Source of the DNA: an uncultured Pluralibacter sp.
GTDB lineage: Bacteria > Pseudomonadota > Gammaproteobacteria > Enterobacterales > Enterobacteriaceae
Assembly: GCF_913775985.1 (NCBI RefSeq)
Contig: NZ_CAJYMB010000150.1
Location: 1 to 64,000 of the forward strand
DNA: 64,000 bases
Direction: 5' to 3'
The number at the start of each line of letters is the position of its first letter. Position 1 is the first letter of the stretch. Under the pieces are notes generated by a model that saw only the letters and a program-made list of their open reading frames with translations, was not told the DNA's origin and searched no databases. This document shows, in pieces, positions 1-64,000 of this stretch. A program made the position numbers and the translations under genes.

Positions 1-93
1 TTCGATTACATTGAAGTGTTCTACAACCGGGCCCGACGCCACAGTCATCTCGGCGGCGTCAGTCCGGAGGCCTTCGAGCAGGCCTCGTCGTGA
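1..93 (+). CDS. IS3-family transposase OrfB, C-terminal end (partial)
   Basis: The window opens inside a reading frame that runs from base 1 to a TGA at 91-93. The visible 30 residues include FDYIEVFYNRARRHSHLGG and SPEAFEQAS, the hallmark C-terminus of the DDE integrase (OrfB) of IS3-family elements, after the catalytic Glu. Only the tail is in the window, so the state of the rest is unknown. The gene is followed by the presumed right end of the element near 128. Confidence 0.85.
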   Translation, partial: FDYIEVFYNRARRHSHLGGVSPEAFEQASS

Positions 94-128
94 GGACAGG
101 ATTTGTCTACTGATGTGGGGTCAGTCCA
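94..128. repeat. Probable right terminal end of the IS3-family element
   Basis: About 35 bp separate the transposase stop from the point where the neighbouring gene begins. Read inward on the minus strand this stretch starts TGGACTGACCCCACAT and then AGTAGACA, in keeping with IS3-family termini that start with TG. The glycoside hydrolase stop codon (121-123) lies inside it, so the element appears to have inserted into or beside the 3' end of that gene. The left end is outside the window and no target duplication can be checked. Confidence 0.55.
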
Positions 129-1665
129 AATCTGTAATTACCAGACAGGCACTCATGCGCCTTACGAGTAATGTTTCTCCGCTGTTCAGAGGTAGGCTCT
201 CCGGCGTTGATGTGCTCCACTCACCGCTTTCGTGGTTGAAAGAATCCATATCCCAGTGAATATGGGCTTTTTCATCCTCTGAGCTGGCACTGAGTCGGTA
301 GATACTTGCTGTACCAGCACCATCTGTGCCAGAAAGGGAAACCTGAGCATCGTAGTGCTGGTCTTTGTTGACGATCAGCAACAACACTTGTCCACTATCC
401 TTGCCCTTGGATCTGACTGCAGCAAAAGCCGAAATATTGAGATCATTACTGTCAGCCCGTGTTTCAATAAGCTGAGAGGAAGCGAACTGCTGACCAATAA
501 GCATCGCGTAGAAAAGCGGCATCGGTGAGAACCCGGAAGCTGAGTTACCTGCGACTGGAGAATAACGCGAGGAAAGCGATCGACGATAAGAGAAAGTATC
601 GTTCATTCCCTGCTCCGGCCTGATGCTACTACCCAGGGAACTTTCTACAGCGTCAAGCGTGCCGCCATGAAAATTTATTCCGACCGTACCAACTTTAAGT
701 GCCTGCATGATGTAATCGAGGCCCCAGAGACAGGAAACATAGGTATTACTGACCCCATCCGCACCGCCCAGATAGTAGGAATTGACCTCTGTGAGCCGCA
801 GCCCGGTGGTGGTGCCGGCCAGACGTTCGGTTACGCTCCTTATCTCGTTAAAGAATCCCTGATGCGTCTCGAGAAGCTTATCCACTGAGGCCTGTGTTTT
901 ACTGCCTTTGTAATAATGACGGCTAACAAAAGGTGTGTTTTTTTGTAATTCGTAATAACGTTTCAGCCAGTCGGTATTTGCCCCTGTATCAGGTGCAGCT
1001 ACGGGCAGTGATGCGACTTTTTCTATTTCGGCTACATACACACGCTGCAGCCGATACCAAGTATCGAAGTCAAATTGTCTTCCGGATTCGATATAGCGAT
1101 AGTTATTAGGTTCATTACCAATTTGGATAGCCAGCAGCCTGTCCGAAAATATCTCCTGTAAATCTTTTGCCAATACCGCCCCCATTTTTGGGCAATTAAT
1201 TTTCATATTAATGCCAAATATCAGCGTCCAGCCGATGGCATCGACGAAGCCTTTGAGTCGGTGTAAATCCTCTTTGGTAAAGTGAAAATTACTCTTTGGT
1301 GAAACTGCTACTTTAATGGTTGGTTCAGGAATTGTACCATTATACTCATCGTAAATGGCATTATCGCTGGTATTCCCTCCAATACGCAGTACACCGTTAC
1401 GTCCCAGCTTGTTAATCAGGCTAATCAGTGACTGGTTTTTTTCTGAGAAAAAATCAGGGTTTTTTATTTCAGCCAGTTCATAGCTCAAACCTGTTATACT
1501 GCTGCCTATCGTATTACCATGAGAACTACTATTCAGCCTGATAGTGACTGGTTTCACCGGACCTTTTCCTATTAGCGGCTGAGAAAAAATTTTCGTTGAT
1601 GAAAAAATAAATGGTGAAGCTAAAATCCCCTGAAGCAATGTCCGTCTTTTGATACCACTAGTCAT
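121..1665 (-). CDS. GH79-type glycoside hydrolase (beta-glucuronidase/heparanase-like), exported
   Basis: 514 residues. The N-terminus carries twin arginines (KRRTLLQG, residues 6-13) and a hydrophobic stretch ending near residue 29, a Tat-like or Sec signal. Residues 52-105 (GLSYELAEIKNPDFFS and LRIGGNTSD) match bacterial GH79 enzymes, retaining beta-glucuronidases that remove glucuronic acid from polysaccharides. Glu185 in IGNEPN is the expected acid/base and Glu293 in LTEVNSY the expected nucleophile; a C-terminal beta-domain follows. The last residues (about ACLVITDLD) are encoded at or inside the IS3-family end at 94-128, so the natural C-terminus may have been replaced, though the catalytic domain is intact. 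The truncated beta-helix gene upstream on the same strand suggests a former polysaccharide-degradation cluster. Family assignment is from memory of motifs; the substrate is inferred. Confidence 0.75.
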   Translation of the reverse strand: MTSGIKRRTLLQGILASPFIFSSTKIFSQPLIGKGPVKPVTIRLNSSSHGNTIGSSITGLSYELAEIKNPDFFSEKNQSLISLINKLGRNGVLRIGGNTSDNAIYDEYNGTIPEPTIKVAVSPKSNFHFTKEDLHRLKGFVDAIGWTLIFGINMKINCPKMGAVLAKDLQEIFSDRLLAIQIGNEPNNYRYIESGRQFDFDTWYRLQRVYVAEIEKVASLPVAAPDTGANTDWLKRYYELQKNTPFVSRHYYKGSKTQASVDKLLETHQGFFNEIRSVTERLAGTTTGLRLTEVNSYYLGGADGVSNTYVSCLWGLDYIMQALKVGTVGINFHGGTLDAVESSLGSSIRPEQGMNDTFSYRRSLSSRYSPVAGNSASGFSPMPLFYAMLIGQQFASSQLIETRADSNDLNISAFAAVRSKGKDSGQVLLLIVNKDQHYDAQVSLSGTDGAGTASIYRLSASSEDEKAHIHWDMDSFNHESGEWSTSTPESLPLNSGETLLVRRMSACLVITDLD

Positions 1666-1839
1666 TTAAACCTCCAAAATTAAAGTGTGGAATATCAAAT
1701 CATATTAGTATGGTGCTTAAGCAGCACTTAATTATATAAGCCAGTAGGGCAGAGTGTTGGTTAATACATGCAGAATTTTTTTCTCTCCAAAATCCTGTAA
1801 GAGTAGTGACCTTTCGTCAGAAAAGGGAGTACTGCATAA

Positions 1840-2115
1840 TCAACTTATGCAACTATCAGTGAACTGCAGGGTATCTGTAAGACGATAGGTGCCATTGTAG
1901 TCAGCCTGTGAGATTATATAGTGCTGAACGGCCTTTTGTGTTACGTCCAAAGTACAGGGCGCAGCGGCTGTGCAGGATTTTTCACCACCATCAGGAGTGG
2001 TGTAAAACGTTACAGCTCTGGCCTGAGAAAAAATCGTGCCCAGCAGGATGCTCATTGTAACAATTGACTGATCTAGTCTAGAAGCAACGTTGAGCGGCAG
2101 TTTTTTTTCTGTCAT
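1840..2115 (-). pseudogene. N-terminal fragment of an exported beta-helix-type protein (possibly a polysaccharide lyase)
   Basis: The ATG at 2115 has an AGAGG ribosome binding site about 8 bases upstream and opens a 91-codon frame. It encodes a signal peptide (hydrophobic core around SIVTMSILLGTIFSQARA) and then VTFYTTPDGGEKSCTAAAPCTLD, the kind of N-terminus seen before parallel beta-helix repeats in polysaccharide lyases. The frame stops at ...TDTLQFTDSCIS, far too short for such a protein, so this is a remnant. It sits upstream of the GH79 gene in the same orientation. An in-frame start 15 codons earlier is possible but lacks a visible ribosome binding site. The lyase identity is a guess. 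Confidence 0.45.
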
Positions 2116-2160
2116 TCTGTTAACCTCTTGAATAATAAGTGTGATAAGAATACTCTGCAA

Positions 2161-2725
2161 ACTTATGCTTTCACTTGCCGGAAATACAACATCTGGTTAC
2201 GTATAAACGCAAGTTCTGCAGAAACTAAGCTAAAATAGTGTGCTGCGCTAGTTTGATTTACATCGCAGACAACTAAAAGCAGTTTCAGAATGTTCAGTAC
2301 GTCCTTAACGAAACTCCCTCACCTCCTTCTGACAATTTCATGTATAAGTCTCCCTAGTCTTGCATATCAACAGGCTGTTTTTCCGAACGATGCACAATAG
2401 ATATAGCCAACTGTTTTTCAGTGCTTCTAAACGTATAGCAATGTTTTTCAAAAGGGTCATTATCATAATAATTATGCTGATAATGTTAGCCCGGCAACCT
2501 CATCACTCGCTGCAATCCCCATATGCATGCCCGCCTGACGGCGATTCACGGGCATCGGTCTGGTACAATATGTAGCATGATTTTTCCTCCATGAATAACC
2601 GACACAGGCTTAATACTGTTCTGATTACGCCCGACAATCAGGGCCTTCTCCAGTGCTCGTATCTTTTTGTGGTAGTTTCTCTGTAATGCGGGGTGAATTC
2701 ACGTCATTTCTGTATCATTAATATT
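2161..2725. other. Gene-free, AT-rich scar region
   Basis: No convincing gene. A 71-codon plus-strand frame (2360-2575) has no family features. A short minus-strand open stretch ending at 2546 (containing ALEKALIVGRNQNSIKP) may be debris of a mobile element but is not recognised. The region lies between the beta-helix remnant and the IS481-type remnant and looks like deletion or insertion scar DNA. Confidence 0.4.
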
Positions 2726-3054
2726 TTACCCAGTATCACGAAAAAATGAAACGAAAGATAATAGTTTCAAGCTCTGACCCACCAAACAACTATAACTAAA
2801 TAAAATGAGAGAAAAAAGACAAGAAAAAGCATTACTTATATTCATTTTGTTATATGGCAGATTTTCTGAGTATGGCGTTTGCTCTGCAAGTTCAAAATAG
2901 CGCTCTATCGGAATTTTACCGTTGTGGGCGCTATGAGGATGCTCACAGTTATAGTAATGCTGCCACTCTGTCAGTAGCTCCTTCAGATTATCAGATGAAA
3001 GGTCTACGGTAGCGTAAAACTCAGCTTTGTCCGTATTTTGGGAACGTTCAACTT
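2726..3054 (-). pseudogene. IS481-family transposase remnant, interrupted by an IS3-family element
   Basis: Reading leftward from 3054 the frame encodes KVERSQNTDKAEFYATVDL, then EWQHYYNCEHPHSAHNGK and ERYFELAE, typical of the region around and after the catalytic Glu of IS481-family integrase cores. Everything upstream of KVERSQ is missing because the terminal repeat of another element begins at 3055. Past about residue 55 (YSENLPYNK) the frame runs into hydrophobic sequence unlike the family, so the 3' end is also damaged. The missing N-terminal part does not reappear beyond 3720, so a deletion accompanied or followed the insertion. Confidence 0.75.
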
Positions 3055-3119
3055 TGATCTTACCCAGCAATAGTGGACACGCGACTAAGTGAGTAGACTC
3101 TCAACCGGAGGTGACTCAC

Positions 3120-3239
3120 ATGACAAAACCAGCATCAACCACCAAAAAGATCCGCAAGCAGCACACAGCTGAATTCCTTCAGGAAGCCCTTAAACTTGCT
3201 GAGCACATTGGTATTGCAGCAGCAGCTCTCATCCTCTGA
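3120..3239 (+). pseudogene. IS3-family OrfA fragment
   Basis: ATG at 3120 follows GGAGGTGACTCAC, a strong ribosome binding site. The frame encodes [19 protein letters not shown] and then [15 protein letters not shown], the start of the OrfA helix-turn-helix protein of IS3-family elements. It stops after 39 residues, where an internal deletion joins it to the middle of orfB. It cannot supply DNA-binding or frameshifted transposase function. Confidence 0.7.
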
Positions 3240-3690
3240 CCGTGAAAATGAAGGCTGGCTGTATCTGGCTGTCGTCATCGACCTGTGGTCGCGTGCCGTT
3301 ATCGGCTGGTCAATGTCATCACGGATGATAGCGCAACTGGCCTGCGATGCGCTATAGATGGGGTTGTGGCGTCGTAAGCGCCCGGAAAATGTCATCGTCC
3401 ACACAGATCGTGGCGGGCAATACTGCTCATCAGACTATCAGGTGCTCCTCAAGCGGCATAATCTGCGTAGCAGCATGAGTGCAAAGGGCTGCTGCTACGA
3501 TAATGCCTGTGCGGAAAGCTTCTTCCACTCGCTGAAAGTGAAATGTATCCACGGGGAACGCTTTATCAGCAGGGAAATAATGCGGACGACGGTGTTTAAT
3601 TATATCGAGTGCGATTACAATCGATGGCGCCGTCATAGCGCCTGTGGTGGTCTCATCCCGGAACAATTTGAAAACCAGAACCTCGCTTAG
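3238..3690 (+). pseudogene. IS3-family OrfB fragment with internal stop
   Basis: Starting after the deletion, the frame encodes [22 protein letters not shown] (first catalytic Asp region), continues to DALATAG-equivalent position where a TAG at 3355 interrupts it, then resumes with [13 protein letters not shown] (second Asp), [15 protein letters not shown] (catalytic Glu) and the tail [13 protein letters not shown]. The N-terminal third is missing. The catalytic motifs are recognisable, but the deletion and nonsense codon make it inactive. Confidence 0.8.
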
Positions 3691-3749
3691 GGCTGTGTCC
3701 ACATTACGTGGGTGGGATCAATAACAAAATTGTCAGGGTTGTAGATTGT

Positions 3750-4523
3750 TTAATTTTTTGAATACAGGTTCAGCTCGTTAATAATGCAGTCAGGTTCTTC
3801 ACGCAGAGGCATATTGTCTATGTCCAGAATCCCATCATTTTTTTGTGGATCATCAGACTGCAGGTCTGCAAACAGTGGGGTAAGATCCTGCTGTGCTTCG
3901 CCTCGCTCAGCTACCAGCTCGAACGTTTTATTTTTTGCCTCGTCGTGGGTCAGGGCACTGACCAGAACCTGGGCGATTTGCTCCCGGGATATCACACCAT
4001 CTTCCGGTGTTCCTGCATGGCGACGATCTCCCTGAAGCATAACGATTCGGTGTTCATCATCATTGTTGTAATCAAACCAGCCGGGCCTGACGATGGTATA
4101 AGGGGGACCGCTGGCCCTGACCAGAAGCTCGGCACGTCTTTTCCAGTCATGAACCTCAGTGCGTTGATTCCAGGTGCTGAGCCGTTCAGTCACGCCAATC
4201 GTGGTCATCAAGCTGATACGAACAGGCGTATCCCTGAAAATTCGTAAAATATTACGCACTCCGCCGTAATCTATCGCCCTGGCGCCAATACGCCCCTGGC
4301 CATCGGAACCGAGCGTAAAGATGATGGCATCAATATCTTTCGGCAAATCGGTGAGTATTTCAGGCAATGAAACATCGCCGTAAAAAACATCTGTTCCCCG
4401 AGGAAGCAATTTTACTTTGTATTTATTTCTGATCAGCGCCACGGGCTGATGACCCATTTCAATAGCAATATTCACGACATGAAAGCCAATACTTCCTGTC
4501 GCCCTTGCAACGAGTATTTTCAT
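3750..4523 (-). CDS. NAD(P)-binding atypical SDR / NmrA-like oxidoreductase
   Basis: 257 residues. The N-terminus has a Rossmann start, MKILVARATGSIGFHVV, resembling the GATGxxG nucleotide motif of atypical short-chain dehydrogenases (SDR5/NmrA type) but with Arg at the first Gly position. Features such as FTLGSDGQG, YGGVRNILR, MTTIGVTER and TIVRPGWFD recur in this family. Members bind NAD(P)H and act as reductases or redox sensors; the substrate is unknown. It is divergent from the LysR gene at 4672, with about 150 bp between the starts, the usual arrangement for a regulator and its target. The ATG at 4523 is the natural start. Confidence 0.75.
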   Translation of the reverse strand: MKILVARATGSIGFHVVNIAIEMGHQPVALIRNKYKVKLLPRGTDVFYGDVSLPEILTDLPKDIDAIIFTLGSDGQGRIGARAIDYGGVRNILRIFRDTPVRISLMTTIGVTERLSTWNQRTEVHDWKRRAELLVRASGPPYTIVRPGWFDYNNDDEHRIVMLQGDRRHAGTPEDGVISREQIAQVLVSALTHDEAKNKTFELVAERGEAQQDLTPLFADLQSDDPQKNDGILDIDNMPLREEPDCIINELNLYSKN

Positions 4524-4632
4524 GATAAACCTGCTGATAATTCAGACTTATTTTCGATACGATCAGAATATCAATTATCATTAATGTCAGTAATAGGGCT
4601 AAAATGATTGTGTCTATGAACACCCTTCATGA

Positions 4633-5565
<933 letters not shown>

Positions 5566-5599
5566 CGGGTCCGCCAGGCGCAGCGGACCCGTACGGATA

Positions 5600-7515
<1,916 letters not shown>

Positions 7516-7612
7516 TTATTCGATTAGGTGGGGTAATTAGCTAGGGTTTATTAGGTGGGTTCATTAATTTAGAGGAAAGGTCGGCTTTGTGCCAGAAGCG
7601 GACGTTGTCTTA

Positions 7613-7790
7613 CTGAACAAGCCGGTAATGCACTAATGGCATGGTGGGAAGGGAATGGTGCGGCACAGGTGATTGCACATGATCTTCTCTCGTCACCAGA
7701 ATGGCTGACCTGGACAGGGAGCGCCAGCTCAAATGGATAATTGCATGGTGGGGTCAGTCCAGTATGGTCAGTACGCTCGGTGGCAATAAG
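7613..7790 (+). pseudogene. Broken duplicate of an APH(6)-like kinase gene
   Basis: Two stretches match the intact kinase downstream. 7624-7680 encodes AGNALMAWWEGNGAAQVIAH, nearly identical to residues 48-67 of the intact protein (IGNALMAWWEGNGAAQVIAY). 7700-7750 in another frame encodes DRERQLKWIIAWWG, matching NRERLLMWIIAWCG near the intact C-terminus. The middle is deleted and the two pieces are out of frame. This looks like a tandem copy, or a related gene, collapsed by deletion. Confidence 0.65.
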
Positions 7791-7809
7791 AATTTTTATA
7801 GGAATCGCT

Positions 7810-8637
7810 ATGGATTCAGGTAAGTTAAGTTTTTGGTTAAATCGTTGGTTACTCATTCCGGATGGAGAGGAGTTTATAACTCGTACATCAACGCTGCTTC
7901 CGGTAAAAACAGCGACGCATGGTATTAAGGCTATGCTGAAAGTGACTGATGATGCGGATGAGAAAATCGGAAACGCACTAATGGCATGGTGGGAAGGTAA
8001 CGGCGCAGCACAGGTTATTGCGTATGAAAAAGAAGCCATTCTACTCGCTCGCGCTACAGGAATTGCATCACTGTCAACGATGTCCAAAAATGGTCAAGAC
8101 AATGAAGCCTGTCGCATTTTGTGTGCAACTGCGAACAGGCTTCACAGTAAGCCAGATAAACCCTTGCCAAAACTTACACCTCTCCATCGCTGGTTTTCTT
8201 CGCTAAAACCCGCAGCACTTGAGCATGGAGGGATTCTGGCTCGTTGCGCAGAGGTCTCTCAGCAACTGCTCTCCTCTCCGCAAGACGTCGTTGTATTACA
8301 TGGTGACTTGCATCACGATAACGTGCTTGATTTCGTATCATCTGATTGGCTGGCCATTGATCCCAAAGGGCTATTAGGCGAACGAGGATTCGACTTTGCT
8401 AATATTTTCACCAATCCGGATCTTGGTAATCCTGAGCAATATGTTGCAAGAGTACCTGGTATTTTTAAACAGCGACTTGAGATCGTTACTGAGATATCAG
8501 GAATAAATAGAGAGCGACTTCTGATGTGGATCATTGCCTGGTGCGGGCTCTCAGCGACATGGTCGCTCGAATGCAATGATTGTATTTCAGTACAGTTTGA
8601 AATTGCTGAGTTGGCTATTGCTGAACTAAGCGCATGA
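7810..8637 (+). CDS. APH(6)/hydroxyurea-type aminoglycoside phosphotransferase family kinase
   Basis: 275 residues from the ATG at 7810 (AGGA 7 bases upstream). A longer in-frame start at 7741 lies in the degraded duplicate and adds unrelated residues. The catalytic loop VVLHGDLHHDNVLDF and the metal-binding LAIDPKGLLGERGFD match the APH_6_hur family, which includes StrB streptomycin 6-phosphotransferase (278 residues, about the same length). The C-terminal region NRERLLMWIIAWCGLSATWS is also typical. Family members phosphorylate aminoglycosides with ATP in the cytosol, but chromosomal relatives often have unknown substrates, so resistance is not implied. It lies in a scarred accessory patch. 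Confidence 0.75.
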   Translation: MDSGKLSFWLNRWLLIPDGEEFITRTSTLLPVKTATHGIKAMLKVTDDADEKIGNALMAWWEGNGAAQVIAYEKEAILLARATGIASLSTMSKNGQDNEACRILCATANRLHSKPDKPLPKLTPLHRWFSSLKPAALEHGGILARCAEVSQQLLSSPQDVVVLHGDLHHDNVLDFVSSDWLAIDPKGLLGERGFDFANIFTNPDLGNPEQYVARVPGIFKQRLEIVTEISGINRERLLMWIIAWCGLSATWSLECNDCISVQFEIAELAIAELSA

Positions 8638-8811
8638 AATGCAGGCAACGCCGGGCATCTGAGTCATCATCCCACTGCTCATTTGCTGTTCAACTCCAAT
8701 CTGAATGTCCGTTCCTTGCTCAAAGCAGACTATCACGTTCCCATTTTATTTTTTGATAAAGCTGATGCTTGTATTGAGCCTTTATTAACAAAGGCCCAAT
8801 ACAGCGTCCTG

Positions 8812-9882
8812 CTACTGCAAATTCTTTTGCTTCAGGAAGTTACTCACCAAATCAGCAATCTGCACGTTATTCAGATCCGAGAACGGGAAGTGGGTATTCC
8901 CTTTAATTCCCACTTCAGGCAGATGCGTCACCGTCACATCACCGCCATGCTTGTTCACCACGTCACGCCACTCACGGGCCATCGCCAGTCTTACGCGCCA
9001 GCTGTCCTGCGCGGGCATGGCGACAGGTTTATCCGGGATGTTATCGCCGTAAATGATCAGAATCGGGATTTTGGTCAGTGCCATAAACTGTTCCATTGGC
9101 ACAGGCTTACCCTTCAGCGTGTCGAACGCGCTTGGCATAGGGGCTGGGAGTTCTTTTTTCGGGAAGACAAAGCTGCTGCCGGGCTCAAAGGCGACAATGG
9201 CTTTGACCTTGTTGTTTTTCATCGCCGTGTACCAGCCTGGTCCGCCGCCCTGAGAGTGGGTGAAGAGGATTGCCGGGCCGGATTTATCCACGACGGCGGA
9301 CATCGCATCGGAGATAACATTGATATCAAACGGCCCGGTATTCGGGGTCATCTGCCGGAAATACTGATTCAGTACTTCTTTGTCGTGAGGGAACTGAACG
9401 CCCTTAAAATACTTTGGCCACACGCCAACGCGGAACTGGTTGAACCACATCTGTTCATCCGGTTTAGGCGTAACCGTACCTTCTACCGTCGTGCGCCCGG
9501 CGCTGCCCCGGCGTGGCTGATCGACAAGATAGGTTGAGAACCCGCGACGCAGGAAGATGTTCTGGAACCCTTCGCGACCATCCGGGGTACTTTCCCAGGT
9601 TCGGGAGAACTGACCTGCGCCATGCAGCATCACAATAGGATATTTATGCGGATTTTCCGGAATCTGGTAGAACACAGAGGCATGATCGCCATGATAAGTT
9701 TGGCCAGCAGAGTCCAGCGGCTTTTTCGCGTCAAATGTTCCAGGCGCGGTAATGATGGTGCCACCAGCAGAAAAGCTTCCCTGCTCATGAATGACCAGTG
9801 GCTCGGCGTATACCGACTGGGCCATCAGGCCACCCGACATTACGCAGATGGCCAGCGTTTTTAAGATTGTCTTCAAGATCAC
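8812..9882 (-). CDS. Exported alpha/beta hydrolase (lipase/esterase-like)
   Basis: 356 residues with an N-terminal signal peptide (core LAICVMSGGLMAQSVYA, cleavage near residue 26). PIVMLHGAGQFSRTW is the oxyanion-hole region, LFTHSQGGGPGW carries the nucleophile Ser in a G/HxSxG-like elbow (HSQGG), YGDNIPD is a likely acid position and GIKGNTHFPF holds the probable catalytic His. Related periplasmic proteins are annotated as alpha/beta fold hydrolases or esterases; the substrate is unknown. It stands alone on the minus strand, flanked by about 170 bp on the left and a flavodoxin remnant on the right. Confidence 0.75.
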   Translation of the reverse strand: MILKTILKTLAICVMSGGLMAQSVYAEPLVIHEQGSFSAGGTIITAPGTFDAKKPLDSAGQTYHGDHASVFYQIPENPHKYPIVMLHGAGQFSRTWESTPDGREGFQNIFLRRGFSTYLVDQPRRGSAGRTTVEGTVTPKPDEQMWFNQFRVGVWPKYFKGVQFPHDKEVLNQYFRQMTPNTGPFDINVISDAMSAVVDKSGPAILFTHSQGGGPGWYTAMKNNKVKAIVAFEPGSSFVFPKKELPAPMPSAFDTLKGKPVPMEQFMALTKIPILIIYGDNIPDKPVAMPAQDSWRVRLAMAREWRDVVNKHGGDVTVTHLPEVGIKGNTHFPFSDLNNVQIADLVSNFLKQKNLQ

Positions 9883-9983
9883 ATCCTCTGTTATGTTTGC
9901 CGTTCAATCATATCTGAGTTGTCAGCGTTAATTATTTAGCACCTCTAATTGCCCTTATTTGACAGACTCATGAATGCGGGCGA

Positions 9984-10335
9984 TTAACTGCGTATTGTCT
10001 CTAACCAGTGGGTGACCGTTTCAGTAGTTCTTCGCTCCTGGTCGCATTTAAGGACCAGCGGTTTTCCCGACGCGCAGTGGGGGCAAGACGGGCAAGGATG
10101 TCGTCGCTATCTCCTTTACCGTAGCCAAGGGGATGAGTAATTTGCCCGCAAGGTCATGGCTGCTGAGAAATGTTTGCACGACCGGCGGCACGCTGGCCCC
10201 CCAGATTGGAAAGCCTAAATACAGGGTCTCGTAGCGTGAAATATCTGCGACGCTATTTTTTAATGCCGGTTTTACGCCCCGCTCACGCACATTTTTCACC
10301 TGTTCAACGGTCTGGAAATAAGAAGCGGAAGTCAA
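9984..10335 (-). pseudogene. Flavodoxin-family protein remnant
   Basis: The minus strand encodes EQVKNVRERGVKPAL, then YETLYLGFPIWGASVPPVVQTFLSSHDLAGK and LIPLAT, the second half of a flavodoxin_4-type domain with its FMN-contact region (LGFPIWG). The open frame drifts after LIPLATVKE, but another frame resumes with PLVLKCDQERRTTETVTHWLETI and stops at 9984-9986, so at least one frameshift is present. The N-terminal phosphate-binding loop is missing. The gene abuts the 3' end of the MobA-like gene at 10339, suggesting a deletion joined them. Confidence 0.65.
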
Positions 10336-10338
10336 ACT

Positions 10339-10893
10339 TTAAGCACGCGACGGGTCGGTTAACCTTTGCGCTACCTGTAAATCCGCCAGAGTATCGATAT
10401 CGTGGGTGATACCATAATCTGACAGCAAAATATCTTTAGCTTCTCCCCGAAGTCGTGCGCGTCTCACTATTTCTTTTGCTCCCGTATCGCCAGAAAGGGC
10501 GAGTAATTCAGCACGGTGCTCCTGCCTGAATCCAACCGGATGACCCGAATAATGCTGGTAGTGAGGCACCACTATCGAATTATCTTCAAGCTCTGCTGCG
10601 ACGCGCTGCAATGATGAGGGCTGAATTAAGGGAAGGTCGGCGGGCAGGATCAGCCATCCCGGGGCCTGAAGCGTGGCCCCGACGCCAAGCGCAATAGACT
10701 CGCCCATGCCGCACGTTCCGCCTTCAGGGCAGACCAGATGCCATCTCAGGTTCGCGGTTTCGACGGCTTCCAGCACATGTTCTAAAACCGGCTTGCCGTT
10801 GAGCAATGCGGCTAATTTATGGGTACTGCCTCCGGAGGTGAGAAAGCGCCCTCCGCGCCCGGCTGCGAGGATCAGAACGATGGAGGCAGGCAT
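10339..10893 (-). CDS. MobA/MocA-like molybdenum cofactor nucleotidyltransferase
   Basis: 184 residues from the ATG at 10893, preceded by a perfect AGGAGG; longer in-frame starts lie inside the xdhC-like gene and are rejected. MPASIVLILAAGRGGRF is the nucleotide-binding loop of the MobA/MocA NTP-transferase fold, and LILPADLPLI contains the metal-binding Asp. Such proteins transfer CMP or GMP to molybdopterin to make the dinucleotide cofactor of xanthine-oxidase-family enzymes. It overlaps the paoD-like gene by 22 bp at the end of the pao operon, so it probably finishes the cytosine-type cofactor for PaoC. E. coli pao lacks this extra gene as I recall, which makes the arrangement notable. Confidence 0.75.
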   Translation of the reverse strand: MPASIVLILAAGRGGRFLTSGGSTHKLAALLNGKPVLEHVLEAVETANLRWHLVCPEGGTCGMGESIALGVGATLQAPGWLILPADLPLIQPSSLQRVAAELEDNSIVVPHYQHYSGHPVGFRQEHRAELLALSGDTGAKEIVRRARLRGEAKDILLSDYGITHDIDTLADLQVAQRLTDPSRA

Positions 10894-11828
10894 GAAGCCT
10901 CCTCCTGATGGAGGCGTACAGAGGCGACTTCTGCCAGCACGGAGAGGGCCAGAGTATGCGCATCCCGGGCCTTGGGGAATATCCCGACAGGTGCCCGGAT
11001 TTGCGCTGTCTCTTCGCTGGACCACCCCAGCTCGTGGAGCTTTTGCAGGCGTAAAGCATGGGTTCGATAGCTGCCCAATGCGCCGAGATAAAAGGGTTTC
11101 GCCGCGCGAGCGGCCTGCAATACTGGCAGCTCCCGGTTAAGATCGTGGCACAGCAAAATTACCGCCGTATCAGCATCGATCGGCGCGTTGGCCGAGGCCG
11201 GAAAAAGGTCGAAGGTTTGACTGTCATAGCCAGTGGCTGCCGCAAGGCTGGCGGTTGCCTGCGCTTCATAAGAGCGTCCGTAAATTATCAGCCTTACGCA
11301 AGGTCTGAATCCCACCTCAAAGCCATTGATATTCCAGCCAGTCCTGGTTTGCGCGGGCAGGCATATAAGCGATTGTGCTTGCGGATCGTAACGCAATCCC
11401 GCCGGTTTTCTCTGTTCCAGGCGATTCAGCACGGCGAGCAGAGGCTGTGCCGTGCGCAGCTTATGAAGCGTCAGCGTGATCCCACCGCCGCAGGGCAGAA
11501 CGATGTCAAACCACGGCGAACCTTCGCCATAGCGAATTTCGCGATCGCGGCCTGAGCTCATCACCTCCAGTGCTTCAAAAGCGGTGGCGGCCTCCACGCA
11601 GCCGCCGGAGACAAAACCACAGTAGCGACCATCTTCGCGCACTACCATCTGCGACCCGACCGGGCGCGCCGCGCCGCCGCGTATCTCCACCAGCGTCACC
11701 AGCACCGCCGCTTTACCGGACATTAGCGCCTCTATGGCGAAGCGCAGAATGGCCCGGCGGTCATCGGTGAGAAACGCCTGCTCCGGCTTAGGCCTGCGCT
11801 CTTCTTCGTTAAAAAGCGAGTATGTCAT
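10872..11828 (-). CDS. paoD: PaoD/XdhC-family molybdenum cofactor insertion chaperone
   Basis: 318 residues. The N-terminal XdhC/CoxI domain includes VTLVEIRGGAARPVGSQMVV and GFVSGGCVEA; the C-terminal Rossmann-like domain includes YLGALGSYRTH and IRAPVGI. In E. coli, PaoD binds the molybdopterin cytosine dinucleotide cofactor, aids its sulfuration and inserts it into PaoC before Tat export. The gene follows paoC by 9 bp on the same strand. It is cytosolic and has no signal peptide. Assignment rests on motifs, length and operon position. Confidence 0.85.
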   Translation of the reverse strand: MTYSLFNEEERRPKPEQAFLTDDRRAILRFAIEALMSGKAAVLVTLVEIRGGAARPVGSQMVVREDGRYCGFVSGGCVEAATAFEALEVMSSGRDREIRYGEGSPWFDIVLPCGGGITLTLHKLRTAQPLLAVLNRLEQRKPAGLRYDPQAQSLICLPAQTRTGWNINGFEVGFRPCVRLIIYGRSYEAQATASLAAATGYDSQTFDLFPASANAPIDADTAVILLCHDLNRELPVLQAARAAKPFYLGALGSYRTHALRLQKLHELGWSSEETAQIRAPVGIFPKARDAHTLALSVLAEVASVRLHQEEASCLPPSF

Positions 11829-11837
11829 TGTTGCTCC

Positions 11838-14036
11838 TTAAACCACATCCGGCAGCTTATCGAGCAGCTTATCCAGCGTGATGGGGTAATCCCGTACCCG
11901 AACACCGGTGGCGTTGTACACCGCGTTAGCGATAGCCGCGCTCACGCCGCACAGGCCCAGCTCACCGACGCCTTTGGCCTTCATCGGGGAGGATATGGGG
12001 TCGGTATCATCCAGGAAAATGACGTCCTGTTGCGGAATATCCGCATGGACCGGCACCTCGTACCCCGCCATATCGTGATTAACGAAGTAGCCCAGACGCT
12101 CATCTACCGCCAGCTCCTCCATCAGCGCCGCGCCCATGCCCATGGTCATGGCGCCAATGACCTGGCTGCGTGCAGTTTTCGGATTCAGGATGCGCCCCGC
12201 TGCGCACACGGCGAGCATACGCCGGACCCGAACTTCTCCCGTAGCGCGATGCACGCCAACCTCCACAAAATGCCCGGCAAAGGTCGACTGCTGGTATTCC
12301 TTACTCAGTGTGCCGAACTCAATGCTCTCTTCCGCTGTCAGTCTGCCGGCTGCGCTGGCCTCACGTAGCGTGACGCTGCGGGTGCCGCTGGTAATCTTGC
12401 CGTCGGCAAACTGCGACTGCCCGGGATCAAATCCGACCGCCGAGGCAATCATCTCGCGAAGCTTCACGCAGGCGGCGTAAACGCCGGAGGTGGAGGTATT
12501 CGCGCCCCATTGTCCGCCAGAACCCGCAGAAACCGGAAAACGGGAGTCGCCCAGGTGAACCGCAACTTGCTCCAGCGGTACGCCAAGCATTTCCGCCGCG
12601 GTTTGGGCCAGAATGGTGTAGCTGCCGGTGCCAATGTCGGTCATGTCCGTTTCGACAGTGATCGTGCCGTTTGGCTCAAGGTGAACCCGCGCGCCCGATG
12701 TTTCGAGCAGATTATTGCGAAAGCCCGCCGCGACCCCGACCCCGACCAGCCACTCACCGTCGTGCACCTGTCCGGGCGTGGCGTTGCGCTGCTTCCAGCC
12801 AAATTTATCCGCTCCGGTGCGTAAGCACTCGATAAGCTGGCGGCGGGAGAAGGGGCGTTTGGGATCGGCGGGATCAACCTGCGTGTCATTCAGGATGCGA
12901 AACTCGACGGGATCGAGCCCCGCTTTTTCCGCCAGTTCATCCATCGCGATTTCGAGCGCCATCAGCCCGGGGGCTTCGCCGGGCGCACGCATGGCATTCC
13001 CTTCCGGCAAATCGAGGGTGGCGAGCCGCAGGCCGGTATGACGGTTTGCCCCTGCGTAGAGTAATTCGCTTTGCTGCACCGCCGTTTCCGGCGTGCCGCC
13101 GGGGAGGTTCCCGGACCAGCTTTCATGTGAGATAGCGATGATTTTCCCGCTCCGATCGGCACCGATACGCAGGTGCTGAAGGGTGGCAGGGCGGTGCGTA
13201 GTGTTATTGGGAATAATGGGGCGGGGAAGCATAACTTTAACCGGGCGTTTCACCGCACGTGCGGCGAGGGCTGCCAGCAGCGCATCGCTTCTCAGGAACA
13301 GCTTGCCGCCAAATCCTCCGCCGATGTACGGGGAGATAATACGCACATTCTCCACGGGCACTTTCAGTGTTTTCGCCAGATCGGTGCGGCACCAGTCAAT
13401 CATCTGATTTGAGGTCCACACCGTGACCCGATCGCCCTCCCAGATGGCCATCGAGGCATGCGGCTCCATCGCCATATGACTCTGGTCCGGGGTCGAGTAG
13501 GTAGCATCAATCTTCACCGCGGCGGAGGAAAACGCGCTGTCGAAATCACCGACGTTTTTGTCGGGCGTGTCTTCCGGTGGCTGACTGACGGCTTGTTTCT
13601 CGTCCGCCAGGGAGTAAGCGCCTTTCTTGCGCTGATAGTGCGCCTGCACCAGCGAGGCTGCCGCTCGCGCCTGTTCGAAAGTTTCTGCCACCACCAGCGC
13701 AATGGCCTGATGGTAGTGCTCAATCGTGGGGCCGCCTAACAGTCTGGCGGTATTTTTATCGCCTTTGCCGAGTTCCCCGGCGTTACCGGCGGTGATGACC
13801 GCCAGCACTCCCGGCGCTTTTTGTGCGGCGTCCGTATCAAGGGCGATGAGGCGTCCTTTTGCAATCGCGGAACCGACGATATAGCCATAGGCGGCATTGG
13901 GCGCTTCTTCATGCCATTCGTAGGCGTAGCGTGCCGCTCCGGTGGTTTTCAGCGGTCCATCGATACGGTCATGGGGACGACCGACAACCTTCAGCTGATC
14001 GATCGGGTTTTCACCTGCTGGTTTATCAAATTTCAT
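11838..14036 (-). CDS. paoC: Periplasmic aldehyde oxidoreductase, molybdenum subunit PaoC
   Basis: 732 residues, the same length as E. coli PaoC and similar throughout as I recall it. It has the xanthine oxidase large-subunit fold with [11 protein letters not shown] and [10 protein letters not shown] cofactor-binding loops, [13 protein letters not shown], and the C-terminal GVGELGLCG whose Glu is the catalytic base of the family. PaoABC oxidises aromatic and other aldehydes to acids in the periplasm, detoxifying them. It has no signal of its own and is exported with PaoA. The start overlaps the paoB stop by 4 bp, indicating translational coupling. Confidence 0.95.
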
Positions 14037-14989
14037 GCCTGTGCCCTCGCTTCAGTCAATACGGAGGCAAGCGTTCGCTTTGCCAGCAGGAGTTTGAAGG
14101 TGTTTTCAGCGGTGGGATGGGCGCTGGCGAACAGCGCGTCATACACGACCTGCACCCCCTGGGGCAGTTGAGCGTCCGCAGCCTCAATGCGCCAGGGCTT
14201 ATGCGCTACTCCACCCAGCGCGACGCGCCCACTGCCGTCTGGCTGGATAATCGCCGCCACCGACACCAGAGCAAAGGCGTAGGAGGCGCGATCGCGCACC
14301 TTGCGGTAGATATGTTTCCCGCCGAGCGGCGGAGGTAACGTCACCGCAACGATAAGCTCACCGGGCAGAAGGGCGGTTTCAATGTCCGGCGTTTTTCCCG
14401 GCGGCCGGTAAAAATCAGCAAGCTTAATACTGCGCGCTTTTCCCTCCGGTGTGACGGTCTCCACCACCGCATCCAGTAACCGCATTGCGACCGCCATATC
14501 GCTCGGGTGGGTGGCAATGCAGGCTTCGCTTACGCCTACCACTGCGTGCTGACGGCTAAAGCCTTCAAGTGCCGCACAGCCGCTCCCGGGCAAGCGCTTA
14601 TTGCAGGGCTGATTGATGTCGTAAAAATAGGGGCAGCGCGTGCGCTGGAGCAGATTACCTGCGGTGGTTGCCTGATTACGTAACTGACCAGACGCGCCAG
14701 CGAGCAGGGCGCGGGCGAGTACCGCATAATCACGACGCACGCGCTCGTTAGCGGCCAAATCGGTATTCCGCACTAATGCGCCAATGCGCAGGCCGCCCGC
14801 GTCGGTCACGTCAATCTTGTCGAGCCCGAGCCCGTTCACATCGATAAGGTGGGTGGGCGTTTCAATCTCCAGCTTCATCAGGTCCAGCAGATTGGTGCCA
14901 CCGGCGATAAATTTTGCGCCAGGGACGCGCTGAGCGCTAAGTGCCGCCTCGGCCGGGGTATTCACACGTTCATAGGTAAACGCCTTCAT
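14033..14989 (-). CDS. paoB: Periplasmic aldehyde oxidoreductase, FAD subunit PaoB
   Basis: 318 residues, matching E. coli PaoB in length. [13 protein letters not shown] is the FAD pyrophosphate loop of the CO dehydrogenase/xanthine oxidase medium-subunit family, and [19 protein letters not shown] lies at the flavin site. The Cys-rich insert ([21 protein letters not shown] in part) fits the extra [4Fe-4S] cluster described for PaoB. It passes electrons from PaoA to FAD. It overlaps paoA and paoC by 4 bp at each end. Confidence 0.95.
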
Positions 14990-15675
14990 GATTTCATCTC
15001 CCCCGCAGCGTCTTCAATGGCGGCAAGGATGTTAGCGTATGCACCACAGCGACAGATGTTGCCGCTCATACGCTCACGGATCTCATCGGCAGTTCTTTCT
15101 GGAGGGGACACCAGATCGACCGTGACGTGACTGGGAATGCCGGCCTGGATCTCTTTTAGCACTGCCACCGATGAGCAAATTTGCCCGGAAGTGCAGTAGC
15201 CGCACTGGAAGCCATCATGCCTGATGAAGGCCGCCTGCATGGGATGAAGATTATCTGGCGAACCCAGGCTTTCAATGGTGGTGATCTCGGCTCCCTGATG
15301 CATGACTGCAAGCGTCAGGCAAGCATTAAGCCTGCGGCCATTGACCAGCACGGTGCAGGCGCCGCATTGTCCGTGATCGCAACCTTTCTTGGTGCCGGTC
15401 AGATGCAGATTTTCCCGCAAAGCGTCCAGTAGCGTGGTTCGGGTATCAACGTCCAGCTGCTCGGATTTGCCGTTCACCTTGAGTGTCAGGGGCATTATTT
15501 CGGGGGCAGGAGTGGCTGCCGGAACGCTTGCCGCAAGCGTAGAATGAGGATAAGCCACGGCGGTCGCCGCCGTCGCGGCGCTTACTTTAATCAGATCGCG
15601 ACGGGTCAAACTAAAATCGTGCGACTCGTGCTTCCTGACCCGATTATCTTCGGGGTATTCGCCTTGGTTGCTCAT
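14986..15675 (-). CDS. paoA: Periplasmic aldehyde oxidoreductase, [2Fe-2S] subunit PaoA
   Basis: 229 residues, the E. coli length. The twin-arginine signal [19 protein letters not shown] exports the whole folded heterotrimer through Tat. A plant-type ferredoxin domain has [14 protein letters not shown] plus a later Cys; the C-terminal helical domain has QCGYCTSGQ and GNICRCGAY for the second cluster. It carries electrons from the molybdenum site towards FAD. A TGGAGG ribosome binding site sits 6 bases before the ATG. It is first in the operon paoABCD plus the MobA-like gene. Confidence 0.95.
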
Positions 15676-15809
15676 GCCAGGCCTCCAGTATTTGAAAAGG
15701 GGAAAAATAAGAGTGCGTTGCGAGACTGCTATTGCTTTTTTGAACGTTAAGCATAGTTGGCTAGAGCAGGAGGATTATTCTTAAAACGTGAATGCGGCCA
15801 TGAGCCCGG

Positions 15810-16196
15810 CTAATAAATCCATATTCGTCGGGACGTTAATGATGATAGGAACGGGTTTATTGCTTGAGTTGTGAGCGCAATTGCTGCGCTGGCGAGCGTG
15901 AATAGCGTGATTCTCCAGCTCATCGTCAATGGTGTGCCATCACTGAACGGAGCAGGAAGCAGTGAAGTGGCGATGCCGTATTGTAACGCGCCCATTAGCG
16001 CCGGCGCGGAACCCGCCATATCAGGCACGGCGTCCAGTGCGCCAGCCGTGGAGATTGCAGCAATGATGTCATTCATGGAGAAGAATACGAACATAGTGCC
16101 GGCTACGCCCAGACCCGTTGTGACCGCCAGCACTGTGGCGGCAATAGTCGCGATGAACAGGCAGACGGCGTCCAGAGGGAGCGCGAGTTTAGACAC
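15810..16196 (-). pseudogene. Bcr/CflA-type MFS drug transporter, C-terminal fragment
   Basis: The 128-codon frame encodes three or four membrane segments and the block GTMFVFFSMNDIIAA and PDMAGSAPALMGALQYG, characteristic of the last third of Bcr/CflA-type efflux proteins. About two thirds of the usual 400 residues are missing, and the 3' part (LLPAPFSDGTPLTMSW) differs from the normal GWFSDGTP region, so it is a decayed remnant. It lies just upstream of paoA, whose promoter must be in the 130 bp between them. Confidence 0.65.
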
Positions 16197-16677
16197 GCGT
16201 TAAAAATGGTTGGTCAGGCATAGCTGAATCCATTCAGGAAAAAAACTTCATCATCCATTAAGAAATCAAGGCAGAAACGCTTAACTGTATTATTAGGGAT
16301 GATGGCCTGTTTTACCTTAGCATTCGCCGCAGGATGTTCCCGTAACTGCATGAAATAGTTATCTTATTAAAATCAAAAGCGGCATAAAGAAAATATAATC
16401 AGGCCTGATTATCACTGATAAAAAAGTTTGCGGTGCGTAATGTTATTGTCGAATCCTACGCAAAAAACGTAAGTATTATTTCATATTTAGAGTGTTGACT
16501 GGCAATAATATGAATATCATACGGCTAAATATTTTTGTGAATCAGCTCTAAATTTCCTCTTAAGCGTTTGAACTGTATCAGTTTGTATGAAAGATTAACT
16601 CTGTTCACTTTTAACGCTAAAAGCTGAATCGATTAGTCTGGATTTTTTTTAAGATTTTAGTCAGACAAGAGGACGTC
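16197..16677. other. AT-rich intergenic region before the phosphatase gene
   Basis: About 480 bp with no convincing gene on either strand. It is much richer in A+T than the pao operon, like the phosphatase gene it precedes, which suggests both were acquired together. It should contain the phosphatase promoter; no operator is identified with confidence. Confidence 0.4.
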
Positions 16678-17754
16678 ATGATGAAGAATAAAATAGCGCT
16701 GGGAGTTGTGCTGGCTACGACGGCATGTTATGCATTTGCAAGCGATATTGTAGGTAATGAAACAAGTAAAAATACGACTTACAGCTCAGCAAGCCAGAAA
16801 TCTGAGAGTCTGGATATAGAAAAGTATGCTTCTATTTCAAGAGATAAAGTGACTAAACAGGCTGTCTTTATCAGTGATATAAGCGGTCCATGGAAAGTTT
16901 ATTCTGGATTCTCACCTGATAAAATTAATTATGATAAACCACTCCTTACGGGGAATGGCAAAGGTCGGTTCTCTTTGCCAGTCGACAATACTAGAAGATC
17001 TTATTTTTCTGTAGTAACGAGTAAAGGTCATGGTATTATTGCAGATGTTCATCTTCCGATGGAGGGCGGATACAATTTCCGCGATCTCGGTGGAATAAAA
17101 ACAAAAGATGGTCACTATATAAAGTGGGATAAATTTGTTCGTTCAGATGAGCTGGGAACGCTGACTCAAAATGATTTGGCTTACCTCTCAAGCTTTCCCC
17201 TGCGGACGGTCGTCGATTTCAGAAGACCCGATGAGATCGGCAAACTTCCGGACAGGCTTCCTGCAACGGTCAAAGATTATGTTGAACTGAATATTACTTC
17301 AGCCAATCTTAAACCCGGTTCGACGTCTAAGGAAGATGTTCGTGACTGGATGATTGCGATTAACGAAGAGCTGGTGACTGATAAAAAGATTCAAAACACC
17401 TATAAGGATTTTTTCAAGCTAGTTCAGGATGAGAGTAAATTACCGCTTCTTTTTCATTGTTCAGCGGGTAAAGACAGAACAGGTATGGGCGCTGCTCTGA
17501 TCCTCTACGCACTCGGTGTGGATGAGGAAATCATTTTCAAAGAGCATATGTTATCTAATAAGTATCTGAAAGAGAAATACAAGCCGATCATTGCTGAGCA
17601 TCCTGAGCTACAACCGCAGTTCGAAGTGCAGGAAGCTTATTTCCGAAAAGCCTTTGACCGTATTAAGAAAGACCATGGTACAGTCGAAAATTACTTAACT
17701 AATACATTGGGTGTCGACATTCCAAAAATGAGAGCGATGTATTTATACCAGTAA
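16678..17754 (+). CDS. Exported protein tyrosine/serine phosphatase (Y_phosphatase3 type)
   Basis: 358 residues with a signal peptide (core ALGVVLATTACYAFA, cleavage near residue 22). Residues 130-160 contain GGYNFRDLGGIKTKDG, the neighbouring-motif block of atypical bacterial tyrosine phosphatases; HCSAGKDRTG at 260-269 is the Cx5R active-site loop with nucleophile Cys261 and Arg267, and VVDFRRPDE near 180 supplies the general-acid region. The protein should dephosphorylate phosphotyrosine, phosphoserine or phosphoinositide-type substrates in the periplasm or outside the cell. Similar secreted enzymes include Listeria LipA and mycobacterial PtpB. GAGG lies 6 bases before the first ATG. The coding sequence is A+T-rich relative to its neighbours. 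Confidence 0.85.
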   Translation: MMKNKIALGVVLATTACYAFASDIVGNETSKNTTYSSASQKSESLDIEKYASISRDKVTKQAVFISDISGPWKVYSGFSPDKINYDKPLLTGNGKGRFSLPVDNTRRSYFSVVTSKGHGIIADVHLPMEGGYNFRDLGGIKTKDGHYIKWDKFVRSDELGTLTQNDLAYLSSFPLRTVVDFRRPDEIGKLPDRLPATVKDYVELNITSANLKPGSTSKEDVRDWMIAINEELVTDKKIQNTYKDFFKLVQDESKLPLLFHCSAGKDRTGMGAALILYALGVDEEIIFKEHMLSNKYLKEKYKPIIAEHPELQPQFEVQEAYFRKAFDRIKKDHGTVENYLTNTLGVDIPKMRAMYLYQ

Positions 17755-17763
17755 TTTCTAACT

Positions 17764-17807
17764 GAGGATGCTTGCTGTTTACTGGGGGCAAGCATCCTCC
17801 TCTGTTT
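17764..17807 (+). terminator. Hairpin terminator after the phosphatase gene
   Basis: A perfect 12-bp stem (GAGGATGCTTGC at 17764-17775 with GCAAGCATCCTC at 17788-17799) and a 12-base loop starts 9 bases after the phosphatase stop, followed by a short T-rich stretch (CTCTGTTT). Confidence 0.75.
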
Positions 17808-17927
17808 ATCCCTGGTCGCTAATAATGAACTTTGGCTCAAGCTTAAAGCCCCGGATGATGCCCGACGGGCCCCAACACCACAACTTCCATCCATCCCCGT
17901 ACTAACGATCTTTTAAATGGCACACCC

Positions 17928-18022
17928 CGCACCAAATTAGCGCATCCGCCCAGCCAATATCCGCATCCGCCGCCCAAACCAGGCCATAAAAAAGATGGAA
18001 CGCCTCTTGCTTCAGCTCACTA
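17928..18022 (+). promoter_or_regulatory. Predicted sigma-54 promoter with upstream NtrC-like site for eat-eutBC
   Basis: TGGAACGCCTCTTGCT at 17996-18011 fits the sigma-54 consensus TGGCAC-N5-TTGCA, with the GG (17997-17998) and GC (18009-18010) separated by exactly 10 bases. Transcription would start near 18022, about 29 bases before the permease ATG. About 60 bp upstream, CGCACCAAATTAGCGCA (17928-17944) matches 13 of 17 bases of the NtrC dyad TGCACCAAAATGGTGCA. Nitrogen-limited expression of ethanolamine use would make sense since eutBC releases ammonia. Inferred from sequence only. Confidence 0.6.
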
Positions 18023-18050
18023 CATGTTTAATTACAGGTAGGGCCGCTTT

Positions 18051-19439
18051 ATGACCGCACAAGCATCGACACACGCCGGGTTAAAACGTTCGCTGGGCAG
18101 TTTCCGGCTGTGGGGCATTGCCGTGGGGCTGGTGATCTCCGGTGAATATTTTGGCTGGAGCTACGGCTGGTCCGCCGCCGGTACGCTGGGGTTTATGCTG
18201 GTCGCCCTCGCCGTTGCCGCCATGTACTGCGCCTTTATTTTCAGCTTCACCGAACTGACCACCGCGATCCCGCACGCCGGCGGTCCCTTTGCCTATGCCT
18301 TCCGGGCGTTTGGCCCCACCGGCGGCTTTATTGCCGGGTTCGCCACCCTGATTGAGTTCGTTTTTGCGCCGCCGGCCATCGCGATGGCGATTGGTGCCTA
18401 TCTCAACGTGCAGTTTCCGTCAGTCGATCCTAAATGGATCGCCTGCGGTGCCTATATCATTTTTATGGCCCTGAATATTCTGGGCGTCGGCATCGCGGCA
18501 ACCTTTGAGCTGATTGTCACTCTGTTAGCCATCTTTGAACTGCTGGTCTTTATGGGCGTGGTGGCGCCGGGCTTCAGCTGGGACAACTTTACCCGGCACG
18601 GCTGGGCCGGTGCGGATCATTTTTCTTTATTGACCCTCTCCGGCATGTTTGCCGCGATCCCCTTTGCCATCTGGTTCTTCCTCGCCATTGAGGGCGCGTC
18701 GATGGCCGCAGAGGAAGCCAAAGATCCGCAGCGCACCATTCCCCGCGCGCTCGGCGGCGGGATTATTACCCTGACCGTACTGGCGATCGTCGTGATGATC
18801 TTTGCCGGCGGCGTCGGCGACTGGCGCAATCTGGCCAACATTAACGATCCGCTGCCCCAGGCGATGAAGCTGGTGGTCGGACAGAGTAGCGGGTGGCTGC
18901 ATATGCTGGTCTGGCTGGGCCTGTTCGGGCTGGTGGCCTCGTTCCACGGCATTATTATGGGTTACTCCCGGCAGATATTTTCCCTTGCCCGCGCCGGCTA
19001 TTTGCCCGCCTCGCTGTCTAAAGTCAATGCCCGTACCCAAACCCCGGTGCTGGCCATTCTGGCCGGCGGCGCGGTGGGGATGCTGGCGATCTTTTCGGAC
19101 TCGCTGATAACCATCAACGGCATGCCGCTCACCGCCTGCATTGTGACGATGTCGGTATTCGGAGCTATCGTTATGTATATCACCTCGATGGCTGCCCTGT
19201 TTCGCCTGCGCCGCAGCGAGCCCCGGCTGCAGCGGCCATTTCGCGCGCCGCTGTACCCGTTTGCGCCCGCGTTTGCCCTGGTAATGGCGCTGGTCTGCCT
19301 GATGGCGATGGTGTGGTACAACGCAGAACTGGCGCTGATTTTCGCCAGCATGATGCTGCTGGGCTATCTCTGGTTTCGCGCCACGGCGCAGGCCCGGGCA
19401 AAAGCCCGGCCCGATCCTCATTTAAATACAGTGTCGTAA
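18051..19439 (+). CDS. eat: Ethanolamine permease (APC superfamily)
   Basis: 462 residues with about 12 membrane segments. The N-terminal block LWGIAVGLVISGEYFGWSYG and the motif PFAYAFRAFGPTGGFIAGFA are typical of the Eat-type ethanolamine permeases in the amino acid-polyamine-organocation superfamily. It would import ethanolamine across the inner membrane. The gene is 9 bp upstream of eutB and downstream of a sigma-54-like promoter. This eat-eutBC layout is the short, microcompartment-free pathway, known from Pseudomonas and some enterics, rather than the long eut operon. Confidence 0.9.
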   Translation: MTAQASTHAGLKRSLGSFRLWGIAVGLVISGEYFGWSYGWSAAGTLGFMLVALAVAAMYCAFIFSFTELTTAIPHAGGPFAYAFRAFGPTGGFIAGFATLIEFVFAPPAIAMAIGAYLNVQFPSVDPKWIACGAYIIFMALNILGVGIAATFELIVTLLAIFELLVFMGVVAPGFSWDNFTRHGWAGADHFSLLTLSGMFAAIPFAIWFFLAIEGASMAAEEAKDPQRTIPRALGGGIITLTVLAIVVMIFAGGVGDWRNLANINDPLPQAMKLVVGQSSGWLHMLVWLGLFGLVASFHGIIMGYSRQIFSLARAGYLPASLSKVNARTQTPVLAILAGGAVGMLAIFSDSLITINGMPLTACIVTMSVFGAIVMYITSMAALFRLRRSEPRLQRPFRAPLYPFAPAFALVMALVCLMAMVWYNAELALIFASMMLLGYLWFRATAQARAKARPDPHLNTVS

Positions 19440-19448
19440 GGAGGCTGT

Positions 19449-20837
19449 ATGTATCGCACGATACTGGCGCACCAGACGTGGACCTTTCCCGCCCTGAAGG
19501 TTTTACTGGCAAAAGCGTCCCCGGCCCGCTCCGGGGATCTGCTGGCCGGGGTCGCCGCTACCAGCGATGAGGAGCGGATGGCTGCCCGGCTGGCGCTGGC
19601 CGACGTTCCGCTGAAGACCTTTCTTAACGAGGCGCTAATCGCTTATGAAGACGATGAAGTCACGCGGCTGATTATTGACGGCCACGATGCCGGGGCCTTT
19701 GCCGCCATTGCCCACCTCACCGTGGGCGAGTTCCGCGACTGGCTGCTGGATGATGCCACCACCGCCGACGTATTGACTGCCGTTGCGCCAGGCATCACGC
19801 CGGAAATGGCGGCGGCGGTGAGCAAATTAATGCGCAATCAGGATCTTATTCTGGCCGCCAGTAAATGCCGGGTGGTGACCCGCTTTCGTAATACCATCGG
19901 CCTGCCCGGCCATCTCAGCGTGCGGCTGCAGCCGAATCATCCGACTGATGATTTACAGGGCATTGCCGCCAGCATGCTCGACGGCCTGCTGTACGGCAGC
20001 GGCGATGCGGTGATCGGGATTAATCCCGCCAGCGACAGCCTGCCGGCTCTCGAAAAGCTCAATATCATGCTTGATGAGGTCATTAGCCGCTTTGAGATCC
20101 CCACCCAGTCCTGCGTGCTGACCCACATCACCAACACCATGGCCCTGATGGAGCGCGGCGCGCCGGTGGATTTAGTGTTCCAGTCCATTGCCGGCACCGA
20201 GGCGGCAAACCGCAGCTTCGGCATTAATCTTGCCCTGATTGAAGAGGCGCACCAGGCGGCGCTGGAACTGGGGCGCGGAACCCTCGGGGACAACGTGATG
20301 TATTTTGAAACCGGGCAGGGGAGCTGCCTGTCTGCCGGGGCGCATCACGGGGTGGATCAGCAAACCTGCGAGGCCCGCGCCTACGCGGTGGCCCGCCGCT
20401 TTCGCCCTCTGCTGGTTAATACAGTGGTGGGATTTATCGGCCCGGAATATTTATACAACGGCAAGCAGATCATTCGCGCCGGTCTGGAAGACCACTTTTG
20501 CGGCAAATTGCTCGGCCTGCCGCTGGGCTGCGATATCTGCTACACCAACCATGCCGAAGCGGATCAGGATGATATGGACACGCTGCTCACGCTGCTGGGC
20601 GCGGCGGGCGTCAGCTTTATTATGGGCATCCCCGGCGCTGACGATATTATGCTTAATTATCAAAGCACCTCTTTCCACGACGCGCTGTATATCCGCCGCC
20701 TGCTGGGCCTTAAGCACGCGCCGGAGTTCGGCAACTGGCTGACGAAAATGGGCATTCTCAATAGCAGCGGCCTGCTGCTGCCCGCGCCGCCCACGCATCC
20801 TTTATTGCGCGTCATCACCGATGGAGAACTGGCATGA
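19449..20837 (+). CDS. eutB: Ethanolamine ammonia-lyase large subunit EutB
   Basis: 462 residues (E. coli EutB is 453). A strong AAGGAGG precedes the ATG. Conserved blocks include NQDLILAASKCRVVTRFRNT, INPASDSL, CVLTHITNTMALMERGAP and GQGSCLSAGAHHGVDQQT, which form the substrate barrel. With EutC and adenosylcobalamin it converts ethanolamine to acetaldehyde and ammonia. No shell proteins, EutA reactivase or EutE are in the window, so acetaldehyde must be handled elsewhere. It overlaps eutC by 4 bp. Confidence 0.95.
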   Translation: MYRTILAHQTWTFPALKVLLAKASPARSGDLLAGVAATSDEERMAARLALADVPLKTFLNEALIAYEDDEVTRLIIDGHDAGAFAAIAHLTVGEFRDWLLDDATTADVLTAVAPGITPEMAAAVSKLMRNQDLILAASKCRVVTRFRNTIGLPGHLSVRLQPNHPTDDLQGIAASMLDGLLYGSGDAVIGINPASDSLPALEKLNIMLDEVISRFEIPTQSCVLTHITNTMALMERGAPVDLVFQSIAGTEAANRSFGINLALIEEAHQAALELGRGTLGDNVMYFETGQGSCLSAGAHHGVDQQTCEARAYAVARRFRPLLVNTVVGFIGPEYLYNGKQIIRAGLEDHFCGKLLGLPLGCDICYTNHAEADQDDMDTLLTLLGAAGVSFIMGIPGADDIMLNYQSTSFHDALYIRRLLGLKHAPEFGNWLTKMGILNSSGLLLPAPPTHPLLRVITDGELA

Positions 20838-21601
20838 CCCTTCCCGATCGCTGGCTGTCTCTCAAACAATTCACCGACGCGCGTATTGCTCTCGGGCGCA
20901 GCGGCGCCAGTCAGCCAACCCGCGAAATTTTACGCTTCGGCCTGGCCCACGCGCAGGCCCGGGACGCGGTACATACCCCTTTTGACAGCGACGGGCTTCT
21001 CGCGCCCCTGCACGATCTCGGGTTAAAAACCCTCGTTGTGCACAGCGCCGCGCCCGACCGGCATCAGTATCTGTGCCGCCCCGATCTTGGCCGCCAGCTC
21101 AATGAGTCCGATCGCCAGCACCTGCGCTCGCTGGCGCTGCCCCCGGCAGATTTAACCTTTGTCATTGGCGACGGACTCTCCTCCTGTGCGGTGCACCGCC
21201 AGGCAGTGCCGCTGGTGGCGGAGATTATGCCCTGGCTGGCGCGCCTGGGGATCCGGCCCGGCCCGGTGGTTCTCGCCCACCAGGCCCGGGTAGCCCTCGG
21301 GGATGACGTTGGTGAGGCGCTCAACAGTAAAGCCGTGGCGGTGCTTATTGGCGAACGTCCGGGCCTGTCGTCGCCGGACAGCCTCGGGGTTTATCTGACC
21401 TGGAAACCGCATCGCCAGCGGCTGGACGCGGATCGTAACTGCATTTCCAATATCCGCCCTGAAGGGCTGAACCATCAGGCTGCGGCATTTAAACTAGCCT
21501 GGCTGCTGGAGCAGTGCTTTTTGCGGCGGCTGAGCGGCGTGGTGTTAAAAGATGAAAGCGATAATCCTGCGCTGGGCGGGGTGGTCAGGCTGGGTGGGTG
21601 A
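20834..21601 (+). CDS. eutC: Ethanolamine ammonia-lyase small subunit EutC
   Basis: 255 residues, shorter than the E. coli protein (about 295) because it lacks the long N-terminal extension; short forms are usual outside microcompartment operons, where that extension is not needed for encapsulation. GRSGASQPTREILRFGLAHA, VIGDGLSSCAVHRQA and GERPGLSSPDSLGVYLTW form the cobalamin-binding small subunit. It starts within the eutB stop (ATGA), so the two are translationally coupled. Confidence 0.93.
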   Translation: MTLPDRWLSLKQFTDARIALGRSGASQPTREILRFGLAHAQARDAVHTPFDSDGLLAPLHDLGLKTLVVHSAAPDRHQYLCRPDLGRQLNESDRQHLRSLALPPADLTFVIGDGLSSCAVHRQAVPLVAEIMPWLARLGIRPGPVVLAHQARVALGDDVGEALNSKAVAVLIGERPGLSSPDSLGVYLTWKPHRQRLDADRNCISNIRPEGLNHQAAAFKLAWLLEQCFLRRLSGVVLKDESDNPALGGVVRLGG

Positions 21602-21654
21602 GAATTTTCCTGCGGGGGAGATACCCCTGTGAAAAGCCTGTTTACTGAGATATG

Positions 21655-21835
21655 GAGCATTGGCATTTCTGATGCTTTGAGCAGCGCTTGCGCTGACCCT
21701 GTAAGGGTGAGGCCGCAGGCCGAATAACGCGGCAAGTGAGTGAATCCCCGTGAGCTTGACTTCCGTAAGTGACCGGGGTGAACAAATGCAGCTAACGTCT
21801 ATGCAGCTTGAAGTATGACGGGTATAAAAGGAAAT
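21655..21835 (+). repeat. Structured intergenic element after eutC (possible small RNA or repeat)
   Basis: Four consecutive hairpins can be drawn: CAGCG/CGCTG (21682-21695), ACCCT/AGGGT (21696-21708), GCCGC/GCGGC (21712-21733) and CCCCG/CGGGG (21746-21778), followed by the tail GCAGCTTGAAGTATGACGGG. It is non-coding and sharply more structured than the AT-rich DNA that follows. I recall similar tails between genes in Klebsiella and Enterobacter genomes, so it may be a dispersed enterobacterial repeat or structured RNA; no second copy is in this window. Confidence 0.45.
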
Positions 21836-22202
21836 CTACTCAAAATTAATTATATATATTCTACACTAAGAGTGTGCTGCTATGGTTCTGGATGATGCTA
21901 ATATATTATTATTACATCTTCTGCGGGTGGGGTATATTTGTCATAAATTAAGTCCCTTGGTATTTACTGTGCCTGTACGCGCTAATTAATTAATTTATGC
22001 GCCCGGAGATTATCTCTCTGCGGCATTGAAATAATAATAATTTTTTATTATGCGGTGTAATGCTTTATTATTATTTGGGGTGGTGTAACTTACAATCCCT
22101 TTGACGTGGTTTTATTAATTGATTAGGATTTCTGGTTATTAAGGCTTACGGCCTTCTGGTGCATGATGCATATGTATTATAAAATAATATAGGGAGATTA
22201 AA
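21836..22202. other. AT-rich leader upstream of the EcpR-like gene
   Basis: About 370 bp of very AT-rich sequence without a gene. It should carry the promoter of the regulator at 22203. The A+T content makes it a likely H-NS target, as is known for E. coli ecp/mat regulation, but no specific operator is claimed. Confidence 0.35.
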
Positions 22203-22862
22203 TTGATTGGTAATAACTCTAAGGATTTCACTTGTCTTGGCTGTGAGTTAGCGTGTGACTATGCAAACAGTGAGCTTTTTTATGATCTCAAATGCAATGA
22301 TAAGAAATTAGTTGTCTGGCCTGATGATAATTACTATTTCAAGCTGGCGATTAACGAATTGGTATTCAAACGCTCTTTTTGTTACCATGAAAATGGAATT
22401 GTTGTTGTCGATCTATCAATATATCACCTGGCTTTCTTTCTTAATGAAAACTGGATTGATTTCCTGAAAAAAACAAATTTACATGTCACGCTCATTGCCG
22501 GCCATGGCATGTTGCCATTGGCTAATTTTTGGGCTAAAAAAGCGGCTGCAAATTGGGCTGTGTTAAATGGTTGTGATTTAATAAACGCGGATTTTAAATC
22601 AAAAAAGAAACCTATTAATACGTTCGAGATTAACTTGAATAGCTACCCATCCCTTAGCGATAACGAAATGTACACGCTAAGGCTGATGAAAAAGGGGTGT
22701 TCTAATCATGATATTGCCACGCATTTACAGTGTGAAGTCCGTCATGTCTACCGCCTACAGGATGCAATAAGAAAAAAGATGCGCTCACCTAATTTCTTTC
22801 GTGGAGTCATGTTCAAACAGGCTATCTCAACAACCTTTAATCATACTACTGCACCGGTTTAG
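22203..22862 (+). CDS. EcpR/MatA-like LuxR-type regulator, copy 2
   Basis: 219 residues, starting at TTG (22203) with GGGAG 6 bases upstream. The N-terminus has CLGCELACDY (Cys11, Cys14, Cys18); then VVWPDDNYYFKLAINELV, similar to the EcpR sensor region of E. coli; then a C-terminal LuxR helix-turn-helix (LSDNEMYTLRLMKKGCSNHD and HLQCEVRHVYRLQDAIRKKM, about residues 155-200). The regulator at 29091 shares the Cys motif at identical positions and the WPDNNYYLRLGI block, so the two are paralogues. It is convergent with ecpE, with a 17-bp overlap of the 3' ends. It probably tunes pilus expression; its ligand or partner is unknown. Confidence 0.75.
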   Translation: MIGNNSKDFTCLGCELACDYANSELFYDLKCNDKKLVVWPDDNYYFKLAINELVFKRSFCYHENGIVVVDLSIYHLAFFLNENWIDFLKKTNLHVTLIAGHGMLPLANFWAKKAAANWAVLNGCDLINADFKSKKKPINTFEINLNSYPSLSDNEMYTLRLMKKGCSNHDIATHLQCEVRHVYRLQDAIRKKMRSPNFFRGVMFKQAISTTFNHTTAPV

Positions 22863-23544
22863 CAAAACAGCCTGAACCCAATTGATGATAGCGCCCGAGG
22901 GCGACAATATATTTTTTATTGTTCCCTTGGGCCTCGGGACCTTTCCAGCTTTCACCAGGCAGCATGTAGAACTGTTTTGAGCTTTCATCATCGCCGTTAC
23001 AGCCCTTTTGTAAAATTACCCGGAAAAATGTGTTTCCCGTATTTCTAATTACGCCACTCTTTTCATCAATGGTATATTTTAGCTCTGTTTTTCGAGGCCG
23101 AACCACAAGGATAGTACTCATGGCAACAACGGGAATGATATCCATGTTTTTTTGGGCCTGACGAAACGGAAAGATCGTGATCGGAGATTCCTTGAAAATC
23201 ACACGATAATATCTCTCAATATTATCATAAGGGCCACGATAATAAAGCTTAAAGTACTCTTTACCATCGGGCTGGATCGTGAATTTAAGCGGTGACCAAA
23301 TGAGATCTTTAGCACTGGCCAGTACCGCAGATTCATTCCCTGCACCCGGGCGAGAAATTTTATAGGCGGAAATGGTATACAAATTACTGCGGCTGGTATC
23401 ATTTATTATAGGCCGGGCAATAAAATCTTTGCTGGCATCCATATCGTAGACGATTGCATTAAAATACACGCCGCTGGCCGGGCTGGTAAACAGCCCGAAA
23501 AAGAGACTGAGGGTGGTGAAAAGCGCCGCTGTTGTCATTTTCAT
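22846..23544 (-). CDS. ecpE: ECP pilus periplasmic chaperone EcpE-like
   Basis: 232 residues with a signal peptide (core ALFTTLSLFFGLFTSPASG). YFKLYYRGPYDNIERYYRV and STILVVRPRKTELKYTIDE align with EcpB in the same operon, showing that both are alternate-family (alpha) pilus chaperones. In E. coli, EcpE is the second chaperone, thought to assist EcpD. It is the last gene of ecpABCDE, 8 bp after ecpD, and its 3' end overlaps the convergent regulator. Confidence 0.85.
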   Translation of the reverse strand: MKMTTAALFTTLSLFFGLFTSPASGVYFNAIVYDMDASKDFIARPIINDTSRSNLYTISAYKISRPGAGNESAVLASAKDLIWSPLKFTIQPDGKEYFKLYYRGPYDNIERYYRVIFKESPITIFPFRQAQKNMDIIPVVAMSTILVVRPRKTELKYTIDEKSGVIRNTGNTFFRVILQKGCNGDDESSKQFYMLPGESWKGPEAQGNNKKYIVALGRYHQLGSGCFAKPVQ

Positions 23545-23552
23545 GAATGTGC

Positions 23553-25160
23553 CTATTTATCAACCCCAATCCATTTTGCCGTCACCTCGACCGTACCGCT
23601 GGCGCTGACTGTCCCCATCCAGTCTTCATCATTGACGGACAGCTTTGAACGCAGGTCGTTCATCGGGAACAGCAGCTTTAACGTGGTGGTAAAGAAAAAA
23701 CCGTCGTTTACGCTGGCGTTCCACGCCGTTTGAACCCAGGTTGCATCCGTCATATCTACAGGCGCTTCGCTACAGCTATTGCGCACTTTCACTTCACTAC
23801 CCGTTGATGAAATCCATGACAGATAGGCCGGGATAGGGACCTGAAGGCTCTCGTCGGGGGATTTAAATAAGCAATAGGGGACTCCAGCCAGCGTCACGCT
23901 ATCCCCTTTAACCTGGGCCGTGATGCTGTCGGCCTGGCGGGCAGCAGACGTTGTGACTTTATAGTCAAATTCGATAGGGGGGCTATCTTCGCCGATTTTT
24001 CCAGAGGCTTTAGGATTTGTGCTGCCATCCGTGGAAACGATACTAATTCCATACTCGCGCGGAAGGATATTTAATTTTGTCGAGGGTGTAAACTGATAAA
24101 AACCAGATTCTGGTGACACGCTATTCTTAAAGGCAAAGGTAAAGATTCCATCTTTATTGGTTAGATTGGTCCCTGCATTCAAGGCACTTTTGAAGAAATC
24201 ATTGGACATAAATATATTAACGTACTCACCTGAGGGTGTAAAAATACTGCTATAAGCTTTAGATGTACCAAAATTTGTCCAGGTAACCCCATCACCGCTA
24301 TATTTTATGTCTGCCGCACCAGGAGTGAATCCAAGGATGGCTTTATCAATGATCATTTGCATAGTCAAAGAGCTAGATAGTACTTTCGTCTCTTTTAGGT
24401 TGTAGGCTATCATTCGGCATGAAAGTCCACTTTTTTTATCTACTATTGCAATTTTACAGGAATCGGAACCACTGCTGATACTCGGTGTTCCATCGCTGGC
24501 AACCCAAATTTCTGCCATGGCTCCCGTACTTTTTAATTCTAAGTGAGAGATTTTATTCAACGTTAAGTTATAGATACGCCAAGATGCCCCACTGGGCAGG
24601 TCTTTACAGCGCTGGCCTGTTTTATAATCATAATCTGTAGCCGTGGTACACAGATTTAATTGATACGTTTCACTATTACCTACTGGCAAGTTTCGAAAAT
24701 AGACGTAAGCAGTAGGACTCAGAGAGCCAAAACCATAAGAACCGTTATATACGCTATTCCCTGACATCGTATGATAGAAACCTTCCCGATCAAGATGTTC
24801 AGCCGCGATATAGCCGCTTGCCGGGCAGGTTGAACCACTGTTCATACAGCGTATTCCAGCAAAAGGCTGGGATATTGAGGAGTTTGATATCCACATATCA
24901 TAATAACGATTAACGCCCGTCCAGCCAACGAAACCCATGTAGCCGAGACTGACTTGATTGCTCTTATAATGCATCCATACATTGGCACCGCTAAACCGCG
25001 GATCTAATTTACTTGAGGTAATAAAATATTCATTGTCTACGGCATTATCGATGAACATATAATCATTTTCACCGCTACCGGACACGGTAGATGTCACTGC
25101 TATTGCGGGGCCTGCGGCAATCAGACCCACAACACCCAAACATAAATTCTTAATAGACAT
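23553..25160 (-). CDS. ecpD: ECP pilus tip adhesin EcpD-like
   Basis: 535 residues from the ATG at 25160 (AGGAG upstream); longer in-frame starts run into ecpC coding sequence. A signal peptide ends near residue 21 (core LGVVGLIAAGPAIA). The rest is beta-rich with paired cysteines and no recognised catalytic motif, consistent with EcpD, the polymerising tip subunit of the E. coli common pilus (547 residues). It overlaps ecpC by 11 bp. Sequence similarity is weaker than for EcpA-C, as expected for an adhesin. Confidence 0.8.
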   Translation of the reverse strand: MSIKNLCLGVVGLIAAGPAIAVTSTVSGSGENDYMFIDNAVDNEYFITSSKLDPRFSGANVWMHYKSNQVSLGYMGFVGWTGVNRYYDMWISNSSISQPFAGIRCMNSGSTCPASGYIAAEHLDREGFYHTMSGNSVYNGSYGFGSLSPTAYVYFRNLPVGNSETYQLNLCTTATDYDYKTGQRCKDLPSGASWRIYNLTLNKISHLELKSTGAMAEIWVASDGTPSISSGSDSCKIAIVDKKSGLSCRMIAYNLKETKVLSSSLTMQMIIDKAILGFTPGAADIKYSGDGVTWTNFGTSKAYSSIFTPSGEYVNIFMSNDFFKSALNAGTNLTNKDGIFTFAFKNSVSPESGFYQFTPSTKLNILPREYGISIVSTDGSTNPKASGKIGEDSPPIEFDYKVTTSAARQADSITAQVKGDSVTLAGVPYCLFKSPDESLQVPIPAYLSWISSTGSEVKVRNSCSEAPVDMTDATWVQTAWNASVNDGFFFTTTLKLLFPMNDLRSKLSVNDEDWMGTVSASGTVEVTAKWIGVDK

Positions 25161-27687
25161 TCTCAAGATCTCCTGTGCGGGATGCGGTCTGCTGCTGCAT
25201 CTGACATGGAATTTCACCGACCCATGCCGCGCCTCTGACATCGGTAAGGTTAAGGTCCGCTTCGCAAATGCCGCCATTCTTGTCCAGCAGGGTAATAACG
25301 GGATAGCGCTTATCGACATCCATCGCGAACTCGCCTTTATCGTCAGTGCGGGTTTTGCCGATATGGTTGTGGATGTCCGTATTGGCGTAATAGCTGCCGT
25401 CAGGGCGCTTGACGCGACCAAACACCGTCACCAGCTGCTTAACTTCCGGATTGATTACGCTGAGGTTGCCGGGATAAAGCACCACTTTGCTGCGCCGTCC
25501 GCTAACGATATCCACGCTGTCCTCAGAGTTCTTATCATTCATCAGCTCGACGTTGTATTCGGCGTAAGGGGGAAGGGTGATGAAATTACTTTTACCCGTC
25601 AGCGGGTAGCTCTGGCCGTTAATCTGCGCCATCATCTTGCCCTTCTCGCTGAAGTTGGTATTCACCACCAGCCCGGCGTTCTGCGTGCCGTTGCTGGCAT
25701 AGAAATCTTTTTGCGTCCAGGCAATGCTGCCCTGGGAGCTGAGGCTGATATTGGAACTGTTGTCAGAGGAGCGGCTGGCGGAAACGGTGCCGGTATTGTA
25801 TTTGGTGTCGTAGCTGGCGAAGCCATTTGCCGCAAAATCGCCGGAACTGTAGCCGCTGTCATCGCTATTTTTTTGCTTAAGGCGTTTTGACACCGACGCA
25901 CCGGCGCTGGTAATGACGCTGTCGTCGAACTGCTTCTGAACCTTGAGGTTTGCCAGCATATCGCCGTTCTGACTTGAGACACCGGCGCTGACCGTGGTAC
26001 CGAAAGGAATGGAAATATCGATGTTGACGTATTTGTCGCGTAAGTTGGTGCGATCGTCATACTGATAATTCTGGATCCCGGTACGCAGCGCCACAGATCC
26101 GTAGCGGTTTGCCAGCAGGGACTGACTGTAGTCCACGTTGGTGTAGGTGCTGCCGTTATATTTATTATTGGTGCGGCTCACGGACAGGCTGCCGAGAAAC
26201 GAGGCCGCCTTGCGCAAGTTGGCGGTAGCGCCAATCGATACATAATCATTTTTCTGCATGGAAAGCCGATTACCCACGTGCCCGTACTGGCGCGATCCCC
26301 ACAGGCTGCCGTAACCCTCTGGCAGGCTGTAATTAACGGTAGAAATACTTTGCCAGCTGCTGTCAGTGGCGAGCATTGCCTGCTGATTAAAGCTGAACGC
26401 GTCGCTGAGAATCACGCTGACTTCGGATTCGTTAACGCCATTATTGTCAAAACCGTACAGCGTCGATTTCAGGTTCACGCCGGAGAGCCACGGCTGGCTG
26501 GTCGCACCTGAGACGCCGGCAATCCAGGTATTCTTCTTCCCGTAGCGGGTATTTTTGTGATCGCGGTAATCCGTTCTGTCATATTCCAGATTGCCGCCGA
26601 ACATCTGCCAGGTGAAGTTGCCGGTCAGGCTGGATTTGCGGGCAAAGGTTTTGTTGATATTCGCCGTGCGGCTGCTGACCTCGCGGCCGTTAATGATCAC
26701 TTTCACATCCACATCGTAAATACCAAACGGCAGGCGGGAGGTATCAAGTTCGTAGCTGCCCATTGAGAAATTCTGAATACTCAGCAGCTTGCCGTTGCGG
26801 TAAACGTGTACTTCACCTGCGGCAGGAAGAAACACCGTTACCGGGGTCAGCGACAGGGTATTGTCTTCAATCTGGGTGCTGCTTTTGTTTCCGTAACTGG
26901 CACCATAAATGCGGCTGGAATTTAGTGCGTTCATGCTGGCAATAGACTGCAGGTTCCACGTATCCACCATGCCCATCGCCAGCCGGTGTCCGGCAAAGTC
27001 GCGTTCGTACATCGCGCGGTAGACTTTACTTTCGCGATCGGATGTCCCGATGCCGTACACCGAGCCGTTGAGATTGACGTGGTGCTCGCGCAGCGACAGC
27101 GTGTTGTCCAGGGTCAGGTAGCTGCTGCTGTTGTCGCTGCCGCCGTATTGACTGTAGTAGCTGCCGAAGGTGTAGTTAAGCACGCTTGATAAATGCTCTG
27201 CGGTTGATTCGCCGAGCATATTCGAGCGCGGCAGAATAGCGGCATTCATAGCCTCGCGGTTTACTGTCAGCTCAAGATAAAAGGAGCGCGTCTCCAGAGA
27301 CAGGGAGGCGTCCTTATTGAGGATAATACGCTTGCCGTCGCCGATACTTTTATTCTGCAGACCAGCGATCATGGCTTTAATCTTTGGCGACAGCTCGGTG
27401 CGATCGGGAAGGTCGCTCAGCGTGACCTGCTGAATTGCAAATTCATTATCTTTGATCGTCAGTATCGCCTCGGCGATTTTCTGGTTGCTTCGTTGAGTAT
27501 TGGTGTCGCCCGCGTAACGAATAAAAATAGGCACGGTCATCCCCTGATACAAAGCATTAGCGAAGACCGCAGGAATAACATAATTATTCACTTTTACTGG
27601 TGCTGTTGGGTTTGCAAGTAAACTCTGATTTATAGAGAGCAATAGTCCAGCAAACAGCGTCCCTCTGACATAGCCCAGATTATCCAT
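25150..27687 (-). CDS. ecpC: ECP pilus outer-membrane usher EcpC-like
   Basis: 845 residues (E. coli EcpC about 841). A signal peptide is followed by an N-terminal domain, a long beta-barrel section (strands such as GASYGNKSSTQIEDNTLSL) and C-terminal domains with VTVFGRVKRPDGSYYANTDIH. PVTVFLPAAGEVHVYRNGKL and SYELDTSRLPFGIYDVDV match the plug and neighbouring segments of alternate (CS1-type) ushers. It would export and polymerise EcpA and EcpD through the outer membrane. It lies 8 bp after ecpB. Confidence 0.9.
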   Translation of the reverse strand: MDNLGYVRGTLFAGLLLSINQSLLANPTAPVKVNNYVIPAVFANALYQGMTVPIFIRYAGDTNTQRSNQKIAEAILTIKDNEFAIQQVTLSDLPDRTELSPKIKAMIAGLQNKSIGDGKRIILNKDASLSLETRSFYLELTVNREAMNAAILPRSNMLGESTAEHLSSVLNYTFGSYYSQYGGSDNSSSYLTLDNTLSLREHHVNLNGSVYGIGTSDRESKVYRAMYERDFAGHRLAMGMVDTWNLQSIASMNALNSSRIYGASYGNKSSTQIEDNTLSLTPVTVFLPAAGEVHVYRNGKLLSIQNFSMGSYELDTSRLPFGIYDVDVKVIINGREVSSRTANINKTFARKSSLTGNFTWQMFGGNLEYDRTDYRDHKNTRYGKKNTWIAGVSGATSQPWLSGVNLKSTLYGFDNNGVNESEVSVILSDAFSFNQQAMLATDSSWQSISTVNYSLPEGYGSLWGSRQYGHVGNRLSMQKNDYVSIGATANLRKAASFLGSLSVSRTNNKYNGSTYTNVDYSQSLLANRYGSVALRTGIQNYQYDDRTNLRDKYVNIDISIPFGTTVSAGVSSQNGDMLANLKVQKQFDDSVITSAGASVSKRLKQKNSDDSGYSSGDFAANGFASYDTKYNTGTVSASRSSDNSSNISLSSQGSIAWTQKDFYASNGTQNAGLVVNTNFSEKGKMMAQINGQSYPLTGKSNFITLPPYAEYNVELMNDKNSEDSVDIVSGRRSKVVLYPGNLSVINPEVKQLVTVFGRVKRPDGSYYANTDIHNHIGKTRTDDKGEFAMDVDKRYPVITLLDKNGGICEADLNLTDVRGAAWVGEIPCQMQQQTASRTGDLENVY

Positions 27688-27695
27688 AATAGCTC

Positions 27696-28373
27696 TCAGT
27701 TTACATTAATATACTGTTCACCGTGCCAGATGCCGACTCTGGTTTTTTTATTTGTGAGGTCTGTATATACTATTCTTGCGCTTACGCCCGGCATCACATA
27801 ATAGCGCTCGCGGCAGCCTTCACCTGAATCCTTTGATTTATCTTTGCACGGGCCGTATGAAATAATGCGGAATGAGGCATTTCCCGTATTGGTAACAACA
27901 CCGTTCTTCCAGCTAAAATCGAATTTTTCCTGGCGCGGTGCGACCACCAGAATGGTACTGATAATCGCCGAGGTGGTTGCTTCACCCTGTTTTTTACTTT
28001 TATTGGCTTCGAACTCGGTCACCGGCTCATCGGTCCACGATACGCGGTAATAACGCTCTTTGTTATCCTCCGGGCCTTTATAAAAAAAGCGGAAGTTATC
28101 TTTGGCATTGCCGGGCAAAATCATGCTGGCGGGCGTGGATAACAGCTCTGATTTTGACTCCATCGGAATAATAATGCCGCCTTCCATAGGGGATGACAGG
28201 CGCTGAACGGTGACGCTAACGTAGCGCGCGGTGTCAGTGACGTTGGCAATTTCTTTTGCCAGGCTACTTTTATCGGGCTCCATCATGGAAGTGACTTCAC
28301 CTACGTTAATCGCCTGGGCCGACAGAGAAACAGCGCAAAGAGAAAGAGTGAACAGCAGTGAGTTGCACTTCAT
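27696..28373 (-). CDS. ecpB: ECP pilus chaperone EcpB-like
   Basis: 225 residues with signal peptide MKCNSLLFTLSLCAVSLSAQA-type N-terminus ending at residue 21. DNFRFFYKGPEDNKERYYRV and STILVVAPRQEKFDFSW are shared with EcpE. It is an immunoglobulin-like periplasmic chaperone that would hold EcpA pilin subunits before delivery to the usher. It lies 63 bp downstream of ecpA and 8 bp upstream of ecpC. Confidence 0.87.
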   Translation of the reverse strand: MKCNSLLFTLSLCAVSLSAQAINVGEVTSMMEPDKSSLAKEIANVTDTARYVSVTVQRLSSPMEGGIIIPMESKSELLSTPASMILPGNAKDNFRFFYKGPEDNKERYYRVSWTDEPVTEFEANKSKKQGEATTSAIISTILVVAPRQEKFDFSWKNGVVTNTGNASFRIISYGPCKDKSKDSGEGCRERYYVMPGVSARIVYTDLTNKKTRVGIWHGEQYINVN

Positions 28374-28436
28374 AGCCTTTCCTTGAAGAGGGCCGAAGCC
28401 CTCTTATTTATTACGAGGGAGGAGTTTTTCGCAGAA

Positions 28437-29021
28437 TTAGGCGCTGGTGGTCCACACGGCGGTGAACTGTACGCGAACGTCGCCGCTCCAGTAGCCGTCG
28501 GTCAGATCTTCAAACTGAGCAGCGGTGCTGCCGTCTGAAGTTGCGGAATCGATGGAGAAATCGAAGTTACCCTGGGTGCTGGTACGGTCAGCACCTGCGT
28601 AAGCGGTGGCTACAGCCAGCGCATCAAGACCCGCAGATACGTTGCCCTGGGTATCGATCATAGTGACCGGCGTTGCTTCGCTCAGCGCCTGTCCGTTCCA
28701 CTTCACGCCCACCGCAAGGGTAGAAGCATCGGTGGTGCGGCTCAGAGTGTTGTTAACAATCTGGGAGGTCAGTTTGAAATCTGTCGCGCCAGACTGGCCT
28801 GCGATAGTAATATCAAACGCGCCTTTCTGGGTATTAAACGCTTTGATACCTTCCGCATACTGGAAATTCAGCGATTTCAGCGGGGTAACAACCAGCATGC
28901 TTTTGGTGTCTTTCGTTGCGCTGGCATCCCAGGTTGCAGTAGCGGTTGCTGTTACATCAGCAATAGCGTTAGCAGACAGGCATGCAGCGGCGACGATACC
29001 GGCGAGTACGATTTTTTTCAT
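28437..29021 (-). CDS. ecpA: ECP (E. coli common pilus) major pilin EcpA-like
   Basis: 194 residues, close to E. coli EcpA (195). The signal peptide ends at ANAIA; then DVTATATATWDASATKDTKS, SMLVVTPLKSLNFQYAEGIK and SGDVRVQFTAVWTT follow the EcpA/MatB pattern from end to end. It is the shaft subunit of a thin pilus that mediates epithelial attachment and biofilm in E. coli and Klebsiella. The 63-bp gap to ecpB could allow differential expression. The regulator at 29091 ends about 70 bp upstream of its ATG. Confidence 0.92.
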   Translation of the reverse strand: MKKIVLAGIVAAACLSANAIADVTATATATWDASATKDTKSMLVVTPLKSLNFQYAEGIKAFNTQKGAFDITIAGQSGATDFKLTSQIVNNTLSRTTDASTLAVGVKWNGQALSEATPVTMIDTQGNVSAGLDALAVATAYAGADRTSTQGNFDFSIDSATSDGSTAAQFEDLTDGYWSGDVRVQFTAVWTTSA

Positions 29022-29090
29022 TCTTTATATTCCTGAATTAATAAATATCCATTGATTTATCGCGGTATGGCAATAAATTTCTTACTGATA

Positions 29091-29708
29091 CTAACTGGAG
29101 ATAACTGTATTTAATTTTCCCCTCCCTCCCATCTTTTTTTGCAAAATACCCTTTGCATAATAGATTCTTTTTTCATTAATCTGCAGCGTTTCGGACATCT
29201 CTTTGATGTTCTTTTCAGCCAGCATGAGATCGAGTACAGCTATCTCAAGATCGTTAAATTTGGTGTTGGAAGCGCGACGATCGTGATGGCCGGTAAAGCA
29301 ATAATTGATTATTTTATCAATTTTAGCGTAGTCATCATTGCTGGTGATGACTGTCGAAATTAAATGTGATTTCGCTTTCCAGTAGAATGCTAAAGGCTCC
29401 ATCACTTTATCAGTGACAAGGATTAGCTTTAACCCTGATTTTGATAAATTCTGCAACCATTGGTTATTAGTAAAGTAACGAATGTTATGACACGAGAAAT
29501 CAACAAAAATAAATCCCGTATAGGAAAAGTTATAGTGTGAATTCAAGATTAAAAATTGAATTCCTAACCTTAAATAATAATTATTATCAGGCCATAAGGT
29601 GTACTGGTTCTCAACGCACTTTACTTTTTTTATCGTTGGCGGCGCAAGAAGATCGCAGTGTAAGTGGCAACTCATACACTTTATTTTTTTATCGGTGTGC
29701 GATGGCAT
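29091..29708 (-). CDS. ecpR: EcpR/MatA-like LuxR-type regulator, copy 1
   Basis: 205 residues if started at the ATG at 29708. That start puts CMSCHLHCD at Cys11, Cys14 and Cys18, exactly as in copy 2 at 22203; an upstream in-frame ATG at 29780 has no better ribosome binding site, so the start is not certain. TLWPDNNYYLRLGIQFLI corresponds to the EcpR N-terminal region and FNDLEIAVLDLMLAEKNIKEM with INEKRIYYAKGILQKKM is the LuxR helix-turn-helix. Its place directly upstream of ecpA on the same strand is that of ecpR in E. coli, which activates the operon against H-NS. Confidence 0.78.
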   Translation of the reverse strand: MPSHTDKKIKCMSCHLHCDLLAPPTIKKVKCVENQYTLWPDNNYYLRLGIQFLILNSHYNFSYTGFIFVDFSCHNIRYFTNNQWLQNLSKSGLKLILVTDKVMEPLAFYWKAKSHLISTVITSNDDYAKIDKIINYCFTGHHDRRASNTKFNDLEIAVLDLMLAEKNIKEMSETLQINEKRIYYAKGILQKKMGGRGKLNTVISS

Positions 29709-29780
29709 ATCCTTTTTATTTCCCTGTTTCCTGTATTTCACCGCATGTGATGGAGGGGATAATAAGTTTAGAAACATCAT

Positions 29781-30495
29781 GTTTCAATGCGTAAAGCCTG
29801 TCATGTCAATCGTAAAGACTATGGAAAAGTCCTATAAATTCACAGTGAAAGAAATGCTGTAACGCGTTCTATTTGTCGTGGTTATGGATTGTGCGTTTTT
29901 TTATCGAAAGAATAATGCTAAGAATTTTCCCTGTGCGTTTAGGATTTTTCCTTAGAAATTAGCGATGTTGGTTAAAAAAAAACAGCACTAAATGCAAACC
30001 GGAAGGTTAATGGTGGTGTAGTTATGTTTAATTTATGTTGATTTTGTTTTGTTTTGGTTTCTTTTTTGTTTTAGTTTTTGGTGTGGCGATCTCGAAACAC
30101 CCTGGCAGATCAGTTTTCCATTTTCAGTACGATGGCCGTTTTTTGATTCAGCCAGGCTTTTTCATGTTGTCCGCGCTGGCGTGTTTGACGCCTGTGTTTC
30201 TACTATTTTGTAATTACATGCTCAGCAACAAAGATGAGGCTTCATTTTATGTGAATAAGGCCGGTGGCTCAAATCCCTGCGGCAACTGTTTAGAAAAGTT
30301 CAAGTTTTACGAAAATGTGACGCTTACTGGCGTTATGTCAGGAACGCGTATATCGAGCGCCCGTCTGTAACAGCGCGCAAGCGTCATATGCGCAGGCAGG
30401 CCCGCAGCAGAGTGGCAAGAGAAGTGGATATTTTGCTGATGAACGTTGGTGATTGAGCTCGTTGGAAAAGAACCCCTCATTCCCGGCACTATCCC
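29781..30495. other. AT-rich region between the pilus locus and the sugar-acid locus
   Basis: About 700 bp, very AT-rich in its left half. It holds the regulator promoter. The only candidate gene is the small membrane-protein frame at 30035-30370, listed separately with low confidence. The right part (30360-30490) contains GC-rich palindromic fragments but no clear terminator. Confidence 0.35.
30035..30370 (+). CDS. Small hypothetical membrane protein (uncertain)
   Basis: A 111-codon frame with two hydrophobic segments (LILFCFGFFFVLVFGVAI near residues 2-19 and FFMLSALACLTPVFLLFC near 42-60) separated by a short polar loop, and a CGNC motif near residue 82. It matches no family I recognise and has no clear ribosome binding site, and the surrounding DNA is T-rich, which favours chance hydrophobic frames. 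The start is uncertain. Confidence 0.3.
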   Translation: MLILFCFGFFFVLVFGVAISKHPGRSVFHFQYDGRFLIQPGFFMLSALACLTPVFLLFCNYMLSNKDEASFYVNKAGGSNPCGNCLEKFKFYENVTLTGVMSGTRISSARL

Positions 30496-31386
30496 TTACC
30501 CCAGCTCCCCCACAATAAACTCCCGCAGCCTCTCTTCCGCCGCTGAACCCGCCTGTTCCCGCCAGGCAATCCAGGTTTCGGCCTGCCTGGCGTCGGGCCA
30601 CAGCGGTCTGAACGCCACGCCGGAGATACCCAGATAGCGGGCCGAAGCCGGCACCAGCGCCATGCCAAACCCGCGGCTCACCAGCGCCATAATGCTATGG
30701 GTCTGGCTGATGTGCTGGACGAAGATCGGCTGCGGGGAGACGTCCGCCATGATTTCCAGCGTCATTTCATAGAAGTAGCGGCCCTCGTTCGGCGCGTAGG
30801 TGATCATTGGCTGCTGGCGCAGGTGTTCGGGCAGGATCTGTGCCTGCTGCGCCAGCGGGTGGCTGTCGGGCAGGGCCAGCAGCATCGGCTCGCGGTGATA
30901 GCGGTGGTGGATCAGGCCGGGCTGGGCGGCAATGGTCGGGCGCATCAGGGCCAGGGCCAGGGCCCCGCTCTGCAGGGCGTCGACCTGTTCCGAGGTGACC
31001 ATCTCCTTGAGTACGATCTCGATGCCGGGCAGCGCCTGCTGCGCCCGCGCCAGCAGCTCGGGCACGAGGTAGTAGCCTGACACCGCGGTGAATCCCAGCG
31101 TCACCCGTCCGGCGTGGCCGCTCTGAATGCGCCTGGCGGTATCCACCGACTGCTCCGCAATTGCCACCATCTGGCGCGCCGACTGCAGGAAAAACGTGCC
31201 GGCTTCAGTCAGGCGCACCAGCCGGCTGTTGCGCTCGAACAGGCGCACGCCTGTCGCCTCTTCCAGCAGCCGAATCTGCCGGCTCAGCGGCGGCTGGGTC
31301 ATAAACAGGCGCTCGGCCGCCCGGGCGAAGTGCAGCTCTTCGGCGAGCGCGATAAAGCACTGCAATTTCTTAAAGTCGTTAAACAC
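30496..31386 (-). CDS. LysR-family regulator of the glucarate operon (inferred)
   Basis: 296 residues. The winged helix-turn-helix is at residues 3-62 (FARAAERLFMTQPPLSRQIR); the effector domain starts near 90 (GRVTLGFTAVSGYYLVPELL). It belongs to the BenM/CatR-like branch judging from QPPLSRQI and LGFTA. It is divergent from kdgD, with about 260 bp between the starts, which should hold both promoters and the LysR site. An inducer such as glucarate or 5-keto-4-deoxyglucarate is inferred from context. Confidence 0.85.
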   Translation of the reverse strand: MFNDFKKLQCFIALAEELHFARAAERLFMTQPPLSRQIRLLEEATGVRLFERNSRLVRLTEAGTFFLQSARQMVAIAEQSVDTARRIQSGHAGRVTLGFTAVSGYYLVPELLARAQQALPGIEIVLKEMVTSEQVDALQSGALALALMRPTIAAQPGLIHHRYHREPMLLALPDSHPLAQQAQILPEHLRQQPMITYAPNEGRYFYEMTLEIMADVSPQPIFVQHISQTHSIMALVSRGFGMALVPASARYLGISGVAFRPLWPDARQAETWIAWREQAGSAAEERLREFIVGELG

Positions 31387-31648
31387 GGGTCATTCTCCGG
31401 TTGTTGTTAAAGCTGCGGCGGCTGCGATCGCCTTCACACATTTACGTCTTTCTTTCGGCGCGGCGGCGGCGGGGGCTGCGCCGCAGACCTACTGGCAGAA
31501 CAACGATTCAATGATTGAATCAATATATACAACTTCTGAATTAGACGTGAATCATTGCCTGTCGATAATCACTCTTCATGGAAACATTTTATTCACGATG
31601 GTTTTCGCCAGCGGGTGAGTCGAAGGCCGTAACTGCGAGTGCAATGCG

Positions 31649-32566
31649 ATGATGACACCTCAAGAGTTAAAACAGATCCTCTCTCAGGGACTGCTCTCCT
31701 TCCCGGTGACCGACTTTGACCGCGAAGGGAAATTCAACCCGCGCGGCTATGCCGAGCGCCTTGAGTGGCTGGCCCCTTACGGTGCCAGCGCCCTGTTTGC
31801 CGCGGGCGGCACCGGCGAGTTCTTCTCGCTGGGCGCGCAGGAGTACAGCCAGATCGTGCGCACCGCGGTAGATGCCTGTGAAGGCACTGTGCCGATCCTC
31901 GCCGGAGCAGGGGGGCCGACCTGCCAGGCTATTGATTTTGCCCGTGAGGCACAGCGCCAGGGCGCTGCCGGGGTACTGCTGCTGCCGCACTATCTGACCG
32001 AAGCGAGTCAGGAAGGTATCGCTGAACACGTTATACAGGTATGCCAGTCGGTGGATATCGGCGTGATCGTCTATAACCGCGCCAACTCGCAGCTGGACGA
32101 TGTTCAGCTGGCGCGGGTCGCGGAGCGCTGCCCGAACCTGATCGGTTTTAAAGACGGCACCGGCAACATCGAAAATATGGTGCGCATCCGCCGCACGCTG
32201 GGGGATCGCCTGACCTATCTGGGCGGTCTGCCCACTGCTGAAGTCTACGCCGCCGCCTATTATGCGATTGGCGTCCCGGTTTACTCCTCGGCGGTCTTCA
32301 ACTTTATTCCCAAAACGGCGATGGATTTTTATCGCGCGGTGCAGCATAACGATACGGCAACCATTAACCATCTGCTGGACAGCTTCTTCCTGCCTTATCT
32401 GACCCTGCGCAACCGCTGCGCCGGCTACTCGGTGAGCATTGTTAAAGCCGGCGCGAAGCTGGTGGGCCGGGATGCCGGGCCGGTTCGCGCCCCGCTGACC
32501 GATTTGAAAGCAGATGAACTGGAGCAGCTCGACGCGCTTATTCGCCAGCTTAGCCCGCAGTCTTAA
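31649..32566 (+). CDS. kdgD: 5-dehydro-4-deoxyglucarate dehydratase KdgD
   Basis: 305 residues of the DapA/N-acetylneuraminate lyase superfamily. [21 protein letters not shown] at the N-terminus is typical of KdgD (written here to its core, [10 protein letters not shown]), with [11 protein letters not shown] as the phosphate/carboxylate loop, VIVYNRAN containing the Tyr, and IGFKDGTGN with the Schiff-base Lys. It decarboxylates and dehydrates 5-keto-4-deoxyglucarate to 2-oxoglutarate semialdehyde. It heads the operon with the dehydrogenase (16 bp downstream), glucarate dehydratase and permease, and thus replaces the aldolase GarL used by E. coli. Confidence 0.93.
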
Positions 32567-32582
32567 GCATCAGGAGAACACA

Positions 32583-34094
32583 ATGACTTTAACAGGCGAA
32601 ATGCTACTTGGAAGCCGCCGCAAGCGCGGGCAGGCAGGACATTTTCAGGCCGCCGATCCGCGCACCGGCGAGTCGCTGCTCCCGGAATACGGTATCAGCG
32701 ATGACGATGACGTTGCGCAGGCCGCCGGGCTGGCGGCACAGGCTTTTTACCCATTCCGCACCGCGCCGCTGGAGACCCGCGCCCGCCTGCTGGACGGGAT
32801 TGCCGATAATATTGAGGCGCTGGGGGATACCCTGATTGAACGCGCTGCCGCGGAAACCGCGCTGCCCGTCGCCCGCCTGCAGGGCGAGCGGGCGCGCACC
32901 GTTGGCCAGCTGCGCCGCTTTGCCGCCGTGGTCAGGCGCGGCGAGTTTCAGCGAGTGGCGATTGATAGCCAGCAGAGCGACGACCTGCGGCTGGTAAAAA
33001 CCGGGCTCGGCCCGGTGGCCGTCTTCGGCGCCAGCAACTTCCCGCTGGCGTTCTCGGTAGCGGGGGGAGACACCGCCTCGGCGCTGGCCGCCGGTTGTCC
33101 GGTGGTGGTTAAGGCGCATCCGGCGCATCCCGGCACCTCGGAGCTGGTGGGCGACGCCTGCCGCCGCGCCGTTGAAGCCAGCGGTCTGCCGGAAGGTGTT
33201 TTCTCACTGCTGTACGGCGAGCGCGAAACCGGCAGCGCGCTGGTGGCGCACCCGGCCATTCAGGCGGTCGGTTTTACCGGATCCCGCGCCGGCGGCATGG
33301 CGTTGATAGACATAGCTCGCCAGCGAAAAGTGCCGATCCCGGTGTACGCCGAAATGAGCTGCATCAACCCGATTTTCCTGCTGCCGGGTGCCCTGCAGCG
33401 CCGCGCGCAGGCCCTCGGCGGCGAATTTGTTGACTCGCTGACCCTCGGCTGCGGCCAGTTCTGCACCAACCCCGGGCTGGTGATCGCCTGCGCCGGCGAC
33501 GATCTGGATACGTTCCGTAACGCTGCTTCTGCGGCGCTGGCCGATAAAGCAGCGGGCGCACTGCTGACCCGCGGTATTGCCCGGGCCTACCGGGAAGGCG
33601 CCGACCGGCTGGAACAGCAGCCCGGCGTGCAGGTGCTGGCGCGCGGCCAGCAGGCGAACAACGACGGCCAGGCGCAGCCGCTGCTGTGCCAGATTAGCGC
33701 CGACGATTTTCTGGCCTCTGATGTTCTGCAGCAGGAAGTCTTTGGCCCGGCGTCACTGATTGTGGTCTGCCGCGACGCGCAGCAGCTCGAAGCTGTTGCC
33801 GGGGCGCTGGAAGGGCAGCTTACCGCCACGCTGCACCTGGCGGACGGCGATACGGCGCTGGCCGGACGCCTCATGCCGACGCTGGAGCGGATGGTGGGGC
33901 GGCTGCTGGTGAACGGCTTCCCTACCGGGGTGGCGGTCTCGGCGGCGATGGTGCACGGCGGTCCGTGGCCCTCAACTTCATCGCCGCTGTATACCTCGGT
34001 GGGCGACAGCGCCATCGAGCGCTTCCTGCGCCCGATCTGCTATCAGAACTTCCCGACTGAGCTGCTGCCCGCGGCGTTGAAAGACGATCAATAA
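32583..34094 (+). CDS. 2,5-dioxovalerate (2-oxoglutarate semialdehyde) dehydrogenase
   Basis: 503 residues from the ATG at 32583 (AGGAG upstream); a longer frame overlaps kdgD. It is an aldehyde dehydrogenase: GPVAVFGASNFPLAFSVAGG is the active-site entrance, VGFTGSRAGG the NAD(P) loop, with the catalytic Glu in VYAEMSCINP and the nucleophile Cys in LGCGQFCTNPG. The FCTNPG context is typical of ketoglutarate-semialdehyde dehydrogenases. It would oxidise the KdgD product to 2-oxoglutarate for the TCA cycle. Second gene of the operon. Confidence 0.9.
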   Translation: MTLTGEMLLGSRRKRGQAGHFQAADPRTGESLLPEYGISDDDDVAQAAGLAAQAFYPFRTAPLETRARLLDGIADNIEALGDTLIERAAAETALPVARLQGERARTVGQLRRFAAVVRRGEFQRVAIDSQQSDDLRLVKTGLGPVAVFGASNFPLAFSVAGGDTASALAAGCPVVVKAHPAHPGTSELVGDACRRAVEASGLPEGVFSLLYGERETGSALVAHPAIQAVGFTGSRAGGMALIDIARQRKVPIPVYAEMSCINPIFLLPGALQRRAQALGGEFVDSLTLGCGQFCTNPGLVIACAGDDLDTFRNAASAALADKAAGALLTRGIARAYREGADRLEQQPGVQVLARGQQANNDGQAQPLLCQISADDFLASDVLQQEVFGPASLIVVCRDAQQLEAVAGALEGQLTATLHLADGDTALAGRLMPTLERMVGRLLVNGFPTGVAVSAAMVHGGPWPSTSSPLYTSVGDSAIERFLRPICYQNFPTELLPAALKDDQ

Positions 34095-34127
34095 CCGACG
34101 GCGCAATAACAATATAAAGGCTGAACG

Positions 34128-35474
34128 ATGAATAAAATCTCCTCGTGTACCACGCCAGTCGTGACCGGCTACCGGGTCGTGCCGGTAGCGGGCTACGACA
34201 GCATGCTGCTGAACCTGAGCGGCGCGCACGGCCCGTTTTTTACCCGCAACGTGGTTATTCTGGAAGACAGCGCGGGCCATGCCGGGCTCGGAGAAGTGCC
34301 CGGCGGGGAAGCCATCCGCCAGGCCCTCGACGCGGCTCGGCCGCTGATTGTCGGCCAGCCGATCGGCGAATACAGCGTGCTGCTTAACCAGTTCAACCAG
34401 CAGTGGAGCGCCATCAAAGAAGAGGGCCGGGGCGAGCAGACTTTCGATCTGCGCATCGGCATTCACGCCTACACCGCCCTTGAGTCGGCGCTGCTCGATC
34501 TGCTGGGCCAGTACCTCGGGGTGCCGCTGGCGGCGCTGCTGGGGGAAGGGGTTCAGCGTACCTCCGTGCCGGTGCTGGGCTACCTGTTTTATATCGGCGA
34601 TCGCGCCAGGACCACGCTGCCCTATCTTTCCGGCGACGGCGGCAATGACGACTGGGCGCGGCTGCGCCGCGAGGCGGCGCTGACGCCGGAGGCGGTGGTG
34701 CGGCTGGCCGAAGCGGCCCATGCGCGCTACGGCTTTAAGGATTTCAAGCTCAAGGGCGGCGTATTCAGCGGCGAAGAGGAGATGCTGGCGGTTGAGAGGC
34801 TGGCGAAAAGCTTCCCGCAGGCGCGGATCACCCTCGATCCTAACGGCGGCTGGCTGCTGGACGATGCCGTCGCGCTGTGCAAGGGACGCGGCGATATTCT
34901 GGCCTACGTGGAAGATCCCTGCGGTGCCGAGCAGGGCTTTTCCGGTCGGGAAGTGATGGCCGAGTTCCGCCAGGCCACCGGCCTGCCTACCGCCACCAAC
35001 ATGATTGCCACCGACTGGCGGCAGCTGCAGCACGCGCTGCAGCTTAACGCGGTGGACATTCCGCTGGCGGATCCGCACTTCTGGTCGCTGCGCGGCTCGG
35101 TGCGCGTGGCGCAGACCTGCGCGGATCGCGGCCTGACATGGGGATCGCACTCCAACAACCACTTTGATATTTCACTGGCGATGTTCACCCAGGTGGCCGC
35201 CGCGGCGCCGGGCAAGATCACCGCCATCGACACCCACTGGATCTGGCAGGACGGCCAGCGCCTGACCCGCCAGCCGCTGGCAATTGAAGGCGGGGAGATT
35301 ACCCTGCCGGCGAAAGCCGGGCTGGGGGTCGAGCTTGACGAGGCACGACTGGAAGAGGCGCACCAGCTGTACCTGCGCCACGGTCTGGGGCAGCGCAACG
35401 ACGCGGTGGCCATGCAGTTCCTGATCCCCGACTGGCGTTTCGATCCTAAACGACCGGCGCTGCTGCGCGGGTAG
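34128..35474 (+). CDS. gudD: Glucarate dehydratase
   Basis: 448 residues (E. coli GudD 446). An enolase-superfamily protein: [10 protein letters not shown] carries the KxK catalytic lysines, LDPNGGW and [11 protein letters not shown] the metal-binding acids, and [15 protein letters not shown] the catalytic His region. It dehydrates D-glucarate, and often L-idarate, to 5-keto-4-deoxyglucarate, the KdgD substrate. The ATG is 33 bp after the dehydrogenase stop. GudD and its non-epimerising relative GudX are hard to separate by eye. Confidence 0.92.
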
Positions 35475-35484
35475 CCTTCCCGAC

Positions 35485-35507
35485 GCGGGCCGCTTCAGGG
35501 CCCGCGC
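35485..35507 (+). terminator. GC hairpin between gudD and the permease gene
   Basis: An 8-bp perfect stem (CGCGGGCC at 35485-35492 with GGCCCGCG at 35500-35507) about 10 bases after the gudD stop. There is no T-run, so it may attenuate or protect the upstream mRNA rather than terminate fully. Confidence 0.45.
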
Positions 35508-35621
35508 GTAACGATCCAGCCGCGGCGCGCGGTGACGTCAGCTGCCAGCCGGTGTCCTGCCGACAGCCGGGCCCCTGTTCCTGCCAACCAGCCCCGGCAT
35601 CCGGGGGCAACGGGAGTGTCC

Positions 35622-36986
35622 ATGAGTATCAAAGAGTCCACAGCGGTGCCCGCCCCGCGCGAGGCGGCATTAAGCGCCACCCGTCCGGGGCATTTACGCT
35701 ACGCGATCCTGGCGCTGATTTTCATTGTCACGGTCATTAACTATGCGGATCGCGCCATTTTGTCGATTGCCGGCACCAGCCTGGCGCAGGATGTCCACCT
35801 CGATCCGATCCAGCTGGGGATGGTGTTCTCGGCGTTCGGCTGGGCCTACGCCCTGGGGCAGATCCCCGGCGGCTGGCTGCTTGATACCTTTGGCGCCCGG
35901 CGGGTGTACGGCTGGAGCCTGATCCTGTGGTCACTGTGTACCGCGCTGCAGGGCCTGGTCAGCAGTCTCGGGCTGATGGCCGCCTCCGCCACGCTGTTTC
36001 TGTTTATGATGCGCTTTGCGCTGGGCATGGTTGAAGCACCGGCGTTTCCCGCCAACTCGCGGATTGTCACCTGCTGGTTCCCGACCCGCGAGCGTGGTAC
36101 CGCCTCGGCGCTGTTTAACTCCGCACAGTATCTGGCGGTGGCGATCTTCACCCCGCTGATGGCGGTGCTGACCGCGCGCTTCGGCTGGCAGCACGTCTTC
36201 TTTATCATGGGCGGTCTGGGGATCGCGCTGGCGGTGCTGTGGTTCAGTTTTTACCGCGAGCCCCACCAGCACGCGCGGCTGGGATCGGCAGAAATGGACT
36301 ATCTGCGGGCCAACGGCGCGCTGGTGGATCTGGAGCTGAACCGCAAAACGCATAAAGATCCGCTCACCTGGCACAAGCTGCTGCAGCTGTTTCGTCACCG
36401 TAGCCTGTGGGCGGTCTATATCGGGCAGTACTGCATCACCGCGCTGACCTACTTTTTTATCACCTGGTTTCCCATCTACCTGATCAAAGAGCGCGGCATG
36501 TCGATTATGGTAGCGGGGTTCAGCGCGGCGATCCCGGCGCTGTGCGGCTTTACCGGCGGCATCCTCGGCGGCGTGCTGTCGGACTTCTTAATTAAAAAGG
36601 GCTGCCATCCTTCTCTGGCGCGCAAAATTCCCTACACCCTCGGCATGTTTATGGCGATGGGGCTGGTGCTGGCGAACTTTGTCAGCACCGATTCGGCGGT
36701 AATAGCGATTATGGCCATTGCGTTCTTCGGCAAGGGCCTCAGCGCCGTGGGCTGGGCGACGATTTCCGATATCGCCCCGGCGGGCATGGTGGGGCTCAGC
36801 GCGGGAGTCTTTAACGGGCTGGGAAATATTGCCGGTATCGTGACGCCGCTGGTGATCGGCTACGTGGTGGCTACCAGCGGATCTTTCGTGGACGCCCTGT
36901 GGTTTGTCGGGCTGCACTGCCTGATCGGGCTGCTGGCGTACGCGTTGCTCGCCGGACGTTTTGAGCGAATTGTCGTGAAGGTATAG
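35622..36986 (+). CDS. gudP: MFS sugar-acid permease, GudP-like (glucarate/galactarate)
   Basis: 454 residues from the ATG at 35622 (GGGAG upstream), with about 12 membrane segments. NYADRAILSIAG, GQIPGGWLLDTFGARRVY, EAPAFPANSRIVTCWFP and IGQYCITALTYFFITWFPIYL closely follow E. coli GudP as I recall it, an anion:cation symporter family permease for D-glucarate. It closes the kdgD operon and would supply glucarate. Substrate choice between glucarate and galactarate is not resolved by sequence. Confidence 0.85.
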   Translation: MSIKESTAVPAPREAALSATRPGHLRYAILALIFIVTVINYADRAILSIAGTSLAQDVHLDPIQLGMVFSAFGWAYALGQIPGGWLLDTFGARRVYGWSLILWSLCTALQGLVSSLGLMAASATLFLFMMRFALGMVEAPAFPANSRIVTCWFPTRERGTASALFNSAQYLAVAIFTPLMAVLTARFGWQHVFFIMGGLGIALAVLWFSFYREPHQHARLGSAEMDYLRANGALVDLELNRKTHKDPLTWHKLLQLFRHRSLWAVYIGQYCITALTYFFITWFPIYLIKERGMSIMVAGFSAAIPALCGFTGGILGGVLSDFLIKKGCHPSLARKIPYTLGMFMAMGLVLANFVSTDSAVIAIMAIAFFGKGLSAVGWATISDIAPAGMVGLSAGVFNGLGNIAGIVTPLVIGYVVATSGSFVDALWFVGLHCLIGLLAYALLAGRFERIVVKV

Positions 36987-36997
36987 CGATTGTTTTA

Positions 36998-37028
36998 GCC
37001 CGGGTGAAGTATTTTGCCCGGGCATTTT
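36998..37028 (+). terminator. Terminator of the glucarate operon
   Basis: GCCCGGG (36998-37004) pairs with CCCGGGC (37017-37023) over a 12-base loop, followed by ATTTT, 11 bases after the permease stop. Confidence 0.75.
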
Positions 37029-37237
37029 CGCACACTGCACTTTGATATAACCCGAATTATTCAGGAGAAAAAATTAAGAGTAAACAACCAATAATACAAA
37101 GGGATACCTGTATTTCACCCGGGCGCTGAATGCTGTAAAAAATAACGTTTAATTAACGGAGCGCCCTGTAAAACAGAACATTTATTCTCTTATCGTTAAC
37201 CCCTTTTTGAGTCACTTCTTTGTGAGGAATGCACCCC

Positions 37238-37963
37238 ATGACGTTTCAACGTCCCACCTCCCGGCGAAAATTTTTGCTGGGTGCGCTAATGGCCCTTCCG
37301 GCCAGTACGCTCATTGCCAAAGGGCTTACCGCCGCCCAGGCCGCAGAAATGGCGGCCCCCGATCTTGCCGACTACCGGCCGATTTTTTTCTCCCCCGCGG
37401 AATGGCAGTTCATTCTTGCCGCCGCCGACCGCCTGATCCCCGCCGGCGGCAAGGGCAAGGCGCCGGGCGCGCTGGAAACTAACGTCCCTGTCTTTATTGA
37501 CCAGCAGATGCACGGCGACTACGGCCAGGAAATTTACATGCAGGGCCCATTCAATCCCCACGCGCCCGCGACGCTGGGCTACCAGATCCCGTTCTATCCG
37601 CAAAAAATCTACCAGCGCGGAATAGCGCTCGCCAACCAGTGGTGCCAGCAGCATCTGCAGCAGCCTTTTCACCGCCTGAGCCACGCGCAGCAGGAAGAGG
37701 TGCTGACGAAGCTGCAAAAGAACGAGGTGGATTTTGGCGAACTGGGGGAGGAGAGCATGAAGGCCGGGCACTTCTTCAGCCAGCTGCTCGCCGATACCAA
37801 ACACGGCTACCTCGCCGACCCGATGTACGGCGGCAACAAAGGCATGAAGGCCTGGATAGCGATTGGCTTTCCCGGTGCCCGTGCCAGCTACCTCGAATGG
37901 GTGAAGCAGCACAACATCCCCTATCCGCTGGGGCCGGTCAGTATTGAGGGCGCGCGCGCCTGA
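37238..37963 (+). CDS. Gluconate 2-dehydrogenase-type small (gamma) subunit, Tat-exported
   Basis: 241 residues. The ATG at 37238 is preferred over one three codons earlier because GAGGA then sits 8 bases upstream. The N-terminus SRRKFLLGALMALPAS is a Tat signal; a WQFILAAADRLIPAGGKG block and a long helical region match gluconate 2-dehydrogenase subunit 3. This subunit escorts the large FAD subunit through Tat and is needed for a functional membrane complex. It is first of a three-gene operon, 38 bp before the FAD subunit. Confidence 0.88.
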   Translation: MTFQRPTSRRKFLLGALMALPASTLIAKGLTAAQAAEMAAPDLADYRPIFFSPAEWQFILAAADRLIPAGGKGKAPGALETNVPVFIDQQMHGDYGQEIYMQGPFNPHAPATLGYQIPFYPQKIYQRGIALANQWCQQHLQQPFHRLSHAQQEEVLTKLQKNEVDFGELGEESMKAGHFFSQLLADTKHGYLADPMYGGNKGMKAWIAIGFPGARASYLEWVKQHNIPYPLGPVSIEGARA

Positions 37964-38001
37964 TTTGCATTGCGTTATGTCAGTTTTACAACAGGATTAT
38001 C

Positions 38002-39771
38002 ATGTCACAGATTACCAAAAAGGACGTTGATGTCGTCGTGTGCGGACTCGGCTGGGCCGGGTCGCTGATGAGCATCGAGCTGGCGCAGGCGGGGCTTACC
38101 GTCCGGGCGCTGGAAAAGGGGCCGGACCGCAGCTACGCCGACTTTGCCTATCCCAAACCGGCGGATGAATACGCCTACGCCGTACGCAACCGGGTGATGA
38201 CCACCCCGGCGGCATCCGCCGTCACCGTGCGCTACACCCTCAACGATACGGCGCTGCCGACGCGAAAATGGGGCGCGTTCGTGCCGGGCGGCGGCGTGGG
38301 CGGCTCCGGGCTGCACTGGACCGGCGTGCTGATCCGCCCGACGCCGACGGACATCAAGCTGAAAACCTACGTTGACGAAGCCTACGCCCCTGGCATCCTG
38401 CAGGATGATATGCGGGTGCGGGATTTTCCTTTCAGCTGGGAGGAGATCGAACCCTGGTTCGACAAGTTCGAGCATATTTGCGGCCAGTCCGGCACCACCG
38501 GCAACCTGCGGGGCAAAATACTGCCCGGCGGCGATCCCTTCGAAGGGCCGCGCTCGAATCCTTATCCGCTCCCGGCGCTGGAAGACACGCTCAATAACGT
38601 GATGTTTGCCGAGGCGGCGAAAAAGCTCGGCTATCATCCGTTCCCGAACCCTTCGGCCGCGGTCTCCCGGGCCTGGACTAACCCCTACGGCAACCAGATT
38701 GCCCCCTGCAACTACTGCGGCTACTGCAGCAAATACCCGTGCCTCAACTACTCTAAAGCCTCGCCGCAGACTGCGGTGATGGACGCCCTGAAACGTCTGG
38801 AGAATTTCTCTTACGAGGTGAACGCCAACGTGATTAAAGTGGTGCTGCACGACGATAAAAAAACCGCCAAAGGCGTTGTCTACATCGACGAGCAGGGCAA
38901 CGAGTGCTTCCAGCCGGCAAAAATCGTGGTGCTGAGCAGCTTCCAGCTCTATAACGTCCACCTGATGCTGCTCTCCGGCATCGGCCAGCCCTACAATCCG
39001 ATCACCGAAGAGGGCGTGGTGGGGCGCAACTACGCGTTTCTCTCCAACGGCGGCGCGACGCTGTTCTTTAAAGACAAGCACTTCAATCCGTTTATCGCCG
39101 CGGGCCCGACCGGGCAAATGTTTAACGACGTCTCGCCGGGCAACTTTGACGGCCCCGGCCTCGGGCTGCTCGGCGGGGCGAAAATCCACAGCTCCCAGGC
39201 GACCGGAACCCCCATCGGCACCGCGCTGCCGAAAGGCACCCCCGCCTGGGGCGCGGGCTGGAAAGAGGGACTGGAAACCTGGTATGGCCATTCGATGAAA
39301 GTCAGCATCACCACCAGCTGCATGTCCTACCGGGACGTTTATCTCGATCTCGATCCGACCTACACCAACGAGCACGGCCAGCCGCTGCTGCGCATTACCT
39401 TTAACTGGAAGCAGAACGAGCTTAAGCTCCAGCAGTATCTGAAAGGCGTGGTGGGCAACATCGTCAACGAACTGAATCCGGACAGCTACAGCATGAGCTT
39501 CCTGCCGATGGATGCCGATTTCGATCTCACCAAATACGTTTCCACCCACAATGTGGGCGGGGCGATCATGGGGGACGATCCGCGCACCTCCGCGCTGAAC
39601 AAGTACCTGCAGAGCTGGGACGTGCATAACGTCTTCGTGCCGGGCGGCAATGCCTTCCCGCAGAATTTCCAGGCTAACCCCACCGACACCATCGGCGCCA
39701 TTACGCTGATGGCGGCGCAGGCGATCAAAGACCGCTATCTGCAAAATCCCGGCCCGCTGGTACAGGTATAA
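38002..39771 (+). CDS. Membrane gluconate-type dehydrogenase, FAD (GMC) subunit
   Basis: 589 residues of the GMC oxidoreductase family. VVVCGLGWAGSLMSIELAQ is the dinucleotide loop. NYCGYCSKYPCLNYSKASP holds Cys residues that fit the [3Fe-4S] cluster reported for fructose and gluconate dehydrogenases of this type. The C-terminal HNVGGAIMG and NAFPQNFQANPTDTIGA carry the catalytic His and Asn region. It oxidises gluconate, or a related sugar acid such as 2-ketogluconate, in the periplasm and hands electrons to the cytochrome subunit and then to ubiquinone. It lacks its own signal and depends on the Tat signal of the small subunit. Confidence 0.9.
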   Translation: MSQITKKDVDVVVCGLGWAGSLMSIELAQAGLTVRALEKGPDRSYADFAYPKPADEYAYAVRNRVMTTPAASAVTVRYTLNDTALPTRKWGAFVPGGGVGGSGLHWTGVLIRPTPTDIKLKTYVDEAYAPGILQDDMRVRDFPFSWEEIEPWFDKFEHICGQSGTTGNLRGKILPGGDPFEGPRSNPYPLPALEDTLNNVMFAEAAKKLGYHPFPNPSAAVSRAWTNPYGNQIAPCNYCGYCSKYPCLNYSKASPQTAVMDALKRLENFSYEVNANVIKVVLHDDKKTAKGVVYIDEQGNECFQPAKIVVLSSFQLYNVHLMLLSGIGQPYNPITEEGVVGRNYAFLSNGGATLFFKDKHFNPFIAAGPTGQMFNDVSPGNFDGPGLGLLGGAKIHSSQATGTPIGTALPKGTPAWGAGWKEGLETWYGHSMKVSITTSCMSYRDVYLDLDPTYTNEHGQPLLRITFNWKQNELKLQQYLKGVVGNIVNELNPDSYSMSFLPMDADFDLTKYVSTHNVGGAIMGDDPRTSALNKYLQSWDVHNVFVPGGNAFPQNFQANPTDTIGAITLMAAQAIKDRYLQNPGPLVQV

Positions 39772-39772
39772 G

Positions 39773-41047
39773 ATGATGAACGTATTGAAATTTAACCGCC
39801 GCGCGCTGGCGGCGCTGGTTCTTCTGGCATCCGGCCTGCCGTTCTGCGCCCGCGCCGATGACGACGCGGCGCTGATTAAGCAGGGAGAATACCTCTCCCG
39901 GCTGGGGGACTGCATGGCCTGCCACTCTGTCCCCGGAAAACCGGCCTACGCCGGCGGGCTGGCCATCGAGTCCAACCTCGGCACCATTTACTCCACCAAC
40001 ATTACGCCGGACAAAACCCACGGCATCGGCAGCTACAGCGAAGCGCAGTTTGCTGACGCGGTGCGTAAAGGTGTTCTGCCCGACGGCACGCGGCTCTATC
40101 CGGCGATGCCCTATCCGGACTACGCCAAAATCAGCGACGAGGATATTCACGCGCTGTACGTCTATTTCATGCAGGGCGTTCCGCCCAGCAGCGAGCAGCC
40201 GCCGGCGACCGATCTGAGCTTCCCTTTCAGCCAGCGCTGGGGGATCCGCTTCTGGGATCTGTTCTTCACCGCCGAAGGGCCGTTTAAGCCCATCGCGGGC
40301 GCGTCGGCCCAGGTGAACCGCGGCGCCTACATTGTGGAAGGCCTCGGCCACTGCGGCAGCTGCCACACGCCGCGCGGCTTTGCTATGCAGGAAAAAGCGC
40401 TCGACAGCGGCGATGCGGCGTTCCTCAGCAGCGGCAACCTCAACGGCTGGGAGGTTCCCTCCCTGCGCGGGCTGCCGCGCTGGAATGAGCAGGAGATCGT
40501 TGACTACCTGCAAACCGGGCGCAACGACCGCGCCGCTGTCGGTGGTGAAATGACCTCGGTGGTGGAGCACAGCAGCGCCTGGATGCACGACGACGATCTG
40601 CAGGCGATTGCCGCCTATCTCAAGTTTCTCGGCGGCAATCCCGCCCTGCAGCGGGGGGACGAATCCGCCCGCCGGGCGACGCAGGCCCGCCTGACGGCGG
40701 GGCAGGGGCTCAGCGTCGGGGAGCGGCTGTACGTCGATAACTGCGGCGCCTGCCACTTCGCCAGCGGCCAGGGCGCGCCGAAGATCTTCCCGCAGATCGA
40801 CGGGGCAACCCTGGTGAACGCCGCGGCGCCGGACGGGCTGATCCACACCATTTTGGCCGGGGCCCAGCTGCCCTCTACCGAAAAAGCGCCGTCGGCGCTG
40901 GCAATGCCCGGCTTTGCCGGCCGCCTCAGCGACGACGACGTCGCGCAGCTCGCCACCTTTATCCGCCAAGGCTGGAGCAACAGCGCCCCGGCGGTGACGG
41001 AAAAACAGGTCGCCGAGGTGCGTCAATCGCTGAAAAAGGATAAGTAA
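39773..41047 (+). CDS. Membrane gluconate-type dehydrogenase, triheme cytochrome c subunit
   Basis: 424 residues. The signal peptide ends near residue 28 (LASGLPFCARA). Three CxxCH heme c sites are visible: CMACH (about residue 47), CGSCH (about 195) and CGACH (about 325), with later Met residues as likely axial ligands. It passes electrons from the FAD subunit to ubiquinone at the outer face of the inner membrane. The start lies 1 bp after the FAD-subunit stop. The substrate follows the FAD subunit and is probably gluconate. Confidence 0.92.
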   Translation: MMNVLKFNRRALAALVLLASGLPFCARADDDAALIKQGEYLSRLGDCMACHSVPGKPAYAGGLAIESNLGTIYSTNITPDKTHGIGSYSEAQFADAVRKGVLPDGTRLYPAMPYPDYAKISDEDIHALYVYFMQGVPPSSEQPPATDLSFPFSQRWGIRFWDLFFTAEGPFKPIAGASAQVNRGAYIVEGLGHCGSCHTPRGFAMQEKALDSGDAAFLSSGNLNGWEVPSLRGLPRWNEQEIVDYLQTGRNDRAAVGGEMTSVVEHSSAWMHDDDLQAIAAYLKFLGGNPALQRGDESARRATQARLTAGQGLSVGERLYVDNCGACHFASGQGAPKIFPQIDGATLVNAAAPDGLIHTILAGAQLPSTEKAPSALAMPGFAGRLSDDDVAQLATFIRQGWSNSAPAVTEKQVAEVRQSLKKDK

Positions 41048-41063
41048 GGAGCATTGTCCACAG

Positions 41064-41096
41064 CCGGCAGCGGAGGGTTCTCACTGCCGGTTTTTT
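41064..41096 (+). terminator. Rho-independent terminator of the dehydrogenase operon
   Basis: CCGGCAG (41064-41070) pairs with CTGCCGG (41084-41090) over a 13-base loop and is followed directly by TTTTTT. Confidence 0.88.
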
Positions 41097-41440
41097 ATTC
41101 ATGGGGCACTACCGATTCGCAGGCCGCGCGCCAACAGCAGATCCCACGCGTAAACCCTGGTGCAGCCAGGCAGGGCGCGTAACATTGCCGCCTTAAGAAA
41201 CTAAAGTAATTGAATATCTGTTAACCACCCGTTTTTTATTCACCGCATCTTTATCACTGCTCAGACGTGATGATACCCACGCAATTTTGAGCCTCTGGTT
41301 CTGCAAGCCTGACCGCACGGGATAGCCCGACCAACGATACAAACTTCCGCTGACGAATACTTACAAAATTCTTTTGATCTCAGACAACGCTTTCAGGGCT
41401 AATACGATCGTAATATATTTGTTTATATAGCGATTGGTGA
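41097..41440. other. Intergenic region upstream of the TonB receptor
   Basis: About 340 bp without a gene. It should hold the promoter of the receptor-importer operon. No good Fur box (GATAATGATAATCATTATC type) and no cobalamin riboswitch B12-box is visible by eye, so control by iron or B12 is not supported. Confidence 0.4.
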
Positions 41441-43615
41441 GTGATGAAAATTAAAACAACGCTGGCGGCGCTGCTGCCGGTTCTGGGTCCGGCCGTGCTG
41501 CAAAATGCGCTGGCGGCAGCGCCGCACGCGCCTGAAGAGCAAATGGTTGTCACGGCCAGTCCCGCAGCGGACAGCACAGACGCCGCCGCGGGCGCCGGAT
41601 TCAAAACCGACGATATCACCGTCGGCCCGCTGGGAAACAAGGCGTGGATCGATACGCCTTACTCCTCGACGACGGTCACCAAAGAGATGATTGAGAACCA
41701 GCAGGCCCAGAGCGTCAGCGAACTGCTGAAATACTCGCCCAGTACCCAGATGCAGGCCCGCGGCGGAATGGACGTCGGGCGTCCGCAGAGCCGCGGCATG
41801 CAGGGCAGCGTGGTGGCCAACAGCCGGCTCGACGGCCTGAACGTGGTATCCACCACCGCCTTTCCGGTGGAAATGCTGGAGCGCCTCGACGTGCTGAACA
41901 GCCTTACCGGCGCGCTGTACGGCCCGGCGAGCCCGGCGGGCCAGTTTAACTTTGTCGCCAAACGGCCTGGTGAGCAGACGCTGCGTAAAGTATCGCTGGG
42001 CTATCAGGGCCGCGGGGCGGTGACCGGCCATGCCGATTTGGGCGGCCACTTTGATGACCAGCACCGCTTCGGCTATCGGCTCAACCTGCTGAACCAGGAC
42101 GGCGAGGGCAACGTCGACGGCAGCACCCTGCGCCGCAAGCTGGCGGCGGTGGCGCTCGACTGGGATATCCAGCCGGGCACCCAGCTGCAGCTGGACGCCA
42201 GCCACTACGAATTTTTGCAAAAGGGCTATCCGGGCAGCTTCAGCTACGGTCCGAACGTTAAGCTGCCCTCCGCGCCGAACCCGAAAAACAGAAACCTGGC
42301 GCTGAAAACCGCCGGTAACGATCTGACCACCGACACCATCAGCACCCACCTGATCCACTATTTCAACGATGACTGGTCGATGAATGCCGGTGTCGGCTGG
42401 CAGCAGGCGGATCGCGCCATGCGCAGCGTCAGCAGCAAAATCGTCAACAATCAGGGCGATATGACGCGCTCGATGAAAGACTCTACCGCCGCCGGGCGTT
42501 TTCGGGTGCTGAGCAATGCCGTAACGCTTAACGGCCGCCTGATGACCGGCAGCGTCAGCCACGATCTGGCGATCTCCACCACCGGCTACGTCTGGTCGCT
42601 GTACAGCGCTAAACGCGCCGGCGGCAGCTACAGCTGGGGAACCACTAATATCCACGATCCCTCGCGCATGGGCGAGCAGGGCGACGGTAAAATTCATACC
42701 GGCGGCCCGCGCTACCGCTCCAGCGTCAACAGCCAGCAGAGCATTACCGTCGGGGATACCGCTACCTTTAATTCGCAGTGGTCAGCGATGTTTTTCCTCA
42801 GCCAGAGCTGGCTGCAGACCAAAAACTACGCAAAGCACGGCGGCAAAACCGGTGAAACCAACGAAGACGGCTTCAGCCCGAACGCCGCCCTGATGTATAA
42901 AATCACGCCAAATACGCTGGCCTACATCAGCTACGCCGACTCGCTGGAGCAGGGCGGCACCGCCCCCACCGATGACAGCATCAAAAATGCCGGCCAGACG
43001 CTCGATCCTTACCGCAGCAAGCAGTACGAAATCGGCCTTAAATCTGACGTCGGCGGCATGAACCTCGGCGCGGCCCTGTTCCGCCTCAAGCGCCCGTTTG
43101 CCTACGTCAACGCTGACGATGTGTATCAGGAGCAGGGCAAGCAGGTGAATAACGGCCTGGAGTTGACCGCCACCGGTAACCCGTGGCAGAACCTGAACCT
43201 CTACAGCGGCGTGACCTTCCTCGATCCTAAACTGAAAGACACTGCCAGCAGCGCCACCCGCAACAAGCGCGTGGTCGGCGTGCCGAAAGTGCAGGCCAAC
43301 CTGCTTGCCGAGTACAGCCTGCCCGCAATGCCCGAACTGGTGTACAGCGCTAACGTGCACTACACCGGCAGGCGCGCGGCGAACGATACCAACACCAGCT
43401 ATGCCAGCAGCTACACCACCTGGGATCTGGGTACCCGCTACACCACCCGGCTGAGCAACGTACCAACCACTCTCCGGCTGGTGGTGAACAACGTCTTCGA
43501 TAAGCACTACTGGGCCTCTATTTTTCCGTCGGGTACCGACGGCGATAACGGCTCACCGAGCGCCTTCCTCGGCGGCGGCCGGGAAGTGCGCGCCTCGGTA
43601 ACCTTTGATTTTTAA
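41441..43615 (+). CDS. TonB-dependent outer-membrane receptor (siderophore-type)
   Basis: 724 residues. A signal peptide (cleavage after NALAAA) is followed by the TonB box EEQMVVTAS, a plug domain (TPYSSTTVTKEMIENQQAQS, GALYGPASPAGQFNFVAKRP) and a 22-strand-type barrel ending in the aromatic ASVTFDF. No N-terminal signalling domain is present. It would carry a ferric siderophore or a similar chelate into the periplasm using TonB energy. The three downstream genes form the matching ABC importer. The ligand is unknown. Confidence 0.9.
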   Translation: MMKIKTTLAALLPVLGPAVLQNALAAAPHAPEEQMVVTASPAADSTDAAAGAGFKTDDITVGPLGNKAWIDTPYSSTTVTKEMIENQQAQSVSELLKYSPSTQMQARGGMDVGRPQSRGMQGSVVANSRLDGLNVVSTTAFPVEMLERLDVLNSLTGALYGPASPAGQFNFVAKRPGEQTLRKVSLGYQGRGAVTGHADLGGHFDDQHRFGYRLNLLNQDGEGNVDGSTLRRKLAAVALDWDIQPGTQLQLDASHYEFLQKGYPGSFSYGPNVKLPSAPNPKNRNLALKTAGNDLTTDTISTHLIHYFNDDWSMNAGVGWQQADRAMRSVSSKIVNNQGDMTRSMKDSTAAGRFRVLSNAVTLNGRLMTGSVSHDLAISTTGYVWSLYSAKRAGGSYSWGTTNIHDPSRMGEQGDGKIHTGGPRYRSSVNSQQSITVGDTATFNSQWSAMFFLSQSWLQTKNYAKHGGKTGETNEDGFSPNAALMYKITPNTLAYISYADSLEQGGTAPTDDSIKNAGQTLDPYRSKQYEIGLKSDVGGMNLGAALFRLKRPFAYVNADDVYQEQGKQVNNGLELTATGNPWQNLNLYSGVTFLDPKLKDTASSATRNKRVVGVPKVQANLLAEYSLPAMPELVYSANVHYTGRRAANDTNTSYASSYTTWDLGTRYTTRLSNVPTTLRLVVNNVFDKHYWASIFPSGTDGDNGSPSAFLGGGREVRASVTFDF

Positions 43616-43625
43616 TGGAGACAAG

Positions 43626-44612
43626 ATGAACATCTTTCGCCTGGCGGCGGTGCTGCCGCTGCTGCTGTGTGCGGGTCTTTGGGCCGCAAGCAGCCATCCG
43701 GGGGTGCGCATTGCGACGCCGTGGCCGGCGCAGAATACCGTAGTGGCGATGCTCGGCTACGGCGACAGCATCGTCGGCACCTCAATGATTGCAAAAGCGA
43801 TCCCGCTTTTTCGCCAGAGCGTGCCGGGTATTGCGCAGGTGCCCGCCATCAGCGCCAGCGGCGGCGAGCTGAACGCCGAGCAGGTGATTGCCCTCGGCGC
43901 TAATCTGCTGTTTGTCGCCGATAGCGGCACTGAACTTCCCCGGCAGGCGCTGCTGGCCCAGGCCGGCGTGAAAGTGGTCTCCTTCAGGGCCAACGCTATG
44001 GCGGCGCTGGTCCAGCGGGTGCAGCAAACGGCCGACGTGCTCGGGCCGGACGCCCGGCAGAAGGCGCAGCGCTACCGGCGCTATTTTGAACGCAATGTCG
44101 CCCTGGTTGCCCGGGGACTCAAAGGCCTTCCCGCCTCCGGGCGCATCCGGCTCTATCACAGTATGGGTAACCCGCTGATGACCTCCGGTCGCCCGTCCCT
44201 GAATCAGGACTGGATGGACCTGGCCGGGGCCGCTAACGTGGCCGAACACTGGTTTGACAGCAGGCCCGGACGCTCCGGGGACGTGGCGGCAGAGCAGGTC
44301 ATCGCCGCTAATCCGCAGGTTATCGTGGCGATGAACAAGCGCGATGCCGACAGCATCCTCGCCTCGCCCCAGTGGGCCAGCGTGGATGCCGTGCGCCATC
44401 ATCGGGTGTACGTCAATCCGAAAGGGATGTTCTGGTGGTGCCGGGAAACCAGCGAGGAGGCGCTGCAATTTTTATGGCTGGCAAAAACGCTCTACCCGGA
44501 GCGCTTTAAGGACGTGGATATGCGCGCGGAGACGCGGGGTTTTTACCGGCAGTTTTTCAATCTTAGCCTCTCCGATCGTCAGCTTGACGACATCCTGAAT
44601 CCGCCCCAGTGA
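43626..44612 (+). CDS. ABC transporter periplasmic binding protein (iron/siderophore/cobalamin type)
   Basis: 328 residues from the ATG at 43626 (GGAG upstream); the longer frame overlaps the receptor gene. The signal peptide ends near SHPG. VVAMLGYGDSIVGTS, LGANLLFVADSG and VIAANPQVIVAMN fit the PF01497 fold of class III binding proteins, which carry ferric siderophores, heme or cobalamin. It lies 10 bp after the receptor and delivers substrate to the FecCD-type permease. Confidence 0.85.
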   Translation: MNIFRLAAVLPLLLCAGLWAASSHPGVRIATPWPAQNTVVAMLGYGDSIVGTSMIAKAIPLFRQSVPGIAQVPAISASGGELNAEQVIALGANLLFVADSGTELPRQALLAQAGVKVVSFRANAMAALVQRVQQTADVLGPDARQKAQRYRRYFERNVALVARGLKGLPASGRIRLYHSMGNPLMTSGRPSLNQDWMDLAGAANVAEHWFDSRPGRSGDVAAEQVIAANPQVIVAMNKRDADSILASPQWASVDAVRHHRVYVNPKGMFWWCRETSEEALQFLWLAKTLYPERFKDVDMRAETRGFYRQFFNLSLSDRQLDDILNPPQ

Positions 44613-44619
44613 GGACGCC

Positions 44620-45687
44620 GTGTCTGAATCTCATTATTTATCAACGCCTGAGTCTGTGGCACGCGATTTACGCCAGGCGCAGCTGAAAAAAGGCGCGATC
44701 CTGGCGGCGATGCTGGCGCTTATCGCCGCTTCGCTGCTGCTGGACTTCGTGCTCGGCCCGTCGGGACTGACGCTTGCCACCCTTGGGCAGACGCTGCTGC
44801 ATCCGGACGGCGTTAGCGCCCCGCTGCGCATCATCGTCTGGGATATTCGCCTGCCCTCGGCGCTGCTGGCGCTGCTGGTGGGCATGGCGCTGGGGCTGGC
44901 GGGGGCGGAGATGCAGACCATCCTCAACAACGCCCTTGCCAGCCCGTTTACCCTCGGGGTGTCGTCGGCCGCTGCCTTCGGCGCGGCGCTGGCTATCGTA
45001 CTGGGGCTGAGCCTGCCGGGCGTGCCCCAGAGCGCGCTGATCCCGGCAAATGCCTTCGGCTTTGCGCTGCTCTCCGCTCTGCTGCTTGACGCCGTCGCCC
45101 GCGGGCTGCGGGTCAGCGGCACCGGCGTTATTCTGCTGGGCATTGCAATGGTCTTCACCTTCAACGCGCTGGTGTCGGTGATGCAGTTTATCGCCGATGA
45201 AGACACGCTCCAGGGGCTGATTTTCTGGACGATGGGCAGCCTGTCGCGCGCCACCTGGGATAAGGTGGCGATCCTCGGCGCGGCGCTTGGCGTCGTGCTG
45301 CCGTGGTCGCTGCGTTCGGCCTGGCAGCTCACCGCCCTGCGCCTTGGGGAAGAGCGCGCCGCCAGCTTTGGGGTCAACGTCCGGCGGCTGCGGCTCAATG
45401 CGCTGCTGCGCATCAGTCTGCTCGCCGCGCTGGCGGTGGCTTTCGTAGGGCCCATCGGCTTTATTGGCCTGGTCGCGCCGCACATGGCGCGCCAGCTGCT
45501 GGGCGAGGACCACCGATACTATCTCCCCGGGAGCCTGCTGACGGGCGGGCTGCTGCTCTCTCTGGCGTCGGTGGCCTCAAAAAATCTGCTGTCGGGCGTA
45601 CTTCTGCCGGTAGGGATAGTAACGTCGCTGGTGGGGATCCCGCTGTTTCTGGCGATCGTGATGCGCCGCCGCGGGGAGCTGTCATGA
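44620..45687 (+). CDS. FecCD-family ABC transporter permease
   Basis: 355 residues starting at GTG (44620) with GAGG upstream. About ten membrane segments. DIRLPSALLALLVGMALGLAGAEMQ, NNALASPFTLGVSSAAAFG and AVAFVGPIGFIGLVAPHMAR are signatures of the FecCD/BtuC family. It forms a homodimeric channel for chelated iron or cobalamin. It overlaps the ATPase gene by 4 bp (ATGA). Confidence 0.93.
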   Translation: MSESHYLSTPESVARDLRQAQLKKGAILAAMLALIAASLLLDFVLGPSGLTLATLGQTLLHPDGVSAPLRIIVWDIRLPSALLALLVGMALGLAGAEMQTILNNALASPFTLGVSSAAAFGAALAIVLGLSLPGVPQSALIPANAFGFALLSALLLDAVARGLRVSGTGVILLGIAMVFTFNALVSVMQFIADEDTLQGLIFWTMGSLSRATWDKVAILGAALGVVLPWSLRSAWQLTALRLGEERAASFGVNVRRLRLNALLRISLLAALAVAFVGPIGFIGLVAPHMARQLLGEDHRYYLPGSLLTGGLLLSLASVASKNLLSGVLLPVGIVTSLVGIPLFLAIVMRRRGELS

Positions 45688-46457
45688 CCGGATTAGTGAT
45701 AAAAGATCTCAGCGCCGGCTACCGGCGGCACAGCGTCATTGACGCGCTGACGCTTCCCCGCCTGCAGCCGGGAGAAGTGACGATGCTGCTGGGGCCGAAC
45801 GGCTGCGGTAAATCCACGCTGCTGCGCGCCGTTGCCGGGCTAAACAACGCTCGCGGAGAAGCGTGGCTGAACGCTAAAAATCTGCTTTCCCTCTCCTGTG
45901 CCGACAGGGCAAAAGAGGTGGTCTATCTGCCCCAGACGCTGCCCTCCGGTGTCCATCTGCAGGTGCTGGAATCGGTTCTCGCCGCGCGCCGCGCCAGCGG
46001 CGGTCGCAGCATGAAGGAGGATCGGGCGCAGGCCCTTAGCCTGCTGGCGTCGCTGGATATCGCCGGGCTGGCAATGTGCTATCTGGACGCGCTTTCCGGC
46101 GGGCAGGCGCAGCGGGTAGGGCTGGCCCAGGCGCTGATCCGCAGTCCGTCGCTGCTGCTGCTCGACGAGCCGCTGAGCGCCCTCGACCTGAAATATCAGC
46201 TGCAGGTGATGGACATTATCCAGCGCGAAACCCGCGCGCGCAGGATGGTCACCCTCATGGTGGTGCACGATATCAATCTGGCCCTGCGCCACGGCGGGCA
46301 GGTGCTGATGATGAAGGACGGACGGCTCGCGGCCAGCGGCTCCCCGCAGGCGGTCATCACCCCTGAAAACCTGGCCCGGGTCTACGGCGTGCGCGCCCGG
46401 GTTGAGCGCTGCTCGCAGGGGCAGCCGCAGGTTATTGTTGATGGGATGCTGGCTTAA
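45684..46457 (+). CDS. ABC transporter ATPase (FepC/BtuD type)
   Basis: 257 residues from the ATG at 45684, which overlaps the permease stop; longer frames are artefacts of the overlapping gene. Walker A is LLGPNGCGKSTLLRA, the Q-loop is YLPQTLP, the signature LSGGQAQRVGLAQAL, Walker B LLLLDEPLSALD, and the switch His is in VVHDINLAL. It powers the FecCD-type importer. Last gene of the four-gene operon. Confidence 0.93.
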   Translation: MTGLVIKDLSAGYRRHSVIDALTLPRLQPGEVTMLLGPNGCGKSTLLRAVAGLNNARGEAWLNAKNLLSLSCADRAKEVVYLPQTLPSGVHLQVLESVLAARRASGGRSMKEDRAQALSLLASLDIAGLAMCYLDALSGGQAQRVGLAQALIRSPSLLLLDEPLSALDLKYQLQVMDIIQRETRARRMVTLMVVHDINLALRHGGQVLMMKDGRLAASGSPQAVITPENLARVYGVRARVERCSQGQPQVIVDGMLA

Positions 46458-47069
46458 CGACTGGCGTGGTGTTGGCGGCACAGACGTGAATGATGCTGGT
46501 GCATTATTTGCTTGCCGCTGACAGTATTTCTCTGGCTTTCGGCTGTATGCGGTGAATATTCGTCGGCCAGCTGGCGGAATACGCGTTTATAATCTTTGCT
46601 CTTTTTCGCTGTCGTTATCTGTCCGGGGAAAAATTGCCATCTGTTATTAACCTGCCCAGCTTTTACAGTAGTAAGGCACGGAAATACAGCGGGTGGTACC
46701 CTTTGTGACTACTTTTTAATTTTATTTCCACGATCATGATGTGTATATCAAACATCGAAATCATCTATGCTTTTTTGCTCAGTCAATGTCATGCGGCAGG
46801 GCTTGATTAATCTAATTATTACAATTCGTTATCCGGATTTTTTAACGGGTAATTAAGATATGCACACTCACATTATCCGCCTCAAATATAATGACATAAA
46901 GCCACGAAAATAAAAGCATAGTCATTTTTGTTCTATGCGAAAGCGGCTAATTTACTTTACCTGAAACATAATTAATGTAATAAGACCCTGCAGGTCTCTT
47001 TTGTTACCTTTTTTTACTTCAGGTAATACGCATTAATTAAACATTAGGGTTAAAAAGGATATTAGCAAT
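46458..47069. other. 612-bp gene-free region before the S8 peptidase gene
   Basis: No gene is supported. The minus strand has a stop-free stretch from about 46710 down to 46454, encoding QLADEYSPHTAESQ among others, but it has no start codon or ribosome binding site. The right half is AT-rich and should hold the peptidase promoter; a small hairpin (GACC/GGTC) lies near 46986-46999. Confidence 0.4.
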
Positions 47070-48614
47070 ATGAAATTAAAATCTCTGGTGCTGGCGCTCA
47101 GTCTGTCAGCGTCTCTGCCCGCGCTTGCCGGGCAGGTAGATTATTATGCCGGACAACAGGTTGAGTATCCGCAAATCGTCATTAAATATGCGAAAGTCTA
47201 TCCTCAGCCTCGTTCGGGAATTAAGGTTATTGGCGCCGATATCACCGACCCGCAGGGGAATGCGCTATCGCCGAAAAAACTGTTTACGCTCTCCGAGACG
47301 CGTTCCGGTGACGACGCTGACGATCCGAACGGGTTAAATCGCTTCTACGCTATCGATCTGCCGGCCGATAAGCAGAAAGATCCCGAGTATATCAACCACG
47401 TACTGGATACTATCTCGCAGCTACCGCAGGTTGAGCTGGTGTATCCGGCGGCCAGACCGGCGTCACTGGATAACAGCAACGACGGAGACGGCACAAATTC
47501 CGGGCAGGGCAGCAAGAGAACATCGGCCAGAGCCGAAGCAGATCCCGTCGACACTACGCCAGACTTTACCCCGCTTCAGGGCTACCTGCAGGGGCCCGAG
47601 CCGATCGACAACCCGTCCGCACCGGAAAACCTGCGCAGCCTCGCGATCGGCGGTATTAACTGGCAGAACGTAAAAGATCGCCCGGGGGCACAGGGGCAGG
47701 GCATTACCATTATCTCCAATGAGGCGGGGCGCTGGGATGAGGAGCATGTCGATCTTCCCAAAGCCTATCAAAAGTTTGGCATCAGGCTCAGCATCTTTGA
47801 TTTCAGTGATTATATACGGCCGGTTGCAGGCCACGATACCAGCAGCGTCGGCATTATGGCCGGTAAAGACAACGGTTTTGGCATTACCGGCATTGCCAAT
47901 AAAGCCCGTTTTGGTTATGCAATGGACGATCCGCAAGCGCTGTTAAAAGCCGGGGCCACCCTCCGCGCCGGCGACGTCGTGCAGGTGGGGTTACATACCT
48001 GGAACCCGTTCTGTAAGACCGATGATGAGGTCTGCAGGGAGCGCTTTGTGCCTATGGAAATTGAAGCCGCGTGGTTTTCGGCGATTAAGTCGCTAACCGA
48101 CAAAGGCATCATCGTCGTGATCGCCGCGGGTAACGGCAATGAGAATCTGGACAGCCCGCTCTACGGCGGTCGATTCAATACTGCCGTGCGCGATTCGGGG
48201 GCGATTTATGCCGGTGCTTTCTGCTCGGCGGACGGGAAAAAAGCCGACTTCTCGAATTACGGCTCCCGGGTGACTACCTCGTCGTGGGGATGCTGGAACG
48301 TGGTATCCACCACCACAGCAGACAGTAAAGGTGAAAAACTGTATACCGCAGGCGGCCCGCACAACCAGTACAGGGCCAATTTTGCGGGGACATCGTCATC
48401 AAACCCAATTGTGGCGGGCGCGGCGGCGAGCCTTTCCGGCTACGCGAAGTCGAAAAATATTCTGCTGAACTCGCGCCAGGTGCGCACGATCCTGGCGGAA
48501 ACCGGCACGCACCTGAAGGGATCCGGCGGTCGGGAAGATGACGCCTCTGTCATCGGCACGCAGCCGGATCTGGTTCGCGCCTTCGAGCGGGTGGATAAAC
48601 TGAGTCATCAATAA
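47070..48614 (+). CDS. Exported S8 (subtilisin-like) peptidase homologue lacking the usual catalytic Asp
   Basis: 514 residues with a signal peptide (cleavage after LPALA, residue 20). An N-terminal domain of about 190 residues contains a low-complexity linker (NSNDGDGTNSGQGS). The S8 core begins near 205: GQGITIISNEAGRWDEEHVDL replaces the usual D-x-E/DTG block, putting Ser216 where Asp is expected while Glu218 is kept; AGHDTSSVGIMAG holds His255; VIAAGNGNE the oxyanion Asn; and GTSSSNPIVAGAA the nucleophile Ser442. So His, Asn and Ser are present and Asp is not obvious. It may be inactive, self-limited or use another acid. It stands alone, with a hairpin downstream. Confidence 0.82.
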   Translation: MKLKSLVLALSLSASLPALAGQVDYYAGQQVEYPQIVIKYAKVYPQPRSGIKVIGADITDPQGNALSPKKLFTLSETRSGDDADDPNGLNRFYAIDLPADKQKDPEYINHVLDTISQLPQVELVYPAARPASLDNSNDGDGTNSGQGSKRTSARAEADPVDTTPDFTPLQGYLQGPEPIDNPSAPENLRSLAIGGINWQNVKDRPGAQGQGITIISNEAGRWDEEHVDLPKAYQKFGIRLSIFDFSDYIRPVAGHDTSSVGIMAGKDNGFGITGIANKARFGYAMDDPQALLKAGATLRAGDVVQVGLHTWNPFCKTDDEVCRERFVPMEIEAAWFSAIKSLTDKGIIVVIAAGNGNENLDSPLYGGRFNTAVRDSGAIYAGAFCSADGKKADFSNYGSRVTTSSWGCWNVVSTTTADSKGEKLYTAGGPHNQYRANFAGTSSSNPIVAGAAASLSGYAKSKNILLNSRQVRTILAETGTHLKGSGGREDDASVIGTQPDLVRAFERVDKLSHQ

Positions 48615-48620
48615 GCGTTG

Positions 48621-48647
48621 ACCGCGGGCGGAGAAGCCGCCCGCGGT
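48621..48647 (+). terminator. Hairpin after the S8 peptidase gene
   Basis: A perfect 11-bp stem (ACCGCGGGCGG at 48621-48631 with CCGCCCGCGGT at 48637-48647), 5-base loop, starting 6 bases after the stop codon. It is followed by a weak T-rich stretch, so it is a likely terminator. Confidence 0.7.
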
Positions 48648-48753
48648 GTTCAGTGTCTTTAGTTTCGTATACGACGCCCTTTCCGGTGTGGCCTTTTCCT
48701 TCCGATAATTTTTATTCGCTGTTTTTAACATAAATCATAAAAACAGCATCAAC

Positions 48754-48775
48754 ACATATGCTTTTTCGAATGTAA
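48754..48775 (+). promoter_or_regulatory. Probable ArsR operator, copy 1 (arsR promoter)
   Basis: ACATATG-N8-CGAATGTAA is an imperfect dyad (ACATATG against CGAATGT) 57 bases before the arsR start. The same 22-bp sequence, differing at three central bases, recurs just before arsB. E. coli ArsR binds a comparable ACATTCG/ATATGT-containing dyad, which supports autoregulation. Confidence 0.6.
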
Positions 48776-48831
48776 TTAATGATTTTATCTCCCCGCCGCG
48801 TACCCTCTTTTACACAAACAAGGGAGGACGG

Positions 48832-49170
48832 ATGATGCTCACTTCTCTACAGCTTTTTAAAAACCTTTCCGATGAAACCCGGCTGGGTATCGTGCTGGTG
48901 CTCCGGGAGGCGGGCGAACTGTGCGTCTGCGATCTCTGCGCTGCGCTGGAGCAGTCGCAACCTAAAATATCCCGCCATCTGGCGATGCTGCGGGAAAGCG
49001 GCCTGCTGCTGGACAGCCGGCGGGGAAAATGGGTGCACTACCGGCTGTCGCCGCAGATGCCCGCATGGGCGGCACAGATTGTCGAGCAGGCCTGGCTCAG
49101 CCAAAGGGACGCAGTACGCGCCATTGCCGGCAGGCTGGATTCGGTCAGCAGCAATATGCGCTGCTGCTAA
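48832..49170 (+). CDS. arsR: Arsenical resistance repressor ArsR
   Basis: 112 residues. LQLFKNLSDETRLGIVLVL, then ELCVCDLCAAL with the arsenite-sensing Cys pair (plus the third Cys of the CVCDLC motif), and SQPKISRHLAMLRESGLLL as the DNA-recognition helix, all as in E. coli ArsR. As(III) or Sb(III) binding releases the dimer from DNA. GGAGG precedes the ATG. arsB follows after 47 bp containing a second operator. Confidence 0.95.
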   Translation: MMLTSLQLFKNLSDETRLGIVLVLREAGELCVCDLCAALEQSQPKISRHLAMLRESGLLLDSRRGKWVHYRLSPQMPAWAAQIVEQAWLSQRDAVRAIAGRLDSVSSNMRCC

Positions 49171-49183
49171 AAAATAACTAAAT

Positions 49184-49205
49184 ACATATGAATTTTCGAA
49201 TGTAA
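49184..49205 (+). promoter_or_regulatory. Probable ArsR operator, copy 2 (arsR-arsB gap)
   Basis: ACATATG-N8-CGAATGTAA again, identical to the copy at 48754 apart from three central bases, placed 13 bases before the arsB ATG. It could let ArsR block arsB separately, or be a duplication of the promoter region. Confidence 0.55.
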
Positions 49206-49217
49206 CTGGAGGGGAGC

Positions 49218-50507
49218 ATGTTTTTGGCAGGCGCAATTTTTATCCTGACCCTGGTGCTGGTTATCTGGCAGCCCAGGGGCCTGGGGATCGGCTGGAGTGC
49301 CTCACTTGGGGCGGTGCTGGCGCTGGCGTCGGGCGTGGTTCACATAGCTGATATCCCGGCGGTATGGCACATCGTCTGGAATGCGACTGCAACCTTTGTG
49401 GCGGTGATTATCATCAGCCTGCTGCTCGATGAATCCGGCTTTTTTGAATGGGCTGCGCTGCACGTTTCCCGCTGGGGCAGGGGACGAGGCCGTCTGCTCT
49501 TTACCTGGATAGTCCTGCTCGGCGCGGCAGTAGCGGCGCTGTTCGCTAACGACGGCGCGGCGCTGATCCTGACGCCCATCGTGATTGCCATGCTGCTGGC
49601 GCTGGGGTTCAGCAAGAGCACGACGCTGGCCTTCGTGATGGCTGCGGGATTTATTGCGGATACCGCCAGCCTGCCGCTTATCGTGTCGAACCTCGTGAAT
49701 ATCGTCTCGGCAGACTTCTTCGATCTGGGCTTTACGCGCTACGCGTCGGTGATGGTACCGGTCGATATTGCCGCCATTGCCGCCACGCTGCTGATGCTGC
49801 ACCTGTTTTTTCGCCGGGATATTCCGCCGGTCTACGACCTGGCGCTGCTCAAGTCTCCCGCTAAGGCCATCAAAGATCCTGCCACCTTTAAAACCGGCTG
49901 GGTTGTGCTGTTCCTGCTACTGGCGGGCTTTTTTATTCTTGAGCCTCTCGGGATCCCGGTCAGCGCCATCGCCGCTGTCGGCGCGCTGATTTTGCTGATG
50001 GTTGCCCGACGCGGTCGCGCCATCAATACCGCAAAGGTGCTGCGCGGCGCGCCCTGGCAGATAGTTATTTTCTCGCTCGGTATGTATCTGGTGGTCTACG
50101 GCTTGCGCAACGCCGGGCTGACCGAGTACCTCTCCAGACTGCTTAACGTGCTGGCGGGGGAGGGCCTGTGGGCCGCCACGCTGGGCACCGGGTTTTTAAC
50201 CGCCTTCCTGTCGTCAATCATGAACAATATGCCGACCGTGCTGGTGGGCGCACTCTCCATTGACGGCAGCACTGCCGCCGTGGTGATCAAAGAAGCGATG
50301 ATTTATGCGAATGTTATCGGCTGCGATCTGGGGCCAAAAATTACGCCAATCGGCAGCCTGGCAACCCTGCTATGGCTGCACGTTCTCGCACAGAAAAAAA
50401 TCAAGATTGGCTGGGGAACCTACTTTCGTACCGGGATTGTTATGACGCTGCCGGTGCTGTTAATCACGCTGGCCGCGCTGGCGCTGCGCCTCTCGCTGCC
50501 GCTGTAA
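49218..50507 (+). CDS. arsB: Arsenite/antimonite efflux protein ArsB
   Basis: 429 residues, the E. coli length, with about 12 membrane segments. Features include [54 protein letters not shown] and [21 protein letters not shown]. It extrudes As(III) and Sb(III) using the proton gradient, alone or with ArsA. No arsC reductase or arsA follows; the next gene is an unrelated LysR regulator on the other strand, so arsenate would need a reductase elsewhere. Confidence 0.95.
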
Positions 50508-50544
50508 CGTTCGGTTATCTTCCGGGCCAGGGCACGCCGCGTGG

Positions 50545-51453
50545 TTACCAGCTGTACCGGCGGCAGGCTTCTCGCAGCAGAGTAAGAAAGCGTTGCGCAT
50601 TGGTGGTCATCGCCGACTTTTGTGACCAAACCGCGCAGTATTGCGCAGAGGGGAGCCCGTCGATGGGCAGCACCGCCAGCTTATCCTCCATTTGCCACGG
50701 GCTGGCGGCGGCCCGCGCCACAATCGTCAGATAATCGCTGCTCAGTACCATATTCAATCCGGTTATCACCGAATCCGTCCGCAGCGGGGCCACCGATATC
50801 TGGCGATAAAAGGCCGCCAGCTCGTTTTGCAGGTGGTGATAGTAGCCCTCCGTGGATTCCGGCAGCAGCCAGCGGGCGCTGCGCAGCGCGAACAGGTCGC
50901 GCTCGTTAGCCAGCGGGTGCCCTTTTCTGGCAATGATGCAGAAAGGCGCGGTAAACAGCGGCTCAATCATCACCCCCTCGGGCGGGTGCATCGGATCGAT
51001 GCTGCCGATAGCGACGTCAATTTCCCCCTGACGAATCCCCGGCAGCAGCGAGCTGAGCTGCCCCTCTTTGATTGTCAGCGTGACCTGCGGCAGAGCGTTT
51101 TTAAAGGTTTCGGCCAGCCCCGGAAATACCGTCAGCGCAATCAGCGACGAAAAGCCAACGGTCAGGCGACCGTGGCTGAACTGGCTTATCTGCTCCACCT
51201 CTTCGGTAGCGCGGCGCAGCTCCTCCATGATCCACTCCGCCCGCCGGGAAAACGCCTGACCGGCTTCCGTCAGCGCCGCGCCTTCGCTGCTGCGTAAAAA
51301 AAGCTGCGTACCTAAAGTTTGCTCCAGCTCACGCATGGCGCGGCTGAGCCCCGGCTGGGTAACGCCCAGCTCCCGGGCGGCGGATCGCAGGCTTCCACGC
51401 CGCGCGACGGCTCTGAAAGCCTGCAGCTGGGCCATTTTCGGCAGGTATTTCAC
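50545..51453 (-). CDS. LysR-family regulator (AbgR-like branch)
   Basis: 302 residues. Helix-turn-helix at about residues 6-65 (SLRSAARELGVTQPGLSRAM); effector domain from about 92 (HGRLTVGFSSLIALTVFPGL). The general plan resembles AbgR and other regulators of amidohydrolase operons. It is divergent from the MFS/M20 pair (about 125 bp between starts) and probably controls it. The inducer is unknown. Confidence 0.85.
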   Translation of the reverse strand: MKYLPKMAQLQAFRAVARRGSLRSAARELGVTQPGLSRAMRELEQTLGTQLFLRSSEGAALTEAGQAFSRRAEWIMEELRRATEEVEQISQFSHGRLTVGFSSLIALTVFPGLAETFKNALPQVTLTIKEGQLSSLLPGIRQGEIDVAIGSIDPMHPPEGVMIEPLFTAPFCIIARKGHPLANERDLFALRSARWLLPESTEGYYHHLQNELAAFYRQISVAPLRTDSVITGLNMVLSSDYLTIVARAAASPWQMEDKLAVLPIDGLPSAQYCAVWSQKSAMTTNAQRFLTLLREACRRYSW

Positions 51454-51578
51454 GGTGGGTCCTATAACAAAAAAGCATCGCGTATAAGAAAACTATATCT
51501 TCCCGCCGCCGGGGTAAAGCCCTAGTCTGCGACGGATCGCAATGGGCGTACCTTTCTGTTTTCCTTAGGATGAGAAGA

Positions 51579-52769
51579 ATGAAAAGTCAGTCACAGATGA
51601 TTTTGCTGCTGTTTGTGGGTTACGCGTTCGTCTACCTCGACAAAACCGTCACCGGCTTTGCCCTGCTGCCCATTGAAAAGGAGTTCGGCCTCAGCACCTC
51701 GCAGCTGGGACTTATCACCGGCGTCTTTTTTCTCGCCTACTCGCTTTTTCAAATTCCGGCTGGCTGGCTCAACGACCGCATCGGTTACAAAACGATGCTG
51801 CTGCTGTCCCTTTCGATGCTCAGGCTATGCGCCATCCTGTTTGGCGCGCTGGGCGCGAGCTTCGGCCTGCTGCTGCTGTTCCGCTTCCTGGCGGGCGTGG
51901 GCCACTCGGGCTATCCCTGCTCCTGCGCGAAAGCGGTAGTCAGCAACTTCAGCGTTGAAAAGCGCACTTTTGCCCAGTCGGTACTGCTCTCCTCCGCCGG
52001 GCTGGCGATGACCGTTGGGCCAATTGTGGCGGTAGCGGCGCTGTCGCAGCTGGGCTGGCACCGCGCTTTTATTACTCTCGGCATTCTGGCCTGCGTGATG
52101 GCGGGGCTGATGCTGCTGCGGGTGCCTGCACCTGCCGCGCCCGCAAAAGAAAAGGCGCACGGCGGCGCGTCAGGGCTGTGGCGCAATCCGACGGTGCTGC
52201 TGCTGTTCGTCGCCATTTTCTGCGTCAATATTCCCAGCTACGGATTAATGAGCTGGCTGCCGCGCTTTCTGGTGGACGGCATGGGGATGCCGATGACGCT
52301 CTCGGGCTACATTTTTGCTGTCGGCGGCGCGGGCATGTGGTGCTCGTCGCTCTGCACCGGCTGGCTGGTGGGTAAATACTTCTTCGGCCGCGAGCCGCGG
52401 GCGATCCTGGTCTGCGCCACCCTCAGCGCGGCGGCCATTCTCGGTATCTTTTACGCTACCACGGCGCTGGCCGCCGGCATCTTGCTGTTCGTCTGCGAGA
52501 TTTTTCTGATGGCGACCTTCGTGACGCTTTTTACTCTGCCGATGAAGCGTCTGCCGGAAAACGTGATGGGTGCCGCAATGGGATTTATTAACACCGGCGG
52601 CACGCTGGGCGGCTTCATCTCGCCAATTGTGATTGGCTTTCTGCTGGACCGAAGCAGCAGCTATCAGAGCACTTTTATCTTCCTCGCCGCGTCTATGCTC
52701 TGCGCGGGCGTGGCTATTTTGCCGCTGATGCGGCGAAAAACGTCCGCATCTGTATCCGCTCTTAATTAA
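51579..52769 (+). CDS. MFS transporter (anion/organic acid type)
   Basis: 396 residues from the ATG at 51579 (AGGA 8 bases upstream), with about 12 membrane segments. [40 protein letters not shown] and [21 protein letters not shown] are typical of the ACS family of organic-anion symporters. It precedes an M20 amidohydrolase by 11 bp, so it probably imports an acylated amino acid or similar amide that the hydrolase cleaves. Confidence 0.85.
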
Positions 52770-52780
52770 AGGATCGCTGT

Positions 52781-53965
52781 ATGAATAACGACATTCTGAC
52801 CCTTATCAATGACGTTAACCCCGATGTTGTTCGCTGGAGGCGCCACATTCACGCCCATCCGGATCTGTCATTTCATGAAAAGCCCACCGCCGACTATATT
52901 GCCGACGAGCTTTCGCGGATGCCGGGCCTGGAGATAAGCCGCCCGATGGACAATAGCGTAGTGGCGGTACTGAAGGGCGAGTATCCCGGCCCGATCTGGG
53001 CGCTGCGTGCGGATATCGACGCGCTGCCGCTGCAGGAGGAAAGCGGCGAAGCCTTTTCGTCCACTAAACCCAATGTGATGCACGCCTGCGGCCACGATGC
53101 GCACGCCGCTATGCTGATGGGCGCGGCAGCGGTGCTGTGCCAGCTGCGCGACCGGCTGCGCGGCAGCATCAAGTTTATCTTTCAGCCCGCGGAAGAAGTG
53201 CCGCCGGGCGGCGCGCGCGCGCTGGTGGAGCGCGGCGTGGTAAATGATGTGGAGTACATTTTTGGCCTGCACATGGCGCCCAACGTGCCCACCGGCCACA
53301 TCGTAATGAAAGAGGGGATCTACGTTGCCTCCAGCGATAACTTCGACATTGCCATTACCGGCCGGGGCGGGCACGGTTCCGTGCCTCACCTGTGCATCGA
53401 TCCGGTAGTCGCGGGCGCGGAAATGGTGATGGCGCTGCAAAACGTCGTCGCGCGCAACATCGATCCGCTGAAGGCGCCGGTACTCACCGTCGCCACGTTC
53501 CAGGCCGGCGACAGCTATAACGTCATTCCCAACGGCGCCCGGCTGGCGGGTACCGTGCGCACTCACGACGCGCAGATCCGCGAGCAGGTGAAAACGCTGA
53601 TGGCGCGCACGGTGGCGGGGGTGGCCGCGGCCCACGGCGCGCAGGCGGAGATCAGCTGGCAGGAGGGCTACGCGGTAGGCGTTAACCACGCCGCCACCGG
53701 CACCATCGCCCGGGAGGCCATCGAGCGTAATTTCCCGGCGCAGACGCTGATCCTGGCCGACGCCCCGCTGTTCGGCAGCGAGGACTTTTCGTCTTATCAG
53801 CAAAAGGTGCCCGGCAGCTTCCTGTTTATCGGCTGCGGCAATAAAGAGAAGGGGACGGAGTGGGGGCTGCACAACCCGCACTTCCGCATTGATGAAGACG
53901 CGCTGGCGGTGGGCGTTAAAACCCACGTGGCGCTGGCAAGCGCGCTGCTGCAGGGCGGTGCGTAG
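52781..53965 (+). CDS. M20-family amidohydrolase (hippurate/N-acyl-amino-acid hydrolase type)
   Basis: 394 residues. [27 protein letters not shown] (metal ligands), [20 protein letters not shown] (catalytic Glu pair), [12 protein letters not shown] (His) and the C-terminal FGSEDFSSY are the conserved blocks of M20D peptidases. These cytosolic dinuclear metal enzymes hydrolyse N-acyl amino acids such as hippurate or indole-acetyl amino acids. It is cotranscribed with the MFS gene. Confidence 0.9.
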
Positions 53966-53970
53966 GGAAT

Positions 53971-54007
53971 AAAAAAGCCCGCCGGCGTGCGCCGTGCGGG
54001 CTCTGTT
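53971..54007. terminator. Bidirectional terminator
   Basis: AGCCCGC (53976-53982) pairs with GCGGGCT (53996-54002) around an inner GC-rich loop. An A-run (53971-53976) on the left and CTGTTTTA on the right allow it to serve both the M20 gene (plus) and the converging CHAD-like gene (minus). Confidence 0.8.
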
Positions 54008-54913
54008 TTAGTAAGCCGGGTATCTGTCCAGCAGCATCTCCAGCCGCCAGCGGATATCGGCATCGAGCGGCGCCGGCTCGCTGTAGGCTTTCACGCCAGC
54101 CAGATCGTCTGCAATCAGTTCATCGTGCTTGTCGCCCATCATCCCGTTAATCGCCGCCATAAAGCGGGACACCTGATACGCTTCCTGATTCCCCGGATTG
54201 ATAGAGCGCAGCGTGTCGTAAAACGATACCTGCTGGCTGATGATTTTGCGCACGTCGTGGAACTCGCGGCCGCTCAGCTGGCGTTTGGAAATCATCTGCT
54301 GCAGCTTGCGCATTTGAGCAAGGCGATAGGAGACAAATTTATCCGCGCTGGTGGTGCGAATATGGCGCAGGGAATAGTTCACCATTTTCCACGCCGGCTC
54401 GCTGAGCATCACGTTAAGTAATTTTCCATAGCGCGCGGTAAGGCGAGCGTTGTTATTACGCAGGGCATCCTGGAAGCGTCCAAGAATGACCGTTGTTTTC
54501 CTGAACAAATAAGGGACTTTATGATTGTGGGTATACAGCATCAGCGCGAAGCGTAAATGCTTATAGCGCGAGCGTATATATTTATACGCTTTACGTTCAT
54601 CAGAGGTTAACACGCCGCGATTGAGCTGCTTGTTTATCAGGCTCAATAATTCCCTGCGATCCGTACCGTCTTCCCAGTATTTCAGGCACAGGGCATAGTT
54701 TTCACGAATCCGCGCCTCATTGCACGCTAAATCAATGCGCTGCGGCAGGCTGACCTGCTTGTCGGCGATGTCGTCTTCGTCGATGGCAATAAATAAGCGC
54801 CGTTCAACATCGTCGTTAAATTTACTTAAATTTACGTCGTTAATCTTGCTGCGGTCAGAAATGCTATCACCGTAAAAGGCACTTTTTCGCGTCTGGGTCG
54901 AAAATTCGCTCAT
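54008..54913 (-). CDS. CHAD-like helical protein of unknown function
   Basis: 301 residues, mostly helical and rich in Arg, Lys and His. I do not recognise a named family with certainty. The segments KYIRSRYKHLRFALML, FQDALRNNNARLTARY, FHDVRKIISQQVSFYDTL and GMMGDKHDELIADDL follow the pattern of CHAD domains (paired basic four-helix bundles ending LGDLxD) that bind inorganic polyphosphate. It has no signal peptide or membrane segment. It is monocistronic, with about 350 bp of AT-rich upstream DNA. The CHAD assignment is tentative. Confidence 0.6.
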   Translation of the reverse strand: MSEFSTQTRKSAFYGDSISDRSKINDVNLSKFNDDVERRLFIAIDEDDIADKQVSLPQRIDLACNEARIRENYALCLKYWEDGTDRRELLSLINKQLNRGVLTSDERKAYKYIRSRYKHLRFALMLYTHNHKVPYLFRKTTVILGRFQDALRNNNARLTARYGKLLNVMLSEPAWKMVNYSLRHIRTTSADKFVSYRLAQMRKLQQMISKRQLSGREFHDVRKIISQQVSFYDTLRSINPGNQEAYQVSRFMAAINGMMGDKHDELIADDLAGVKAYSEPAPLDADIRWRLEMLLDRYPAY

Positions 54914-55270
54914 TTTAATTACTCTTCTTTAATCTACTGCTTACAAAATTATGCTTTTTGCTGGCAGCAGCGGCTGTATGGGAAAAGCTGTTTGCCGTCG
55001 TCCGTCAATATTGACCTGCTGAGGTAACACAGACGCCGGATTTATCTAAAAACGCGTTGGTTGTTCGTTGACTTGTGGCGATTCTGACACGCAGGTCTTA
55101 ACGAATTCTTAATTAGCGTTAATTTTTGAAATGAGTCGACCCTGCATTTATAGGTGTTAAAAGATAGGCGATGAAAATGAAAGGAAGATGACAGGCTGGC
55201 CTGATGCCTGCGGGGCGGGCGGCACGGGGACCGGAAGGCAGCAGGCGCGCTGGCCTGCCGCCGTCACGGT
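54914..55270. other. Intergenic region between the CHAD-like and LysR genes
   Basis: About 360 bp, no gene. The left part carries the promoter of the CHAD-like gene. The right end has GC-rich inverted stretches (around 55195-55260) that could end transcription of the LysR gene reading leftward, but no clear T-run is seen. Confidence 0.35.
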
Positions 55271-56098
55271 TCAGGATAGATTCTCGCTAAGGTGGCCCAG
55301 CAGTCGCTCTACCGCCAGATTGCGGGTAGCCTGCACGGCGTAGCAGATGCCGACCCGGCGGCTGAGCGGATAGCCGGGCAGCGGACGGGCGACAAGGGCA
55401 CTGCGCTGTACCACCAGCGCCTCGGGCGCTATCGCCAGCCCGGCGCCGGCCTCCACCAGATCCAGCGCCAGGCTGAAGCTGCCGGCATTGGCACCCGGCG
55501 CGCCGGCGGCGGTGCCGTAAAAGGGCAGAAAGCGCTGGTGGGAGTCGTGGTTTGGATACATCACCCACGGCTGCAGGCAGAGCAGCTCGGGGGTGAGCGC
55601 CTCTTCCTGCGCCAGCGGGTGCGCCTGTGGGCAGGCCAGCACGTAGCGCTCTTCCGCCAGCGGCATAAACAGCTCATCTTCGCAGCGCAGGCTCTCGCAG
55701 CCCAGCCGGATATCGCCGGTGCAGCCGGGCTCTAAGGTCACCCGCGCATCGGGCAGTTCGCGGCTCAGGCACTGCAGCAGATGCTGCAGGCAGCCGGCGG
55801 CAATATCCTGTTCAATACCGATAGCGAGCGGGATTTTGTCCTGCCGTTTGCGAAAGCGGGACGCCAGGCTGCGCATCTCCTGGATCATCCGGCTGGCGTG
55901 GGGATAGAGCGCCCGGGCATCCTCCGTCACCTCGACGCCGCGCGGCTTGCGGATAAACAGCCGGGTGCCCAGATCCTCTTCCAGCGCCTTGATAGTGGCG
56001 GATAGCGCGGGCTGTGTCAGACTTAACTGTTCAGCCGCGCGGGTAATGTTTCGCTCTTCAAAAACGCAGATGAAGGCGCTGAGCTGTCGCTTATCCAT
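55271..56098 (-). CDS. LysR-family transcriptional regulator
   Basis: 275 residues, slightly short for the family. Helix-turn-helix: NITRAAEQLSLTQPALSATI (residues 17-36). The effector domain from about 92 (IPLAIGIEQDIAAGCLQHLL) is compact. It is divergent from the SDR gene at 56195 with 96 bp between the starts and probably regulates it. The ligand is unknown. Confidence 0.85.
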   Translation of the reverse strand: MDKRQLSAFICVFEERNITRAAEQLSLTQPALSATIKALEEDLGTRLFIRKPRGVEVTEDARALYPHASRMIQEMRSLASRFRKRQDKIPLAIGIEQDIAAGCLQHLLQCLSRELPDARVTLEPGCTGDIRLGCESLRCEDELFMPLAEERYVLACPQAHPLAQEEALTPELLCLQPWVMYPNHDSHQRFLPFYGTAAGAPGANAGSFSLALDLVEAGAGLAIAPEALVVQRSALVARPLPGYPLSRRVGICYAVQATRNLAVERLLGHLSENLS

Positions 56099-56194
56099 AG
56101 ATTTATGTTATGCCAGTGAGAAAAACAAACCATTTTTCACCAGTTCACGGCGGATTTAAAGTAGCGCCATCAACTTTATTTATGAGGAACGTCC

Positions 56195-56929
56195 ATGAAC
56201 CCTGCAATCAAACCGTTAGTGGTCATTACCGGCGCCAGCTCCGGCATTGGCCTTGCCACCGCGAAGCTTTTTTCCGAACGCGGTCACGCGCTGCTGCTGC
56301 TCGCCCGCCGGGTGGATCGCATGACCGCACTCAATCTGCCGAACGCCCTGTGCCGGTCGGTGGACGTTACCGACAGGCAGGCTATCGCCGCGGCAGTGGC
56401 AGAAGCGGAACAGCAGTTCGGACCGGTTGAGGTGATGATCAATAACGCCGGCGTAATGTTGCTGGGCCAGATTGAGTCCCAGAACCCGGACGAGTGGGAC
56501 CGGATGCTGGACGTTAACGTGAAGGGCCTGCTGAACGGCGTGCACGCGGTCAGCAAAGGGATGATTGCCCGCAAGGGCGGCACCATTATTAACATCAGCT
56601 CCGTGGCGGGGCGCAAAACCTTCCCCAACCACACCGCCTACGTCGGCACCAAGTTCGCCGTTCACGGCCTGTCGGAAAACCTGCGCGAGGAGCTGTCGCC
56701 GCACAACGTGCGGGTGGTGGTCATCGCGCCGGGCGCGGTAGAGACCGAGCTGCTGAGCCACACCTCCAGCGAAGAAATCAAAACCGGATACCAGGCGTGG
56801 AAGCAGGAGATGGGCGGCAAAGTGCTTAGCCCGGAAGACGTGGCGCACGCTATCGAATACGCCTGTGCCCAGCCGCAGTACGTCTGCATCCGTGAAATCG
56901 TGCTGGCGGCAACGCGCCAGGGCGCCTGA
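56195..56929 (+). CDS. SDR-family oxidoreductase
   Basis: 244 residues. Classical short-chain dehydrogenase: VVITGASSGIGLATAK (NAD(P) loop), MINNAGVMLLG, the catalytic Ser in INISSVAGRK and the Tyr/Lys pair in YVGTKFAVHG, then IAPGAVETEL. Similar to YdfG/UcpA-like clostridial-type oxidoreductases; the substrate is not evident. GAGGA lies 6 bases before the ATG. A strong terminator follows. Confidence 0.9.
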   Translation: MNPAIKPLVVITGASSGIGLATAKLFSERGHALLLLARRVDRMTALNLPNALCRSVDVTDRQAIAAAVAEAEQQFGPVEVMINNAGVMLLGQIESQNPDEWDRMLDVNVKGLLNGVHAVSKGMIARKGGTIINISSVAGRKTFPNHTAYVGTKFAVHGLSENLREELSPHNVRVVVIAPGAVETELLSHTSSEEIKTGYQAWKQEMGGKVLSPEDVAHAIEYACAQPQYVCIREIVLAATRQGA

Positions 56930-56953
56930 TCGGTATAGGGTGGAACAGAAAGA

Positions 56954-56975
56954 GGGCGCCAGCGGCGCCCTTTTT
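56954..56975 (+). terminator. Rho-independent terminator
   Basis: GGGCGCC (56954-56960) pairs with GGCGCCC (56964-56970) over a 3-base loop and is followed by TTTTT, 25 bases after the SDR stop. The minus-strand BCCT gene ends 4 bases further on. Confidence 0.88.
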
Positions 56976-56978
56976 GAC

Positions 56979-58535
56979 CTACAGCCTTTGCGGCACCGCC
57001 ACCGGCGGCGCCATCCGGCGCAAATCTTTCACCAGACTCACCATATACAGCACGATCACCGCGGAGAAGGGCAGCCCGCAGATAACCACTGCGGTTTGCA
57101 TAGCGCTAAAGCTGCCCGCCAGCAGCAGCCCGGCGCAGACGATGGTGGTTACTACCGCCCAGAATACCCGCAGCCACGCCGGGGCATCGTCGCTGACGGT
57201 GCCGCCGATACTGGAAAGATTAGCAATCATCAGCGTCCCGGAATCTACCGGCGTCAGGAACAGCACAAAGCTCAGAATAATCGTCAGCCCGGCGGTAATG
57301 GTGGTGCCCGGCAGATACTCCAGCAGCTTGAATACCGCCATCGGCGGATCCGCCAGCGCGACCTCGCCCAGCAGCGTTTGCCCGTGCTCCAGCACCAGGC
57401 TTATCGCCGTATTCCCAAACAGCGACAGCCAGGCGAGGGTAAATCCGAGCGGGATCAGCAGCACGCCGAGGATCAGCTCGCGGATGGTGCGCCCGCGGGA
57501 GATGCGCGCGATAAACAGGCCGACGAACGGCGCCCACGCCACCCACCAGGCCCAGTAGAATAGCGTCCATGCGCCCTGCCACTGGCGGGCTTTACCGTAC
57601 AGGTAAACGTCGAAACTCTTGCCCACCAGCGCGGTAAGGTAGTCGCCGGTATTTTGCAGCAGACCGTTCACCAGGTTGAGGGTTGGCCCGGCAATAAAAA
57701 TAAACAGCAGCAGCAGGCACAGAAAGCCGACGTTGATATTCGAGAGCATGGCGATCCCTTTCTCAATGCCGGTCACCGCTGCCAGCGTGGCGACGATCAT
57801 CATCACCACAATGATCGTCATCAGCAGCTGGGTAGAGGGCGGAATATGGAACAGATAGTTCAGCCCGGAGTTGACCAGCAGCGCGCCGATCCCGAGGTTA
57901 GTGACCATTGAAATCACGGTCACCAGAATACCGAATGCGTCCACCAGGTGGCCGATGCAGCCGTGGATGCGCTCGCCAAACAGCGGATAGAGGGCGGAGC
58001 GCAGCGCCAGCGGCTGATCGCGGCGGTAGGCAAACCAGCCGAGCGCGACGGCAATCAGCGCGTACAGCGCCCAGCCGTGCAGCCCCCAGTGCAGAAAAGT
58101 AATCGCCATTGCCTGCCGGGCCGCTTCGGGCGTACCGCCCGCGCCTTCAGGCGGGCGCAGGAAATGATCCAGCGGCTCGTAGGCGCCGTAATAGACCAGC
58201 GCGATACCGATCCCGGCGGAGAAAAGCATTGCCACCCAGGAGAGATAGGAGAATCCGGGGCGCTCGTCGTCGTGACCCAGGCGCAGCTGGCCGTACTGCG
58301 ACATTGCCAGCCAGAAAACAAACGCCATGCATGCCACCATCAGCAGCATGTAATACCAGCCAAACGCATCCGATATCCAGTTCTGGGCATGGCTCAGCCA
58401 CTGCTGGCTGCCCTGCGGGAACAGCACTGTCAGCAGCCCCAGCAGCAGAATGACGGAGGCAGAACCGATAAACACCGGCAGATTTACCCGAACGGGCGGA
58501 GTACTCTCTTCAACAGAATCACGTATCGCAGTCAT
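56979..58535 (-). CDS. BCCT-family transporter (choline/betaine/carnitine)
   Basis: 518 residues from the ATG at 58535 (AGGT upstream), with 12 membrane segments. MLFSAGIGIALVYYGAYEPL, WGLHGWALYALIAVALGWFAYR and YWAWWVAWAPFVGLFIARISRG are the hallmark blocks of the family, including the Trp-rich substrate box. It lacks the long C-terminal osmosensor domain of BetT. Being divergent from a BetI-like repressor, it likely imports choline or glycine betaine for osmoprotection or catabolism. betA and betB are not in the window. Confidence 0.92.
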   Translation of the reverse strand: MTAIRDSVEESTPPVRVNLPVFIGSASVILLLGLLTVLFPQGSQQWLSHAQNWISDAFGWYYMLLMVACMAFVFWLAMSQYGQLRLGHDDERPGFSYLSWVAMLFSAGIGIALVYYGAYEPLDHFLRPPEGAGGTPEAARQAMAITFLHWGLHGWALYALIAVALGWFAYRRDQPLALRSALYPLFGERIHGCIGHLVDAFGILVTVISMVTNLGIGALLVNSGLNYLFHIPPSTQLLMTIIVVMMIVATLAAVTGIEKGIAMLSNINVGFLCLLLLFIFIAGPTLNLVNGLLQNTGDYLTALVGKSFDVYLYGKARQWQGAWTLFYWAWWVAWAPFVGLFIARISRGRTIRELILGVLLIPLGFTLAWLSLFGNTAISLVLEHGQTLLGEVALADPPMAVFKLLEYLPGTTITAGLTIILSFVLFLTPVDSGTLMIANLSSIGGTVSDDAPAWLRVFWAVVTTIVCAGLLLAGSFSAMQTAVVICGLPFSAVIVLYMVSLVKDLRRMAPPVAVPQRL

Positions 58536-58633
58536 GATCTTTACCTGGATGATCAAATACAAACGCAGTTTGTATGGATTAAGTAAATGAAATGTAATGA
58601 TTTAACTTTGTTTTGACATTTTTGCAGCATATG

Positions 58634-58663
58634 CATTATTGATTGACCGTTCAATCAATAATG
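58634..58663. promoter_or_regulatory. Perfect palindromic operator, probable BetI site
   Basis: CATTATTGATTGA (58634-58646) is the exact inverse of TCAATCAATAATG (58651-58663) around CCGT. It lies in the gap between the BCCT and BetI-like genes, where the E. coli BetI operator has a similar TTGAACGTTCAAT core. It probably represses both genes until choline is present. Confidence 0.75.
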
Positions 58664-58695
58664 CGGGCGCGTTCAGAGAGACGAGGAATTTTGAG

Positions 58696-59291
58696 ATGTA
58701 CGCAAGAATATCCCCGAGAAGCGTAGGGAACAGCTCATCAGCGCGGCGTTTGAAACCATTAGCGAAGTGGGGCTCGCCGGGGTGACGCTGTCGCAGGTGG
58801 CGAAAGAGGCGGGCATGTCTACCGGGATCGTTAGCCACTATTTTGGCGACAAAAGCGGCCTGCTGCAGGCGACGATGCGCCAGATCTTGCGCGATCTGCA
58901 TCAGGCCACTCTGGCGTGCAGGGCCCGGGCCGCAGCCGATCCCCGATCCCAGCTGTTTGCCATTATTGAAGGCAACTTCGATCCCAGCCAGGTCAGCGAA
59001 ATCTCCATGCGGGCGTGGCTGGATTTCTGGGCTGCCAGCCTGCACAGCGCCGATCTGCGCCGGCTGCAGCGCATCAACGACCGCCGCCTCTATACCGCCA
59101 TCTGCTGCCAGTTTCAGCGCCGCCTGCCGAAAGACGCGGCGCGCCGGGCGGCCAGAGGGCTGGCGGCGATGATCGACGGCCTGTGGCTGCGCGGCAGCCT
59201 CAGCGGTGATGGTTTTGACGTGCAGCAGGCCAGCGCGATTGCCCGCGACTACGTCAGGCAAAAGCTTGGCGAAGAGGAGTTGCTGGCATAA
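58696..59291 (+). CDS. betI: BetI-like TetR-family repressor with an apparent frameshift near the start
   Basis: From VGLAGVTLSQ onward the frame follows BetI: VAKEAGMSTGIVSHYFGDKSG (helix-turn-helix, here to its core STGIVSHYF), GLLQATMRQIL, MRAWLDFWAASLHS and AAMIDGLWLRGSLSG. Upstream, the same frame reads NIPEKRREQLISAAFETISE, the expected N-terminal helix, but meets a stop (TGA, 58692-58694) without an ATG. The only well-placed ATG, at 58696 with GAGGA 8 bases upstream, is one base out of frame; adding one A in GCAAGAATATC (near 58703-58710) restores MYAR..NIPEK. So this is either a recent frameshift, a sequencing error, or unusual initiation (GTG at 58767 would delete half the DNA-binding domain). 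Confidence 0.75.
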
Positions 59292-59343
59292 AAGCGTGGA
59301 AAAACGGACCGGAGCCAGTGTGAGCCCCGGTCCTGAAGGCGTG

Positions 59344-60371
59344 TTACTCGATAATCAGCAGCGCCGGTGCGGCAGCGCTAAAGGTGCTGCTGGTGCCGAA
59401 TGCGGCAATTGGATACGCGCCGGGTTTGACATCGGCGCCTGCCGCCAGCGTCAGGGTGCCCGGCAGGCCCGAACCGTCGAGAGAGGGATTATCGAAGCTA
59501 GCCTGAACGCCAGCCGGCAGGCCGTAGGTTTTCAGGATCGCCGCGCCTTTAAAGCCGTTTCTCGGCGTCATCGTAATGACCGCCTGGTGGCTATCGCCGG
59601 CTTTGACGCGAATCGTGTTTTCAGAAAGGGTAATATCAAAGCCCGGAGTAGGCGTGCCGCCGGAGCTGTATCCCAGCCGGAAAATCGGCGGTGAAATTTC
59701 GTGCGTCCAGGCGCAGTCAATGGGCGTAATAGCGTGTCCTTGACCATCGTTAGCGTTAACCCCGCCATGCCAGACCGGGTTAAGCGGCTCAAGGCTGGCA
59801 GTGTAAGCAATGGTGGAGAACGTGAACTCGGTATTGGCCGGCAGCTCGCGACATTCGCTAAACGATTGTGTTTCAAAGAAAGCCGGCGTCAGGTTTTTAT
59901 TCCCGCTGATATCCAGTTCGGTATTATCAAGTACCGAAACCTGTCCGTTGTTGAGATTCACCGTGGTCACTTTCCAGCGGCCGCAGGCTTTTTGTCCCAC
60001 GGGACAGGTCGGGGCGATAATACCGAAAATAGCATCGCCAACGTTAGCCGGATACTTTTTTGAAGAGTATGGTTTTTTACTGCAGCAGTTCCAGCTGGAA
60101 ATCCCCATCCGTCGGGCTTGCTCCAGCTTAACACCGGCTGCAGTACTGAACCGTGAGTATAGCCAGGCCACAAGGCTAAAAACTGTTTATTTTTGACTGC
60201 CGGCACCGGCGGTACTGTCATGGTGGTAATAATAGGACCGGCATCGGTACTGTAGCTGTTAGTATCCACAAAACTATTCGTATTATTTGCATTTGCTGCG
60301 GTGCTGAGCAGCATCGAGAATAATGTGAATGCGAGTATGTTGAGTTTTGAGAAGAGTGATAAGTTTGCCAT
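59344..60371 (-). pseudogene. Secreted protein with C-terminal Ig-like domain, frameshifted
   Basis: The ATG at 60371 (AGGA 6 bases upstream) opens a frame with signal peptide core ILAFTLFSMLLSTAANA and continues to SWSKPDGWGF. The sense then jumps to a second frame: ISSWNCCSKKPYSSKKYP and on through APTCPVGQKACGRWKV to a final stop at 59344. The shift falls at a GGGG run (plus strand CCCC, 60103-60106). Joined, it is about 340 residues. The last 95 residues (VKAGDSHQAVITMTPRNGFKG and TYGLPAGVQASFD) form an Ig-like adhesion fold. The function is unknown; it may be a recent pseudogene or a sequencing artefact. Confidence 0.65.
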
Positions 60372-61156
60372 AGTGTTCCTGTAATAGAGCGCATCCCGAC
60401 AGGCAAATTGTACGAGCCAGCATGCTGAGCGGAGCCCGGGCCTCTGCCTGCAGAAATTACCCTGTGCGTTAATATTGGATAACCGCGGCTGCGGCCTTTT
60501 TGCCGGCATTCTGTTATCGGACAGGTATCAGGCATCTTGTGTGCCTTTATTGCGATATTCTCGCCACGCCTCAGGCGGCTTGCCCGTTGGCGGCGCGGAC
60601 TCCTCCGGGTACTGACGAAAGTTCGCGCCCGTGAATTCGCTGAATGGCTGTCCGTAAGTAACGCATATTAGTCAGGGTGGAAATGCGTTCTGATGCCAGC
60701 ACAAATAATTTAATTCGAGAGTAAGAAATATACCAGAATTTAATAACGGCATATTTTATGTTGATAATCGATAAGCCAGTATTGTCTGCGTGGCTATCTG
60801 GAGAATGTTTGTCGCCGTATTCGGCCTGAGAAGTCAGTGCGAGCACAGTCCAAAGTCTCAAAGATGCCTTCTCGTGCAGCCCGAATTATTTAGGATAAAT
60901 CTATTAGGTATTCTTGTAATTATTCCTTTTGAAGTAAAAATGCTTTTAACATAGATGAAATAATACGCAAAGTTAAGATCCGCTTTCGTACTCGGCGACA
61001 TCAGTAAAAGTGCGATAAAGTCAGCCATGCAGCGCGCTGATTTTTATTTAATAGCTTATTTCTGTCCTGGCAGAGGCACTATCGTTTTTACATTAAAGCA
61101 AAAGCGGGCAGCCTCGCTGCAAGGTAACTATCAAAAAGCAAGGAAGAGAAAAGGAC
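60372..61156. other. 785-bp region without a supported gene
   Basis: The left 200 bp are upstream DNA of the secreted protein. A 96-codon minus-strand frame (60571-60861) has no clear ribosome binding site and no recognised motif. The right 250 bp are AT-rich and should carry the promoter of the toxin locus. No terminator is evident. Confidence 0.35.
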
Positions 61157-61654
61157 ATGGACGGTCAATACAGTAATGAAATTACACCGGCACTGCGGGC
61201 AACAATGAATCAGTCGCCCTTCACGGCGGAACAGCTGGCGGCGATGAACGACGACGCTCGCGCGATTATCGAAGCGCAGAAAGCCTTCTGCATCCGGCAT
61301 CCGGTCACCGCTATTTACCGAATCGCCGTCGCCGGATGCCGTACCCGCGACGGCGGTACCGGTGCTGAATTTAATTCCGCACCCGGCGAGGGCAATAAGA
61401 TCCAGTGCGCAGACGGCAAAATGCGCAGCGTGCTCACCGAAGAAAGCCTTATTTCCTACCCCGACGGCCGGACAGCCCGCATCGTCAGCAGTGCCGGAAG
61501 CCACTACCGGGACGTTAACGGGCGCGGGATCGCCCTGGTCGGCAGCCAGCTGGATAACGGGGATCTGATTATCAGCACCCCGCAGGATGCCTGCATGCTG
61601 GTCGCCCGGGAGGGCGTCGCGCTGCCCCCTGATTTTCTCTCCCTCGCGGAGTAA
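61157..61654 (+). CDS. PAAR-like protein, probable T6SS-associated partner of the effector
   Basis: 165 residues, no signal peptide. The N-terminal 45 residues are helical (FTAEQLAAMNDDARAIIEAQ). The C-terminal part, AGCRTRDGGTGAEF, then SYPDGRTARIVSSAGSHYRDV and GIALVGSQLDNGDLIISTPQD, resembles the beta-rich spike pattern of PAAR domains (TRDGG and PDGxxA turns). PAAR proteins cap VgrG spikes of the type VI secretion system. It lies 5 bp before the effector gene, so the two are cotranscribed; it could be a spike tip, an adaptor or a chaperone. The assignment is tentative; the start is the first ATG of the frame. Confidence 0.6.
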   Translation: MDGQYSNEITPALRATMNQSPFTAEQLAAMNDDARAIIEAQKAFCIRHPVTAIYRIAVAGCRTRDGGTGAEFNSAPGEGNKIQCADGKMRSVLTEESLISYPDGRTARIVSSAGSHYRDVNGRGIALVGSQLDNGDLIISTPQDACMLVAREGVALPPDFLSLAE

Positions 61655-61659
61655 CCGCG

Positions 61660-63189
61660 ATGGGATACCGAACGAACTGCTACGGGCGCGGGCTGGCGCT
61701 GCACGGCGACAAAACCACCACGGGCGCCACCCTCTGTTCGACGCTCCCCAACTGCACCGAGTTTAGCCGGGCGATCGTGCGCATTGGCGATCGGACCACG
61801 GCCTGCAAACAATGCGGAAAGACCGGCATTGTCGCCGAAGGCGAGCCGCGATCCGTCTGGCAGGGCGTGCCAGCGGCCGTCGATGGCGCAGCGGTGACCT
61901 GCGGCTGCCCGCCGGGCACCAACCGGATCGTTGCCCCTGCGGGCCAGTGGCTGGGTCAGGGGCGCGATCCGGCAGTGATTGCGAGAGAAGCGCAAGCGGC
62001 GGCGCTGGCCGCCCGGCACCGGGCGGAGGAGCAGCGCCGGGAAGACGCGCGGGAGCGAAACCGGGTGTTCGCCAAATCCTGCCTTCGCGGCGAGGGCTGC
62101 AACGATGCCGGAGACGCCCGCGAGCCGCACGGCAACTTCGCGGCAATGGCGTTTTATCAGGCCGTCCCGGCACCGGAACCCGAGGTGGTCCAGCACGCCC
62201 AGGCGGCCCGGAAAAACAAACCGGCAGACGATACTCCTCCGCCCCGAAAGCGAAGCGCCCTCTACCGGTGGTGGTTCGGCAATCATGAGGAGATGGACTA
62301 CCTGGCGGCAAAAGGGGCGGCAGAGCGCGCTGAAAGGGTGAAAACCGCGGTGGCGGACGCCAGCGTTCTCGGCCTGATAGGCGGCAGCGCCATTACCTCA
62401 GGAACCTGGGCGGTGAAGCTGGGTGAAGTCGCCAGCGGGCTCGGAAGGATCGCCGCAAGCGGCCCCGGCGCGCCCGCTGCCGCCGTGCTGGTGGGAATGA
62501 TGCCCGGCAGGCTCAATGACGGTGAGCAGGACTTTATCGACCGCATGCGGCTGGAGCAGATGCGCGAGGCGCCAACCCGCGTGCGCTTTACGTGGGAGAG
62601 CGACAACCGGGGGAATTCGGTTCCCCACGGCTGGCACACGCCGCCGGGGAAAGACCGGGTGCGGGTGCGCAAAATGGCGTGGGACAGCAGCCGCAACGCC
62701 TATACGTTCACCACCGAAGAAACGCCACAAATAACAATCATCTGGACCCCGGACAGCACCGGCGAAAACGTACCGTGGAACACGGGCAACCAGAACCCGG
62801 TCAGGCTCCCAAATCCGGTAATGGTCGATCCGCTGCCGGAAAACACCGGCATTACAGCAACCACCACGCCGGTACCGGAAGAGAAGACCTTTGCGGACTA
62901 TATTCTTATCCTGCCGCTGTCGAATATTCCGCCGATTTATGTTTATCTCAATTCTGTCTTGAAAGGTAAGGATGCAGCGCAGGCAGCTAAGAAGTTGGGT
63001 TATGATCGACGCGTGGCTCCGAATAAAACACCATTTAATTCTCACGGGCAGCCCGCCTTTTTCAATGGAGTTGACTATATTACACCTGATGTTGATGGTC
63101 ATAATGTTACTGAAGGGTGGAAAAAAATCAGTAAAAAAGGTGTTCGTCTGGGGACATACGATAAAAACTTGCACAGGATTAAAGGGTAA
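61660..63189 (+). CDS. PAAR/pyocin-S polymorphic toxin with C-terminal 16S rRNA nuclease-like domain (Ntox21 type)
   Basis: 509 residues. 1-90 is a PAAR domain (GRGLALHGDKTTTGATL, IVRIGDRTTACKQCGKTG, GAAVTCGCPPGTNRIVAP), which would dock on a T6SS spike. 110-205 is charged and helical. About 235-285 is hydrophobic Gly/Ala-rich, a possible translocation segment. About 300-430 (VRKMAWDSSRNAYTF, IIWTPDSTGENVPWNTG) is the S-type pyocin domain. The final 80 residues (AKKLGYDRRVAPNK, FNGVDYITPDVDGHN, EGWKKISKKG, LGTYDKNLHRIKG) match the Ntox21 domain of Enterobacter cloacae CdiA. Asp477, Asp479, His481 and Lys488 have the same spacing as the four catalytic residues I recall for that nuclease (203, 205, 207, 214), which cuts 16S rRNA near A1493. 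Base composition drops at about 62960, so the toxin tip looks swapped in. Confidence 0.85.
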   Translation: MGYRTNCYGRGLALHGDKTTTGATLCSTLPNCTEFSRAIVRIGDRTTACKQCGKTGIVAEGEPRSVWQGVPAAVDGAAVTCGCPPGTNRIVAPAGQWLGQGRDPAVIAREAQAAALAARHRAEEQRREDARERNRVFAKSCLRGEGCNDAGDAREPHGNFAAMAFYQAVPAPEPEVVQHAQAARKNKPADDTPPPRKRSALYRWWFGNHEEMDYLAAKGAAERAERVKTAVADASVLGLIGGSAITSGTWAVKLGEVASGLGRIAASGPGAPAAAVLVGMMPGRLNDGEQDFIDRMRLEQMREAPTRVRFTWESDNRGNSVPHGWHTPPGKDRVRVRKMAWDSSRNAYTFTTEETPQITIIWTPDSTGENVPWNTGNQNPVRLPNPVMVDPLPENTGITATTTPVPEEKTFADYILILPLSNIPPIYVYLNSVLKGKDAAQAAKKLGYDRRVAPNKTPFNSHGQPAFFNGVDYITPDVDGHNVTEGWKKISKKGVRLGTYDKNLHRIKG

Positions 63190-63193
63190 TAAC

Positions 63194-63637
63194 ATGTTTG
63201 GTATTTTTACGGAAGACAAAGCCATTGAGTCTGAATTTAGTGAGACAGTATTACCAGCATCCATCATCATTGGGGACTTTAAAGAAGGCCTGCAGATTCC
63301 GGTCACCTATTGGAGTGTTGAACAATACCGAGTCAGCTGGCTTGCTTGTCTGGAGGAGGGCATACGTGATGAGAGTAAATCAACGTTGGTTGTTTCAATG
63401 TATGCGCCAAAGGATATCAATTTTTTATTTTCATGGATTCTCTATTTTAGAGGTGAGAATGTCATCATTCAAAATAAAATTATTTTTTCAGAAGGTATTG
63501 ATGACTTTTCTATAAATAGACTAAATGAATATGCCGGAGAGTATGAGGCATACTCAGACGGTGAGAAAGTCTCAGAATGGTATACAACTGTTGATGAGGT
63601 GCGAGAATTTATTTGTTATCTTAAAGGTAATATTTGA
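63194..63637 (+). CDS. Cognate immunity protein, CdiI(ECL)-like
   Basis: 147 residues from the ATG at 63194, 4 bp after the toxin stop, with AAGGG upstream; a longer frame inside the toxin gene is rejected. It starts MFGIFTEDKAIESEF and contains YWSVEQYRVSWLACLEEG, VVSMYAPKDINFLFSWILYF and ISE/SEWYTTVDEV-type blocks that I recognise from the immunity protein paired with the E. cloacae CdiA nuclease. It would bind the toxin tip in the cytosol and prevent self-intoxication. It is cytosolic and AT-rich. The pairing with the Ntox21 domain supports both assignments. Confidence 0.82.
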   Translation: MFGIFTEDKAIESEFSETVLPASIIIGDFKEGLQIPVTYWSVEQYRVSWLACLEEGIRDESKSTLVVSMYAPKDINFLFSWILYFRGENVIIQNKIIFSEGIDDFSINRLNEYAGEYEAYSDGEKVSEWYTTVDEVREFICYLKGNI

Positions 63638-63659
63638 TTGTATGCTAACGAGGACTCGA

Positions 63660-63731
63660 ATTATTTATAATATAAAACTGGTAGGTGGTTGAATCCTGCC
63701 GTCAGAATATGGGATGTTGAGGTGTTTCTAT
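63660..63731 (+). pseudogene. Possible C-terminal remnant of a displaced toxin module
   Basis: An open stretch without a start codon encodes KTGRWLNPAVRIWDVEVFL and stops 10 bases before the colicin-E3-type immunity gene. Its position, immediately upstream of an orphan immunity gene, is where the tail of a second toxin would lie. The peptide itself is not recognised, so this is a guess from layout. Confidence 0.3.
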
Positions 63732-63740
63732 GAGGCTGGC

Positions 63741-63998
63741 ATGGGTCTAAGACTAAGATTACAATGGTTCGATAAATTTACAGAGTTAGGTGTAGATAAG
63801 GAATATTCATCCGATTTCGGTGATGATGCCAGCATCATGACTGATGGTTTGGGTATACCGACAAAAGATATTGTAAATAATGGCTCTTTTGAACTAAGAA
63901 GTAATTGGATAAAGTACTTACAGCCTCATTTTACACATAATATTAATTTATCATCGTATGATTATTTTGTTTCATTTGACTACAGGGATAAATGGTAG
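63741..63998 (+). CDS. Orphan colicin E3/cloacin DF13-type immunity protein (Im3-like)
   Basis: 85 residues from the ATG at 63741 (GAGG 5 bases upstream). It begins MGLRLRLQWFDKFTE and contains KEYSSDFGDDASIM, GIPTKDIVNNGSF, LQPHFTHNINL and ends YDYFVSFDYRDKW. Length and these blocks match the colicin E3, E6 and cloacin DF13 immunity proteins (84-85 residues) from end to end. These bind 16S rRNA-cutting nuclease domains. No complete E3-type toxin precedes it, so it is an orphan immunity gene, either left by toxin replacement or kept as defence against E3-type attackers. Confidence 0.92.
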   Translation: MGLRLRLQWFDKFTELGVDKEYSSDFGDDASIMTDGLGIPTKDIVNNGSFELRSNWIKYLQPHFTHNINLSSYDYFVSFDYRDKW

Positions 63999-64000
63999 TT

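Follow-up and report, generated by a model that had tools for sequence, protein, structure and literature searches.

Two regulators bracketing a pilus operon in an uncultured Pluralibacter sp. share a conserved four-cysteine site that resembles a metal or iron-sulfur site, through which pilus production may follow iron or redox state. In the window, i.e., the whole 64,000-nucleotide stretch of DNA analyzed, the genes regA (29091-29708, minus strand) and regE (22203-22862, plus strand) flank ecpABCDE. By sequence, their products are classed as YqeH-type regulators, comprising a Cys module, a receiver-like domain, and a predicted LuxR-type helix-turn-helix (HTH). Each protein carries C11, C14, C18, and C31, then W39, giving the motif C-x2-C-x3-C-x12-C-x7-W.

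The pilus genes follow the A-B-C-D-E order of ECP (Mat) operons, with two chaperones, an alpha-type usher, and an adhesin, all on the minus strand behind regA, the first gene of the operon. The major pilin gene ecpA (28437-29021) encodes a MatB/EcpA pilin according to both PF16449 (178.7 bits; cut-off 27) and NF047910 (277.6 bits; cut-off 200), and is followed by genes for an ecpB-like chaperone (27696-28373; PF18649, 100.9 bits), an ecpC-like alpha-type usher (25150-27687), and an ecpD-like tip adhesin (23553-25160, the start at 25160 being inferred). The product of the latter scored 428.8 bits with NF047911 against an equivalog cut-off of 900 and is assigned, on this score, as a divergent EcpD. 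The ecpE-like chaperone gene (22846-23544) was recognized from gene order and a PF18649 match of 18.9 bits, under the cut-off of 26.1. regE converges on ecpE with a 17-bp 3' overlap (22846-22862), and the distance between the two stop codons is 0 to 42 bp in nine measured relatives. The coordinates, strands, and overlap given in the preliminary description were all verified in the sequence, as was the TTG start of regE. A non-ATG start is also found in relatives and is not specific to the window: among 10 bracketed loci, regE begins with ATG in six, TTG in three (the window, L167, and L171), and GTG in one (L119), with the motif beginning at residue 10 to 12. The G+C content of regA and regE was 36-38%, versus 55% window-wide; A+T-richness is usual in H-NS targets.

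Both regulators had been labelled EcpR-like, which was right only in a loose sense. regA is placed like ecpR, i.e., first upstream of ecpA and on the same strand, whereas regE lies at the opposite end. NF047921 (EcpR/MatA) gave 29.6 bits for RegE and 25.9 bits for RegA against a cut-off of 300, ruling out EcpR proper; instead, both proteins carry the full motif before the regulator body, as does E. coli YqeH (L174). RegA resembles E. coli EcpR/MatA in gene position, in having a predicted LuxR-type HTH and a length of about 200 aa, and in the W-block that follows an N-terminal stretch, and its operon is likewise probably self-activated from upstream. Unlike the window pair, five EcpR proteins of the E. 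coli type (L062, L063, L065, L068, and L069), identified as such from their position and the tree, lack the four-Cys motif, and the ecpE end of their operons carries no second regulator. E. coli YqeH (yqeHIJ, ETT2 region) has the motif at identical spacing and a related regulator body, but in the E. coli stretch retrieved it has no pilus operon beside it. Nor do RegA and RegE appear to be YqeH orthologues: the YqeH-like proteins, represented by the close relative L125 in place of E. coli YqeH itself, formed a third, separate tree group, and no yqeI or yqeJ was found by eye among the ORFs around the operon.

The expectation that both copies have a DNA-binding domain gained support from close orthologues of each, where the GerE HTH (PF00196; cut-off 23.5 bits) was detected at 32.6 bits (L107, regE type) and 24.6 bits (L162, regA type), whereas the window pair stayed below the cut-off at 19.9 and 12.5 bits. 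Predicted structures contained a receiver-like domain and an HTH that matched RcsB, NarL, and VpsT structures, the predicted fold of RegA and RegE resembling that of RcsB, and there were weak TviA and BglJ model matches. Over the Cys segment the models had low confidence, with pLDDT under 50 at residues 1-11 and 13-33 of RegE and block means of 51, 64, and 55 over the first 30 residues of RegA.

The CxxCxxxC at C11, C14, and C18, previously counted as a set of three, was present in both regulators and is extended by C31 as a fourth cysteine; the WPDDNYY and WPDNNYY blocks were also found. A similarity search collected 80 EcpR-like proteins, of which 41 had the whole motif and none had CxxCxxxC alone. 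The full motif occurred in 0 of 2,139 other ORFs, nine of which had CxxCxxxC, and its presence in the regulators exceeds chance. Conservation of the Cys in close orthologues, on which the earlier proposal of a metal or redox function depended, held as an all-or-none pattern, with L119 regA as a counterexample: this gene still encodes an N-terminal segment similar in length but free of Cys before the Trp, as if the set had been lost together. All-or-none conservation fits a metal or redox site. The motif is likewise absent from the A-group partner in the L157, L158, and L159 pairs, as well as from the E-group gene of L159; together with L119, these motif-free pair members show that the four-Cys module is not needed everywhere.

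In FNR, WhiB, and the N-terminus of molybdopterin oxidoreductases, a [4Fe-4S] cluster is held by three Cys that lie near one another and one that is remote, the set in the last being CX2CX3C-Xn-C. These sites differ from those of RegA and RegE in fold and spacing, with no homology by PDB profile or by Pfam above cut-off. A profile of the Cys segment had no PDB match at E<=10, and a Pfam scan of six proteins gave no above-cut-off family over this segment; sub-cut-off matches to RNHCP (E 0.14, L163), DUF5498 (E 0.24, L119), and CrmD_SECRET (E 0.0012, L162) were judged to be chance. Among the matches listed, none outside Enterobacteriaceae covered the Cys segment, the best of them (E 3.6e-9) aligning from model position 59. 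A first scan of genome contigs found no relative. We consider it somewhat unlikely that the four Cys bind Zn(2+) in a purely structural role, folding the N-terminal module as a dimer or partner interface, with no sensing. By sequence, four conserved Cys are equally compatible with zinc, and genes can persist after losing the motif (L119, L157, and L158), but three close Cys and a remote one, with no second CxxC knuckle, resemble [4Fe-4S] sites more than they do the usual zinc ribbons. A metal-free thiol/disulfide redox switch is very unlikely, even if CxxC pairs can be redox active, given that a two-Cys switch would leave partial sets, that none of the 80 proteins has CxxCxxxC but lacks the fourth Cys, and that L119 regA has no Cys in this segment.

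The two-regulator bracket was found in 7 of the 76 stretches with MatB pilin matches, and three Klebsiella oxytoca-complex species also carry the bracketed operon. regA fell in tree group A (18 rows, 97/97) and regE in a separate group E, and on this topology the two groups are old, distinct sister regulators. A recent, functionally meaningless local duplication is barely credible: motif and operon are common to both genes, but the tree contradicts it, and identity is 25% between RegA and RegE versus 53% and 38%, respectively, to their positional counterparts in L107. An A-group gene lay in the same fetched stretch as 11 of the 14 E-group genes, and A and E genes also co-occur beside PapC-type fimbriae and an autotransporter. 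RegE has been kept at the ecpE end in 7 sampled genomes, L144, and the three Klebsiella species, in almost every case tail to tail with ecpE; ecpE is gone from L119, and L144 has regE without regA. Hence, it is quite unlikely that RegE is a 3'-end passenger with RegA alone regulating ecp. The region upstream of regE is unconserved and has no GTGCTGT element (see below), but the retained position, the pairing of E and A genes even at other adhesins, and the presence of RegE and the element in L144 argue against it. The switch proposed in the preliminary description derives from the placement of the two genes; no result here points to opposed action of their products, and the lasting pairing fits a heterodimer or two co-activators equally well.

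A promoter-like sequence (29759-29787, minus strand) was recognized by eye before regA-ecpABCDE, with TTGAAA (29782-29787) and TATTAT (29759-29764) separated by 17 bp. The regA reading frame extends, open, to an ATG at 29780; the start at 29708 is preferred because this promoter-like block, aligned in relatives, sits there. Farther upstream on the same strand are the GTGCTGT element, GTGCTGTTTTTTTTTAACCAA (29968-29988), a GGAA-TTCC-like box 1, TAAGGAAAAATCCTA (29940-29954), and a second dyad-like box found by eye, CAGGGAAAATTCTTA (29919-29933). This cis element, as GTGCTGTYWTTTTT, was present in exactly one copy per genome in 8 whole genomes, each time upstream of the pilus operon. A GGAA-TTCC-like box lay 37-38 bp past the start of the GTGCTGT element in 9 of the 10 bracketed loci. 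In L144, with regE and without regA, the GTGCTGT element is kept and the strict GGAA-TTCC box is absent. L105 and L142, which are without a four-Cys regulator, gave box-like matches to a looser box pattern ahead of ecpA (-485; -555 and -306), so the GGAA-TTCC box may belong to a protein other than RegA. Relaxing the cis element pattern added L127, L085, L150, and L155, with the match upstream of a four-Cys regulator in L127 only. Across the loci compared, the regions upstream of regE showed no element in common, and no operator common to both regulators was seen upstream of them. The RcsAB box, scored with its consensus, was rejected as a conserved element, its match being weak and reaching P<0.05 (shuffling) in 4 of 10 regions upstream of regA, three of them from sister Klebsiella.

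To our knowledge, none of the RcsB auxiliaries RcsA, BglJ, GadE, TviA, MatA, and DctR has a four-Cys module. MatA-RcsB activates the mat operon (PMC5651002), and RegA and RegE likely share the mode of these auxiliaries, an HTH protein paired with RcsB. EcpR combines positive autoregulation with relief from H-NS control (PMC5962669). The best full explanation, to which we give slightly less than an even chance, is that the pilus is gated by a pair of co-regulators that bind metal, probably as [4Fe-4S], and that RcsB perhaps takes part. In both, four Cys of the N-terminal module would hold a metal centre, most likely [4Fe-4S], followed by an RcsB/NarL-type receiver-like domain in the middle and a LuxR-type HTH at the C-terminus. 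Like E. coli EcpR, RegA would probably regulate itself and ecpABCDE via the far-upstream region (29919-29988), and RegE, expressed at the opposite end from a promoter of its own, would act as a second input on the same control region. Judging from the single locus L144, our guess is that RegE binds GTGCTGT and RegA the GGAA-TTCC box. The two may act against H-NS by heterodimerizing with one another or with RcsB, and pilus expression would follow iron, oxygen, or redox state as the metal centre is lost or repaired.

The YqeH relative L125 had matches in 4,002 of 5,426 complete E. coli genomes. No signal for YqeH is named in the literature examined, and a search of open-licence papers found neither an ecp operon bracketed in this way nor an iron-sulfur site in YqeH. 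In a study of YqeH in avian pathogenic E. coli, type 1 fimbriae genes were reported as unaffected, and 'cystein' and 'iron' are absent from the main text. The broader idea that the YqeH family, with the YqeH of most E. coli strains among its members, comprises unrecognised iron-sulfur-sensing adhesin co-regulators in Enterobacteriaceae, with the ecp bracket as a two-input gate requiring RegA (GGAA-TTCC) and RegE (GTGCTGT) both in the right cluster state, is unlikely in this full form. The four-Cys site nonetheless offers a testable biochemical handle on the family to which E. coli YqeH belongs, and the single-copy cis element and natural losses (L144, L119, L105, and L142) ease dissection. If the site holds an iron-sulfur cluster, pilus and adhesin expression in many enteric bacteria would be directly tied to iron, oxygen, or nitrosative stress.

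In the window, which spans G000:C150:1-64000, ecpA (a MatB pilin gene, 178.7 bits against a cut-off of 27) and ecpB, ecpC, ecpD, and ecpE are encoded on the reverse strand together with regA (29091-29708), the regulator gene at the upstream end of the operon. The second regulator gene, regE (22203-22862), runs in the opposite direction on the forward strand and overlaps ecpE by 17 bp. The preliminary description of an ecp operon lying between two Cys-motif regulators was borne out and enlarged; both proteins carry the motif, and the bracket recurs in relatives. The NCBIfam EcpR model, with a cut-off of 300, matched regE at 29.6 bits and regA at 25.9 bits, both weakly. The operon is a divergent ECP operon whose regulators are YqeH-type and not EcpR proper, the likeness to EcpR being one of position. 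For related systems, published work describes activation of the mat operon by MatA-RcsB independent of phosphorylation (PMC5651002), EcpR autoregulation and relief of H-NS control (PMC5962669), derepressed ecpA in K. pneumoniae without H-NS (PMC4746245), and effects of YqeH (PMC9014576).

We inspected 76 stretches with MatB matches, comprising the window and 75 fetched (L062-L121, L142-L156); ecpA was found by profile in 74 and ecpA, ecpC, and ecpD in 66, a few being cut by contig ends. An EcpR-like regulator at both ends, upstream of ecpA and converging on the far end, occurred in seven (the window, L104, L106, L107, L108, L109, and L119), and in six of these both regulators had the motif, the exception being the upstream copy of L119. 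That bracketed locus (L119:6381-13245) has also lost ecpE, and the part of its regA ahead of the Trp contains no Cys. L144 had the downstream regulator only. A named search returned 10 loci, seven bracketed ecp operons and three stretches in which no ecp operon was found (Citrobacter sedlakii, LSJC7, and Enterobacillus tribolii). Four of the seven were on contigs already sampled (Enterobacteriaceae bacterium 89, Entomohabitans teleogrylli, Pseudocitrobacter vendiensis, and an uncultured Pseudocitrobacter) and three were additional (Klebsiella grimontii, K. oxytoca, and K. michiganensis); Klebsiella and Pseudocitrobacter are among the relatives of the window within the same family. Across 10 loci, including L144 and leaving out L119, the spacing of the regE and ecpE stop codons ranged from the 17-bp overlap of the window to a separation of 42 bp. 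In an usher tree (68 rows, quick method, SH-aLRT only), all 10 bracketed operons fell inside a 13-row set with a support of 100, alongside L144 (downstream gene only), L142 (neither gene), and L105 (no four-Cys gene).

Sequence similarity, and not the motif, was the basis for collecting relatives; regE as a query across the family matched 60 of 392 genomes, MatB matched 63 in the same sample, and stretches around the matches were fetched. Iterative profiles over the 2,219 ORFs of 110 aa or more (window and L062-L161) retrieved 80 EcpR-like proteins. Of these 80, 41 carry the full motif C-x2-C-x3-C-x12-C-x7-W and 39 do not; the latter include many NarL-like proteins and five E. coli-type EcpR (L062, L063, L065, L068, and L069), whose assignment rests on position and tree and not on a model. 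CxxCxxxC was found in none of those 39; among the remaining 2,139 ORFs, nine had CxxCxxxC and none had the full motif. The motif was likewise absent from both regulator genes of L159 and from the upstream gene in L157 and in L158, and regA of L119 kept an N-terminal stretch of similar length with zero Cys. A metal site common to the Cys predicts all-or-none loss, and the pattern fits such a site. The arrangement CX2CX3C-Xn-C may resemble the [4Fe-4S] sites of molybdopterin oxidoreductase. Judged from sequence, a metal or redox role of the Cys set is plausible and better founded than before; the suggested switch between two regulators is hypothetical.

AlphaFold2 models, built from 20-row alignments of the window and L162-L171 proteins (pLDDT 73 for RegE and 82 for RegA), consist of an alpha/beta receiver-like domain followed by an HTH, with the Cys segment ill-defined. 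The top Foldseek matches of RegA were RcsB, DesR, and VpsT (E from 1.1e-4 down) at a TM of ~0.3, so the resemblance covers parts and not the whole arrangement. For RegE, a second comparison gave HTH matches at Z 7-8 and aligned 141 residues with RcsB (Z 7.9, rmsd 7.3). Asp70, invariant in 20 of 20 rows, lies at a strand end, the place where receivers carry the phosphoacceptor, a putative role here; the corresponding block of EcpR-type proteins reads FINL or FVNL.

DNA of L125, a related four-Cys gene, matched 4,002 of 5,426 E. coli genomes, and in 3,701 of them the match spanned 80% or more of the query. All five matches listed are annotated as yqeH, and the single YqeH retrieved from E. coli (L174) has the four-Cys motif. 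Among the matches listed from 394 genomes of the order, none from beyond the family extends over the Cys segment. A YqeI/YqeJ-like pair was often found near such regulators (L157, L158, L160, L166, L170, and L174), the YqeJ-like partners, apart from that of E. coli, being identified by eye; PF00486 (Trans_reg_C) matched the YqeI-like proteins above the cut-off in five of six, with L160 just below, and L117 gave no PF00486 match. On two conjugative plasmids, a four-Cys YqeH-like gene lies directly 3' of blaCTX-M-40 (L172:7001-7618) or blaCTX-M-9 (L173:7001-7603), having presumably moved there together with CTX-M from its chromosomal source. By tblastn, RegE of L107 matched 107 plasmid records; the bla adjacency was seen in the two examined.

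In an alignment of the 480-bp regions upstream of regA from 10 bracketed loci, a GTGCTGT-T-run-AACC element is conserved, and inspection by eye shows a promoter-like block (TTGAAA-17-TATTAT, 29787-29759 in the window). Transcription from this putative promoter would start after the ATG at 29780, favouring the regA start at 29708. The element pattern gave 15 matches in 1,870,904 bases, representing 11 distinct loci; 14 of the matches precede the regA of a bracketed operon, and the one in L144 precedes ecpA. GTGCTGTYWTTTTT occurred once per genome in eight of eight whole genomes, always at the ecp operon; the reversed pattern occurred twice in the window's genome and was absent from the other seven. 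A box, [GA]GAA-N2-3-TC[CT]T, lies 37-38 bp after the start of the element in nine of the 10 loci (not L119), with a chance expectation of ~0.0005 per locus, although the loci are related and its recurrence thus represents conservation, not independent matches. L144, which lacks regA, has the element and no box match. Our guess from this one locus is that RegE might recognize the element and RegA the box. In L105 and L142, where four-Cys regulators are absent, GTGCTG does not occur in the 900 bp preceding ecpA, but a looser pattern gave one box-like match in L105 and two in L142, weakening the box-RegA link. The RcsAB consensus exceeded shuffles at P<0.05 in four of 10 regA upstream regions, three from sister Klebsiella, and in none of 10 regE upstream regions.

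In a 54-row regulator tree, the upstream copies and their relatives formed one group (A group; 18 rows, 97/97) and 11 downstream-type rows another (E group; 94/85). In the best tree, the downstream genes of L106, L109, and L119 also fall in this second group, but the resulting set of 14 rows is weakly supported (53/92). Identity to the L107 counterpart was 53% for regA and 38% for regE, and 25% between regA and regE; by these comparisons, the two are old paralogues. The window's genome holds a further A-group four-Cys regulator (L127:7939-8550, G000:C31), which adjoins a PapC-type fimbrial operon and is preceded, at a distance of 310 bp, by GTGCTGATTTTAACCAAG, a sequence like the ecp element. 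Another EcpR-like gene in this genome, without the four Cys (L140:4801-5415, G000:C131), lies near a gene on the other strand for a 1,221-aa trimeric autotransporter adhesin (YadA_stalk, ESPR).

An A-group gene was present in the same fetched stretch for 11 of 14 E-group genes, and an E-group gene for 11 of 18 A-group genes. Among the 14 YqeH-like rows, no stretch contained another four-Cys gene, some stretches being short or truncated at a contig end; a further NarL-like gene, left out of the tree, was present for three of the rows. In L157 and L158, A/E pairs also bracket PapC-type fimbrial operons, with the motif in the downstream gene only, and in Citrobacter sedlakii (L161:7650-9418, same contig as L168) A and E genes are adjacent and divergent beside an 870-aa autotransporter gene. 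This pairing of A- and E-group genes, beside other adhesins too, argues that RegA and RegE act together.
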